Below are positions 1 through 64,000 of a DNA stretch of 64,000 nt, piece after piece. The DNA lies in assembly GCF_964355755.1 (NCBI RefSeq), contig NC_092674.1, forward strand, positions 31,422,001 through 31,486,000, read 5' to 3'. Under the pieces are notes generated by a model. It saw only the letters and a list, made by a program, of their open reading frames with translations. It had not been told where the DNA came from and searched no databases. Positions within the stretch are counted from its first letter, which is position 1. Each line of letters opens with the position of its first letter. Source of the DNA: Antedon mediterranea (lineage: Eukaryota > Echinodermata > Crinoidea > Comatulida > Antedonidae). Made by a program: the position numbers and the translations under genes.

Positions 1-121
1 AATTTATAAAATTCTATCGGTCTAATAAAAAATAAAATTGTGGACATTTTGATATAAAAAATACAAAGTTTGCACAATCTATTTGTGATCAATTTTTAGA
101 GATTGCATTTGTAAATATTAC

Positions 122-3100
122 CTTTCTTCTCCTGGATTTCCCCATGCTCCGTGTTTGGTCCTCAGCATATCAAGTGCCTTTTGCAATGCCTGATTTGCGT
201 AGATGTAGTCGCGTCTCCTAGCAGCAGTAATCAGGTGATCACACATGTTTTCTTCATCTTTACGATCAAGGCTATTCTGGGCACACATTGACTGTAAAAG
301 ATATATTCAATATTAGTATTACAGTAATATAGACTGGGAGTGTGTAGTTTGATCAAATAAAATGATAGTATACAAAAAAAAAATACTAACTTCAAACTCA
401 GCATGTTTTTGGACATCTTCTGCACGATGGCGACTTAAAATAAACTCTGCTTCGTTGGCGACTCGTAATAGATGATCCCGAGTTGAATGCGAGTACATTC
501 TGCCCTCGTTGATCAGTTCAATAAACGCTAGGCCAGCATGCTTCTGGATGGAGTTCTGCCATTCTTGGGAGCACAACATCATGACTAGTTCTATGACCGA
601 CTTTGAAGACTTCATACTGATCAAGCCTAGAATCAAAAGTAAAACAAGATTTAAAATATTACTTTCTATTCCTCCCTGATGATTTAAAAGATAATATTTA
701 CTGACTGTACAAAAATCAAATCAAATCAAATTGTTTCTGTTTAAGTGTTATTTATCTTATCTGAGTTAAGTTTTGAAAAAGTAAAAAAAAAAAATTATAT
801 GAACCATACCTTCAATAAGCAGTTCCTGTCCATGGCTTCCAAGCAAGGTTTTGGAAAGAAAGGGAGCAAAGTCCACAAAGATCTCTCGTAAAAGAGGTGC
901 CGATGTCTCCAGTGATCTGGTGAGCTTCTCTTCAACTCCCATGCCACTGTACATGTTGTTACCTTCATGGTTAGAAGCACCATTGATCACAGAGGTAGAA
1001 TCTTGGTTGGAGTTTATCAGGGCATGTGGTGACGGTACAGGGAACGGTACTGGTTGGATGGCGGCACCTTCCGGATGCATCTGGTCATTTGTCGCTACAT
1101 CTTTTCCATCACCTTCCTTTGAACTACCTGTCCACGGCCAAGTCTGACTGGCTGACTTATCTAGTAAATATTTAAATAATTTTGTAAATTGACACTTTAT
1201 ACTCAAAATCTTTAGGTTAAAAGGTGATCAAGGTTGGAAGTGACACAAATAGTATTGTCACATTGAATTTCAATCCCAACTCAATATACATTCCACCCAA
1301 TGGCTAGTGCACAGAATAAACTGATTTACTTATGGAATAAACTCTATATCTTACCATCTGATTGAACAACTATAGATGAGATAGAGGCACTAGGAGCAGA
1401 CTTGTCAGGGACATCTTCTGCCACACCATTAGTTTGAGGACTTCCATCCTCTTGTTTAGAATCTCCATTGGATGGAGCCTCACCCACTGCATTCTCTTTT
1501 GAGTCCACAACAGAATTTTCAACTAGTTCTACTACTTGGCTTTCTGGTGTACCAACCGTCTCATCTGCAGGTGTCTGGCTGTTAGTTTCTTCCTCTTTGA
1601 CATCCTCTATTGGTTTTGTTTCATTTCCATTTTCAGTCGGCTGTTTATCAGCTTCAACACTACCAGATTCTTTGTTGACATCTGAAACCTCACTCTCTAC
1701 TTTAGAAACATCATTTTCTTCTTTCACAGCTTCTGTTTGTTTCTCCAAATCTACATCAGTTTCTTCAGACACTGCCTCCACTTCATTGCCATCTGTCTGT
1801 TTACTAGATTCTTCAATAGCACTGGTTTCTTTTTGATCAACGGCTGATGCATCTTCATTTGTTGCATTTTCATTTATAATTGCTACAAAAAAGGCAAAAT
1901 AATAGATATATATGTATATTTCTCATTCTCATAGATTTCCCTCATCTATTAAAAAAATTTTGTATTAAGTTGTATTTCCTTTTTATTATTAAATATATAT
2001 TTATTATTTGCCTCAAGAGTGCATTATTAGCTTAAGATCTGTGTAGCACAGATCTTAAAATATGCATCCTCCATGTAAATGTATTATGGATGGTGTATGT
2101 TGAAATAAAGAATTGAAATAAAAATTATAAATTACCATCTGTAGTTTTCTTTTCGTCTTCTACTTCAATCTTCACATCACTTGCATCAGCATTTTCCTCA
2201 ACTGTTTCAGCTTCTTTATTCACAGAATCTACTACAGAAGTTACTGGTTCGGTTTCTTTTAGTACTGCTTCATTTGATCCTTTTTCTGTTTCTTTTCCAT
2301 CTGTTACTGGCTTTTTCTCTTCTGCTATTGGTTCCTTTACATCTCCTTCATATTCCTTAACTTCTGCCACTGATTCATTAACTTCTGCTACTGGATACTG
2401 AACTTCTGTCACTGATTCCTTAACTTCTGCTACTGGATTCTGAACTTCTGTCACTGATTCCTTAACTTCTGCTACTGGATTATGAATTTCTGCCACTGGT
2501 TCCTTCTGCACTTCTGCCACTGGTTCCTGCTTTACTTCTGCCACTGGTTCCTTCTTTACTTCTGCCACTGGTTCCTTCTTTACTTCTGCCACTGGTTCCT
2601 TCTTTACTTCTGCCATTGATTCCTTCTTTCCTTCTGCCACTGATTCCTGCTTCACTACAGGTGACTTTGGTTCATTCTTGGGTAATGAATCCTGACTAAC
2701 AACAGACCCAGATGTGCTTCTATGGCGTCTACCTCCAGATTCCTTCTCAATGATGTCACGGTAACGTGCCACCATTAGTACTGAGATAAAGTATACGATG
2801 GAAAGAGACAAGAATTGGGCTTGCTTGCTTTCCTCCTGAAGTAAAAAAGTTTACGAAAATTAAATACTTTTAATTAATGCATTGTATCTTTATAAAGACT
2901 TATCATCATGTATGATGGTTGTGAATGTTTTGTTTGTTTTACCATTTCTGTCGAGGAAAACAATTTTTCCATGTACACATTTTTATATATTGAACAAATT
3001 TGATTTTTATATTCAAACTGTCTGTACTTACAACATCTCTGTAGACAACTGCCCTTAACCTATGAATATCCATATCTTGTAACAATCGTTCAATTTCACG

Positions 3101-3139
3101 TACAGGTGACATTGGGCCAGTAAGATTATCCACTATGTT
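122..3139 (-). CDS. NBEA/LRBA-like: NBEA/LRBA exons 29-34 (SPVR block, acidic octapeptide-repeat linker, pre-PH-BEACH block)
   Basis: Exons 3032-3139, 2136-2835, 1355-1882, 810-1160, 391-626 and 122-291. The first encodes [20 protein letters not shown]; the second starts with [20 protein letters not shown] (a conserved hydrophobic stretch) and then runs into about 200 residues of acidic repeats built on VAEVKKEP. The third is wholly Glu/Asp/Ser-rich low complexity. The fourth returns to conserved sequence ([34 protein letters not shown]), the fifth to [20 protein letters not shown] and [20 protein letters not shown], and the sixth to the [16 protein letters not shown]... segment that precedes the PH-BEACH domain. 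The donor at 390 is GTTAGT. The gene continues past position 1. Confidence 0.93.
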
Positions 3140-6100
3140 CTGTGCAAAATTGAACAATTATAAAATTGTAAACAAATCAACAAAACCATGTATTTAACAA
3201 TGAATGGATGATGTCAAAGTATTTCAATTTACAGTCAGAGATCAATACTACAGGTTCTTGCAAATAACAAAATATTTTTGGTTTAATTGATAAAAAAAGC
3301 AGTCAAATATTTTGGTTTTCTAGAGTCTCCAGCAGGAGAGGTCTGAGTAAATCATAGTAACTGAAATATAAATTTACTTAATGAAACAGAAAATGAATTA
3401 AACTAAAGGTTATTCATGAAAGAAAACATACTGGAAAGAACAAAATTGTGATACAGTGTTAGTACATGAACCTAATATCTTAACAATACATTACATTATA
3501 CATTCATTACTAAATCTCTGTCTACACTATCAAACTTTATGTGACAAAAAAAATGTGATGTGCCCATATATGGACATGATGTCATAGCACTACGATATTA
3601 AGGCATATCACAACCATATTTGGGAACATCACACTTTTTTTGTCAAATTAGTTTAAACTTTATGAAAATGTTCTTGGATGAAAAAACTAGTTGGTAATGT
3701 ATAAAAACTTCTCAACAGTTAGATTTACCTACCACTTCATGTGTTCACCTATTTGAACTAAAAACTTAGCATGGACTTATACCGAGATAGTAGGTGAAAC
3801 ACATGCAGGGATGTTTATTTGTATAATTTGGGCTTACTGCAAGGTGGGAGTATACCAGTCCTGGTAAATTTACATGCTACAAATAATGAATATTGTATAT
3901 TTGCATAGAATTTAAATTTCTGATTCTTTACCGACTATAAAATAATACTACAATATATAAACCATGGATTGTTGCATCAAATGAATAAAACCCACAAATC
4001 ATATAGTGCCTTTCAATCAATATATCATTTATAGTAACCATTGTGTAACAATATCAACTGTAACTGGTATAAAACTCTGTTGAAGAGAAGTGATAACAAA
4101 CTTCGAGAAAGTTAAACAAACGGTGACTTTTATATGAAAGGATAGTTAGAAACAGGAATGAATTTATGTACAGTATACACTAAAGGAATAAAACATAACA
4201 AATAGAAAAGTAACTCATTAATAAATATAACTCAACATTATTCTAATTGGTTTTGGAAAGTAGTAGACAAATAATCAAGGATAACCAAACCTTAAATCAA
4301 TAGAAATATGGTTGAAGAAAACAAAACAAAGAGAGAGTAGCTAATGTGCGGTGTAGTCATGTTAGTCATGTTATTTTAACATAATTTCATCTAAAAAAAA
4401 TTATTATCTCAAAAATAGTTTATAAATTGGTAGGCCAACATTTTGTTGTAAAAACATTTCCAAATAAACTGTGATGTTAGTTTTCAAGTTAGATAAAGGA
4501 AGTAGGAATTGTTTGAAATGAATGAAGGTTAAATTAAATTTTTCCAAGAAAATGCTTTAGCACAGATTTAGAAATGATGTCATGTATTCACGAAACGTGA
4601 TTGGTGAACTTGGGTACCATGTGACAGCCTTTAATTGTGCGGTGCTACTAATCCAAATATTTGGAAACACATGTCCGGAAGTACAACATGCATTGTAGAA
4701 ATATCACTTACAGGGCTAGCTCTCGCGTCAATTGAAGACGCTTTGATATTCAAATGATGGAAACGTGTAGTTCTGTGATGCTATAGGGAAAGAGAAATGA
4801 TTAGCTTAACGTGATTACACATATTAACAACAGTTTTTATGATCAGAAGTGCAAGAAAAAGTGAAAAAAATATGATATACCTTTACAGTTGAAGTTTTCT
4901 TCATGCCGAATAACTACACAGGAAAACAACGGATGAGAGAAGCGAAAACAAAGAAAAAAAAATCCAGAAACAAATAAACAAAAGCCAAAACATCACCAGA
5001 ATTAGAAAATACATATGTGATTGTTCATAGCTTGGGTTAAAGAGTACCTTAACATTCAATTATTAAGCTGTTCACTTAACTTGAAATATTTTTTTTAATT
5101 GAAAGACATTTCAGATTTTCTTTTCCTGACTTTTGTGAATTAAATGTTTCATATTAATAGAATACACAGTACAGTATTAAGGAACATCTAATAAATGTTG
5201 GATAATCTATTTTTTACATTCAATTGATCAAACTGACATAGTTAAGCAACTCTTCAAACCCATTTGAAAGAACTTAATTTGTTCCACATCTCAATAAGCA
5301 TAAATACAATAGCAGGACAAAGACACAAATATTTAAATTCTTTTTTTTTTATCAATTTAAAATAAATTTTCAGAAAATATAAGCATTTTAATAGATTCAC
5401 TTGTATTAATTCAATGATGAAAGAGTTAATAAAACTCTATATAAAAATAAGTTATAACATTTAGATAAAAGCAAACAGTGGAAACCACAGCATTCTTTAC
5501 TATAGCTATATGCTTCTCCATTCAAAGTTGTTTTGAGAAATAATTAATTTATCAAAAATAAATAAAAAAACAAAAAACGAATCCTCATGCCTACAAACAT
5601 TAGTAGAGCAGGCATGTCTAAATGTGCAATCACCCAGTTGCTTACATGCGCATTCCCTAGCATGTGGTCATGTGACTATGTCTCTATTGTATAAAATGGT
5701 TGTGTTCACATTGTCTCATTATTATTATATACCCTGCATATATATATGTCAATTTTCAAATAAGCAAAACTGATGCTTTGTTTGGTATGGAATAAAACAA
5801 TTTTTTAGGAGTACATACTGTATATTCCTTTAATGTTGTTCCACTAAAAATGTTAGGAGTCTTATAATATTTCACCATAAAAAATATAATAGGTTTCTTT
5901 TGTATAATAATCAGACAGCGTGAACAGCAGTGTAATTAGTGTGATCTTAGTGTGTGTTTATACTGTTAGTTTACCGATGGTAGATGTTTGTAGTGGATCA
6001 AAACGTCTTCCAAATTTTCCTTGTTCTTGTTGTACAAAATAAATGACATTTCATTATAATTGTTAATAGGTAAATATAAATATCAGTATAGTCTTATGTT

Positions 6101-9100
6101 ATTTTTGTTGCATTAAATTTAGCTCTCTGATTTATTTACTTAATTAATTAGTTTCTTTCTAATTATGTAAGTATGCAATGTTTAAATACCTATTCTATTA
6201 GATTATGGTCAACCAAGTAATTGTACAATTTGATGCATTATAATGTTTACAATTAGCAGGAAGAACACTCTCTAGCAAAAGCATCTTTTATGAAAAGGAT
6301 GAAATAAAAACATTACACACATAAGCGATGGAATAGTAAGAACTAATCCTAAATATAAATTAATGCTACATTTGCGATGATTAATAGCACTAATTCTTAA
6401 CATAAATGCAACATCATTAATTTAAACTAAAATAAATAAATTTAAAACGACAGAACATCACATTTATAACATGCAAATTAAAGATTTTCCTAATCAAAAA
6501 TATTTTACATGAACACAATGATCTAAACATTGATTTACATCAATGGCAATATGAAACTTGTAAGATGGCAAACAATGAGATAAAACAGCAGAAACCTGAT
6601 TTAAAACAGAAATTTAAAGTACATGGCAAGAAGCTTAATGTTAGTTTTAAAATGTTAGTTCATTCAGTTAACAAAAGACTACCTGAACATGCAAACATAA
6701 TCATTCACACTTTTTCAGCAACCAATCACAATCACTAACACACAGTCCTTATGAAACATCAGCCAATCAAAATCACTAACACACAGTCCTTATGAAACAT
6801 CAGCCAATCACAATTACTAACACACAGCCCTTAGGAAACATCAGCCAATCACAATCACTAACACACAGCCCTCAGGAAACATCAGCCAATCACAATCACT
6901 AACACACAGTCCGCCTTAGAAAACATCCGCCAATCACTTGAGAATTAGCCTCAAAACACAAATAACACATACAACAACAATTAATTAATTCAAGAAATGT
7001 TATAAACTGCAAATGAATAACAAGCCACAGCAAAGTACATACAATGACTGCATCAAGCAAAAAACAACTCTCCATCTACATGTACTCTTGCAATCCCTTT
7101 ATCTCAATTTGGACAGGTCCACTCTATTATTATCCATTCATTATATGCCACTACTCAAACATTCATAATCTACCGATTGGACACCTACATATCTCTACAC
7201 ACAAGGCTCTATTTCATTATAAAAGTCAACAACTAACCACGAAAAAAGTCTTGAAAAGATCCTCCATTCCCTCTCCATCTCATTTCTCCATCCACATGCC
7301 ATCTCTCTATCAACAAGCTATCAATGTGCAAGCTGTATGCAACAAGTATAACTTACCTTAGGTGATGGATGTGTAGCATTTATAACACTTTGCAATCGTT
7401 GTCCTGGGCTTTCCTCTAGTTGTCCACTGCGTATACTTGCACCAGCTGATGCTGGGCTTTGTCTAAACCTACACTCTAAAACATTCCTGATTGCACAATA
7501 GCAGGCTGTAGATACATACAAAATAAATCATTATACATACAGCTTTAGTGTCATGGTGTATAGCATGGTATAAACGTAGTACATTAGCAGTGAAGTCAAC
7601 TGATACTAACTGGATATGTAGATCTTTGATAGCAAAACCAGTAATGTACACTTACGTTTGCAAGCCAGTTTCGTCAGGAGCTGATCATAAATATGTGATA
7701 GTTGGCGCGCACCAACTATCACATATTTATGATTAGCTCCTGACGACGACTGGTCCCCCTAGGCTACACACCAAAAACATCCAGTGGCTGGAAAGGAGAC
7801 CAATCGGCGTCATAACGCATAGCAACTGAAGAAGTACAGCTAGACGAAACTGTCTTGCAACGTAAGTTTACATTACTGGTTTACTATCAAAGAACTACAT
7901 ATCAATATACTATCGAAACCAGAGGAAATGTATCTGTCAATGACGGCCAACTAGTAAATTCAAATTGACCAGATTCAGTATTAAACATTAGAAAAACAAC
8001 CAACAAACAAACTTACACAGCCTTAAGCATTGCCTTAAGATACCACCTTTATTCATGTTTTTCTCAGTTTCTAGCTCCCCAAAGTTTTGGCTGCTGGCAA
8101 ACACCAGTACATCAACAAGGTTGATGATCCTGTTCAGGAACGTGATACCAACATCTAAAGGAAGGTCTTGTGTTGGCTCAATCACATCAGTCTCATTCTA
8201 TAAAAGTCAAATTTAGATCAAACTTTCCATAACAAAGTTTTTAGACTGGTAGTGTTGATAGCAATAAACGACAAGGGGTGAAATTAATCTACTCTTTCGA
8301 AAAGATTCCTTTAGTGCACACAAGACACATTTGTATACCAGACCTCTATTTTAAAGTCATCCTAGAAAACGTATTTACTACCAGAACATGACCAAAGAGA
8401 GCCTTGAACATATGCCAATAGTATAGCTGTTTTACAATCAATGAACTACACATATTATAGCTGTAGTTTGCAGTGTATTAAAAGGAGAAAATGTAAACAA
8501 ACTAAACTTACAGATCTGGATGTGGCTGTTGAAAGAAGGGGTAGGATTCCACCGCAGGCATATATCAGATTGTCAGAGATCTGTGAGATGAGTTGAGTAA
8601 CATTCTGGACAAAGATTATATTCTCAGCAGAGTTGACTAAATCTATGACTGTCTTACTATTGTGGCTGTAATGAGATTAAAAAGGTGTTAACAAAAACCA
8701 TGAATCATACATTCAAGCACTCTGAACTAAACTACATAAATCTCAACAAGAAATCAGCATAAAATATTCTACCAATGTATTCTCATAGTTGATACATTGT
8801 TGCATGGCCAAGGAGAGATCCAGGGGGTCATCTTGGACCCAATTTTGACACCTAAAATGAACTACTGGTTGTTGTTGACAAGACTATCAATATTATGTCA
8901 ATGCTCTCCTATCAGTTAGCATAAAAAAGCTAGAACTTTTATGCATCTCAGGTAGATACGTTTTACACAACCATTATGAATGGAATAAAAAAAAGAACCT
9001 TTGTGCATATCTTTTGCCAGAAGTAACATTGTATGGACACAGACAAAGGTATACTTTGTTACACAGCCATTATGCCTTTATGCTTAGCACTTAATATATG

Positions 9101-12100
9101 ATATGCGACCTTACCTTCTCCAAACTTGTATATCAGTTTCAATAGCAAACAAAAGGTCAGACATCATTCTTTGATGCATCATGGACCATTTAAACTCTGG
9201 TATTCTATAAGGTGCTCTATGTGGCCCTGGACTAAAGTACTGGCCTGGTTGGGCTGAGTTAACTTGACCTTGTTGTGTGACCTCACCAACGTGATTTACT
9301 TGCTCAGATGTCTCTTGCTATCAAGATTTAAGAAAAAAATATATATAGGTAAAAATATATATAGGTAAGCCTTAAGGAAAATATATATAGGTAAGCCTTA
9401 AGGAAAATATATATAGGTAAGCCTTAAGGAAAATATATATAGGTAAGCCTTAAGGAAAATATATATAGGTAAGCCTTAAGGAAAATATATACAAGTTTTT
9501 GTAAGGATAACAGTAGTAATAATCTAAATATAAATCCATTCATTAAATCATTAGTGTAAATACCATTTCCGTTTTGTTATGATTTGTATAAATAGTACAA
9601 TATAGCAAAGTACAATTGAAATTAACTGTATTACTTTTACTGTAGTTTGTTCTGTATTTTCAGTTTCTGCTTCATCCTTTCCTTCAGCTGCTTTACCATC
9701 TTCTCCATCCTGAATTGCATCTCCCCCAGAATTCACCTCATTTCCTGTAACATCAGCTCCAGCATCACTACCAGCATACTCTTCTGAGACGTTGATGTCA
9801 GTGCCATCTCCACCTGTCATGGCTGATAGGAGACTGTAGGGTTCAGGTGGACGAAGGTTAGAAGTGTCATCCATGACAGCAGAAACTGACATAGCACCAC
9901 CTGGGCTGTTTTCTCCTTGCCTCTGGTATCGTTCAAACGCCTTTATCAACTCAATTTTATGGTTCTCATACGATACCTGAAACACAAGTAAATTGATTAG
10001 AACATGCATATTATTATTACAGTCAACTCTCCCAATACTGGACACCTTTGGGCTGACCTAAAATGTCTGGTTTTTCGGAAAGTCTGGTATTCAAAATGTG
10101 TTTCTAATGGTAACAATGAATTTGGGACCTTTTGGACCGCAAGAAAAGTCTGATATTGGGAGACTTTCTGGTTTTCAGAGATTCCGGTATTGTCGATTGT
10201 AGCAGGAGTGCATTTTTGAGAATTTCTAAAAATTAAATTCGAAAAAACCCACCTTTGAATGAATAATTGAAAGAGTATCGACCCAGACACGCCAACCGCC
10301 CCATTCATACTTGAGGGCGTGGTGTAGCAGCATACGTAGGAGTGAGTAGACCATCTCACTTATTTTCTTCTCTTCATCCGTCTTTGGGTAGATGTATGAG
10401 AGACTTATCATCCAATCTTGCCAAACAGAGCATTGCAAGAGTGTTCTGCCGAAAAAGAAAATTAAATAATTTTAGTCAGACATCCAGAATTTATAATAAC
10501 ATGAATGGACTTAAGTTTTGTGTCCTAGAATTAAGTTTATCACATTCATTCTTATTTAACCATTTAAGCTGGTTCCTACCCATCAAAATTAGTGCCCATA
10601 AATCAATTTACCTGGGTAAATAAGACTGAATGGGCTGGTAGATAAGGTTAAGGTTGAGATAAAAGCACTTTAATTAAAAGAATATATATATAATACCTTC
10701 TGTTTTCTCTACTATGGTTAAATAGCAAGATCATGTCAGACAGGAACAGTCTCTTGACATGTTGTACAGATGCACTTGGAGTTGATTGACGCAGCAATCT
10801 AGCAATGATTTGGAACATACCTGAAAATATATAAAATATTCATGTAAATACTAGCCAACAAGTGAGTGAAAAACTTTAAAATGTGGAAACAAGTTATCTG
10901 GTTTCAGTAAAGTAATGGGTATTAACTGTGTTTTTTTATTCAATTATTTCTAATATTTTATTTTGTGAGAGGATTGATTGAGAAAGTTGTTTAACTTCTA
11001 AACCAGATTCTAACTAAAAAGGAAAAAAAAATATGTTATGTTAAAATGTACTACTATACTTTTTTTCTTGGTTGAATAAATATTACGACACGAAAAATAT
11101 ATTGGTTAACATTGTGAACTATTATCCCTTAGTACACTGAAGTTTGTATAGAATGCCTACTGTATATGTCTAGTCCTCACCTGGGTTCATTATCCTGTAA
11201 GTTTTATCTGGTTCTGTATGCCTGGATGTTTGTACTTGTATGGACACTCTCTCAGTCAAAAGCTAAAACAAAAACATTTTCCAGAAATGAATTATGAGAC
11301 AATCAGTTAATCTTTGCTAAGTTTAAATCAGTAGCCATTTTAACATTTAACCCTGTTACCCACACTTAGGGTTTAAGTACCCACTTTATTATATACTGTT
11401 ACTCACCTCAAACAGACCATTATACATTGTAAGTGTTAAATCTGAAGTACTCAGCATTAACCTTTCACCAATGAGAGAGTACAGGTTATGGCCATGAAGA
11501 AGATCCAATTTATGTCTGATGAGAACAAAAGCAATGACAATTAAGTATCTACTTTTCTGCAGAAATGTATTAAATAAAATTTCTACAATGGTAAAACATT
11601 TATTTAATTTTTTTATTTCAACTTTATTTATAGAGCGTAAACCTTCCAGATGGACAAATTATTGACAGTTGATATTCAGGGGCCCTCTATCTATAAGGTA
11701 TGCAGGGGCCCTCTATCTATAAGGTATTCAGGGGCCCTCTATCTATAAGGTATTCAGGGGCCCTCTATCTATAAGGTATTCAGGGGCCCTCTATCTATAA
11801 GGTATGCAGGGGCCCTCTATCTATAAGGTATTCAGGGGCCCTCTATCTATAAGGTATTCAGGGGCCCTCTATCTATAAGGTATTCAGGGGCCCTCTATCT
11901 ATAAGGTATGCAGGGGCCCTCTATCTATAAGGTATTCAGGGGCCCTCTATCTATAAGGTATTCAGGGGCCCTCTATCTATAAGGTATTCAGGGGCCCTCT
12001 ATCTATAAGGTATTCAGGGGCCCTCTATCTATAAGGTATTCAGGGGCCCTCTATCTATAAGGTATGCAGATTGATGTATGTAGAAAAAGACCATTTGTGA

Positions 12101-15100
12101 TGATGGTCTATGGCTTAAATACTTACTTAAGAAGAGTTCTACTGAGGAATAGTGCTAGTACTTTAAGAGACATTGCTCTAATCTGCTCATCCTCAGAAGC
12201 CATCAACTTGAACACAACTCTGTTAAACAAAGAAAAATACATTCATAGAAGCATTTCAACAATTGTTCATTTTTTCCCTCTCACCATATCTGTATTTTCA
12301 TTTTTAAACGTGTATTGCAATAAATGTAATAATATATTCAAAGTTAATAACTGAGTGTGTCCTCACTTGATTCCATTTTTCTTGTCAAATGCTGATGCCA
12401 TACTTGTGTTATTCTCCACCATGAGTGACAACAAGAGCTGCAGGATGTCTCGGATATTCTCATCCTAGAAAAATTGCAATTTAAGTAAACAATGGTAAGA
12501 TCAAGTGTGGTAAACTAGACCATTAAATGCTGTCACACCACCTATTCTACATTCATTCAGACTTTGTTATTTATCTAACTTTGTGACTAAAGCTCTGTCT
12601 ACAATATCAAAATTTATGTGACAAAAAAATGTGATGATATTATATCACTACCATATTTGGGAATATCGCTACTACGATATTTTTGGGCACACACACTTTT
12701 TTTGTCAAACTAGTTTTATAGTGTAGACAGACCTTTAGTCACAAACTCAGTGTTAAATATATATACTGCAGTCACCCCATTTGAAGTGATGGTGTCTCTA
12801 GAAAAAAGAAAATTAAACTCACTTCATGTACTGTACTGAGAAAGTTCAAAACACTCTGCAGCTCATCATCATTGGCCGACTTCTCCCTCAGAATCAGCTG
12901 CTTTGCAATCTGTACCAATAGTCCACGGATTGTCTTCATGTCTTCCAAATTTGGTCGTGTACCATCTAAATAAGCAAATTAATTTTATCATCATGGAAAT
13001 GGCTGTGGTTGAGTGAATAAATTTGCTTTGGTGTAAAGGGTTATCCTGATTTTCTCTGTTGTCGAAGTTGTATTTGTTTCCGTATTTTTGTATTGTTTTA
13101 ATGAGAATTTTGAAAATAAAGTCAATCAATCAATAAACAAGTGTGTATGACTGAGTAGCCATATTATCTATATGAATGAATGAATACCACAAATATGTGT
13201 TGGCTTCATTGTTATAGTATATCTCATTTAATTGTTATTGTTGAATACTAAATACAATGCTGTTTCTGTCATAAATGATTTATTACTAAATTTACATAGT
13301 CCAGGAAAGTACCAGGAAAACAAATATATATTTACCAACTGCTTTAGGAGTAATACCACTACGTGCCTCTGGGTTGATAACCCAGTAATAGTACTTAAGT
13401 GTGTGCATTAGCTGAAGAACAGTAGAAACACGACGGATACTGGTGTATATCACTGTCTGGTTCACAAACTCAGTTGCTAGGAATGTGTACAGTGATATCT
13501 GAACCTAAAGAAAAAAGAATTAACAAGACGTAAATATAAAATATAAGTATGAATTGGTATGGGTAACTTAGACAATGATTAAACTTACTGGACAACAAGC
13601 TTACCTTAGCGGGGGTAAAAATCCACAGGTTTGGGTTAAACAGTATGTGGTCCACTATGTTTCGGAGCAGTGCATTGCCCGTGGGTAAGGTGTTGAAATA
13701 CTTTGCAAGGTCAATAAATAATTCCAAAACATCATTTGTGAAATGTGCATTCGAGGCCTGTAATAAAGAAAATAAATAAGTTTTACATTGAATAAAGAAA
13801 AACTTTAGAGGTTATTTACAGGGGTGCCCAAAGTTTAAAAGTCACAATTCTGAATTTTAGCAAAATCAGAAACAGACAGCTTTAACATATATTTCACCAT
13901 ATCGCTGGGTGGTTTAGACATTTTTCTCTTCTGTTAAAATTGCTTAAATATTTTTGGATTTTCATCAAATATGCTACAAACAATGGGCTCATTGATAATC
14001 AGCTGTTGATAATATATAAAAAAGAATACCTTTTGCAACAAGTGACCCAAAACAACAAAACCTCTGCCCTGTAACATCTGTTGCTGGGTGCATAGAGAAC
14101 CTTTCAATAAGTCACTTAGTAGATTCAACAATGTCATACTGTAAAATTACAATTTTTATTTAATAAATTACATACACAAATTATCAAACCTAAAACATCA
14201 ACTTAATATTAATAATAAAAAAAAATATATATAAAAAAAAAAGAAAAATGTAAAACTGTAGAAAATTATAATGAAACTAAAGAAACATACCAAGCGCTTT
14301 CATCAATGGTGCCGTCCATAGTTTCAAAGTCTAATTGTGTAAATAGTGAAAACAACACCTGGATACCACCAATTGAGTGTAGAGTACTGTGAATGGAGTG
14401 AGTTACAATAGCACGCACATCCTAACAATGCAGGAAATAAATAAAAATATATTAACTTTTTTGGTTCATCAATGACACAACAATACAGTAATAATCAATT
14501 TCCACTAGTTTCTATACATTTTTTTTTTTTTTTCAATTATCAAATATCTTCATCAAAATGTTTTGAATGCTGCCCTCTTGGTAGATGACGAATAAGACAA
14601 TTAATTATCACCATGGAAACCAAACTATATAAAGTAAAATACGATATTAAGTTTAACTTTTTTTAAACTCCAAATAGTGGGTTATTTAGAATTTAATGTA
14701 TTTCTAAAAAAAAAAATTTAAAATTATGAGGTTTACCTGAACCATCAGTGCATGGGGAGAATGAACAAAAAATGATGGGTTTCCTTTAGGAGAGGAATCA
14801 AGGCATAACTGGCTCTCAGTGGCTGCCGGGTTGTACATAAACACAATGGCATTGCTAAGTTTACCATCGTACAGCACTTTCTTATGAGTTTCTGACAGAC
14901 TAACATCACTCTCTGATGGAAACTTGAAGTGATTCTGCAAGAAAATGTTTGTGTTTTTAGTGTAACCAAGAAAGGTTGTCCGGTACAAATTTTATGGTAT
15001 TGGTGATGGTAGGTAGTAGTGGTGATGGTACTTGTAATGGTTATACTGGCTGACCTCTTCAGTACCAGAATGTTCTCGCGTGAGACCAGCCCAGGAACAT

Positions 15101-18100
15101 GATCAGCACACTGGGAGACAATCTTTTTATATAGTGTATCAAGTTCTTTATTATGTTTATATTATACACACATGACCAAAATATCTATGTGCCTTCTGAA
15201 TCTAAAGGTTGTAATTACACAAACCAATAGTGGTGTTGGTAGTTTACCTGGATAATTGTGCTCCCTCCCCTCATACAAGAGGTCTTGTGAAATGATGATG
15301 GTGGTTTGTGGGGAGGCTCCCACCTGAGGGCATAGTTCCTAGACTATACCATTTGTGGAAAGGGGTGTTCAATTAACATTTCTACTTTTCGAGGTATATT
15401 TTGCTCTTCAAGGAGAAAGGTTGTAATTGTAGACACCAATCAACACGATAGCTCATTTTTCTTTTTATTAAATGCTCTGTAGATGAAACTTAAGGAATAA
15501 GAAACTGCTTACTTTATAATTGGGATTCATTAGATAAATAGCTTCTATCTGTTGTGGAGTTAGAGCTTCACTAAACAGATAAACACAAGCTAACTGGCCA
15601 CAGAATGTCCTCTCTTTGTCTGCAGATGGTGCTGCTCCTAGAAAGCATTTGTCAAATGGCTGTGGGAGAACAAGAATAAAATAACAAATTAATATTCTAT
15701 GAATCTCTTTGTTAACTACATATTTTTTTTATTCCTGTCCCATACTTGTAAATGAATCCAATTGGTAAGGATGTACTGACTAACTAGAAAGTTAGGATGT
15801 ACTAACTTATAGGAAGTTAGGTTAAGTAAAAGGCCTGAGTCGTTTTCACTTTGTTCGCCGAACTAGTGAAATATAGAGAAATACAATTATATAAATATTT
15901 TACAGTAACAAATAGCTTTCATGATTTTGGAGGTTACCATTGTCAGAAAGGCCAGATACAGATATTCAATACAGTATTGTTATTGTCTACCTAAAAAAAC
16001 TTATATAAGATTTGACTTTTAAGTTTAACTTAAAAGATAATCACCTCATTGACATTGACATGCCATGGCATCTCACCAGATGATACCAATTTTCCGTTGA
16101 CAAAACATTTGATTTCATTATTCTTCCACCGATGGTAAATGTGTACAACAGAAACCATATACCACTTAAATGAAAAAAAGTCTTGTTAATTAATAAGTTA
16201 TTATTAAGTAATTGTATTTACTTTAGGCTGTGAAGGTATTATATTTTATTATATATATTATATTTAAAAAAAATTACTTTACAAGCCCAAAGTACCCACC
16301 AATAGGTGAGGTTTTAAAGTAGTTTAAAGCCTTCCCAGTACAATTCCAGTCAATTTGAAATCATGTTTATGGATGTTTTTAATAGCAAAAACAAATTGTA
16401 TATAGTGGACAAATGTACAAACTCTCTCTTACATTATAGATGGACCAAAGGATAGTATCAGAAAATCAGTTATTATTATTGCTTTGGACATATTATGAGT
16501 TTGAACATATACCTTTCTTGGTTGAAAGTCAAACTTAATGCAATGCTGGAATCCCTTTCCTTTCACTTTGACCGAAGTAATGACCAAACATGACCCCATG
16601 AAATGACCTGAATAGCCAACACCTTTACCTGTACGGAAACTGAAACAAAAAAATTGGTAAAACCGAAACTTAATTTCATCCAATTTAAAAAAATATATTT
16701 AAGCCTTAATTTCTATATCTAAACTCTCTTCAATTTTCAAGTATTTTACATACATTTTTATAGACTGTTTATTAGTTGTATTCATAACATTTACAACTAC
16801 ATTTATCGGTTAAGAGTCAAATAATTACTCATTTGAGACTTTGTAAATGGAAAATTAAGCTGTTGAAGATTTATTTATTAGTAGTTGTGAGTTTTATGAT
16901 GGCGTATAAAAATTCACATATTGCTTAAATTTAATTTAAGATGGTATATTATACCAGAAGAGGTATTACTTAGACTTAATTTAACATGGCATATTATACC
17001 AGAAGAGGTGTTACTTAGACTTAATTTAACATGGCATATCATACCAGAAGAGGTATTACTTAGACTTAATTTTACATGGCATATTATACCAGAAGAGGTA
17101 TTGCTTAGACTTAATTTTACATGGCATATTATACCAGAAGAGGTATTACTTAGAATTAATTTAAAATGGCATATTATACCAGAAGAGGTATTGCTTAGAC
17201 TTAATTTAACATGGCATATCATACCAGATGAGGTGTTGCTTAGTTTTAATTTAAGATGGCATATTATACCAGAAGAGGTATTACTTAGACTTAATTTAAA
17301 ATGGCATATTATACCAGAAGAGGTATTGCTTAGACTTAATTTAACATGGCATATCATACCAGAAGAGGTGTTGCTTAGTTTTAATTTAAGATGGCATATT
17401 ATACCAGAAGAGGTATTGCTTAGACTTAATTTAACATGGCATATCATACCAGAAGAGGTGTTGCTTAGTTTTAATTTAAGATGGCATATTATACCAGAAG
17501 AGGTATTGCTTAGACTTAATTTTACATGGCATATCATACCAGAAGAGGTATTGCTTAGTTTTAATTTAAGATGGCATATTATACCAGAAGAGGTATTGCT
17601 TAGACTTAATTTAAGATGGCATATTATACCAGAAGAGGTATTGCTTAGACTTAATTTAACATGGCATATTATACCAGAAGAGGTATTGCTTAGTTTTAAT
17701 TTAACATGGCATATTATACCAGAAGAGGTATTGCTTAGACTTAATTTAAGATGGCATATTATACCAGAAGAGGTATTGCTTAGACTTAATTTAACATGGC
17801 ATATTATACCAGAAGAGGCTTTGCTTAGACTTAGACCTAATTTAAGATGGTATATTATACCAGAAGAGGTATTGCTTAGACTTAATTTTACATGGCATAT
17901 TATACCAGAAGAGGTGTTGCTTAGACCTAATTTAAGATGGCATATCATACCAGAAGAGGTATTGCTTAGTTTTAATTTAAGATGGCATATCATACCAGAA
18001 GAGGTATGGTTTGTCACGGTCCACGTTAATGTTGGTCACAGGATCCAATCGGAACCACGTAGTGAAAGTAAATCCATTCTGGTGCGGCCATTTTGACATG

Positions 18101-21100
18101 GGTGGTAAAGCAATTGCCTGAAAATAAATTTAACAAATATAATTATTATTGCTGAAATAATTAAAAAAACAAAATTTGTCCTTAAATTAACTTTCTTTAT
18201 TTACCAAGAAATTAAAATGAATAAACAAACTAAGTATTCTAAAAAAAATGTAATTTCTTCGTCCTTTTCATATAAAATCAATAATCTTAATTTCAAAATC
18301 AATTTACATGATCATTGATTTTGAATTTTTCGCTCATTATAATATTTGAATTTAGTTTATTGTTGACTTTCAATTACTACAGTTGGTATACAAATACACT
18401 AGCTGTTTATTATTACAGGAAAATGCTATCTGAATGAAGGCAGTAACACTGGAATATTTTGATATTAAACTTTTTGATCATCCTTAAATGCACTATGTTT
18501 AATATAGTAGTTGAACAGCTCAAATTCAGTTTTTAATTTCTATTTGACAGTATGCTAGACACAAAGGTTTTTTTTTTATCAGAATTCGAAAAACACAAAT
18601 TTGATTAAGAAATAAAAATGTTGAATGATGGAGATGAGCATCCTACCTGGGATGACATAAATAGAGACGTAACAATAATAATGCCATCAACTTAAGCTAA
18701 AGATCACAAATACAGATATACATGCATAAATCTAATCGTAAGCATCAGACTTAGATAGCTGAAGAAATCTTAGGGAATCCCCCAAGCTTTTCGGAATATT
18801 CATCAATTTGAACCTTAGTATTTGAACAACATAATATTATTAACAACATTATGTGCACATTAATTCAGTTTAGAATAACGAATGAACAATTTCCTCAAAC
18901 CAAGTAGTGGACTATTGATGCACTCTACATCAAGTACATCATAATGACATGCTAATCCATATAATTGCAAATGGCCACTAATGATAAACGTATCAGTACA
19001 AATTTGTCTAATAATCCTCATTATACTGTAGAATTATACTCTAATCTTGTAGTAGTAGATTCATTCTACAGATAAGTCTTATCTTATTGTTAGTACATTG
19101 CAATTATTTTTGTTAACATAATGTTTTACTAAATAGTAAATTTCTCTAGGAATATTTAAAAGAATTGATGCGTTTTTATATACATGTACAGGCATTTCTA
19201 AAATTAAAATAAATTTTATAGATATTTTGAGCAATAAAGTGCTTAGGGGTTATTGTACATTGCTATTGATTGGACGTTACAGCCTATTCCTTATTTCACG
19301 TAATGAGGGCTAGACATTGAACCATGCGAGGTCAATTTCTAGAAGCAAAGTTGACATTTTGAATTATTCCAGCAACTTATTTGCTTTTGTTTGTTATCAG
19401 AATAATAACACTACATTACAGTATAAATATTATATCACTGAGAATACAATACATTTTTAAACGGAGTAAAATGCAATTTACCTTCAGCATGCAGAGTTAT
19501 TAATCATCATAGTGCACTTATAATTATAATGTTTAATTAAACATTAATGATTAATTGGTAGAATATATAACAATAGATAATAACCAATACTACTTAATTG
19601 TATAGTGATGCAAGGTAGGTATATGCTACAGGTATAATATAACTGATAATATTATTTATTACTGTACAGGTATAAAATTAATTTGCTCAGTAGGTGGTTT
19701 GTGATAGATTAGTATTTAGATACTCATTATATTAAACTGAAATACCATTATCATAAATTAATTTTTATAAAATGATATTATAACCTAATCTATTGTATTT
19801 AATGACATTATATTACTTTCATGTATAGAATCCGGCACTACATCACAGCATATTATTAAGGAAGACATTAAGTCAGATCAATAAAATCACTTTCTCACAA
19901 CGCGTTGAATGTACTGTTGCTAATATTTGAAAAGCTTGTATCTTACTGCATAAACTACAGTACTAAAATAGTAAAAAGTAATTTTGAAATGAAAAGCAGA
20001 AACAGAATTTCTTTCGTTTTCAATTTATGATTAAATTCACTTACTGATCCAACAGTACCAGGGAAATTGAAGAAAACGTCAGGTCCATGTCTGCAAGGCA
20101 TTTGACGCAGAACTTGCAATAACTTGATTGAATATTTGGGCTAAAAAAACATAAAATAGAAAATAGTGCACATTAAGCAATATTTTAGTCTTTTTACAAA
20201 TCAACACAGCTTTTTTATAATAAGACATTAGTGAAAATAAAAAATTATTTTCAACTGAATGCCAATTAAATGGAAAACCTTTTATCAAATATACAAATTT
20301 TAATTCATCAGATTAGAGGAAAATATGCTGCTGATAAATTGACATTACAAAATTCTTCAAAAGTATATTTTAAGAGTAAAACATGGAACCAGGGAGTTGT
20401 CCCTGATGGAACCAAATTAATGCCTTGTCTATACTATCAAATTTCATGTACCAAAAAAAATGTGATGTGGCTATATATGGACATGATGATGTCATATGAT
20501 ATCACTACCATATTTGGCATATCACACTTTTTTTGCCAAACTAGTTTGATAGTGTAGACAGAGCTTTAGACTTTGTAAAATCATAGATCAAGAAAGTAAA
20601 AAGTGCTTGTTCATTCATACAATGTTTTATTACAGTAATTTTGACACTGAATAAATATGTGAATAGACTGTTTGCCTAAAGACATCATTGAGATTATCTT
20701 AAGAGTGAAGTTTTAATTCCTAACAGACACATATCCAATCAAAATGTACATAGAAACATATAAACAGTGGCAAGATATGTGTGCTCATTATAACAAATTA
20801 CTCATTAGAGATACAGAGTAGGCATATACGTGACATCATGTTTGTAACAAGACACCTTGCACAATCTAAATATCAAATGCATCGTGGGATTGTTATGGAT
20901 CATCTCGCTAACATGCTCATCACATTATGGATTAATCCTGCAACATTATGTAAATGAAATCATCCTAAATGTTTACGCCTGTGATTGGTCTATTCCTTAT
21001 CCTACCAATCTTAAGTGCTACTGCTAAGAATCTATCTTAAAATGCTCATATTTTGATCATTTTGCTCATCAATTTATCCAAGTTTTAATCCAACCAATGG

Positions 21101-24100
21101 CATAATCATTGAGTTTGTATCCACAAGCACAGAGAAATTTAAGTATTACTTAGATTATTAGTTGTAGCATATCGTATGTAGTACCAATGTTCATGATTAA
21201 GTAGCCCCATTAGCCTTCACCTTTGACATTATGACTCACATTTAAAAGGAACATAGATAGACAAAATTGCGAATGTTATGTCAAATAAATTCATGTTTAA
21301 TAAGGTAATGTGAAAAATGAAAAATATTATTAATGTTTTATAGTTTCTCTCAGATTGAAATTGTTAGTTCCGAAAATTAATTTGAATTATTTGAATTAAA
21401 ATCACACGGATGTTTGCTTTGAACCTCTGCACCATGGCAATTTGGTTCTTTCTCACACGGATGTTTGCTTTGAACCGTCTGCACCATGGCAATTTGGTTC
21501 TTTCTCACACGGATGTTTGCTTTGAACCGTCTGCACCATGGCAATTTGGTTCTTTCTCACACGGATGTTTGCTTTGAACCATCTGTACCATGGCAATTTG
21601 GTTCTTTCTCACACGGATGTTTGCTTTGAACCGTCTGCACCATGGCAATTTGGTTCTTTCTCACACGGATGTTTGCTTTGAACCGTCTGCACCATGGCAA
21701 TTTGGTTCTTTCTCACACGGATGTTTGCTTTGAACCGTCTGCACCATGGCAATTTGGTTCTTTTTCACATGGATGTTTGCTTTGAACCGTCTGCACCATG
21801 GTAATTTGGTTCTTTCTCACACGGATGTTTGCTTTGAACCGTCTGCACCATGGCAATTTGGTTCTTTCTCACACGGATGTTTGCTTTGAACCGTCTGCAC
21901 CATGGCAATTTGGTTCTTTCTCACATGGATGTTTGCTTTGAGCCGTCTGCACCATGGCAATTTGGTTCTTTCTCACACGGATGTTTGCTTTTGAACCGTC
22001 TGCACCATGGCAATTTGGTTCTTTCTCACACGGATGTTTGCTTTGAACCGTCTGCACCATGGCAATTTGGTTCTTTCTCACACGGATGTTTGCTTTGAAC
22101 CGTCTGCACCATGGCAATTTGGTTCTTTCTCACACGGATGTTTGCTTTGAACCGTCTGCATCATGGCAATTTGGTTCTTTCTAACACGGATGTTTGCTTT
22201 GAACCTTCTGCACCATGGCAATTTGGTTCTTTCTCACACGGATGTTTGCTTTGAACCGTCTGCACCATGGCAATTTGGTTCTTTCTCACACGGATGTTTG
22301 CTTTTGAACCGTCTGCACCATGGCAATTTGGTTCTTTCTCACACGGATGTTTGCTTTGAACCGTCTGCACCATGGCAATTTGGTTCTTTCTCACACATAT
22401 GCCTGCTTTATGTTCCTTTGGTATCATATGGTAATTTGATGTTAGCCGAGATTAAAGGCTCTTAAGTTAACCAATAGTTACATCAAAAAACACTCTGGGG
22501 TTGTTAACCTTCTTTTGAAGCAATACTTGTTTGTCTTGTTTTCTGAGACTTTTGTCGCTATGGTAATTTGGTGTCCTCTCAGCAGACTCTTAATACCCAT
22601 GTGCTCATTTCATAGTGAACAACAAAACTCTCATTGTTATTTTAAAATTTAATAATAAAATGCTACATTACCCATTTTCCATCGCATCCCTTGAGGCTCT
22701 TAAACAGAATCTTCAATTCTTTCACTGATATGCTATAGTTTGCAAGCACACCTATGATCTCTACAAGCAACTCTGTAAACAAGACAATAAAATGTAAATT
22801 TGTTAATCATCTTGCTATTATTAAAGTGCACTTCATTATGAGAAGGCTTTTAGGGCAGCGTACTGGTGGTAATTGACAATCGGGAAATAATTTACATTTT
22901 ATATAATTGTGCACTAAGCTTTGAAATCTGTGTCAATTATGAGTTAGCAACCAAGCTTGCCCAAGGATGCCTAATTTTGGATTGATAGTCTTATTTATAC
23001 TCTTTTTCAATTGAGCTTATGTTTGATTTTAATGCCATTACAGTAGTTCATTATAAGCTTGTAGTGGGGACTCCTTGATATAATATACGATATGTGTTGA
23101 AAGCTCCATAATAATATGAGAATAACGGCATTTTTCAGATTGATAATCAATATCATTACTGATAAACCAACACACACAATATCCCATCATACCAGCACAA
23201 TCCATAATACAGGATAATGTTATGTGGCTTGTGTATCTTGCTTGTGTATCTCATTGTGTTTTTGATTGATGTATAGTGTACTGATACTATACCCTCTCTC
23301 ATCAAATAAGTCAATGATGTAGATAGATAGAGTGTTTTAGTGTTGCACACCAAGGATAACCAAAGTCCTTAGACTTGTTTCAGATGGAATACTCTGGTGG
23401 TGAATTGAGAGAGTGTACTGCGTTAAGAGTGTACATGTACAAGGGCTGGCTTAACGTCTCATCCGAAGGAGCTCTTTTACAGTTTTACCAAAAAATTATA
23501 CCTGCAATGATTTCCTCCGATTGTGGTAAGCGGTCTAGCAGTTTCTCAATCAAACCAACACTTGTACAGGCTTGTAAATTTAACACACTTCGCCGAACAA
23601 TGCCGCAAAACATACTCCATATTTCAGCCTATAGGAATAAGAAATCATTTGTGAAACATGCGAGATGAAGAGGAATAAACATGGTTTCAGAACTGAAACA
23701 GTTAATACATAAATTTCACGTTATAACTGTATACAGGTAGCATGGCCACCTGTATTTAAATCTAATGTAAAAGCAACTTAACTGGACTACAGTAACTATC
23801 TGTAGTGACCTATGCACTTTAAATTTTGAACCTTTAATTTTATGTAAAGTATTGCACACTGTATGTTTGACTGTGATCAACAGTATGCACCTTTTTAGTT
23901 AGTACGTACTGAACCTATGTAAACCTACGTACCTGTTGTGTGACCTGACAATGACTCATAAGTTCCAGGAGATGGTTGACATTTTCCGGGTCGTCTATGA
24001 TGAAAGCACATTCTAAATCAAATTCACGACCAACAAGCTAAGGGCAAAAAAAAAATAAATAAAAAAATCAATATCACTACTTCAAAGTATAGTAAACTCA

Positions 24101-27100
24101 AGGTAACGTAAAAAATAAACAATGTTTTATTTATTGGTTATCTACTCTATGTGAAGCATTAAACCACATTTTTGCTCTATCTTTTATTTATTTATTTACA
24201 GTATTTATTTATAGAATTTGAATTTGTATTCATATTTCAATCTTTGCTGTATTATCTTCGCCTATTTAACAAAAGAGTATGTTTTTAAGTTTTTAAATTA
24301 TTCGTTTATATTGGTATACTGCAGTATAGTAATACTGATGTAGGGAGATGATAAAATAAAACTCCTTCATAAACCTTGTGGATTGCCCACAGTGCAAGCA
24401 CTTTCAATGATACAGTAGCTTTACAATAAACAGAACAAATAAAAGAAAAGGTGAGGTATGTATGGGTGTTGCTGCTCACCTGATGGCGTGGTCACGGACG
24501 ATACCACTAACTTGTAGGGGAATACTACTGTAAGAATATTTTTACTTTCGATATTGAACGGGAAAACCTGTATGTCGGTTTATCCAGGTAAGTTAGTCAC
24601 GTAATAGACAGTAAAATTAATACCTTTTTTTTATCATAATATATGACACTTAAAAATGTAAAATAATAAATGGTTTGGTAAACAGTGGTAGTAAATGTAG
24701 TAGCATTTTATTTAATAAAGATGCAATAGAATACAACAGTTATAATAGATCTACAGTATTTCATAATACTACAGTTTAACTAGACCATAAATTGTACAGA
24801 ATTGAATATAGATACTGTTCATAATAACGAGTTGACAACTAATTTCAAAGCATCAGTATGTGTTGCTATGGTGATAATTGAGGCTGATCCTTTTTATTGT
24901 GACACACACCGAAATTAATTAACTAGATTGAATGAAGATGAACATGCTAAAAACAAGAACAATTTACTTTCCTGACTGCATATAAATTTCCAGTCATATA
25001 TTATACAATTAATAATATAGTTCATGATTCTTTATTAAAGGCTGTCAGTGTCATAATCTAGGGCCTTCTTCTTATCGAATCCACTATGTATATGAATACG
25101 GACACTCCTAACTTGACTCTAATCTACAGTAGGGCCTAAAAAAATGTAATACAAAGTATACAAATATCTTCTGCATCCATCCCCTCCTGCTTTCCAGATC
25201 AACCTAAACTATGACAAAACTGGCCAGTATTAGTTGCAACAGAGCAAGGGTTACAATATTGGGATAGTAAGTCTGTAGGTAAATCCACTGAGAGTCATAT
25301 AGTAGACAGTTTTAAACTATAAAAGTTTGATATCTAAATTTAAGAATAATTTACAATGACCATTTCATTTTATTTCAACTGAATTACCATGATTGCATTT
25401 AATAGATTCAGTAAATCTTCTTCATGAATTTATGCAGTCTAAATTAAGTTGTTAACTCTAATAGTCCTGGTACATTACTTAATGTATGAAATGCTTTAGT
25501 ATTATAATGTAGTATGAATTGGATTAATGTCTAAATTTATTAAGTTATTTTAACATTTATCAATGTGTAGCAATGTAGGTTAAGTTATTTTGAGCATTAA
25601 TACAATTAGTGGGCTGTATTCAGTCGATGCTAGAAAGCTAACATATTAAAGTACTCATCACAGGAGACAACTATTATGATAGAAACAAATAAAAACCTTG
25701 CAAATATTTTCCTTTGCTTTGTTTTATTAAGAAGATTTTTCATAAACATTTTATGCACATTGAAATGGATTCTTTTTGGAATTGAAATTTATTTAAATTA
25801 ATTAGTTGAACATTTGATTAATATTACTGTATAATGTTGTATTCTTACTGTATATATCGTTGTATGGAGGGCTATAAATCAGCCATCAACAAATCTCACA
25901 ACTAATCTACAATCAAACTAATATTGTAATGTTTCCAAGCACTGTGTAACTACGACAGGAAGTCAAAAAATGTGAACAATTAGAAATGATTGTACATTGG
26001 TCCATGTTATGTTTTCAGCAGGCATTGTACAATACTTCCCTATTTACTTTTTTTGCTTTAAGTCCTATTATCTTTATACCACTTTCTCGGATACTAATGC
26101 TAAAAATATCCGTATCCATCAGATCCATACTCAATCCTGTGTGTACGCAATAAACTGAAATGCATGCATAATATAATGTCGTCTCTCAATGCACATATAG
26201 TATACTGTAGTAACAATTGTTTTGCATGAATCACAATATGTTATAGTAATTTTTTGTTTCAAATTCTAGTCAATCCATAGATAGTTGGTCTGAGACTGAG
26301 TCATTGACTATTAGGTGCCAATATTTCACACTTTTTACTAAGGTTTTCACTAATTCTATAATCCTTAAAAAAAAATTGAATAAAAAAAATGTCAATAGGG
26401 TAAAACATCAATAAACAGTTTATTAATTGTATTTAAACCGTGAACAAAATGTAAACTGACGATTATTGATTTCCTCAATGGTCAATGACAACAAATATTT
26501 ATCTATCCTCTCAAAATCTCTCGGGTCTACTGTACTTCAATCTAATATCCATCTTCATAATACGCTAATTACGAGTGTCACAGAATAGGCATCAGATACT
26601 GTTGTTTTGATGATGATATATCTTCAGGGTATCCACTGGTTTAGAATTTTAATTTACTTCACAGATAGGAAAAAAGTTATTAGTCATTGAAGAAAGCTAT
26701 TAAAAACAAAAACGCATCAAGTTGATAGTATGTATGTTGTTTAATAAAGTACCTGTGAATGATTGTTTTTTTTATTTTTAAGCTACTAAAAATAGTGAAA
26801 CAACATATTCCTATACAACAAAAGACCTGGATACAGTAATGAAAACATTCAGTCCCCAAAATTGAAACCTTACTGTACTTCTGTATTACATGTACTCAGG
26901 GTTTTGTTTATTGGCAGAGACACAGAGACTTTTACACAGCTGTTATGGTTTTGGTCTGATATTTTTTTTAGGGTTCTGTAGACTGTAGTACAGTACTTTC
27001 GTACAAAATCTCTCCTATTTTTTCTACAGGTGACTGAGTTTCCTTTATCTTGATCCTTTCAAAAAACCTGTTAAAAGTATCTTCACTATTCCTTCCTTCC

Positions 27101-30100
27101 AGTAGTGCAATAGTCTCAGACCAAATTGGTTTTTTAAGCTCTGTCTACACTATTAAAACTAGTTTGACAAAAAGTGTGATGTGCCCAAATATGGTAGTGA
27201 AATGCTTAAATATGGTAGTGATATGACATCATCATTTCGATATAATATATGTCACATAAAAGTTTGATACTATAGTGTAGACAAGACAGAGCTTTAACAT
27301 TGTAAAAAACCACACAAAAAAACAATTGCAAGAACTGTTTACAGTATGGACACAGCAATAAAGGAAAAGAGAGAGCACATTCATCACATCAGATCTATTT
27401 ATTTAAACGAGTAACAAAGTATTGTACTGATGACAAAAGAATTTACATCAAAGCGGTAACATAAAGGAAATATTAGAAGTCTGTATGTATTTAATTGAAC
27501 CCATAAACAGCCATGCAGTTTCACGATTCTAAACCTTAAGGGAAAAATAAATGTTCTTTTATATCCAATATGTCTAAGAAAATCCATTATAAACTGAAAT
27601 GAAAATTGTTCTTCTCGATTGTTGATATTGGTTGAGAGAATCATTGTTAATTTACCGATACAAAAAAAAAAATACTTGGGATTTTCTACTGTAAACAAAA
27701 TTTCTTGCTATTTTATGTTTGTCAATAATATTTTTATCTCAGTATTACAATTTTCAATGGGTTAAATTAATTTATGGTTTTTAAAGACATAACAAAAAGT
27801 GTACAGTACATTTTTTACAATTAATTTATGGTTTTTAAAGACATAACAAAAAGTGTACAGTACAATTTTTACAATTTTCAATGGGTTAAATTAATTTATG
27901 GTTTTTAAAGACATAACAAAAAGTGTACAGTACATTTTTTAGATTGAAAAAAATGTTTTGAATTTAAAACAGGAACTTTCAACAATAATTTTAATTAAAT
28001 AGATGAGCAAATCTTATTCGTTAAATGCCATTAACTCGGTAGCATTTTGGGCTATGTTTGCTTGATTAATTGTGTCAACAAATGGAGGCTAAGGATCTCA
28101 ATCGTAATATCGATGCCGTCAACGAAGGTTCAGCAATTCACAGGCAAAGCGTATAGTATCGCATTAAATTGGCAGAAACTATTTGATTTGATTTTCACAA
28201 TATTCATTGAGATGGTCAACAACCACTACAAAAATGTAAACTTGGGGTTATTCAAAGGTCAATGAACTCTTACAATTTTAATCATTAAATACTAAATCAT
28301 ATTTATTCAACTTAATGTAGACTTACCAGGAAAGTACTGTAGTAAGAACAGTATAAACATTTATTTCAATATTAAATATGTTTTTAATAACTTAAAATGT
28401 ACACTGACAAAGATAATAGCTTTTGAGCATGATTGACAAAAGATAATAAAATACAGTTAGTTCTCATAATACTGTAATGTGTATTACAGTAGTTTATAGT
28501 AGTATAAACAATGGACATAAATTAAACTAATTAACATAATAATAAACAGTTGTAGACCATTATGCTTCAGTTACAAAATTAAAGACATTGTTGTTAATGT
28601 TATACAATTACACTATAACAGCATGTATTTTGGAGGAAATACTGTAAATATATTATTATTTTACTGCAGTACTGTACAGCATGACCCAAGACAAAGTTGT
28701 CAATGGGCGTGGCACACAATGGCCTAAAAGTATACACACCCAGTGTGAAGTCTTAATAGCCTATCAAGAGCCAAGGGGGTAGTCAGGGCTGCAAATTAAG
28801 GGGTATTTGGTCGCATTTGCGACCTAATTTTTCTGTTTGCGACTAAAGAATCAGAATAGGTCGCGCATAGCGCGACAAGATCGTCTACTTGTGCGAGTTG
28901 TTTCAAATTGAAGTCGGGTGTGTTTTCCCTATTTCAAACACTGTGTAATTTAATCTCTCTCAGGAGTTTCCACTAGTCACCGCCGCCGCCGCAAAGGAGT
29001 CAGGTTCATTCAAGCGTACAAAGCCCCTAAACATTTTACACTCGTTGTGATTGGAAGTTCGTCCATTTATTGCATGCTGCCTTACCCAATCACACAAAAG
29101 GACACCAAACACACAGCACAGTGTGACGCGCGGACGACACAAACCTCGTGGAAAATCACAAACAATTGTACCGCCGTACACAGAATTTAGCCAGGGCGGG
29201 CGCGGTAGATACAAAGGATTGTCGCCGCGCAGTCATCAGCATTTTTTAGGCAGTATAAATGGTTATATCATGATTAATAAATAATGTAATTAATGATATA
29301 ATAATATCTATTCATTATATAGATTAAACAGCAGTATTGTTTATCAGTAGATTTAATACTTTATTCCAGATTCTGATTATCGAAAATTATATATCAGAGA
29401 AAATACCGCAACAACGCGAAGTAGCTTCGTAGATAAAACAGACCACGTTGTTGGCTTTGTAGGTCACATTGTTTGGCTTCGTTAGTAACCTCAATAAACA
29501 ACCTCACGATAGTAAGTAACAAGGTGTGAAAATTATTATTTAATGTGTTATTTTTGACTGGCGGAGGAGGACCAATTTGTAAATTACTAAGAAATATATA
29601 ATATAATAGTTTTTATTCGTAAATGTTTCATTCGTGTGTGTTTTTTTACTCTCAACGGCGAATATAAATTTCCCACAATGTAAACGTAGAGACACGATCC
29701 AACACAATAATGAACTATGCCAACTAATAAAAATAATATAGCGAACGTCCAGTCGATCCAGAAACATGCAAACAAAAAGATCGTAAACAATTCATTCTAA
29801 ATAATAATAGTATCAGAACGTTCAATCGGTCGCTCAAAAAGACTGCCGACAGAAGACCGTAATTAATACAGACCTAGTTTTTTGGTCACATGTCATGAAA
29901 CGCGATACTCTGTTTTACCACCGCAAACCTCTCGCATGCTTTTTTTACTCGGTACGAGGGGGATGGCTACAAAACAGTGTACCTGAATTTTGCGTCACAT
30001 GAAACGTAATACAGCTCTAAACTGTTCGCACGTTTTTCCCCTCCAAATTCTGGTCGGGTCTTTTGTCGTAATAATAATTTACAAAGGCCTAGGCCTATGT

Positions 30101-33100
30101 TAAATCTTAACATGGAATATATATTTATTTTGCATATATTTTGTTGGTGTCCTAGCCAAGGTGTTGTTGTTTTTATAATTCGCTAAACCATGGAGGTATA
30201 AATACCTCCATGGCTAAACCAAGGTAGGATTGAATCATGTAGGCCGCCGAAACTCTCTCTGCGTGAGCTGAGGGCCTCGGGCCCGATTTCGTCTCGTCGG
30301 CGGATGTCCTGCCAAATTAGGACAACCGATGTGTAGGGCGGCTACAAAAATTAACGTCTAGGATTTTAATTAGCCAACAATACATGTTTGTTTCCATTGT
30401 TTATGCTCATCTAAAGGCGATGACATTGGTGTTTACAAATTACCAACCCTACGAACCACCCTACGATCGACGCGTAGATATTATCATAAAATCGTAGGCA
30501 TGGCAACGAACAATACTTTGGAAATTACAGGATATGTTTAGCGAACAATGACCTACGATCTATTTACGCGTAGGCTACGAAAGGTTACGCGTATATACAA
30601 AGCAGTAATTTCTTTCTGTACCGTGAATATAAGTGGCGCATCAGGACCAGTGCCTAAATGTGCATAACCCAAATTAATTGAATTCTTCAGTGCTGAATTT
30701 GTATGTGCTCAGAAATCGATTGAAACAACCTATAATTACTCAAAAATCCCCCCCCCCCAAAGCGGGGCCATTGGCGGCCCCCCCTGACCCCCAGCCTAAT
30801 GTTGTACTGTATTTCATTTTTATACACCCCCCCCCCCCACTAAACTAAAAACGGATCTGCGCGGATGGGGTTTGAGGGAAGGGGGTTAGTTGTCGATGAA
30901 AAGGTGCTACTAAAAAAATTGGTGGTGCTACCAAAAATTATTATTAGCCATCATACAAATTTGATAGTGCTACCAAGTAAAAAAGTTAATTTGCAGCCCT
31001 GGTAGTACTACTAGTAGTACTGTACTTTTTACAACTAAAATGAAATTATGACCTACTTTTTGAAACTAAACACTGTACAATGGTATAGCAAACAGGAGAG
31101 GAATGCAATTCACACAGTATTTCCTTTTAAAAGTTTAAAAACTTTACCAAATTAAAATTATTTGAGGGCTTTAATGTATTTTTCAATAATAAATTGATTG
31201 CAGAAAAAAAGAAAACCACTCGTGCAGTCAATGTAAATTGTAACTGTTATCTTACTTAAGATTGTCTCCGTTTTTTTGATTGACTTTGTAATCATGATTG
31301 TAATCTCTTAAATCAATAAAATATAATAGGATTAATTCTTCACACAATCTGCAATATGGTTTAATACGCGGCTACGTTCTTGACACGTCCAATACCAAAG
31401 TACATTCAGACGATTACCTTCTTAACACGTCTGCTAACTGTACAGTACAATGTCAGTCAGCTGCAATTCTTATGATGGCCAGCTGAACTTTAGCTCATGA
31501 ATGTGTGTAAAGTTAAGTGTTTTCATCTGAAATACTTCACAGTGTTTAAATTATCAACACATCGTTCGGATGTTACGATAACTCTTGGAGAATGAACAGC
31601 TCATTGGTCTTGAAGCGCCCTCGATCAGATTGAAAATCAATTTAGAGATGGAAATTTAATGGACGTGATGCATTTTCCGGGAGGATTACATAATTCTATC
31701 AATATCTATAATGGTTTGTTATTAAACCCCAATGGCTTTTGTGAGATACAGCTGTGTTGATATTGCCGACTTTTGTTTTAGTATAATTTCTAAGAATACT
31801 GTATGTCTCATCGGTTTAAAATTCACCCTTCAGGGGTATATTACATTTTAGAATGTCCTTTTGAATTAAGTATTTTTTTGTACATCTCAATCATAGAGGT
31901 ATAAAAATGTAAACCTCCATGTCTCAATCAACAAAGCCCTAATAACTTCAAGTAGGCTCAAGGGTTTGAAGGAACCTATTTTTGTAGACGGGGAGTGATG
32001 CTAGCTTACATGATACCGTAATTTTGAGGAAAATAAATCGGCCTATAAAAATCCTGCCAACTTTGAAACAGTTGTAGTACCATGTAATCTGTCTTTTTTA
32101 AGGGGTTTTCGTTAAAAATGTTGTATGTTCTTTTTTTTGGTAACAATGTGTAAAATGTATAAGAACATTGAAATGGATCAAGACCATGGCAGCTTTTAAA
32201 GAAGAATAAAAGACAAGTATCACTCAGTAGTTTGGCTACTGTATAGACAGAAGAATAAAAAACAAAAGAACTCTTCAAATATTGTAGTTAAGCAATATCA
32301 TACAGACATCATTTGCTAATATTGACAATGTTTATAATTAAAACTTAAGACAAGAATCCAATCTGAATGTAATTGCATAATTGTGTTTTGTTAAGTAAGC
32401 AGGACAGCCATATTGGATATCATATAATCACTGGCAATACATCAAGGATGACAAGCCAAGCAAACCTCAAGTGTAGAAAGTAGAAATCCAATACGTTGCT
32501 AAATCCTTTGCATTACTAATGGTTTTATGGAGAATAGCAGCTTTCATGTTATAAAGTCACAATTTAGAATTCAAATAATCCATGAACTTCAGTTACTGAA
32601 AAAAATGTTTTTATCACTGCTGGTCCATTGGACCGGCTGCCTCAGCATTATAAAATCTCCAGGCATTATTTAGTACAGTACCTCCCAGCGATTTACTATT
32701 ATTTATTGTACAGTTAAGAATGGAATACAGTACATGCAGGGCCCAAACTACAGGATATAGACTTTGATAAATTAATGTAAATTGAATATGACAAAACAGA
32801 TTGCCAATTTTTTTTTTTTTTTAACATTTTTAAATTGTGTCTACTACCTGTATTTAATATTTTTTTGTTAATACAAAAAACTGTAAATCCACTGAAAAAT
32901 CATTATTACTACATGTAAATATTTAATAGGCAGTATTATATAACACCTATATAAATTCCTGTCATTTGATTGGACGAATGTGGGTCACATGGCGTGCAAT
33001 AGTACGCACTATTCAACGATCGTTAAATAGTACTTTTTGAAACATTTTTGTGTACGAAAAAAAACGTCTAGATGTTATATAAAACAAATAATGAATGTTT

Positions 33101-36021
33101 TGTATTCGTGTAATGGTACAAATAATGGCACTTGGTGAATGATGAAAGGTTATATCAACTCGGCTTTGCCTCGTTGATATAACCTTTCATCATTCACCTC
33201 GTGCCATTATTTGTACCATTGCACTCATAAACATTCATTATTTGTACAATATTTGCAATGTATGGAATTACTGTAGAAGACTATGCTAAAAGTAAGTAAC
33301 TTTCGGATTCATGTAGGACATACAATAGGTCATACTTCTGTTTACAATCTTTAGGGCTGCCTTCCTATTTCATAATCTTGAATCCACCGATGCATAATAT
33401 ACAGTACAGTATACAGTAGATTTAACTTTACACACGACTAGTATTTTGTATAAAAACTGTAAATATTTTCAAAACAAAATATAGAATTTACTGTACAGTA
33501 GTTTACTTTACGAAAAAAAAAATTGTTAGTTAAAAAATTATGATGATGTGAATAATCATAGAGATATTATAGTTCACTATAATATCTCTATGGAATAATC
33601 AAACATGTTACAGTAGTTAGATAGTAGGTGGTATCTTGAAAATTGTATAAATGCAACTGATGCCAACCTTTAAAATGCATGCAAGTAAACACATTTCAGA
33701 CTCAAAATAAATACATAAAAATAACATTTAAATTTAAAGGAAAATTTATGTGTAATTTAAAAAGAATTAGACCATGCATGACGTAAGAATTTAGGCCCTA
33801 AAACAAATGGTATCACACCCACGCAACATGAACATCTTGCTTACACACCCTGGCCCAGAAGAACAGAATTACAAACACATTATAATTATTAAAATATTAA
33901 TAATTAACTAGACATGTAACTCGTCACTTTGACGAGTTTGGTTATCCGCCGCGCAAGTGGTGCAACATTAACATTAAGGGGATAGGTTGAGGACAAAAGG
34001 AAGTGTTCACGTTGGCATTATGACCTGAACTGAAGAATATGATCTGTTGTTATTGCTGAATTTTATTATTTAAATTCATATATAGTATACACAGTATAAT
34101 CTGTATCCATATCACATACAGTGTAGAATAGGTGAAATTACGGGACCCGCTATTTATTGCAATTTTTAACATGTTGATGGTTTTAAAATGAAACGCGAAG
34201 TTAGCAATTCCGAAAGGAAATTATCTCAGCAACAACGTATTAGCGTGTAGAAGAAATTTGAATACGTTAAATATTGATGCGCGCTCTTTTAAATGTAATG
34301 AATTATGACGAAAAAGATGAAAATACGACCTTTTTTATTTAACTGGCCATATGATGACGTCACAACATCCGATTGGCAACATTTTTACATAATTTCATAT
34401 CTACAATCCAATAGCTTCCAGAAAAAGTTTTAATCGTGATTATCACATTTTATTCTTACGAGCTATAACAGATTAAAATTTACTGTAAATATGAAATTGA
34501 TGCCACACGTGATTTAAATATTTAGGCATGATGACGTCAAAAAAATTAAAATATTTTTAACTCATGCGAAAGATAGTTGATTGACCTAGACAATATCAAA
34601 ATCGGGGTGAAAATGGAAAACGGATAAGTGGAGATGCGCTCTATTCAATGTGATGAGCTATGACGAAAGATACAAAAATCCTAAATTTTATATTCGCGTG
34701 GCCATACGATGACGTCACAATGTCCGGTTAACCATATTAATACCTGATCCGATATCTACAACTCATCTACTTCCAGAATATGTCATCCACAAAAATTTGA
34801 CCGTCTAGTTTAGAAATTACGACTGTTTAAAAAAAGGCATATTTTAAACGAATTTTTTAACCTTTTCATAAAAAACGCGCGCAAATTGTCCAATTCGACG
34901 TGCTCGTATGACGTATCTTTAAGTCGAAATTGTTTAAAATTTGGTAAAATTACTAGAAAAGGCTGGAAAAACATAAATCACGCGAAAAAAATACGTTTTC
35001 AATGCTACGTGCGCACCGCACACGTAGAAATGTGCGCACGCGTGGGAATTTTTGACATGCTTAAAACGACATGAAACGCGTAGAAAGTTGATTATAAATT
35101 AATTTTGCGCATTTTGAAATTTTAAATGTGCGTGCGCGCGTAACTTTGTGTAAAACACGCAATTTTTTTTCAACAGAAATTTAGCGCATGATATAAATTA
35201 AACTTTTGCAAAGTTTCACTTTAAAATGTTATTTGGTTTTCGACATATGTTAAATACGATAAAATCGTTAAATCGCGCGTACGTCACGTTGCGCAATTGT
35301 AAACATCATGAAAAGCTTCGCTTGACGACGTTACATAAATGTCAAAATGTTAACATAGTTAACAAAATGTTATGTTTGCGAGTTTTAGAGAAAAGCGTTA
35401 CACAAAAATCATACAGAAAGAAAGAAGAAGAATAAAAAGTTGATGATGATGATGATGATTTCGTACAATCACAAGAGGTTATCCTGCAACTTCGTTGCGG
35501 ATAACCAAATTATTAAATAATAAAATATGGTAAACTGCTGGTGGTAGTGTGGTAAGTAGGTCCATTATGGATGGATTTCTTTTGTTTTCTAGCTAGATGG
35601 TTATTTTCGTAGGCCTATGTGGATCTTCTATCAATTACAAAGGTTTGAACCTACTGTATGTAGCCTCTAGGCTCTAGTCTAGGCCTACTGTAGTTCGCCA
35701 ACCCTCATCAAGCAGCATCCAGCCGGTGTGTGTATGCGAGTAAGGTGGTTGTTCATAACATTAACAGAGGCCTGAGTTTTTTAGAGCAAACATTTATCAG
35801 CGCATACAAAAAACAGATATTAAAACATCGCAAAATAAATAATAACTTACCAGGTTAAAAACAGTATCAAAAATATCCCGATCAGAAACCTCCTTTACTT
35901 CCATCAAACCGATCAAAATTCCGAACTTCACCTTCGTCGATGCATTCGCCGACGCAGGCATATTGTCGGCAAAAATACTTTTTTTCTCGGAAATATCGTC
36001 ATTCGTTTCCTCAGCAGCCAT
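122..36021 (-). CDS. NBEA/LRBA-like: Neurobeachin/LRBA family BEACH-domain scaffold protein, 5' part (34 coding exons, 3' end off the window)
   Basis: Large cytoplasmic/vesicle-associated scaffold of the neurobeachin, LRBA and fly rugose (AKAP550) family, known for roles in membrane-protein trafficking and PKA anchoring. I joined 34 minus-strand exons whose phases all agree and give about 1979 codons with no stop. The order is: N-terminal armadillo-like region, a concanavalin A-like (LamG) lectin domain around residues 205-370, further helical repeat region (DUF4704/DUF4800-like), a poorly conserved acidic linker, then the conserved block before PH-BEACH (motifs [15 protein letters not shown] and [20 protein letters not shown]). 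PH-BEACH, BEACH and WD40 must lie beyond position 1. The start at 36021 is the only upstream ATG in frame and is followed by the family motif [13 protein letters not shown]. Short motifs such as [10 protein letters not shown] and [15 protein letters not shown] look closer to LRBA than to NBEA, but invertebrates usually have one gene ancestral to both, so I do not choose. Exon coordinates are in the sub-entries. Confidence 0.95.
2340..2640 (-). repeat. In-frame 24-bp coding repeat (VAEVKKEP octapeptides) in NBEA/LRBA exon 30
   Basis: Roughly 12 imperfect copies of a 24-bp unit encode VAEVKKEP and variants such as VAEVKESV and VTEVQNP. The most 5' copies are nearly identical (EPVAEVKK) and later ones diverge, so the array looks recently extended at one side. 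It lies in the linker that is not conserved between family members. The period, a multiple of three, keeps the frame whatever the copy number. Confidence 0.85.
3517..3657. mobile_element. MITE copy A (AGCTCTGTCTACACTATCAA family)
   Basis: Short palindromic element starting near CTCTGTCTACACTATCAAAC and containing the family core GTGACAAAAAAAATGTGATG, ATATGGACATGATG and the inverted CATCACACTTTTTTTGTCAA. The right end is degraded. It sits in an NBEA/LRBA intron. Confidence 0.8.
4712..4913 (-). CDS. NBEA/LRBA-like: NBEA/LRBA candidate small exons 27 (33 nt) and 28 (69 nt), possibly alternatively spliced
   Basis: Two short phase-0 exons lie between the conserved exons ending at 7357 and starting at 3139. 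4881-4913 (11 codons) has acceptor TTCCTGTGTAG and donor GTATATC; 4712-4780 (23 codons, [15 protein letters not shown]...) has acceptor CCCTATAG and a strong donor GTAAGTGA. Both are open, and both can be skipped without changing frame because the flanking exons are also phase 0. They fall in the part of the protein that is variable in length between NBEA and LRBA, so no family match can confirm them. The evidence is splice signals and phase only. Confidence 0.6.
4914..7356. other. Intron of NBEA/LRBA (AT-rich, no gene seen)
   Basis: Intron between the RNVLECRF exon and the candidate 33-nt exon. Apart from the 41-bp tandem repeat at 6715-6940 I see only AT-rich unique sequence. The 105-codon plus-strand frame at 7044-7361 has low-complexity composition, no family similarity I recognise and overlaps the true exon, so it is not called. 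Confidence 0.7.
6720..6940. repeat. 41-bp tandem repeat, about 5 copies
   Basis: Units contain AACATCAGCCAATCACAATC followed by ACTAACACACAG; successive CCAAT positions are 6722, 6763, 6804, 6845, 6886, then 6930. Each unit carries a CCAAT box on the plus strand. It is intronic in NBEA/LRBA. Confidence 0.9.
7357..9976 (-). CDS. NBEA/LRBA-like: NBEA/LRBA exons 22-26 (variable acidic linker and middle conserved block, residues 907-1247)
   Basis: Exons about 9641-9976 (the donor may instead sit at 9634, adding two codons; both keep frame), 9115-9317, 8512-8665, 8017-8197 and 7357-7505. The first encodes a poorly conserved Gly/Asp/Glu-rich linker. The second ends in [20 protein letters not shown], matching the conserved [19 protein letters not shown] of vertebrates. 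Then come [52 protein letters not shown] and [10 protein letters not shown], and an exon with [12 protein letters not shown]. The lectin and helical regions lie upstream and the [15 protein letters not shown] block downstream. Confidence 0.92.
7612..7908. mobile_element. Fold-back (nested palindrome) element in an NBEA/LRBA intron
   Basis: Arms of about 60-65 bp at 7612-7678 and 7843-7908 are inverted copies (both contain TCTTTGATAG, CCAGTAATGT and CTTACGTTTGCAAG or close variants). Inside, 7677-7745 holds a second near-perfect palindrome centred on GTTGGCGCGCACCAAC. No target-site duplication or ORF is evident, so it is a non-autonomous, hairpin-forming element. Confidence 0.8.
9330..9490. 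repeat. 26-bp minisatellite next to the 3' splice site of NBEA/LRBA exon 23
   Basis: About 6 copies of a unit reading AAAATATATATAGGTAAGCC then TTAAGG. On the gene strand the array ends roughly 15-20 bp before the acceptor at 9318, so the branch point and polypyrimidine tract of this intron lie in or beside the array. Confidence 0.85.
10253..14421 (-). CDS. NBEA/LRBA-like: NBEA/LRBA exons 11-21 (helical repeat/DUF4704-DUF4800 region, residues 439-906)
   Basis: Exons 14291-14421, 14030-14138, 13605-13757, 13336-13504, 12823-12965, 12367-12464, 12127-12219, 11407-11515, 11181-11262, 10697-10820 and 10253-10445; phases agree throughout. Recognisable conserved stretches are [78 protein letters not shown] and, in the last exon, [20 protein letters not shown] followed by [20 protein letters not shown], one of the strongest signatures of the family. 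Most introns are short (50-600 bp). The intron between 11516 and 12126 contains a 26-bp minisatellite. Confidence 0.94.
11674..12066. repeat. 26-bp minisatellite, about 15 copies (GGGGCCCTCTATCTATAAGG)
   Basis: Near-perfect units with two alternating junction variants (TATTCAGG and TATGCAGG). It lies in an NBEA/LRBA intron, ending about 60 bp from the donor at 12126. GGGGCCCC-like palindromic cores recur every 26 bp. Confidence 0.95.
12578..12742. mobile_element. MITE copy B (complete, with inverted ends)
   Basis: Both ends preserved: left TGACTAAAGCTCTGTCTACA and right TGTAGACAGACCTTTAGTCA, inverted to each other. The core has ACAAAAAAATGTGATGA and the inverted CACTTTTTTTGTCAAAC. This copy defines the family ends best. 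Confidence 0.88.
12966..13140. mobile_element. Probable LINE 3' tail
   Basis: Sequence ending in TTTTGAAAATAAAGTCAATC and a (TCAA)n run resembles the 3' tails of CR1/L2-like non-LTR elements. No reverse transcriptase remains here. Call rests on tail shape only. Confidence 0.4.
14737..20140 (-). CDS. NBEA/LRBA-like: NBEA/LRBA exons 5-10 (concanavalin A-like/LamG lectin domain, residues 169-438)
   Basis: Exons 20045-20140, 17996-18117, 16513-16639, 16045-16164, 15513-15659 and 14737-14934. Together they encode the jelly-roll domain: [18 protein letters not shown], then [78 protein letters not shown] and [18 protein letters not shown]. Spacing follows human LRBA/NBEA almost without indels. The exon ending at 17996 is odd: its last 12 bases and its 5' splice site are the founder of a 45-bp minisatellite in the next intron (see the repeat entry). 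The split codon TG|T (Cys) across that intron restores the family sequence YLFCFRTGKG, which confirms the splice choice. Confidence 0.94.
16290..16445. repeat. Fragment of the dispersed repeat also found at 49880-50665
   Basis: Shares AAAGCCTTCCCAGTACAATT and the terminal ACAAACTCTCTCTTAC...ATAGAT with the intergenic repeat downstream of PPID. It is intronic here. Confidence 0.6.
16921..18007. repeat. 45-bp minisatellite (about 24 copies) that repeats the exon 6 / 5' splice junction of NBEA/LRBA
   Basis: On the gene strand each unit contains ATACCTCTTCTG|GTATRATATG: the last 12 bases of exon 6 plus its 5' splice site. The true junction (exon end 17996) is the first unit. Because 45 is a multiple of three and the unit lacks stops in some frames, long spurious frames (367 and 391 codons) run along both strands; these are not genes. 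If a downstream copy were used as donor, the exon frame would read on into the intron as YDMPS then a stop. Confidence 0.95.
18118..20044. other. NBEA/LRBA intron 5 (no gene seen)
   Basis: AT-rich intron sequence with no conserved coding block, no RNA gene and no clear repeat that I can recognise. Confidence 0.7.
20427..20570. mobile_element. MITE copy C
   Basis: Left CTTGTCTATACTATCAAATT, core GTGATGTGGCTATATATGGA, right GTTTGATAGTGTAGACAGAG. Complete but diverged. It lies in NBEA/LRBA intron 4. Confidence 0.88.
21402..22400. repeat. 52-bp minisatellite, about 19-20 copies
   Basis: Unit spans CACACGGATGTTTGCTTTGA then ACCGTCTGCACCATGGCAAT and TTGGTTCTTTCT; starts are spaced 52 bp (21461, 21513, 21565...). 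Copies are almost identical, with a few point variants and single-base insertions (for example near 21990 and 22295). The apparent 82-100 codon frames are shadows of this array. It lies in NBEA/LRBA intron 4, about 270 bp from the nearest exon. Confidence 0.95.
22672..36021 (-). CDS. NBEA/LRBA-like: NBEA/LRBA exons 1-4 (N-terminal region, residues 1-168)
   Basis: Exons at 35851-36021, 23933-24037, 23502-23628 and 22672-22772 (171, 105, 127, 101 nt). All have canonical acceptors and GT donors, and the phases chain. Exon 1 encodes a short acidic leader and the conserved [13 protein letters not shown]; exon 2 continues with LVGREFDLE, exon 3 with [14 protein letters not shown], and exon 4 with the [20 protein letters not shown] segment seen in all family members. 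Intron 1 is 11.8 kb, typical of a first intron, and holds most of the older transposon material in this gene. Confidence 0.93.
27137..27296. mobile_element. MITE copy D
   Basis: Ends AAGCTCTGTCTACACTATTA and TAGTGTAGACAAGACAGAGC. The core has two adjacent ATATGGTAGTGA motifs, the piece later found in the tandem array beside the Cys-loop receptor exon. Confidence 0.88.
27760..27945. repeat. Tandem repeat, 3 copies of a unit with AATTTATGGTTTTTAAAGAC
   Basis: Three copies of TTAATTTATGGTTTTTAAAG followed by ACATAACAAAAAGTGTACAG, with spacers of unequal length. Intronic, no function seen. Confidence 0.85.
28784..31001. mobile_element. 2.2 kb non-autonomous DNA transposon with short terminal inverted repeats
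   Basis: Begins CAGGGCTGCAAATTAA and ends with its exact inverse TTAATTTGCAGCCCTG (16 bp). Flanks share GTAGT, a possible 5 bp target duplication. The interior is more CpG- and GC-rich than the surrounding intron (notably 28970-29240) and has two poly-C tracts (30748-30758, 30825-30838). No transposase domain is recognisable. CAGGG ends recall hAT-like elements, but the 8 bp duplication expected for hAT is not seen, so the family is open. Confidence 0.7.
33081..33249. mobile_element. Long hairpin (fold-back) sequence in NBEA/LRBA intron 1
   Basis: Inverted arms of roughly 75 bp: left has AATGGTACAAATAATGGCAC and GATGAAAGGTTATATCAAC, right has the inverse GTTGATATAACCTTTCATC and GTGCCATTATTTGTACCATT. 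The loop is about 15 bp. Probably a MITE-type fold-back. Confidence 0.85.
33910..35520. mobile_element. Transposon-like segment with hairpin ends and internal duplicated CRE-like blocks
   Basis: Left end has a small hairpin (AACTCGTCACTTTGACGAGTT) followed by GGTTATCCGC; right end has GGTTATCCTGCAACTTCGTT then GCGGATAACC. Inside, two diverged copies (about 34340-34440 and 34700-34800) share ATGACGTCACAA...CTTCCAGAA. A (GAT)n run precedes the right end. No coding domain is visible. Class uncertain. Confidence 0.5.
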
Positions 36022-37809
36022 TGTTGCTATATAAAGATCCTTTATAAGTCTTGGAATGGCAAACTGCTTCAGAAACCGGTGATTAATCTGATCGAAAATC
36101 CCTTAATTAATTCCCAGGTAAATTACCACAAAAACTACCATTTCTGATGTTTTCGGGGTTTATGTAAAATGTTTGTGTTTATTTCCGCCACGTATCATAC
36201 TTAACTATAAAGTTCGTTTACCGAAACAGAACATCGTCGTCATTACAATTCAATCTCGTGATTTATCAGGCTCGGGCTCAGTGTTTGATATTTTAACTGC
36301 ACGTACGGTATATATCAATACTTTCTTTGAATATATTGTAAATAAAATTACCATAAATAGATATTAAATGCAATGTTAGTTTACATACATTTTTCCTTTT
36401 CCTCATCTTCCAGTTCTTAGTTGCCATGATTTGATGATCCATTATCATCAGATATTTATTTATATTCTGTCTTTTACATACTTCAATAACACATTTAGTC
36501 TTGTTACGTGTCAGTGTTTTTTGTTGTTTTTTTTCCAGCAGTGGGTGACATAACCTATGATATGATGATTTTTTTTTCAATTTTATTTCAGATGATACGT
36601 ATGTTCATATTGACATGACCTCAATCTGAAGATGTACAAATTATACATATAAATGAATCGGAGGACAAATGGTAGAAACAAAGATACAATCACATACAAT
36701 TATATAATGTATATTTTATTGAATATCGATGTAAAGAGACAATGCAACTCTACCTTACAAATAAAGAAATTTATATTTCCTCGCAGTTTAAGTTACTATT
36801 CAACAATATAATAATACAAATATCAGTCAATTAGAAAATCCTAAAAATGAATTTAATAGGATAACATTTGTAAATACTTTATTTGTCACTCTAGCTAATA
36901 ACATAATATATAACTTCACATATAACAAATAAGACAAACAAGAACAAAATAAATCAGCTTTTGCCTACTCAAGTTGGCAATAATTAACGATGGTAAAGTT
37001 AGTTTAAATAAATAAGTAAATGATGTTTGGATTAACATTAATAACATTAAGTGGATTAACATTAATAACATTAAGTGGATTAACATTAATAACATTAAGT
37101 GGATTAACATTAATAACATTAAGTGGATTAATAAAATATAACATTAAATTGTATGTCATTCAATTATATGTACATCAATTAAAATAGTGAAATGCAATTT
37201 AAATTTAAAGCAGCAATGTAAATTAAAATTACATTCCAGCATAAATTTTTACAAATTATTATATAAATTAGAATAGTATAAATATTTTATAATACCTGAA
37301 TCCATCAAAATGTATAAGTAACATTTTATTTTTAACTACATCAATAATAAATATCTAAAAATGGTTTTGACATTTTAAATTTTAAAATAGCAATCATGTG
37401 GTATTCAGATTTCTCTTTGATTACGTTTACAGTATATTCTTTCCAATTGTTGGGTATGGTTGTTCACGATGTGACACATTTTGATTCCGATTGTTGATTC
37501 TGTTGATGTGGAAGATAAAGATATTTCCAATGTTATTTCAATATAAACAGTTATGTAGGCGTGTTTACCTATTATATACTGTAATATTTGTAGACACATT
37601 TCAAATATGACAAAAAAATAAAATAGAGGACCTATGGTAACTGGTGCATTTCAAACAATAAAACATAGATAAAAGTCAATAATGTTTGCAAAAACATTTG
37701 CATCTTCTGCTTGAGTCAACATTTTTCACCTTTCATTTAATTTTTTTGGGTCTTTTTCAATATTTACATTAAAAAAAGCTGAATTGGGGAGACCAGAACT
37801 TAAGTAAAG
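36022..37809. other. Intergenic region between NBEA/LRBA start and ZFAND2 3' end
   Basis: Should contain the NBEA/LRBA promoter and upstream exon(s), if any, but no TATA box or CpG-rich island stands out. It includes a 24-bp tandem repeat at 37020-37130. No other gene is seen. Confidence 0.6.
37020..37130. repeat. 24-bp tandem repeat, about 4 copies
   Basis: Units read GGATTAACATTAATAACATT then AAGT. Short, near-perfect, intergenic. Confidence 0.9.
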
Positions 37810-40800
37810 TTAATCACCAGGAAAGAGTGAAATTACAATTTGATGTACCTGCGTTCTATTTCTATGTTGTCTTCGTTGTTCTTCTTCACTTTCTGCAATC
37901 GCTCTAGCCAATGCCTGATCCTCCTCTTCTTGCCGCCTAGCTTCTTCTGTTCTGACTGTTGCTGGCATTGACGTAGGCCTAGCCTGATTTGAAACCATAG
38001 ACAACTGGATAGCTCTTGCCATCGCTTCATCTTCTGACTGTAGGGTATAATAAAAAATAAACATTATTTTTTATCTGCCCTCCCTTTAGTTACATCATCC
38101 ATAATATTTACATATTTGCTAAGACAATATATATTAGAAACGTCTAAATATACTATAATAGAAAAATTAGGCTATCAAACTAGTTTGACAAAAAAGGTGT
38201 GATGTGCCTAAATATGCTAGTGATATTTCATTGTGTATCACATAAATTTTGATCATGTAGACAGTGCTTAAGCTAAACATCCTTACCATTCCCCCTTGTA
38301 TGGACTGGGGTGAGGTTTGAGTACGAGGTGGATGACTCTGTCGTGCTCGCTGTTGTCGCTCTCTGTCAAAAAAAAAATACAAAACATGAACAAAAGGTCT
38401 CTAAAATCTCGCAAAACAAACAATAATATTTCAATAACTGTAAAGTAAAATGGTATATGCACCAATGGTATATGCACCAATGGTATATGCACCAATGGTA
38501 TATGCACCAATGGTATATGCACCAATGGTATATGTACCAATGGTATATGCACCAATGGTATATGCACCTATCAAGATTTTGACCAATAGAACTTAAGGTT
38601 GTCTTTTGTGGTCTTGATCTTGGCTCACTAGACTTGACTGGTCCAGACTTCTGTGCTCTATTCATTGCTGCTGCTCTGTGTGCCAAAAATATAATAATGA
38701 TGATATGAAACATTTATAAAGCGCTCTTCACCGAAGTCTCAGCGCAACATGAAAAGAATAACTATTACTACTACTATAAGGGGAGTTTTTGGGAGATTTT
38801 AATTGAAAAGGGGATGGAACGAGGAAGTTAGAACCTTAGGCATGGAGTTAAGGTTGATTTTAGGTGGTGTTAACATAAGAGGATTCATTTCAGAACAAAG
38901 ACCTCTAAGTAGTGGGACAAATGGTTTAATAAGTTTAAGATAACGCGGTGCCATAAAGACGCTTATAAAAAAGGTTGCAATCTTGTACTTGATATGCTCT
39001 TTAACATGCAACCATTGAAGTTGTGAAAGCATTGACATCATTGCCACGCCTTGATTATCATTATCATATCATCATAACTCTTGTATCATTCTCATCTTAT
39101 ACTACATATACAGTATTTCTTAAATATCATCATATATTTACCCTTGATTTGACATGGAATAGCCACTTCCTCGAAAACCTTTACATTCATGATCAGTTTG
39201 ATGGCGATGTCGTAAACAATAATTCAATCGGCATGATTCGCATATAACTGGTACAAGCTTTAAAACACAAAATATCAAAATATACATAACTTGCTAGTCT
39301 GGGCTCCAGACAGAGTTTTTTCTTAATATTAGTAAAAATATAAATATTTTTGCACATATGGCGTTTCATACGTGTATTACTTGAGTTTGGATACTCCGTC
39401 TGGGGAAACACGCAAAAGTCACGTGGTTTGACACCAAGAATTCTTGGTGCATAGATTATTCGGTTGACTAGTTTCAGCTGCATGCGATTGGCTACTCACT
39501 CGTACACCGTTTTAATATTCATGTGTCAGAATTTCAAAGACTCAACAACTAAGAAGGTACGCATGCGCTATGTTACGTTTAGACAATGTGTACTTGGGTA
39601 CATTAATGAAAGTTTCTGAAGGCTAGAAATGATTTTAAATGCCTAGTAGTAGTCTGGTAAACATTTGATTGGATTTTTCCCAAGAAAACTTGTCTTGCTT
39701 CTCCGCAAATCAAACATTGAATGGATCATTTAATATTACGCGGAGATAATTTGATTTAATTCCCACCCAGACCCTGTCCTGTTCTGTGTAGTGGTGTAGC
39801 CCTGTCTGTTGTGTGTGAATCCTGTTGTGTGCCGGTGGTGGTATGTAGGCCTACCTTATTGGCGTTTTATTTGGCAGGTCATACGTGCGAGTTGAGTAGG
39901 ACCTACGAAGGAGGCCTAGGCTAAGGACTAAACAATTAATAAACAAAACAACTTGGCAACATGATTTCATATTTCAACAGTCTCGATCGTACATTCAGCA
40001 CTGTACGTACTCGATCTTTTTCATTTTGAAACAAAATGATCATTGGTTGATTCGAAATCCATATTTACATACCGCCCGCCCCATATAGCCAAATACGGTA
40101 TGATAACCTACGTCATTCTTATCGGATGTTTGCGGTCTGCAAATCGATTTCTATACGTGTTTCACAAGTCCGTATTTTCAGACAAAAATCGAAATAAAAA
40201 CAAATAAATAAAAATAAAAAACAATACAGACTTGGGGAAAGTCTAATAAGTTACATGTATTTTGTTTGAAAGCTTGTTTTTGTGGGCAAATTATTGTGGC
40301 TCAGTTTGTTATATTACGATTATTTAGGGGTATGTTGATTATTTAGAGGTTAATTTTGGATGAATTTGGCTTCTAAAATCATGTGATCTATTTTGTTTGG
40401 GTCGTAAATTATTTTACCCAAGTAATTGAAAGGAGTTATATTTTAATCTGTAGAAACTCAAATCAATTTTTTAAAATTAAAATTGTAATACTTACCTCTT
40501 TTTTCTTACAACCCTTTACATTGCACCTATTAGCATAAACTTTACGTTTTTTAATTGCAGGATCTGATTGGCAATCTCTATCGATGTGACCAGACACGGC
40601 AATGTCGGGAGCTTCTCCTCGTTGACCAGGAACTGGTTTATTGCACAAAGGACAAACTGGAACTTGGACATCCTGTGAATCAAACAATAATACTATATAA
40701 TAATAATACTACATAATAATAATAACACTATAATTACATAATAATTAACATTTCATTAAATATGGAACCCATTGTATTTTGAAATATCTAAGGACATTCT

Positions 40801-41737
40801 ATTTACTATTATTGTATTGACCTTGTTCAGTCATCTAAAATTGTTCTGACTGTTGTCCCTTTTCCACTTCCAGTTTCAATTTAAAAGACAACTCGTGTCG
40901 TTTTGTTCATAATAAATAGAATGGGTCATAGAGACACTGACATCTACAAGGGGATAAGGTTATGGCATCTACCTTCAACAGTTCATCTTTCCACACCTTT
41001 AAAGGTAAAAAAACTCATACAGTTAAATTAATATACTTTTAAAACAGATTGGACAAAAACATGTCACTTTACCTTTTTATATGCTGATGGACAGCTATGG
41101 TTTGAGTAGTTAATATGATCTTTGCTGTTAAAACAAAAATGTAATTTTCATGTTCAAAATAATTTAAACTTTATTTTAGGCCTAGTGTCATTTACTTATT
41201 GTTTTGTGTGATATAGCAGTTCGTGTATTCAATTGTCATTTTTAATTGTTCATGTTTTCATTTTGTGTAAATATCAGACCATCATATAGAATAACTAATA
41301 AACATATATAGTTGATTGACTTACACATTAATAATTTAATAATTATGCAAACAAAATATTACAAATAAAAAAAATGTAAATAAAGTAAACTTACCAAAAT
41401 ACTTCATTACATGCATCACACTTCATCGGCAAGAAATCTGTATGTAAAATAATAAGAAAGTACACATGTATGCTAGTAAAGGTATCTATCTATCAGCCTA
41501 GCTGATACTCTGCGTTCGAAAGCCATGGTTCGCGCCTCACTCACCTCAACAAGTAAAGGAATTAACATGACAGAGCCGTCGGCGAGGCCTATCTATAGTT
41601 TGGCCTAGCCTAGCCTAGTCTAGCTAGCTGAAACTCGTACTAAAACTCCTCAATAATGATATTAATTAAATGGTGATCTTACCTAGCTGTTTACAGCTCT
41701 GGTCAGAGCAGTGTTTTCCTAATTCAGGGAATTCCAT
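37810..41737 (-). CDS. ZFAND2: AN1-type zinc finger and UIM protein of the ZFAND2A/2B (AIRAP/AIRAPL) family
   Basis: Eight exons: 41683-41737, 41395-41437, 41073-41124, 40496-40672, 39142-39257, 38568-38675, 38287-38362 and 37810-38037, phases consistent, 284 codons (human ZFAND2B is 257). It starts MEFPELGKHCSDQSCKQLDF, and the Cys/His ligands of AN1 finger 1 follow in MKCDACNEVFCKDHINYSNH. The second finger is VPVCPLCNKPVP...CNVKGC...LVPVICESCRLNYCLRHRHQ. The C-terminus has two ubiquitin-interacting motif-like helices, SEDEAMARAIQLSM and EEDQALARAIAESE. Family members act as stress-responsive adaptors of the proteasome and p97. The final exon reads to a stop at 37810 ending in LFPGD; ZFAND2B ends in a prenylation CAAX box, absent here. 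A GT at 37849 could splice to an undetected last exon. Exon 6 ends at a minisatellite-derived donor. Confidence 0.92.
38168..38272. mobile_element. MITE copy E (left-end truncated)
   Basis: Has CTATCAAACTAGTTTGACAA, AATATGCTAGTGATA and the right part ATGTAGACAGTGCTTAAGCT. It lies in ZFAND2 intron 7, close to the exon at 38287. Confidence 0.75.
38451..38567. repeat. 15-bp minisatellite (8 copies) starting at the 5' splice site of ZFAND2 exon 6
   Basis: On the gene strand the exon ends GATAG|GTGCATATACC and the intron continues ATTG|GTGCATATACC repeatedly. Each unit therefore re-presents the donor GTGCAT with a preceding TTG. Any decoy would leave TG at the exon end, and the next exon begins with A, giving a TGA stop at the junction; the true site gives AG|A (Arg). 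One copy has GTACAT instead. Confidence 0.92.
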
Positions 41738-41860
41738 ATTTACTTGTAATTAGTAGGGTCTAGGCCGCCTATTTTCTAAGTTTTCAGATAGAGCAGCGGT
41801 GGTACTGTGTTTGTGTATGTATGATGTGTGTCGTGGTTGTTGTGTTTTAGGCAAACCTCT

Positions 41861-41870
41861 GACGTCAGAT
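41861..41870. promoter_or_regulatory. CRE-like palindrome upstream of ZFAND2
   Basis: CTGACGTCAG, a perfect palindrome containing TGACGTCA, lies about 125 bp upstream of the ZFAND2 start codon. It is a consensus CREB/ATF site. ZFAND2 genes are stress-inducible in other animals, but use of this site is inference. Confidence 0.5.
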
Positions 41871-42176
41871 AGAGGAAAACCCCACACTCGTGACATAGCA
41901 TTTTCTATTTTTAGATTCGTAATCTAAATGTTATAAGCATGAGCATACAATTTTACTAATAAAATAATAATTAATGATAATTATTGTGGAATATTTAAAT
42001 AGTGTATTATTATATTTATTATTTTATTAATTAATTGTAATTACAATATATTTTAGATTTCTAACAAAATAATTATTAAAAAACATTTTATGAATAATGT
42101 TTCTGTAAACTCTCACGTGTTCACAACAAATCATCCTCTACAGGATTTCTAGAAGAATCAAATCTGACGACTGGAG

Positions 42177-42345
42177 CATTCTCTACTTCTCTACGGAGCG
42201 CCATTTATGCCTTTATTAACTTCAATAATAGAAATAGTACTGCGGTAACTGCTCAAGTGGACCCAATTTAGCACCAGGGTAGCACAGTGATATAAAATAG
42301 AAATAAAAGTCACTACTTTTAATATCGTTTCGTATATACCCATAT
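42177..42345 (-). repeat. Inverted duplicate of the PPID promoter-proximal sequence
   Basis: Read on the minus strand it matches the plus-strand sequence 43570-43690 just before the PPID ATG: TATATCACTGTGCT, AGTTACCG.AGTACTATTTC, and AATAAAGGCATAAATGGCGC then TCCGTAGA. The copy stops before the PPID start codon. Confidence 0.8.
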
Positions 42346-42358
42346 CACAAACTGACAA

Positions 42359-43010
42359 ACAGAAACATCTTGGCATTTACATTGATTCGAATTTATCTTT
42401 TTATTTTCTTTTCATGTAAATAAACTCCTTTCCAAACTGGGCTTGTCCATCTCCATCTTATCGCGTGCTCGGTCATTTAATAAATAAACACACATTCATA
42501 CTCCTCTATAACATTATAATCCTCCCACACATTGACTATTGATGATGTAGTGTTTGAGGAATCAGATCGAATATTGACCGAATACAGACCATTCAAAATA
42601 GAGCATTTCGCATTATCCTTGAAGCTCATCCTCTCACACCACGAACTAACATTTACAACACCTTAAATCTTCATACAGTCCAAGATCGCATGCATCTACA
42701 ACTGGGCTGCCCTGCCTACAGGTCTGCAAATGGTCTTACTCCGGAATACCTTGCCCTGCGTCTTGCCAGAATTCCTAATCATCGTACCCGAAGTGTCAGT
42801 GAGAGGAAATTTGTCGTCCTTTCCCTAAAATTGAAACTTTTAAGAACAGCTTCATCTAGAGCACCAACATACCTGAATTTGCTATCCACCAAACTAAGAA
42901 ATGCAGTAACAATAACTAATTTTAAGTCTGCTCTAAAAAAATATTTAATCCCAAAAGAAAAAAACTCAACGTTTTGTATAGTATTGTAGGCTATATTTTT
43001 GTATTTAAGT
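42359..43010 (+). pseudogene. Non-LTR retrotransposon (CR1/L2-like LINE) reverse transcriptase C-terminal remnant
   Basis: Conceptual reading gives the typical tail of a non-LTR reverse transcriptase: KHLGIYIDSNLSF, LPHIDY, IQTIQNRAFRIILEA, NGLTPEYL, RTRSVSERKF, LRTASSRAPTYLNLL and FKSALKKYL. It is broken by stop codons near 42540 and frame changes near 42410 and 42700, so it is a dead fragment. It sits between the ZFAND2 and PPID promoters. Confidence 0.82.
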
Positions 43011-43084
43011 ACATATATATTAATCCAAAGGCAAATTACTGAAAAAATGACAATGCTGTGGGTATTATCAGCTTTTCAGTCATG

Positions 43085-43158
43085 TACTTGGTGGCGTAAC
43101 GGGTAATGCTCAGTTTTGAGTGCTATCGGCTGGGGTTCGAACCTCGACGGATATTTTT
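43085..43158 (+). repeat. tRNA-derived sequence (SINE head or tRNA pseudogene)
   Basis: Has an A-box-like TGGCGTAACGGGTAATG and a B-box GGTTCGAACCTC about 30 bp later, followed by a T11 run that could act as a polymerase III terminator. A good cloverleaf with acceptor stem is not evident, so a SINE-type remnant is more likely than a working tRNA. Confidence 0.5.
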
Positions 43159-43249
43159 TTTTTTTTAATTGTTTTTTTTTAATATAGATATGTGACATTG
43201 TATTATTGCCGAACGTGTATGGTACTATACCGGTAGGTATTCAAATATG

Positions 43250-43600
43250 CTTCATACGAAAGGATATTAAAATTCAGTGACTTATTTCTATTTTATATCA
43301 CTATGCTCCCCTGGCTCCAAATTGGATCCACATGAGCACAATGTAATAACATACGAAACGATATTAAAATTAGTGACTTATTTCTATTTTATATCACTTT
43401 GCTCCACTGGCTCCAAATTGTGTCCACTTGAGCAATGTATTAGCATACGAAAAGATATTAACATTCAATGACTTGTTTCTATTTATATCACTGTGCTCCA
43501 CTGGCTCCAAATTGTGTCCACTTGAGCACAGTGTATTAACATACGAAAAGATTTTAAAATTAGTGACTTTTTTCTATTTTATATCACTGTGCTCCAATGG
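43250..43600 (+). repeat. About 95-bp tandem repeat (4 copies) upstream of PPID
   Basis: Copies start with CATACGAAA.GATATT at 43253, 43350, 43444 and 43540 and share TTTCTATTTTATATCACT and GGCTCCAAATTGTGTCCACT. The last copy leads into the PPID 5' sequence. Confidence 0.88.
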
Positions 43601-43708
43601 TGCTAAATTTGGTCACCACTGAACCAGTTACCGTAGTACTATTTCTATTTCGGAAGTAAATAAAGGCATAAATGGCGCTCCGTAGAAGATATACCTAGCT
43701 CAAGAACC

Positions 43709-46700
43709 ATGGCGGAAACTGTGGAAGCGACGAAAGTTCCAGAAAATGAACAAACAAGCACTGCTCCAAAGGAAGAAAAAAAGGCGAACAACCCTAGAGT
43801 GTTTTTTGATATAACTATTGGTGGCAAATCTGGTAAGTTTAATACACGGAAAGACAAATTAAGAGCCTCGTAATCTAGGCCGACGGAACAACAACGCCCA
43901 ACAAGCAACAACGTGGAATCCCCTCCACCATCGACCTGCTGTATGTGCGCCGCACTGCAAACCGTTTAGATGACTGGCCTAGGCCTAGCACATTCTTTAT
44001 TTGCACACTATTAAATCGGGTGTCACGAAAGCTCAGACCACGAAAGCTCAGACCCCCTAAGACCTAAGATCACGAAAGCTAAGACCCAACACCTAAGATT
44101 ACAAATATTTATCTTTCGCACCTGCCTTGTATTTTAACTCCCAACATTTATTCTGAATACCACACCTTAGAATTGGCACTTTCATGAAAAAGAATCACAT
44201 AAAAAGTAACAAATACATTTTTAAATTGATGATTTTACAGACGTTTTTCTCGCACACAAAATGACTAGCCTACAGTACTACAGTAGGCCTACCCCATGTT
44301 CAATGTTTTTGTTTCTATGGAACGTCAAAAGAGCAAAAATTATATAGAGGGCTGAAAACTCTGTGGAGTCCATCTACAGTGTGGAGTGGATGGAACAATG
44401 TAAAATTAAAATTGTAATGATAATAGTATAATCATGCAAGTACGAAGAAATAAATACTGGCAAATAAATTTTAATTTAAAAATCATGATAAGTTTTTTTG
44501 TTTCGTTTTCTTTCTGTTTTTATGCTTGTACTATTATTGTTGCTCTTTTGGCGCTCCATGGAAACAAAAACATTGAGCATGGTGGGAGCTCGAGGAGTTA
44601 CATTACAGTATACAAAGAAACACATATGTAAAATCATCAATTTAAAGGATTTATTTATTTGTTATTATGTGTTTCTCCTTCTGAAAGTACTTATAAGTCC
44701 TAATTTTAAAGTTTGGTGTTCAGGATAAAGTTAGTCAACAAATTTGGAGTCAAAATACAAGAAAGGCAGGTGCGTAAGAAAAACATCCTCTGAACCAACA
44801 CAATGGAGTAAATATATACCAACAAACAACCCGTCAAGTTTGTTTGTTGTAAAGAAAAAATATACATTTACTCAACAGGCGAAAATAATGTGAGTTTATC
44901 TATGTTTTGCGGTAGTATTAAATTATATTTATGGTAATAAATGAAACCTACTGTGTTTAAAATTATGTATGGATAAACAAGTATTGTTTTTAATCTGTAG
45001 TATATCTTAGTATTTGTAATCTTAGGTGTTGGGTCTTAGCTTTCGTGATCTTAGGTCTTAGGGGGTCTGAGCTTTCGTGGTCTGAGCTTTCGTGACACCC
45101 CTATTAAATCACGTGAATTTATAATTATTAAAGGCAATACAATAAACTCTTCATAATAAATGTTGGCGCTAATGCAGTTTCGTACCCACCCCTTAAAACT
45201 ACTCAAAATGAGCCATGAATGTTTTTGATTTAGTAAATGTTATTTTAGAAATCAATTTCATTTGTCAACCTTGTTTTATTTTTCTATTAATTTACAGCTG
45301 GAAAAATATATTTTGAACTCTTTGCTGATGTAGTTCCAAAAACAGCAGAAAATTTCAGGGCACTTTGCACTGGCGAGAAAGGAATTGGAAAATGTGGAAA
45401 ACCACTGCACTACAAAGGAAGTATATTCCACAGAAGTGAGTCTAAGTTAATGATAGTTTTCCTGCATATGAAAAGCATGCATTGTATATTATACAGATAT
45501 TGACTGCTTAGAGGTTAAATATAAGATTTGACATCCCCGAGGGAATGATATTAAGTTCGAGGGAATATATATTTCCCGAAGCGGCAGCTGAGGGAAATAT
45601 ATATTCCCCGAGAACTTAATATCATTCCCTTGGGGATGTCAAATCTTATATTTAACCGATATAAAAGGCGATATCTGTTATATTATATAGCCAAGAACAA
45701 GTCTGCTGGGTTGGGTGAAGCTAGGCTAGGCCTCCTATAGTATTTGTATTGTATGTAAACAAGCCTGCCTAGACACCTTACCTTGCGAATAATAATATAC
45801 AGATAATTACTAATTAATGATTCCTTGGCAATAAAATATTCACTTAGGCCTAGGTCGTTTAAATTAACAGAAGAATTTCCATCAATTTTAAGCCTATTAA
45901 TAATAATAATATTATAATCAGGTAGGCCGAATAAACAATTTGTCTTCTTCGAGGAGCCGAATCGCCGGATGTTCAGCGCGTACTAGTTACTAGGTTACTA
46001 CCGTGAGTTTTGACCATTCACAAATGGTGTTTCATCACATTTAGGGAGGACTAATAACAAATGAGGGCGCTATGTATGCATAGCTTAAATAGTTTAAAAG
46101 ATTAATTTTTTCAAGCAAGTTCCGTTGCGCAGCGGTTGAAGCGTTGTCTTGTGATGGAGTGACAATTCCATCCCGAGTTCAAGATCCAGTAGATGACTTT
46201 TGTTTATTTATCGGCAAACGCGAGTGTTGCACACGAAAATTACACAGTCAATATCATCGAACTCGAGAATTTATATGATTAATGACAGGGGACACGATAA
46301 TTACACGAAAATTACTCATAGTCAATATCATCGTTCTCGAGGATATATACGATTTACGATCCTCGCAGCGGTAGTCATGTGACGCAGTTTCAACCAATCA
46401 CGTTCACGTATTTACATAGGCTATGTAATATTATTTAATATTACATTGATGTATGCTTTTTTTTCTAATAATTTATTGAAATGATAATGATACACATTGA
46501 TTTATTGAAATGATAATGATACACATTGATTTATTGAAATGATAATGATACACATTGATTTATTGAAATGATAATGATACACATTGATTTATTGAAATGA
46601 TAATGATACACATTGATTTATTGAAATGATAATGATACACATTGATTTATTGAAATGATAATGATACACATTGATTTATTCAAATGATAATGATACACAT

Positions 46701-49424
46701 TGATTTATTCAAATGATAATGATACACATTGATTTATTCAAATGATAATGATACACATTGATTTATTCAAATGATAATGATAAACATTGATTTATTCAAA
46801 TGATAATGATACACATTGATTTATTCAAATGATAATGATACACATTGATTTATTCAAATGATAATGATACACATTGATTTATTCAAATGATAATGATACA
46901 CATTGATTTATTCAAATGATAATGATACACATTGATTTATTCAAATGATAATGATACACATTGATTTATTCAAATGATAATGATACACATTGATTTATTC
47001 AAATGATAATGATACACATTGATTTTCTTGCAGTTATAAAAGATTTTATGTGCCAGGGAGGTGATTTTACTAATCAAAATGGCACTGGAGGTGAGAGTAT
47101 CTACGGAGAGAAATTTAATGACGAAAACTTTATAATGAAGGTACAAATATAATTATTCATACAATATAGATTGGAAGACAGATGTAAATTCAATCATCCA
47201 TTGTTTATATGATTTTTTGCCTCATATTGTATTTTATAAAAGACAAAAATAAAATAAAATTCAATTCAATATATTAGTTATTATTATTATTTATACAAAT
47301 TCAAAAACATATGATGCAAGGAGAAAAAATATAAAAATAATCAAAACATATTGGTATTCCTTTTCTTACTAGCATGATACGCCCGGACTTCTTAGCATGG
47401 CTAACGCAGGACCAGGCACAAACGGCTCACAATTCTTCATCACCACTGCAGTGACTTCACATCTTGATGGCAAACATGTTGTTTTTGGCAGGGTCATCAG
47501 AGGAATGGGTGTTGTTAGAAAACTTGAAAATATTGAGAAACAAGAAGAACACCCAAAACTGGTAAATATTGTCTGCTAAAAGTGCCATAAGTTAATGTTT
47601 ATCTTTAGATCAATGTTGCCATTCATTCAATTTCTCATTATTTGAGATGATTAAATTGAAAAGTAGCCAAAGGTTGTTTGCATTCAATTATAATGTTAAT
47701 GAATGAATGCGTTTTTTTTACAAATAATTTTACACAGTTTTTTAGCATGTAAAATTACAGAATATTTACATACAGGTATATACAAGGCAACAAATGATGA
47801 TGATTAATTTTTACATATATTTTTAGGAGTGTAAAATTGAAGATTGTGGTGAGATTGCAGAGGATGTAGACATAACATCAGTTGAAGACGATGGTACTGG
47901 GGACGTTTACCCTGACTGGCCTGATGATGCTGGCATTGACTCTGAAAATGTAAAATACAATTCTAATATTTTGAAAACAATTAGTATTTCAACTTTCGTA
48001 TTTTAAAGAAATTATATTATTTTTTTTAGGCTGAAAAGATTCTTGTTGTTGTGAATAATATTAAGGCAATTGGTAACGACCAGTTTAAGGCAAAGAACTA
48101 CAAAATGGCTGAATCAAAATACAGGAAAGCACTGAAGTATGTTATAAAAACATTTTCTAATGAAACACTGGGTTACTCCAATTAATTTAAATCGGTTAAA
48201 ATGAGTAGAAGTGCAGTACATAGAGCTTATCAGATCTGGGATAGTGTGGCCTTAAGATATAAATCTCTGACAACATTATCAAACTGTGATGTGCCATATA
48301 TGGATGTAATGATGTCATATCACTACCATTATTTGGGCACATCGCATTATTTTGTCAAACTAGTTTGATAGTGTAGACAGAGCTTAAGACTGATTGCAGG
48401 ATTGGTTCGTATTCAATTCAATTTAATTTTGACTGGTATAATCATTATTTTATTTATTATTAATTTTATTATTATTATTATAGCTATCTGGACCTGACTG
48501 ATGATGATGAGGATTCATCCAATTCAGAAGTAGAACTAAATGAGAACTTGACTAAAGAAGACCGAGAGAAACTTCATCTGGCATATTTACCACTCCATCT
48601 TAACATTGCAGCGTGTCACTTAGCACTTAAGGAATATCGGGAGGCAAAGGAGGAATGCGAGAAAGTTAGATATTTAATAATACTATATAATTCTTTAATC
48701 TGATAGTAATTCAGATTTTTTTAAAATATATATTCTTTTAAAACTCACTTTAACAAATAATATTGACATTTTTTTATGTAAATTTAAAGCAATGGTTAAC
48801 CAAATACTAATTCATTTTAACTTTACTGACTTGTGTGTTTGTGGTGCTGTTTCTTTGGTAGCTATTTCCATTCTAATATGAGTTTTGAAGAAAAGAAAGA
48901 AATTAAAATAAAACTTATTACTATTATGCTGAAATGAACACCACATTGGAAGCTAATTAAATCCACATACAGAAGTTAATTATACATTTGTAAATAATTT
49001 CAGGCATTGACTATTGATGCAGACAATGCAAAAGGCTTGTTTAGGAGAGGTAGAGCAAATCAAGGCTTAAAAGAATATGATGTTGCTATGAAAGACTTCA
49101 ATGCTGCCCTCAAACTACAACCATCAGATAAAGGTAAGGAGCTTATTCACAATGGATACATTGTTGTTTTAACCATTAAAAGGACATTCGCAATATTAGA
49201 ATTTCTGCACTGTACAATGTTTTGATATTTAATTATTGTCTAAGTCTAAATCATCTATGATCTGTCCTTTTATTTACAATTAAACTCTAAAATAAGATAT
49301 ATTGGTTGGATAAGAATTTTTCTTTTTTTTAGGTATAAAAAGTGAAATTCAAAGGACGAAAGCACTACAGAAAGCTGAACTTGACAAAGAAAAGCAAACA
49401 TACGCAAAGATGTTTCAATCATGA
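43709..49424 (+). CDS. PPID: Peptidyl-prolyl cis-trans isomerase D (cyclophilin 40), Hsp90 co-chaperone
   Basis: Nine exons: 43709-43832, 45298-45435, 47034-47140, 47373-47561, 47827-47949, 48030-48136, 48484-48664, 49004-49133 and 49333-49424; 396 residues (human 370, the extra being mostly an N-terminal Glu/Lys-rich leader). Residues about 32-200 form the cyclophilin fold with catalytic motifs [20 protein letters not shown] and [20 protein letters not shown]. The CyP40-type His is present in [11 protein letters not shown], where CypA has Trp, a change known to weaken cyclosporin binding. The C-terminal part has three TPR repeats ([60 protein letters not shown]), the module that binds the Hsp90 MEEVD tail, then a basic helix ending AKMFQS. 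Exon 7 uses donor GTTAGA. Introns 1 and 2 carry a transposon and a minisatellite. It lies head-to-head with ZFAND2. Confidence 0.96.
44018..45100. mobile_element. 1083-bp inverted-repeat DNA transposon with perfect 10-bp target-site duplication
   Basis: Terminal inverted repeats of about 90 bp (44018-44107 and 45011-45100) begin GGGTGTCACGAAAGCTCAGA and are essentially identical. Flanks 44008-44017 and 45101-45110 are both CTATTAAATC. The TIR itself contains three CACGAAAGCTMAGACC subrepeats. Much of the interior (44110-44340 against 44540-44790) is also inverted, so the element can fold back almost end to end. No transposase is present. A 10-bp duplication with long TIRs suggests a Mutator-like (MULE) non-autonomous element. 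It lies in PPID intron 1. Confidence 0.92.
45513..45657. mobile_element. Hairpin element (about 65-bp arms) in PPID intron 2
   Basis: Starts GGTTAAATATAAGATTTGAC and ends with its inverse GTCAAATCTTATATTTAACC. Arms also share CGAGGGAATGATATTAAGTT. The loop is about 14 bp (GAAGCGGCAGCTGA). No coding capacity. Confidence 0.88.
46120..46195 (+). repeat. Possible tRNA-like SINE head
   Basis: GTTGCGCAGCGGTTGAAGCG resembles a polymerase III A box and GAGTTCAAGATCC a degenerate B box 45 bp later, followed by a T-rich stretch. Weak call. Confidence 0.35.
46470..47025. repeat. 29-bp minisatellite (about 19 copies) running up to the 3' splice site of PPID exon 3
   Basis: Units read TGATTTATTSAAATGATAAT then GATACACAT. 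The first seven copies have TTGAAATG, the later ones TTCAAATG, a block pattern showing stepwise expansion. The last copy breaks off in TTGATTTTCTTGCAG, which is the acceptor at 47031-47033. Only about 10 bases of unique polypyrimidine tract remain. Confidence 0.93.
48256..48388. mobile_element. MITE copy F
   Basis: Left end diverged (AAATCTCTGACAACATTATC), core GTGATGTGCCATATATGGAT, right end intact (TTTGATAGTGTAGACAGAGC). It lies in PPID intron 6. Confidence 0.85.
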
Positions 49425-49879
49425 TAGATAAAGTAATTGGTGTGACCAAGAAGGATTGTAAGATAACCTGTGTCTTTGTGTTTACACAGCAAAAGTAGTT
49501 TGAAGAGTTGTTTCGAGGAAAAAAACAAAGCTTTTCAATGTTTCTTGAATGGGTATCATATGTTACAATTGAGATGAGATAAAGTACAATTTATTTCAGT
49601 GTACTTTTGAATGTAGTATGATTAAAAATTAATGTTAAAATTAAATGAATGAAAAATAAAAGCACAAATAAAGGATGAAAAATGATTGCATGTTTAAACT
49701 AGTGATTGTAATTTAAATGTTATTATTTGTACTTTGTGACCCGAGTAAACAACATCTTGCTTTTTGTAATTCATATTAAAATTTCATCAGGAGGAATTTC
49801 AAGAAATAAACGTGGAAATTGTGTTGTTTTGTTTATAATTCAGAGTCCAAATAACTATAAATTAATATATATATAACTA

Positions 49880-50665
49880 GCAATTATTTCAAAATTAGTT
49901 TAAGCCTTCTCAGTACATAACACCCAACTCCACAGTATCTCCCTGTACTCACCAACCCCCACCCCTCTTCAATAACACGCCACACTCTTTTTTTAATAAC
50001 AAATTCTTCCCAGGACAACTTCAGCTTCAAAATGAGAGTGGTATACATAGCTATGATAAGCCTATGGTTTAAGTACGTTGCAAACTGTGTAAATGAATAG
50101 GTGTCATATTGACTGATAACCATCCCAGCCACAATCAACTAACCTTAACTCTACCCCAGGACAGTTCAAAATTAGTAACTTTTCCTAGTACAATTCCAAT
50201 CATATACTTAATTACGCCAGTATTTCCGCTCCCCCTTCTCCCCCAACACACCCCAGATACTGGGTGATGTGTTTAGACATCACTCCCAACCCATAATCCC
50301 TCAGTGGCAGTTTTCAAATGTAGTTTAAAACATTCCCAGTAAAGTTTCAGTCGTGGTGATAGGCCTACATCCCCACCCCAAACTCCCATCCCCTTCCCAG
50401 TGATAAATAAAATACTTTAACAATTTTCCTAAGCAAAATCCCCACTATACTCACACCCTATCTCCCAATCCCCCCTCTCCCACTAAATCTCCGGAATTTT
50501 TATAAATAATTATTAATTATTAAATATAGTTTAGAACATTCCCGGTACAATTTCGGTCATTTTGATACCCCATATGTAAGGTTACGTGCAGTAACAAAAA
50601 CTTGTATAACGAACAAACAGACAGACAAACGTACAAACTCTCTTACTTATAATATAGATTAGTAT
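49880..50665. repeat. Dispersed repeat with four internal AGTTTAAAACATTCCCAGTA-type blocks
   Basis: Variants of AGTTTAAAACATTCCCAGTA followed by AATTTCAGTC recur near 49897, 50164, 50325 and 50527, separated by C-rich stretches. The right end is ACAAACTCTCTTACTTATAA...ATAGATTAG, also seen at 16440. Probably a Helitron- or SINE-like family; class not resolved. Confidence 0.55.
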
Positions 50666-50669
50666 GAAG

Positions 50670-50785
50670 ATAATATATAACACTGCTCAGATAATATATA
50701 ACACTGCTCAGATAATATATAACACTGCTCAGATAATATATAACATTGCTGAGATAATATATAACACTGCTCAGATAATATAGGG
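50670..50785. repeat. 21-bp tandem repeat, about 5-6 copies
   Basis: Unit AGATAATATATAACACTGCTC. A diverged copy continues to about 50825. Confidence 0.9.
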
Positions 50786-52027
50786 CCTAACACTGGCAAG
50801 ATAATAGGTGTATATAACACTGCTGAGTTTATTAACACCTTGGATTTAAGCGTATCAAAGGTTTTATTATCATCAACATTTAAAATATTAAAAATCATAC
50901 TCAATGATATGTAACTGGTTGTCCACACCGATGTTTGTGAAGGGCATACGTGGTATGTTGCCGTGTTAATGGATTGGATAATAGCAACGTGAATCATCAG
51001 CGCTCAACAAATAAAATGCCGTTAAATAGCATAGAAGTAATAATCCTGGACATTATACTTTTTTCTTAAAAACAAGAACCTCGCGACACCCCACCCCACT
51101 CTGCTACAACGAACTGCTAATATATCAGTAAATACACAATATAGTCCCAGAACAGACTTATATCAATTCAGTAAGATATATATTTTTAAGTAAGTTAAGT
51201 AAGAAAAAAATCCCTCGAGTTACCAATCGTAACGCTCTCTTGTTAGTTGACTATAATTACATCGATTTTAGTTTTTCAATCATTTTTCACACGTCCAATT
51301 CCCTTCCGTATTTATCCTAAATAAACTTAACACCGTACAATCGTAAACTATGTGTGGATTATGGAATATGGTTGGGTTTGATTAAATATCTGTGTACTCT
51401 CTACGGTCAAGTTATCGCCTCTTTTGTAATGATTAGTATTGGTCGTTGCACTATTTGATAATGGTTATAAGCATTATTATGTATGCAATGTCTCCCTTGA
51501 AAATTAATGGCCACAGAAATGGTTAGTTTGCTACGATATCTGGGCGGCTTTGAGACTATCTTTCAATGTATGATTTTCGATGTTATTGTAGTATTATAAC
51601 ATGTAACATATTGTGTCATGATGACCATCCTAATACTATGGCCAATGTCATAATATTAATTAAGTAATACTAAATTAATTATGCGTATCATCTGTTACAG
51701 TTGATCTACAGGAACCTTTTAATTAAATTCTAATAGCATTATTTATTATGTATAAATTATATCAATTTTATTTCCCTTAGCTCGAATATTTTGTTTCGTT
51801 AGATTCCCTCACAATTATAATTTACATTGACATTTAAAAAAAAGAAGAAGATATTCCCAAATCCGAAAGAACAAGAAGAAAACGGTCATAAGAAAAACCT
51901 TCGATATTTCTACAATCAATGTTTTCATTGATTATCTACCACCATTAACACATTTTGGTAACATATGTTGGAAAAGCCTTATTTAACCTTATCAATCACT
52001 TTAATTCAATATTCACATTAACAGGCT

Positions 52028-52127
52028 TCATATAAATTAGAATTATCATAGTTTTGTGAAGTAAGAACGTTGACAACCACTGGAGGAGGATCGAGTTACT
52101 TAGTGCTCCACTAAGCCCAGTAAAAAG
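52028..52127 (+). promoter_or_regulatory. TATA promoter and non-coding exon 1 of the Gly/Ser-rich gene
   Basis: CATATAAATTAG at 52029-52040 is a good TATA box. About 30 bp downstream an exon would start and end at AAAAAG|GTAAGCC (52127). Exon 2 starts after TTTACCAG at 52379, 13 bp before the ATG. Confidence 0.6.
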
Positions 52128-52391
52128 GTAAGCCTTTTAAAACCAAATCATTTCTTACTAAATTGAAGTCTAATTCATACTGTAATTCAAAATACAATGC
52201 CATTATTAACTGTAAAATTATTATATTTTGTATTGTTTAGTATTAAAAATTATGACAATGATGACATTCCTTCATCATCCCGATGTAACTTGATTTCAAT
52301 TTCAATCCATATTGAACAAAACGCCTTTTTTTGTCAGCTCCACTGCTATTTTAATCATATATTTCATCTTTTTACCAGGCAAAAACACAAG

Positions 52392-53231
52392 ATGAATACC
52401 AAGATTTTAATTTTACTAGTAGTCGCTGTCACCACATGTTTGGTTGATTGCAGACCAACCAGGCCTATTAATGGTGGTAATAGCGGTGGCCATGAAGGAT
52501 CAGGTGGAGATAGTGGAGAAAGAAGTGGAAATATCGGTGGCACAAGGGTTGCTTCAGGTGGTGCAAGCAGAGCCGGTAATTCCGACAAGGCCACACAAAC
52601 TAGTGATGAAGAAGGTTCAGGCGGAGACAGCGGAGAACGATCAGGTGGCGCGAGTAGAGTCGGGACAGTTGGTGGCGCAAGCAGAGTCGGATCAGGTGGC
52701 GCAAGTAGAGTCGGATCAGGTGGCGCAAAAAATAATAATGAAGAAGAAGGGTCAGGTGGAGACAGCGGAGAAAGAGCAGGTAGCGTAAGCAGGGTCGGAT
52801 CAGGTGGCGCAAGTAGAGTCGGTGGATCAGGAGGCGCAAGCAGAGTTGGTGGAGCAGGCGGCGCAAGCAGAGTCGGTGGAGCAGGCGGTGCAAGCAGAGT
52901 TGGTGGATCAGGAGGCGCAAGCAGAGTCGGTGGAGCAGGCGGCGCAAGCAGAGTCGGTGGATCAGGAGGCGCAAGCAGAGTCGGTGGAGCAGGCGGCGCA
53001 AGCAGAGTCGGTGGAGCAGGCGGCGCAAGCAGAGTCGGTGGAGCAGGCGGCGCAAGCAGAGTCGGTGGAGCAGGCGGCGCAAGCAGAGTCGGTGGAGCAG
53101 GTGGCGCAAGCAGAGTCGGTGGAGCAGGTGGCGCAAGCAGAGTCGGTGGAGCAGGCGGCGCAAGCAGAGTCGGTGATCTTATAGGACAAAGAGAGAGAAG
53201 AGGTGGAATACTCTTCGGAGGCGATTTCTAA
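52392..53231 (+). CDS. Secreted Gly/Ser-rich repeat protein (279 residues, unknown function)
   Basis: Starts with a clear signal peptide MNTKILILLVVAVTTCLVDC; the mature part begins near RPTRP. I chose this ATG because it lies 13 bp after a consensus 3' splice site and starts a signal peptide; an upstream in-frame ATG at 52197 would lie in the intron. The mature chain has three acidic Ser-Gly modules (EGSGGDSGER, HEGSGGDSGE-type) and then about 14 copies of a 9-residue unit, VGGAGGASR, in 27-bp tandem repeats. The C-terminus is GQRERRGGILFGGDF, with a possible furin-type RERR site. No Cys follows the signal peptide. It could be a structural, adhesive or proteoglycan-like secretion; Ser-Gly next to acidic residues is the known context for glycosaminoglycan attachment. 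I recognise no named family. Confidence 0.85.
   Translation: MNTKILILLVVAVTTCLVDCRPTRPINGGNSGGHEGSGGDSGERSGNIGGTRVASGGASRAGNSDKATQTSDEEGSGGDSGERSGGASRVGTVGGASRVGSGGASRVGSGGAKNNNEEEGSGGDSGERAGSVSRVGSGGASRVGGSGGASRVGGAGGASRVGGAGGASRVGGSGGASRVGGAGGASRVGGSGGASRVGGAGGASRVGGAGGASRVGGAGGASRVGGAGGASRVGGAGGASRVGGAGGASRVGGAGGASRVGDLIGQRERRGGILFGGDF
52830..53178 (+). repeat. 27-bp coding repeat in the Gly/Ser-rich gene
   Basis: About 13-14 copies of GGAGCAGGCGGCGCAAGCAG then AGTCGGT. Several neighbouring copies are identical, and GGATCAGGAGGC variants alternate with GGAGCAGGCGGC in the first half. Recent expansion in frame. Confidence 0.95.
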
Positions 53232-53743
53232 AATGTGTGGTCATTTTTGTAATATATTTGGCCTATAAAAAACAAGTATGTTTATGTATATTAATACAAT
53301 CATTAATGATAAACTGATAAATAGTATATTAATTAATGTTTTACAATTCTTCATTAGCACTAAAATATAACACTTGTTTAAAACTCATTTATTGTTAGCT
53401 CCCGATATGAGTATGATTATATAAATCAAACTTAAAAAACATAATTGTAACTTATTACTAATAAATGGCATTGCCAATATGGCAACCGAATTTCTACATA
53501 GTAAATACTTACAAAATTATATTTGTCTTGTACTATTTTGTTGCAAATCTATACTGTATGCTTATATTTATCGAAGTAGGTCTATTGTAAAATAACTAAT
53601 GAGATCGTTAGGAATAATATAAACATAATAGTGAAAAAATGATGACTGGGACCAATTATTGTATCGATAAAGTTGAACTATACTAAAAATAATCACGTAA
53701 TTTGCATTTTAATTGGAATAGTTAACATATTTATGGTTCGAGA

Positions 53744-53845
53744 GAGTATATTTAAGGGACCACTTAGTTCATTAACATTAGTTGGAGTTTCAGTTTTGAA
53801 CGAATTTATTTTGTATAGGTGGTCTATACTACAATCAGAATCTGT
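53744..53845 (+). promoter_or_regulatory. TATA promoter and non-coding exon 1 of the Pro-rich gene
   Basis: GAGTATATTTAAGGG at 53743-53757 is TATA-like. Exon 1 would run from about 53777 to TCTGT|GTAAGTTATG (53845). Exon 2 starts at 53947 after TTTCTTTAG, one base before the ATG. Confidence 0.6.
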
Positions 53846-53947
53846 GTAAGTTATGTTTCATTGTATTACTACTATAATTGTTTATTAACATAAAACAGTA
53901 TAAAAGATAGTTCAGAATGCATTCTCTAGTATTTGTTTTTCTTTAGC

Positions 53948-54709
53948 ATGAAGTTTTTCGAGTTAAATGTTGTATTGGTGGTGGTCTACATCGTTTGTTC
54001 AACGATCGTACTTGGCCGTCCCCATGTGAAAGATAGATCTAACGAGAACCCAGCAATAGGATCAGAAGATAGACCAGCCTTAAACCCAAATGCTGAAAGA
54101 CCTACTCTACCAGAGGATACAGAAAGACCCATCGGAAATCCAAATAGACCACAGCGACCACCAGGAGTAGGACCATCAGGTGAAGATAGACCAGCCTTAA
54201 ACCCAAATGCTGAAAGACCTACTCTACCAGAGGGTGGAGAAAAACCAGCACTTCCCCCTGGTGTAGAAAGACCAACCTTAAACCCAAATGCTGAAAGACC
54301 TACTCTACCAGAGGGTGGAAAAAGACCCATCGGAAATCCAAATAGACCACAACGACTACCAGGAGTAGGACCACCAGTTGAAGATAGACCAGCCTTAAAC
54401 CCAAATGCTGAAAGACCTACTCTACCAGAGGATACAGAAAGACCCATCGGAAATCCAAATAGACCACATCGACCACCAGGAGTAGGACCACCAGGTGAAG
54501 ATAGACCAGCCTTAAACCCAAAAGCTGAAAGACCTACTCTACCAGAGGGTAGAGAAAGACCCATCGGAAATCCAAATAGACCACAGCGACCACCAGGAGT
54601 AGGACCATCAGGTGAAGATAGACCAGCTTTAAATCCAAAAGCTGAAAGACCTACTCTACCAGAGGGTGGAGAAAGACCAGAAGTAGCTCGACCTGTCGGT
54701 GGACAATAA
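53948..54709 (+). CDS. Secreted Pro-rich repeat protein (253 residues, unknown function)
   Basis: Signal peptide MKFFELNVVLVVVYIVCSTI, probable cleavage after VLG, mature start RPHVK. I place the start at 53948, not 53933, because TTTCTTTAG ends at 53946 and the earlier ATG is intronic. The mature part is a chain of Pro-rich modules: DRPALNPNAERPTLPE (six forms) alternating with ERPIGNPNRPQRPPGVGP (four forms), so the composition is dominated by Pro, Arg, Glu, Asn and Gly. No Cys and no folded domain. RP and PxRP motifs recur every few residues, and the signal peptide is followed by RP as in its neighbour. A structural or adhesive secretion or a Pro/Arg-rich peptide precursor are both possible. 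AATAAA at 54782 is a likely poly(A) signal. Confidence 0.85.
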   Translation: MKFFELNVVLVVVYIVCSTIVLGRPHVKDRSNENPAIGSEDRPALNPNAERPTLPEDTERPIGNPNRPQRPPGVGPSGEDRPALNPNAERPTLPEGGEKPALPPGVERPTLNPNAERPTLPEGGKRPIGNPNRPQRLPGVGPPVEDRPALNPNAERPTLPEDTERPIGNPNRPHRPPGVGPPGEDRPALNPKAERPTLPEGRERPIGNPNRPQRPPGVGPSGEDRPALNPKAERPTLPEGGERPEVARPVGGQ

Positions 54710-55347
54710 CTGAATATTTTAATGCACAGCACAGCTTTTGATTATGGTTATTATTATTTTTAGTTATTTTTGAATTAAGCTTAATAAAATCTGTCAATAT
54801 AAATGTAAAAATCCAGACGCGCTTTGTACACGTTATTAGACATTATTATTCTAAATTTTTTAAATATACAAAATTAAATTGTATTGTTATGTTAACATAG
54901 GCAACATATTATTATGCCTATTATCAATTGTGTGAGATATAAACTTCTAACAAAAACAAACAATATTATACTTATTATTATTAGGTGAATTTTACTATTT
55001 TATTCAATGAGACGAGCTAAAATAAATAAACAAAAACAAGTTAATGACGATTTTTTATTTCCTTTAATGGCTTCTATTACCGTGCCCGTGTGTTTACGTA
55101 ACAGTTAGCATTAGTTCCTGAATACTTAATATTAAAATAAAAATAGTGATTTTATTCATGGTACTTTAGCATTTGACCCACGTAGTAAACACGTGACCCA
55201 CGTAGTAAACACGCGTGTAAGTTAGGTGTGCTACCAGCAGAGGCCTACTTTCATGACGTCACTGAAGATTTTATATCAAGCTTTGTAGATTATATACTAT
55301 AACTATTATATACATACTCAAATTGACTCGATAGGCTTTCGTCGCAG

Positions 55348-55715
55348 TATTCAAACAATATCACTCGTATAAAATAGAATAGAATGATGGCGCTAAGAGG
55401 AGGAAGGGGCAGGGGGTGTGAGTATTCAAACAATATCACTCGTATAAAATAGAATAGAATGATGGCGCTAAGAGGAGGAAGGGGCAGGGGGTGGGGGTAT
55501 TCAAACAATATCACTCGTATAAAATAGAATGATGGCGCTAAGAGGAGGAAGGGGCAGGGGGTGTGAGTATTCAAACAATATCACTCGTATAAAATAGAAT
55601 AGAATGATGGCGCTAAGAGGAGGAAGGGGCAGGGGGTGGGGGTATTCAAACAATATCACTTGTATAAAATAGAATAGAATGATGGCGCTAAGAGGAGGAA
55701 GGGGCAGGGGGTGGG
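55348..55715. repeat. 75-bp tandem repeat, 5 copies
   Basis: Starts at 55348, 55423, 55498, 55568 (70-bp copy, 5-bp deletion) and 55643. The unit has TATTCAAACAATATCACTCG, then AGAATGATGGCGCTAAGAGG and the purine-rich AGGAAGGGGCAGGGGGTG. Confidence 0.95.
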
Positions 55716-55847
55716 GTCAAAGTGGAGGACTAACGATCTATGCATTTATCAACTGTGTATGTCATATCACAATACAGACCAAAATAATTATATTCATTAC
55801 AATTCATACATCACTAGGTGTAAACTGATATGATAATGCATGCGGAT

Positions 55848-56085
55848 TGGGCGTATCAGGCGGATTGGGCGTATCATCAGGCCGATTGGGCGTATCATCA
55901 GGCGGATTGGGCATATCAGGCGGATTGGGCGTATCATCAGGCGGATTGGGCGTATCATCAGGCGGATTGGGCATATCAGGCGGATTGGGCATATCAGGCG
56001 GATTGGGCGTATCAGGCGGATTGGGCGTATCAGGCGGATTGGGCGTATCAGGCGGATTAGGCGTTTTATGCGGATTGAGAGAGAG
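55848..56085. repeat. 18/21-bp tandem repeat (GGCGGATTGGGCGTATCA), about 12 copies
   Basis: 18-bp units with some 21-bp units that have an extra TCA. All periods are multiples of three, so frames stay open on both strands, but composition and lack of signals argue against coding. Confidence 0.92.
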
Positions 56086-56852
56086 ATTGACGATATAATT
56101 TGTGCCAACTTTTTACGACCAAAATAACTATATTTATCACAATAATATTCAAACTATAATATCAAGTATACAATACAATAATATGATAAGCGAAGTCGGC
56201 AGATCAGGTGGACTAATTTGGTTGGCCTATCAACTTCGTACATACCAATCCTATATACAGAACACAATAACATCAGCACATTATAGTATAAAATGAAAAT
56301 ACAATGGTTCAAATATATCATAATCTACGATAATACAGTGCTGTGTTACTGAAAGGAAACTTATATATCTTATTACGAATTGTAATTTAAAAAAAAAAGC
56401 ACAACTAATTAACTATAACCAATGCTCTACAATAAATATTATTACTTTAAGTCAAGTCAAAATAAGAATATCATATTATTCACGTCAATTTGGCAAGATT
56501 AAACACAATTTATGATACAATGTATTAATCAAAAATGTTTTCAAGCAATTGTATTAACATTCTGTACATCATAACACACTAAATATATAAACTACTTACT
56601 TACACGAGTTCAAAGCAACCTCATGAAACACGTTCTCCATTCAAACAAAAGCCTTCTTCTCACTCAACAAGGACCACATGGTATGCAAATCAATAAATGC
56701 ATGTGTGTGAAAATTCAATGCCCCACCTACGGCAAAGATGTGAGGCGATCTACCACAACTAACTATTTTAACTACTATTTAGATACATAACAAAACGTCA
56801 AGGCCATTTATTTTTATGTACAATAAAATATGTTCGAATCTGTGTGTATTGC

Positions 56853-59800
56853 CTAAGTCGTTTTGGTAAGCTCATCGATATCAACTGCAGTTTTAGTGAG
56901 ATAGTAAATCCAATAGATGAATAAGAATACAATGAATGTTATTGGAAAAAAGAATCTACTGTAATTGTCAATATTGCGAAAGTTGAACGATTCCTCTTTG
57001 GCAGTTTCGCCAGCCTCGACGCTCTTTGGTTGTTTCGTATTTGGACCGCTACCGTCGCCGATGAATCCACTGTTGTGAATTCCAGACTGTCTTCTGTTCA
57101 CATTGTTGGTGTCCTAAAAATACATAATGAAATATTTTAATGTATTATTATATCGATGGTTAAAACCATACCTCACTTGAATTCTTCGCTTATCAACTGA
57201 CCAAGGAGGACGGACAGACACCTTCTGATAAATAAACCTATCAGAGACGGAATCAAAGTTTGAAATAAAGAAAAAAAAAACAGTTTTGTTCGTCAAAGTT
57301 CGGCAATTTGGTTGACGAGCGAGATTAGATTATTATATTGTTTCGCGTTCGGTAAATACAAATGCGCATTCATTACTTATAAGCTGAAGGCATGTTGTAT
57401 GGTTTTAAAAAATAAAATGTTAGCATTATATTATAATATTTATAATAATTATAATATTATACATGGAAACTGATTAGTGCTAATTATCTCGGAGAAAACA
57501 CTTATGTGTAGATCTTGTCTCAAGTACTAATTAAAGACAGTACAACATATTATTAAGGACGATTTGAATACATACTGTTCCCTCATCATTCGGACTATAG
57601 TTGCTGATTCGGGAAGAAGACCTTACTTGTTTTGGTGGAGGTGGTTTACTCTCGTCTGGTTTCTTTGGAGGTGGTGTGGAACCGTAACTGACCATTGCGA
57701 ATTCTAACAAAGCCGCAAACACACACAAGTAACAAAACACGAGGTAGTAGTCGATAGCCTTAATGTAGGATAGCTTTGGCAAAGAGTTATTGACTCCACT
57801 CATGAGGGTTGTCATAGTAAGAACGGTGGTGATGCCAAGTGCGATTCTTGCAGGTACGGCAGCCGGGTTTATCCAAAATGAGACCCACGACAGAATAACA
57901 ATCATGGTTGCTGGAACGTAAACTTGGATAGCGTAGTACGACATCGAACGACCAAGGTAAAAGTTACCAATCAGCTGCGAATAGTTTCCAACTAGTTAAA
58001 GGAAATCAAATAATAAATTATTAAATAATAAAAAAGGAAATAATAAATAAAAGATCGTTATTGTTATAATAATCATTACAGTCTACAGCGATTGCCATTC
58101 CTATTGGAGGACGTATCTACATTCCATATTCCGTGTGAACGCAGATAAACACGTTTGCCTATTCGTTCGGGCATCCTGGTGAGACATTATATAATGCTCC
58201 TACTTACCATAGTACACAGCCTCTGCTTCAACGCCGTTGTTTCCAAGTAAGTTAAATTGTGACAACGCTATAGATGGGTCCAAATAAATAGCAGAGCTAT
58301 CGTTTCCTACCCACGAATATTTAACATGTTGATTACTATATGCGTCTAATAAAAAAAAAAACAAACACGTGAATGAAGAAAAATAAAATGGATTCGAAAT
58401 AACGAATGGAAAATGTTGGGCTTATACTTTGGAACCTATATTAAATCAATCTAACATTCATGATGGGAATCAAAAGAGTTGATTTAACCAGAATGCCGTA
58501 CGTTAGCCTCTGTAAGCCTACTTATAGTATGAATTTCTCAATATTCGCTCAAATTTTGTTTGCCCGCAACGTAAAGTAGTACGTTGGAGTGGCATTTACA
58601 TAGCAGTATACACTAAAAACTTGCGCAAGCGAATTCACCAGTGATAAACGGCTGACCATTCAGCTTGTGATTGGTCAAATTACTACGTCGCACACTTACC
58701 TCATTGCGTTGCGTCATAGTGAGAACCAAGCATGTGTATTTTTATGTGGGTTAGTTGCTCAATTAGAAGTAATAACTGCACGGCAACACCTTTTGTAGTC
58801 GATAATTATTATCCATGTAATAATATAATTACCATTATACTGGAAACTATTTATTAAGGTGTTCAATAAAGTAATCATGCGTTTTTGTTTGTTTTGAAAT
58901 GAGAGCCAAGCATCCTTTTATTTATTGATTTGGTTTAAGTATGACTTAATTAAAAATTGTCACAAACGTCACACATATTTCTTTACAGCCAATATTGAAA
59001 CATTATTTAGTACTTATATTTTTCTTGACTTAATTAACCTATCCTATATGACACAGTTTCGTGCCCTCTTAGTAAAACTAAAGTATATCCACTAAGTGCA
59101 TAATATTACTTTTTGTCACATCTGATGAAAACGAAATTAGTAAGCATAATACTTGGTTCCCACTATAGGACACAACGCAAGGATGTCGACGCGACGCAAG
59201 CGAGCAGCAACAGTAATCCATCGCGGATTGCTTGGTCAAACCAACGTGCGTTGCGCGTCAAAGAATGACCAATAGCTTGCAGCTGGATTGCGTATCAACA
59301 CTTACAACTTTCAAGCCACAGGTCACAATGCTGCGTGTCCATTGGGAAGTATTTCAAATCCATTAGGCAACCTGCAGTCAATGTGAGTCTAAATGAGTAT
59401 AATAATCATTATCAATAGTCATCATCAAATGTATTTTGTGATAATATTAGATTAATGATGGTACCGCTGAGGTAGCTGGGAAACGCCGATTGGTCTTGCC
59501 GAAAAAGAATGAATTATATTAAATAATAATTAACATCATCATCTCCATCATCATCTCCATCATCATCAACATAATACAGTCGCGCCGAGCTTTTCTGGTT
59601 GTACTCTATCGTTTTGATTTAGCTTTTTACTTATTTTTTTTGTGTATCTCCATTCATATCCAACCACTGATACCCACACCATTGTCATTTTTCAGTATTT
59701 TTTTCAGACAAATATATTAACAGAAATAATTATCTCTATTTAAAACTAAGACATCTTTTTTGTTTTCAATTATCATTATGTTACAATTTGCTTACCTAGT

Positions 59801-61939
59801 GCTGTACAGCATATCACCTGAAGGTGTAATACTAATCAGTGTGTTTTCCGTCAGTATTGTGTGATATGACGCTTTCTTTTCGTTTATAAAGTATGTATCG
59901 GGTATCCAAACGCGTTTGGCCATTTCATTTGTTAACGCAAGTCCAGTAATGACAGACCCATCAAACGCAAGACGTGGATCATTCCATTGTTGTCGAAAGT
60001 ATAGGTCCATTGTATACTCCTAAAAGATTTAGATTGAAGAAATACAAAAAGTAAGTGCCCAAATATGGTAGTGATATGCCTAAATATGGTAGTGCCAAAA
60101 TAGAAGAGGTCCATTGTATACTCCTAAAAGATTTAGATTGAAGAAATACAAAAAGTAAGTGCCCAAATATGGTAGTGATATGCCTAAATATGGTAGTGCC
60201 AAAATAGAAGCGGTCCATTGTATACTCCTAAAAGATTTAGATTGAAGAAATACAAAAAGTAAGTGCCCAAATATGGTAGTGATATGCCTAAATATGGTAG
60301 TGATGTGCCAAAATAGAAGAGGTCCATTGTATACTCCTAAAAGGTTACAGACTGAAGAATTAGAACATATAACAAGTAATTACAATTATGATATAGTTTC
60401 TTTCAATGTTTTCGTGACGAAATTAACAATCTGCCAAAGGTGATCAGGCAATTTGTAATAATATCTACTGATTTATTTAAAAACAAGCAATACTCTTTAA
60501 AAAAATGGAATATGTTGTAACGTGCAAGTAAGCATCCCGTTATGAATGGAATATGTTGTAACGTGCCAGTAAGCATCCCGTTATGAATGGAATATGTTGT
60601 AACATGCAAGTAAGCATCCCGTTATGAATGGAATATGTTGTAACGTGCCAGTAAGCATCCCGTTATGAAAACATAAACAGTAATAATGGATTGGAATTTA
60701 TTTATTTTTTAAATTTTTAGTAACTGAATTTGTTTTAATTAATTACTGTTCGACGGCCATAATTCTGAATCTGAAATAATCGTAACAATGTGCATATCAG
60801 TAAACACAATAGGCCAATTGGCTCAGTTGTGATGTAAAATAGTTTACACGTACATAGATCAACATATTGTTATTGATTTATGAATAATAATGTGTTATGA
60901 TTGTAGTAATTGAAAAGCATCGAATACATTATATCGATTTTATATAATTTACATTTTATTTATTAGGTGATTGACATTTATATTGAAAATATTACCGTCT
61001 GTTGGTGGCTTATTACCCTTTTATTTTGTTTGCGTCATAGTTATTAAAGTAGTTACATTTACGTTATCTTCTTATATGCACAAATAAATTATTGTGAAAA
61101 TATTATGGCATACCGACATAGCGCTTAGGTGCGTTTTCAAGTTTGAAGAAATGTTAAAAGAAATAATTTGAAGCTTACATTACACGAAAATATATTTTAA
61201 ATGTCTTACCATGTTTGTCTCAGATATTGGTCCGATATTATAAATATACATGCTGATTTGGACATTTACACGTTTTCCTATAATACAAATAGTATATTGA
61301 TTTGTATTGGAAACGGGATTAAAATGTTAGACTAATTAAATGCATATAGCAAGGCGGAATATAATAAACAAATACATTAAAGGTAAAATGTAAATCAAAT
61401 TAAAAAGATGAGAATAAAAAAAAAGAAACGAAATAAAATGACTAATTGTGAAGGGTTCCCACTAGAGAAATGTAAAAAAAGATAGCAGAATAAAAGAAAT
61501 AAACCTACTCACCTCCGTAATGAGGACGAAGACGCTTGTCATAGCCATCAAGCAAAGTATTAAGTATCTCAGACGCGTTATTTAGAAGGTGATCTTCGGC
61601 ACTATAATATCAAATGTCAAATATATATGTTCTCTCTTACATATTCATTAAAATTTTATAGATCAAAACACTATAATCATATACCTTTTATAAAAAGATA
61701 TTCCAATGACGATTTTGACAATTTTTATAAGCCTAAAATAAACATTAGAGTACAGAAAGACCACACGATTAAAATACTATAACTGGTTTGTATGCTAGTT
61801 AAAAAACAAATAAAACACCCAGAAAATTCTAAATGTATTTAAAAACACAAATTACTTACAGCGTAGCTGATCCAGAATTAATACTGCTGAATATAACTGC
61901 ACACAGCAGAGCAGAGAAGTAAATTGTAAATGATGACAT
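56853..61939 (-). CDS. Cys-loop ligand-gated anion channel subunit (GABA-A/glycine receptor-like)
   Basis: Eight exons: 61860-61939, 61513-61601, 61210-61277, 59796-60019, 59306-59388, 58208-58345, 57576-57991 and 56853-57113; 452 residues, phases agree. Exons 3, 5 and 6 are 68, 83 and 138 nt, exactly the sizes in vertebrate GABA-A and glycine receptor genes. Signal peptide 1-24; the Cys-loop is C161-C175 ([15 protein letters not shown]). TM1 is about 246-268, with PAR at 274-276 and TM2 [19 protein letters not shown], the anion-selective signature; TM3 is about 307-328 and TM4 about 417-438 ([20 protein letters not shown]). The TM3-TM4 loop is short (about 88 residues), with a [14 protein letters not shown] stretch. 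There is no second Cys pair as in glycine receptors, and loop C ([11 protein letters not shown]) is GABA-beta/rho-like, so GABA is the more likely ligand, but the subtype is open. The exon 4 acceptor is copied in tandem upstream. Confidence 0.95.
58540..58735. mobile_element. MITE-like copy with TTGGTTCTCACTATGACGCA end
   Basis: On the minus strand it begins TTGGTTCTCACTATGACGCA ACGCAATG and includes TTGACCAATCACAAGCTGAA. Related to 59150-59300 and 63410-63530. Intronic in the receptor gene. Confidence 0.6.
59150..59300. mobile_element. Second copy of the GTTCCCACTA...ACGCAA MITE-like family, next to exon 5
   Basis: Begins TTGGTTCCCACTATAGGACA then CAACGCAAGG, with GCGACGCAAGC and AATGACCAATAGCTTGCAGC inside. 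It ends within about 10 bp of the exon 5 donor (59305). Confidence 0.6.
60004..60340. repeat. 104-bp tandem array (4 units) that copies the exon 4 acceptor of the Cys-loop receptor
   Basis: On the gene strand each unit holds AAATCTTTTAG|GAGTATACAATGGACC: the 3' splice site plus about 17 exon bases. Starts of the GGTCCATTGTATACTC block are 60004 (the true exon), 60108, 60212 and 60321. The rest of each unit (AATATGGTAGTGATATGCC) matches the core of the MITE family found in NBEA, ZFAND2 and PPID. Since 104 is not a multiple of three, use of a decoy acceptor shifts frame. Confidence 0.92.
60510..60670. repeat. 38-bp-class tandem repeat, 4 copies, receptor intron 3
   Basis: Units contain GGAATATGTTGTAACGTGCA and AGTAAGCATCCCGTTATGAA. 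Near-identical, with alternating GTGCAAG and GTGCCAG. Confidence 0.88.
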
Positions 61940-64000
61940 TCTCGGTCTTTGTTAAATTACACTAAACTGGAAACACGTGTTTTTCATTTAACTGTTATTT
62001 GCAATTTGAAGAAGTCTTTTTAAACAACAGTGTCATGAATTGTACCCAATTGATTTTGTATTGTTTTATAATCGATATTGTCACTAAGAAACAACGCAGG
62101 AGATACAAGGGACGACCATGTAATAGAAACGAGTCATTTTTTACACAATTGTGATGATTGATTTTTGTCTAATACAATAGTTTCGCTCTACAGAGGGCGT
62201 CAAAAACTGCTTGTGGTCTGAGAGTTTAATAATGTATGGTTTCTATGGCACCAGTTTGATTATCTTCCGCGATTGTTTGACAGATGACTTAAAATCAACA
62301 AAAAATCAACAATTTATAAAAACCTTAAATAATACTAATATAATTACCATTAATAGAGTTCGATATACCGTATGATATGAAACGAAAATCAATTACTTGG
62401 CATGGAGATGAATTTATTTGAACTTCAAAATACTGCATCGGTTCTATATATTTATCAGATCTTTTGCCATCATGTTTATTAGGATATTACACATTATGAT
62501 ATTCAGATTGATATCAGTTTGTACTTATCGACACATTCATGTTATCTACAAACACATCGTCAGAGACATCACAAAGATGCGTGCGCATAGACGCGCGTGC
62601 TTCTTTTTTCAGTGTACTGACGGCATAATACAATTACATTTACATTATAACTTATATAAAATACAACATACGTTCTTTACAACAGTTAGCTAAGATATTA
62701 AAAATAAAATGGTGGTACACAAGTATAACCTGAATTACATCAAGGAATATCAATAATGGATTATTACTATTGTTCATTTGTCCTTACACTAATATTATAA
62801 TATATTACATTATTTAACATAAACGTTTTACATAAAATACATATATCATCTATGTGTATATATACAGGCGCGCCTCACATACTGCTTTCTAATAAAAAAT
62901 ACTAATTAGGTTAGGTCGCTCTTTTTTTTAAATATTAAGATAACGTTAATTACCTTTCTGTGATGTATATTTTCCAAATTAAATAAAATTCTGCGCAAAG
63001 TATATATACACAATAACGATTGTGAAACAACACTAGCATGATTATAATTAGAAATGTATGTAGGTTGATTAGACATTGACATTATTGCTCTTCTATTCAT
63101 GAGATATTGTGTTTTATCTTATAGTAACCGGAATCAAACTTGTGCTACTGTCTATTCATCAGATATTGTGTTTTATCTTATAGTAACCGGAATCAAACTT
63201 GTGGTACTGTATTTACCTTTTTATAAATATATTTTCCATCATATAGGCCTAATCTGAATCCAACTCAAATTGTTGTTTAAAACACTTGAAATAATCAGGG
63301 TTGAAATATATTATTGTGATATTATCGTAACGTTCAAATAATACAGAAGTGTGAACACCTTAACCCTGTTCAGAATAATATAATCGTTATTGAGCATACC
63401 AAAGATTAGTTCCCACTACAATTCCCACTGCACAATTTATTAGACCAATCACAAACGACGAACTAGTCGACTTTTCGCTTGTCATTGGTCAACTAGCTTG
63501 CCTTGTGCTTACGTTCTGGCTCAGTGTTGTCTCCCAGTGTTTCAACAACACTGTACCAGCAGTTATTAATACTGCATTGTAATAAAAAGAAAATACAAAG
63601 AAATTAAGATGAAATAAAGTTATCGTGCATTCCAGCAATAACTATCTGCATCCTAAACTCGCCAGCAAGGTAGGGCAAAGTGGACAAGGTCATCTCGTGT
63701 ATTGTACACAAAAGCACAAAGACATTGCCAGGTGTAACATGAATATACTACATTCCTAATTTACATTATTAACAATATTGCTATTACTCATTTTTTAGTA
63801 CTACAGTTATAGGCTAATATACTTAATATAATCTTATTATATTCTACTATTATTTTTCTCTATCTGACCAGCACCATTACAATACTTTGTATTATTGTGT
63901 TTAAAAAAAAAATTCATATTGTGGTGGTTGGAAATTATCATCAATTGTGTTAAGGTAATGTCAATAGAACAATACTTTAATTATGTATGCAACAACAACA
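61940..64000. other. 5' flank of the Cys-loop receptor gene and following intergenic sequence
   Basis: No further gene is recognised. It holds a 57-bp tandem duplication at 63099-63213 (AGATATTGTGTTTTATCTTA, then TAGTAACCGGAATCAAACTT) and a third MITE-like copy at 63410-63530. A promoter cannot be assigned. Confidence 0.6.
63410..63530. mobile_element. Third copy of the GTTCCCACTA MITE-like family
   Basis: TTAGTTCCCACTACAATTCC at one end, ACCAATCACAAACGACGAAC in the middle and a GTCATTGGTCAACTAGCTTG inverted match. More diverged than the other two. Confidence 0.5.

Follow-up and report, generated by a model that had tools for sequence, protein, structure and literature searches.

How does the spliceosome settle on the end of an exon when the junction that marks it has been copied, over and over, into the intron that follows? 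This question is raised by a locus of the feather star Antedon mediterranea, within a stretch of 64,000 nucleotides (contig NC_092674.1, positions 31,422,001 to 31,486,000; hereafter the window). The initial annotation had described here a 45-bp minisatellite that copies a neurobeachin (NBEA/LRBA) 5′ splice junction about 24 times, starting from the real junction at the end of the sixth coding exon. The gene, the exon, the identity of the first unit and the count of 24 copies are all borne out below. We propose, with a probability of roughly 0.84, that the array is a neutral slippage product, a "mirage" minisatellite, whose true donor is mainly used and whose copies are used at most rarely.

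The true junction and its copies

A search with 560 residues of the encoded protein gave 100% identity to the A. mediterranea neurobeachin-like protein P0121 and 94% identity to the neurobeachin of Anneissia japonica, in both cases among the best 120 of 1,938 matches listed from a search that scored the best 7,999 candidates. P0121 carries PF02138 and PF06469 as listed. Walking it along the minus strand reproduced 1,913 residues exactly and recovered 32 introns, all of them GT-AG; beyond the window, three more neurobeachin introns were mapped before the walk ended.

Exon 6 (17996..18117, minus strand), defined by the spliced ORF of exons 1-11 and an exact match to P0121, is 122 nt long and contributes its last 12 bases (17996-18007) to the repeat unit. 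The authentic 5′ splice site, CTG/GTATGA with the slash at the junction (17990..17998, minus strand), opens a phase 2 intron of 1,356 nt (intron 6; 16640..17995, minus strand, from the gene map) that splits a Cys codon as TG/T. Exon 7 follows at 16513..16639 on the same strand, behind the acceptor TTTTTTTGTTTCAG/, again supported by the spliced ORF and the match to P0121. Splicing exon 6 to exon 7 keeps a single frame. P0121 reads PYLFCFRTGKG here, with PYLFC/FRTGK divided by the junction, and the annotated splice is therefore that of the first unit; the P0121 model, on which this use of donor 1 depends, may rest on prediction or homology. Cys-Phe stands at the junction in 10 of 14 aligned relatives, P0001 and P0010 carry a different residue, and P0005 and P0017 have no aligned sequence at this point. 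The exon peptide gave no match in the PDB at E 0.001.

Tandem Repeats Finder, run on the window, placed the minisatellite at 16919-18007 (period 45, 24.1 copies, 90% matches), and a count of junction copies divides it into 24 minus-strand units, all of 45 bp except one of 51 bp, running from the end of exon 6 into intron 6. The repeat unit combines 12 bases from the end of exon 6 with 33 from the start of intron 6. The true junction is unit 1; the 23 further copies, which we call decoys, lie inside the intron. The junction 18-mer had 24 matches at up to 3 mismatches, compared with a mean of 0.14 and a maximum of 3 in 100 shuffles of the window. Two details of the earlier description need amending. 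Each unit was said to hold the exon 12-mer followed by GTATRATATG; this is true of most units but not all, the 12-mer being exact in 17 of 23 decoys and GTATRATATG being matched in 22 of 24 units. Donors were also expected at 17995 minus 45n, which is correct for n=0-3 only, because unit 4 (17822..17872, minus strand), the sole 51-bp unit, bears a 6-bp tandem duplication of TCTAAG. The junction copies stand at 17995, 17950, 17905, 17860, 17809 and so on to 16954, the later donors lying 6 bp further on than predicted.

Variation is confined to 12 of the 45 columns and mean pairwise identity among the 24 units is 92%, although 19 distinct unit sequences can be told apart. The commonest type (units 10, 12, 14 and 17; 4/24) equals the true junction except at +5, which leaves the exon-side unit only one base away from it. 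Units 13 and 15 are likewise identical, as are units 6 and 9, and units 12-13 and 14-15 form identical 90-bp pairs. The most diverged unit is that at the distal edge (unit 24; 16922..16966, minus strand), with at least 3 differences from every other unit. Judged from these sequences, the identical pairs and the diverged distal unit would fit ordinary minisatellite turnover. The duplication breakpoints have ATA in common (exon ATACC, distal flank ATATG), which would suit slippage at a microhomology.

A search of 263,423 bases, including a stretch (L001) that overlaps the window, found the unit nowhere but at this locus when up to 12 mismatches were allowed. No copied junction was detected at the other 63 of the gene's 64 mapped junctions (24-mer, up to 4 mismatches, within 3 kb). 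Among 18 arrays selected from 50 rows of the Tandem Repeats Finder output, this alone crosses a mapped exon boundary of neurobeachin, the sole gene mapped. An open stretch of 398 codons also runs through the array on the plus strand and might be taken for a repeat protein; we leave this reading aside, because a frame that is open in one unit stays open throughout an array of period 45 bp, and because the sequence is already explained by the gene on the minus strand.

Donor strength and the consequence of decoy use

All 24 units keep the GT. Position +5 is G in seven of them (units 1, 2, 11, 13, 15, 18 and 22) and A in the remaining 17, and six of the 23 decoys thus retain +5G and the donor 9-mer. 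In a matrix built from the other 31 donors of neurobeachin, the +5G form scored 6.83 bits, which places it 17th of 32; the +5A form reached 3.53 bits, less than all but one of the 32 true donors. Human-type donor frequencies rank the two forms in the same way. The suggestion that the true site faces a long row of near-identical donors does not hold as worded: 17 of 23 decoys are weaker by 3.3 bits because their +5 is A, and only decoy 2 is both strong and within the usual exon length. Use of unit 2 would give an exon of 167 nt, and use of unit 11, the next +5G decoy, one of 578 nt; 31 of the 32 mapped exons are no longer than 528 nt. The real contest is therefore between units 1 and 2.

Decoy 2 (17942..17959, minus strand; donor 17950) matches the true donor at every base from -12 to +23, a span of 35 nt. 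Donor strength alone cannot explain a choice between the two, and the initial annotation was right that position or context must decide. Moreover, the identity narrows down what decides, which must be either the distance to the acceptor or sequence beyond the shared span (over 12 nt upstream or over 23 nt downstream). Two identical donors 45 nt apart are a clean natural test of donor choice, and this we regard as the most useful part of the locus.

Two further properties were considered as discriminators between the true site and the decoys. The energy of the duplex with the U1 5′ end was -4.2 kcal/mol for the +5G and +5A forms alike and was ruled out. Accessibility was rejected, as all 24 donors are predicted to be buried alike. 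Matrix scores themselves predict use poorly, since the best donor-like site of intron 6, at 16753 and outside the array, slightly exceeds the true donor in the gene matrix (7.14 vs 6.83 bits); human frequencies give 4.74 for this site and 6.64 for the true donor. Across 28,635 bp, the other introns contain 38 donor-like sites of at least 6.5 bits that the gene model evidently leaves unused.

From any decoy the frame reads TGG TAT GAT ATG CCA TCT TAA, replacing the Cys with WYDMPS and a stop. The same in-frame TAA (17977..17979, minus strand, by the reading frame of the sequence) is reached whichever decoy is taken, inside the first unit. An early stop had been foreseen correctly and its peptide had been given as YDMPS; the extra W arises because the split Cys codon becomes Trp. 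The product would comprise 246 residues of a 2,854-residue protein, with the stop upstream of many exon junctions, and under the general rule for nonsense-mediated decay such decoy-spliced mRNA is expected to be degraded.

Origin of the array and alternative readings

Arrays of this kind are known from amphioxus, where "mirages" are minisatellite-like tandem duplications of exon-intron boundaries. They are described, in the available excerpts of the reports, from Adh3, the globins BflGb6/BflGb9, TnC and PGBD5, and are stated there not to interfere with the splicing of these globin, Adh3, TnC and PGBD5 genes (PMC3087553, PMC3902484). The feather-star array shares two of their defining features: its units span the exon-intron boundary, and its copies carry splice signals (24/24 with GT, 7/24 with +5G), as do many mirage copies. 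Its 45-bp unit falls within the 10-160 bp given for amphioxus (PMC3087553, PMC3902484). As in those excerpts, the annotated splice is at the true site, and the identical inner units may reflect a concerted evolution like that described for amphioxus. The differences are of several kinds. The host is an echinoderm (Crinoidea), of another phylum; there are 24 units, against 3 and 6 in the two BflGb6 haplotypes excerpted; the donor sits in a predicted hairpin and most copies have +5A; and the exon-side unit has diverged no further than the inner units, unlike what the excerpts describe for amphioxus. On its sequence features the array is a mirage minisatellite, a known phenomenon now seen in an echinoderm. 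The literature covered was that of open-licence papers, and we do not claim priority for echinoderms.

Related repeats occur in human duplicated genes, in which internal tandem repeats at exon-intron boundaries were surveyed by De Grassi and Ciccarelli in 2009 (PMC2812944). There too, minisatellite expansion at the boundary affects introns; the excerpted text speaks of novel introns and alternative splicing in recent paralogs, whereas the feather star has a lengthened intron in a gene conserved across animals (PMC2812944). In human genes, according to an excerpted study, exons are depleted of competitive decoys near true donors, while introns are depleted of only the most competitive ones (PMC8964760). 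Human decoy donors and intronic U1 sites resemble those described here in being unused GTs beside a true donor, of which near and strong ones compete most; in these excerpts they are single unrelated sites, whereas the feather-star decoys are copies of the true junction (PMC8964760, PMC5933811).

The account that we favour starts from what can be observed directly, namely that the array has the structure and frame described above, that the annotation uses donor 1, that the +5A copies are weaker and that no conservation can be detected. Slippage would have produced a first tandem duplicate of a 45-bp segment (12 bases of exon 6 and 33 of intron 6), which would then have multiplied inside the intron, in 45-bp steps and 90-bp pairs. 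Intron 6 would thereby have grown to 1,356 nt from about 315 nt, its length with a single unit, compared with a gene median of 332.5 nt. The spliceosome would mainly take the first donor, which has a normal distance from the exon 6 acceptor, real upstream exon sequence and +5G; exon definition would favour the true site. Copies would be used at most rarely, and any use would lead to the stop after WYDMPS and to removal of the mRNA by nonsense-mediated decay. The decoys are then probably neutral and harmless to splicing. We infer this order of events, as we do exon definition, decay and neutrality.

Column variation was examined for signs of selection. Variable columns make up 3/12 of the exon-derived part and 9/33 of the intron-derived part of the unit. 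Within the donor 9-mer, 1 of 9 columns varies, compared with 12 of 45 over the whole unit, a reduction that is not significant (P=0.23), and selection on the decoys as donors is rejected on this basis. The one suggestive point is that the commonest unit matches the true junction at every base except +5: the first unit may have been homogenised with the array while selection on real splicing kept its +5G, or the match may be due to chance.

The exon end and the donor are self-complementary and are predicted to form a hairpin, ATACC-TCTTCT-GGTAT (17992..18007, minus strand; folding prediction), of -4.8 kcal/mol. Eighteen of the 24 units preserve the stem exactly. The true unit is predicted to have one further pair, C-13 with G+5 (z -2.29; 5 of 200 shuffles were as stable or more so), and among the gene's 32 donors the true donor is predicted to be the least accessible. 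It is predicted to be buried in a modelled one-unit intron too, where 0.5% (GU pair) and 1.5% (9-mer) of 400 flank shuffles were as low; the burial would therefore predate the array. We treat it as a lead rather than a result, given that it was noticed post hoc, that one of 32 donors must be lowest and that folding ignores proteins.

This lead underlies the alternative that survives best, itself improbable, in which downstream copies of a weak, hairpin-buried donor would raise local U1 snRNP binding and aid recognition of exon 6 while staying uncut. The low accessibility of the true donor, the predicted age of its burial and a U1 duplex that is nearly the weakest of the gene (rank 30/32) speak for it. 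Excerpted precedents exist as well: human PAH exon 11 is defined with the help of U1 bound downstream of its natural donor (PMC5933811), and exon skipping can be corrected by engineered U1s that bind downstream (PMC4822034, PMC4289686). However, the donor and hairpin columns are without detectable conservation and the stem is broken in 6 of 24 units; moreover, the decoys are predicted to be as buried as the true donor, most of them lack +5G, and by the gene matrix the true donor is mid-range (17/32). Still less likely, in our estimate, is an array used by selection, in which the weak buried donor would be aided by its own copies as U1 landing sites that +5A has disarmed for cutting.

We give even less credence to a tuning of neurobeachin output by copy number, whereby added units would increase decoy use, and with it premature stops and decay. 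Six decoys do keep the donor 9-mer, all decoy use ends at the same stop, and minisatellites often vary in length. Length variation is also described for amphioxus mirages in the excerpt of one report (PMC3087553). Yet decoy 2 is the only strong and near copy, added copies would lie ever further from the acceptor, and the column variation given above (1/9 vs 12/45, P=0.23) yields no evidence for tuning via decay; the amphioxus mirages, moreover, are reported in the same excerpts as not disturbing splicing (PMC3087553, PMC3902484). Least likely of all is a shorter array expanded or misplaced in assembly, for although one amphioxus mirage was, in the excerpted report, aberrantly assembled in a genome draft (PMC3087553), the 19 distinct sequences in 24 units, the 51-bp variant, the diverged edge unit, flanks that join exon 6 and exon 7 correctly and a 31.9-Mb contig argue against it.

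With the array read as a mirage minisatellite, boundary-spanning minisatellites, known from amphioxus and in a related form from human in the excerpts cited, are extended to an echinoderm, which suggests that any region dense in minisatellites may give rise to them again. The array also bears on intron lengthening and on the possible origin of new intron positions.

Minisatellites and neighbouring features in the window

Minisatellites account for 10.3% of the bases of the window (20 arrays), compared with 3.2% in 16 spaced 10-kb samples of the same contig (L006-L021), a richness that accords with the slippage origin proposed above. The window lies 0.41-0.48 Mb from one end of the contig, and 60% of the repeat bases in the samples come from the one 1.0 Mb from the other end (L006), which has 8 arrays. 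On this small sample, minisatellites may be enriched toward chromosome ends. No telomere array was found at the contig end (L005), where two TTAGGG and two CCCTAA occur.

Several other arrays touch neurobeachin. At 2359-2656, an in-frame minisatellite with 24- and 42-nt units is a coding repeat in exon 29. A 26-bp array with 100% matches (9352-9491) ends 34 bp upstream of the exon 23 acceptor and adjoins the likely branch-point region of intron 22. A 52-mer is repeated 19 times in intron 4 (21402-22396) and a 26-mer 15 times in intron 17 (11673-12069); together with a 29-mer repeated 19 times at 46471-47025, these are probably young, with 97-99% matches. In a neighbouring stretch of the same contig (L003, window -18109 to -15528), a 60-bp array has 44 copies.

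Two neighbouring plus-strand open stretches (52167-53228 and 53930-54706) consist largely of the minisatellite-coded repeats GGASRVGGA and PALNPNAERPTLPEG. Each has, by eye, a hydrophobic leader-like start, and neither had a Pfam match at E 0.01. Elsewhere in the window, Pfam matches mark a ZFAND2-like zinc finger (40466-40708, minus strand), a TPR protein (48998-49222, plus strand) and the membrane region of a Cys-loop receptor (57534-57995, minus strand).
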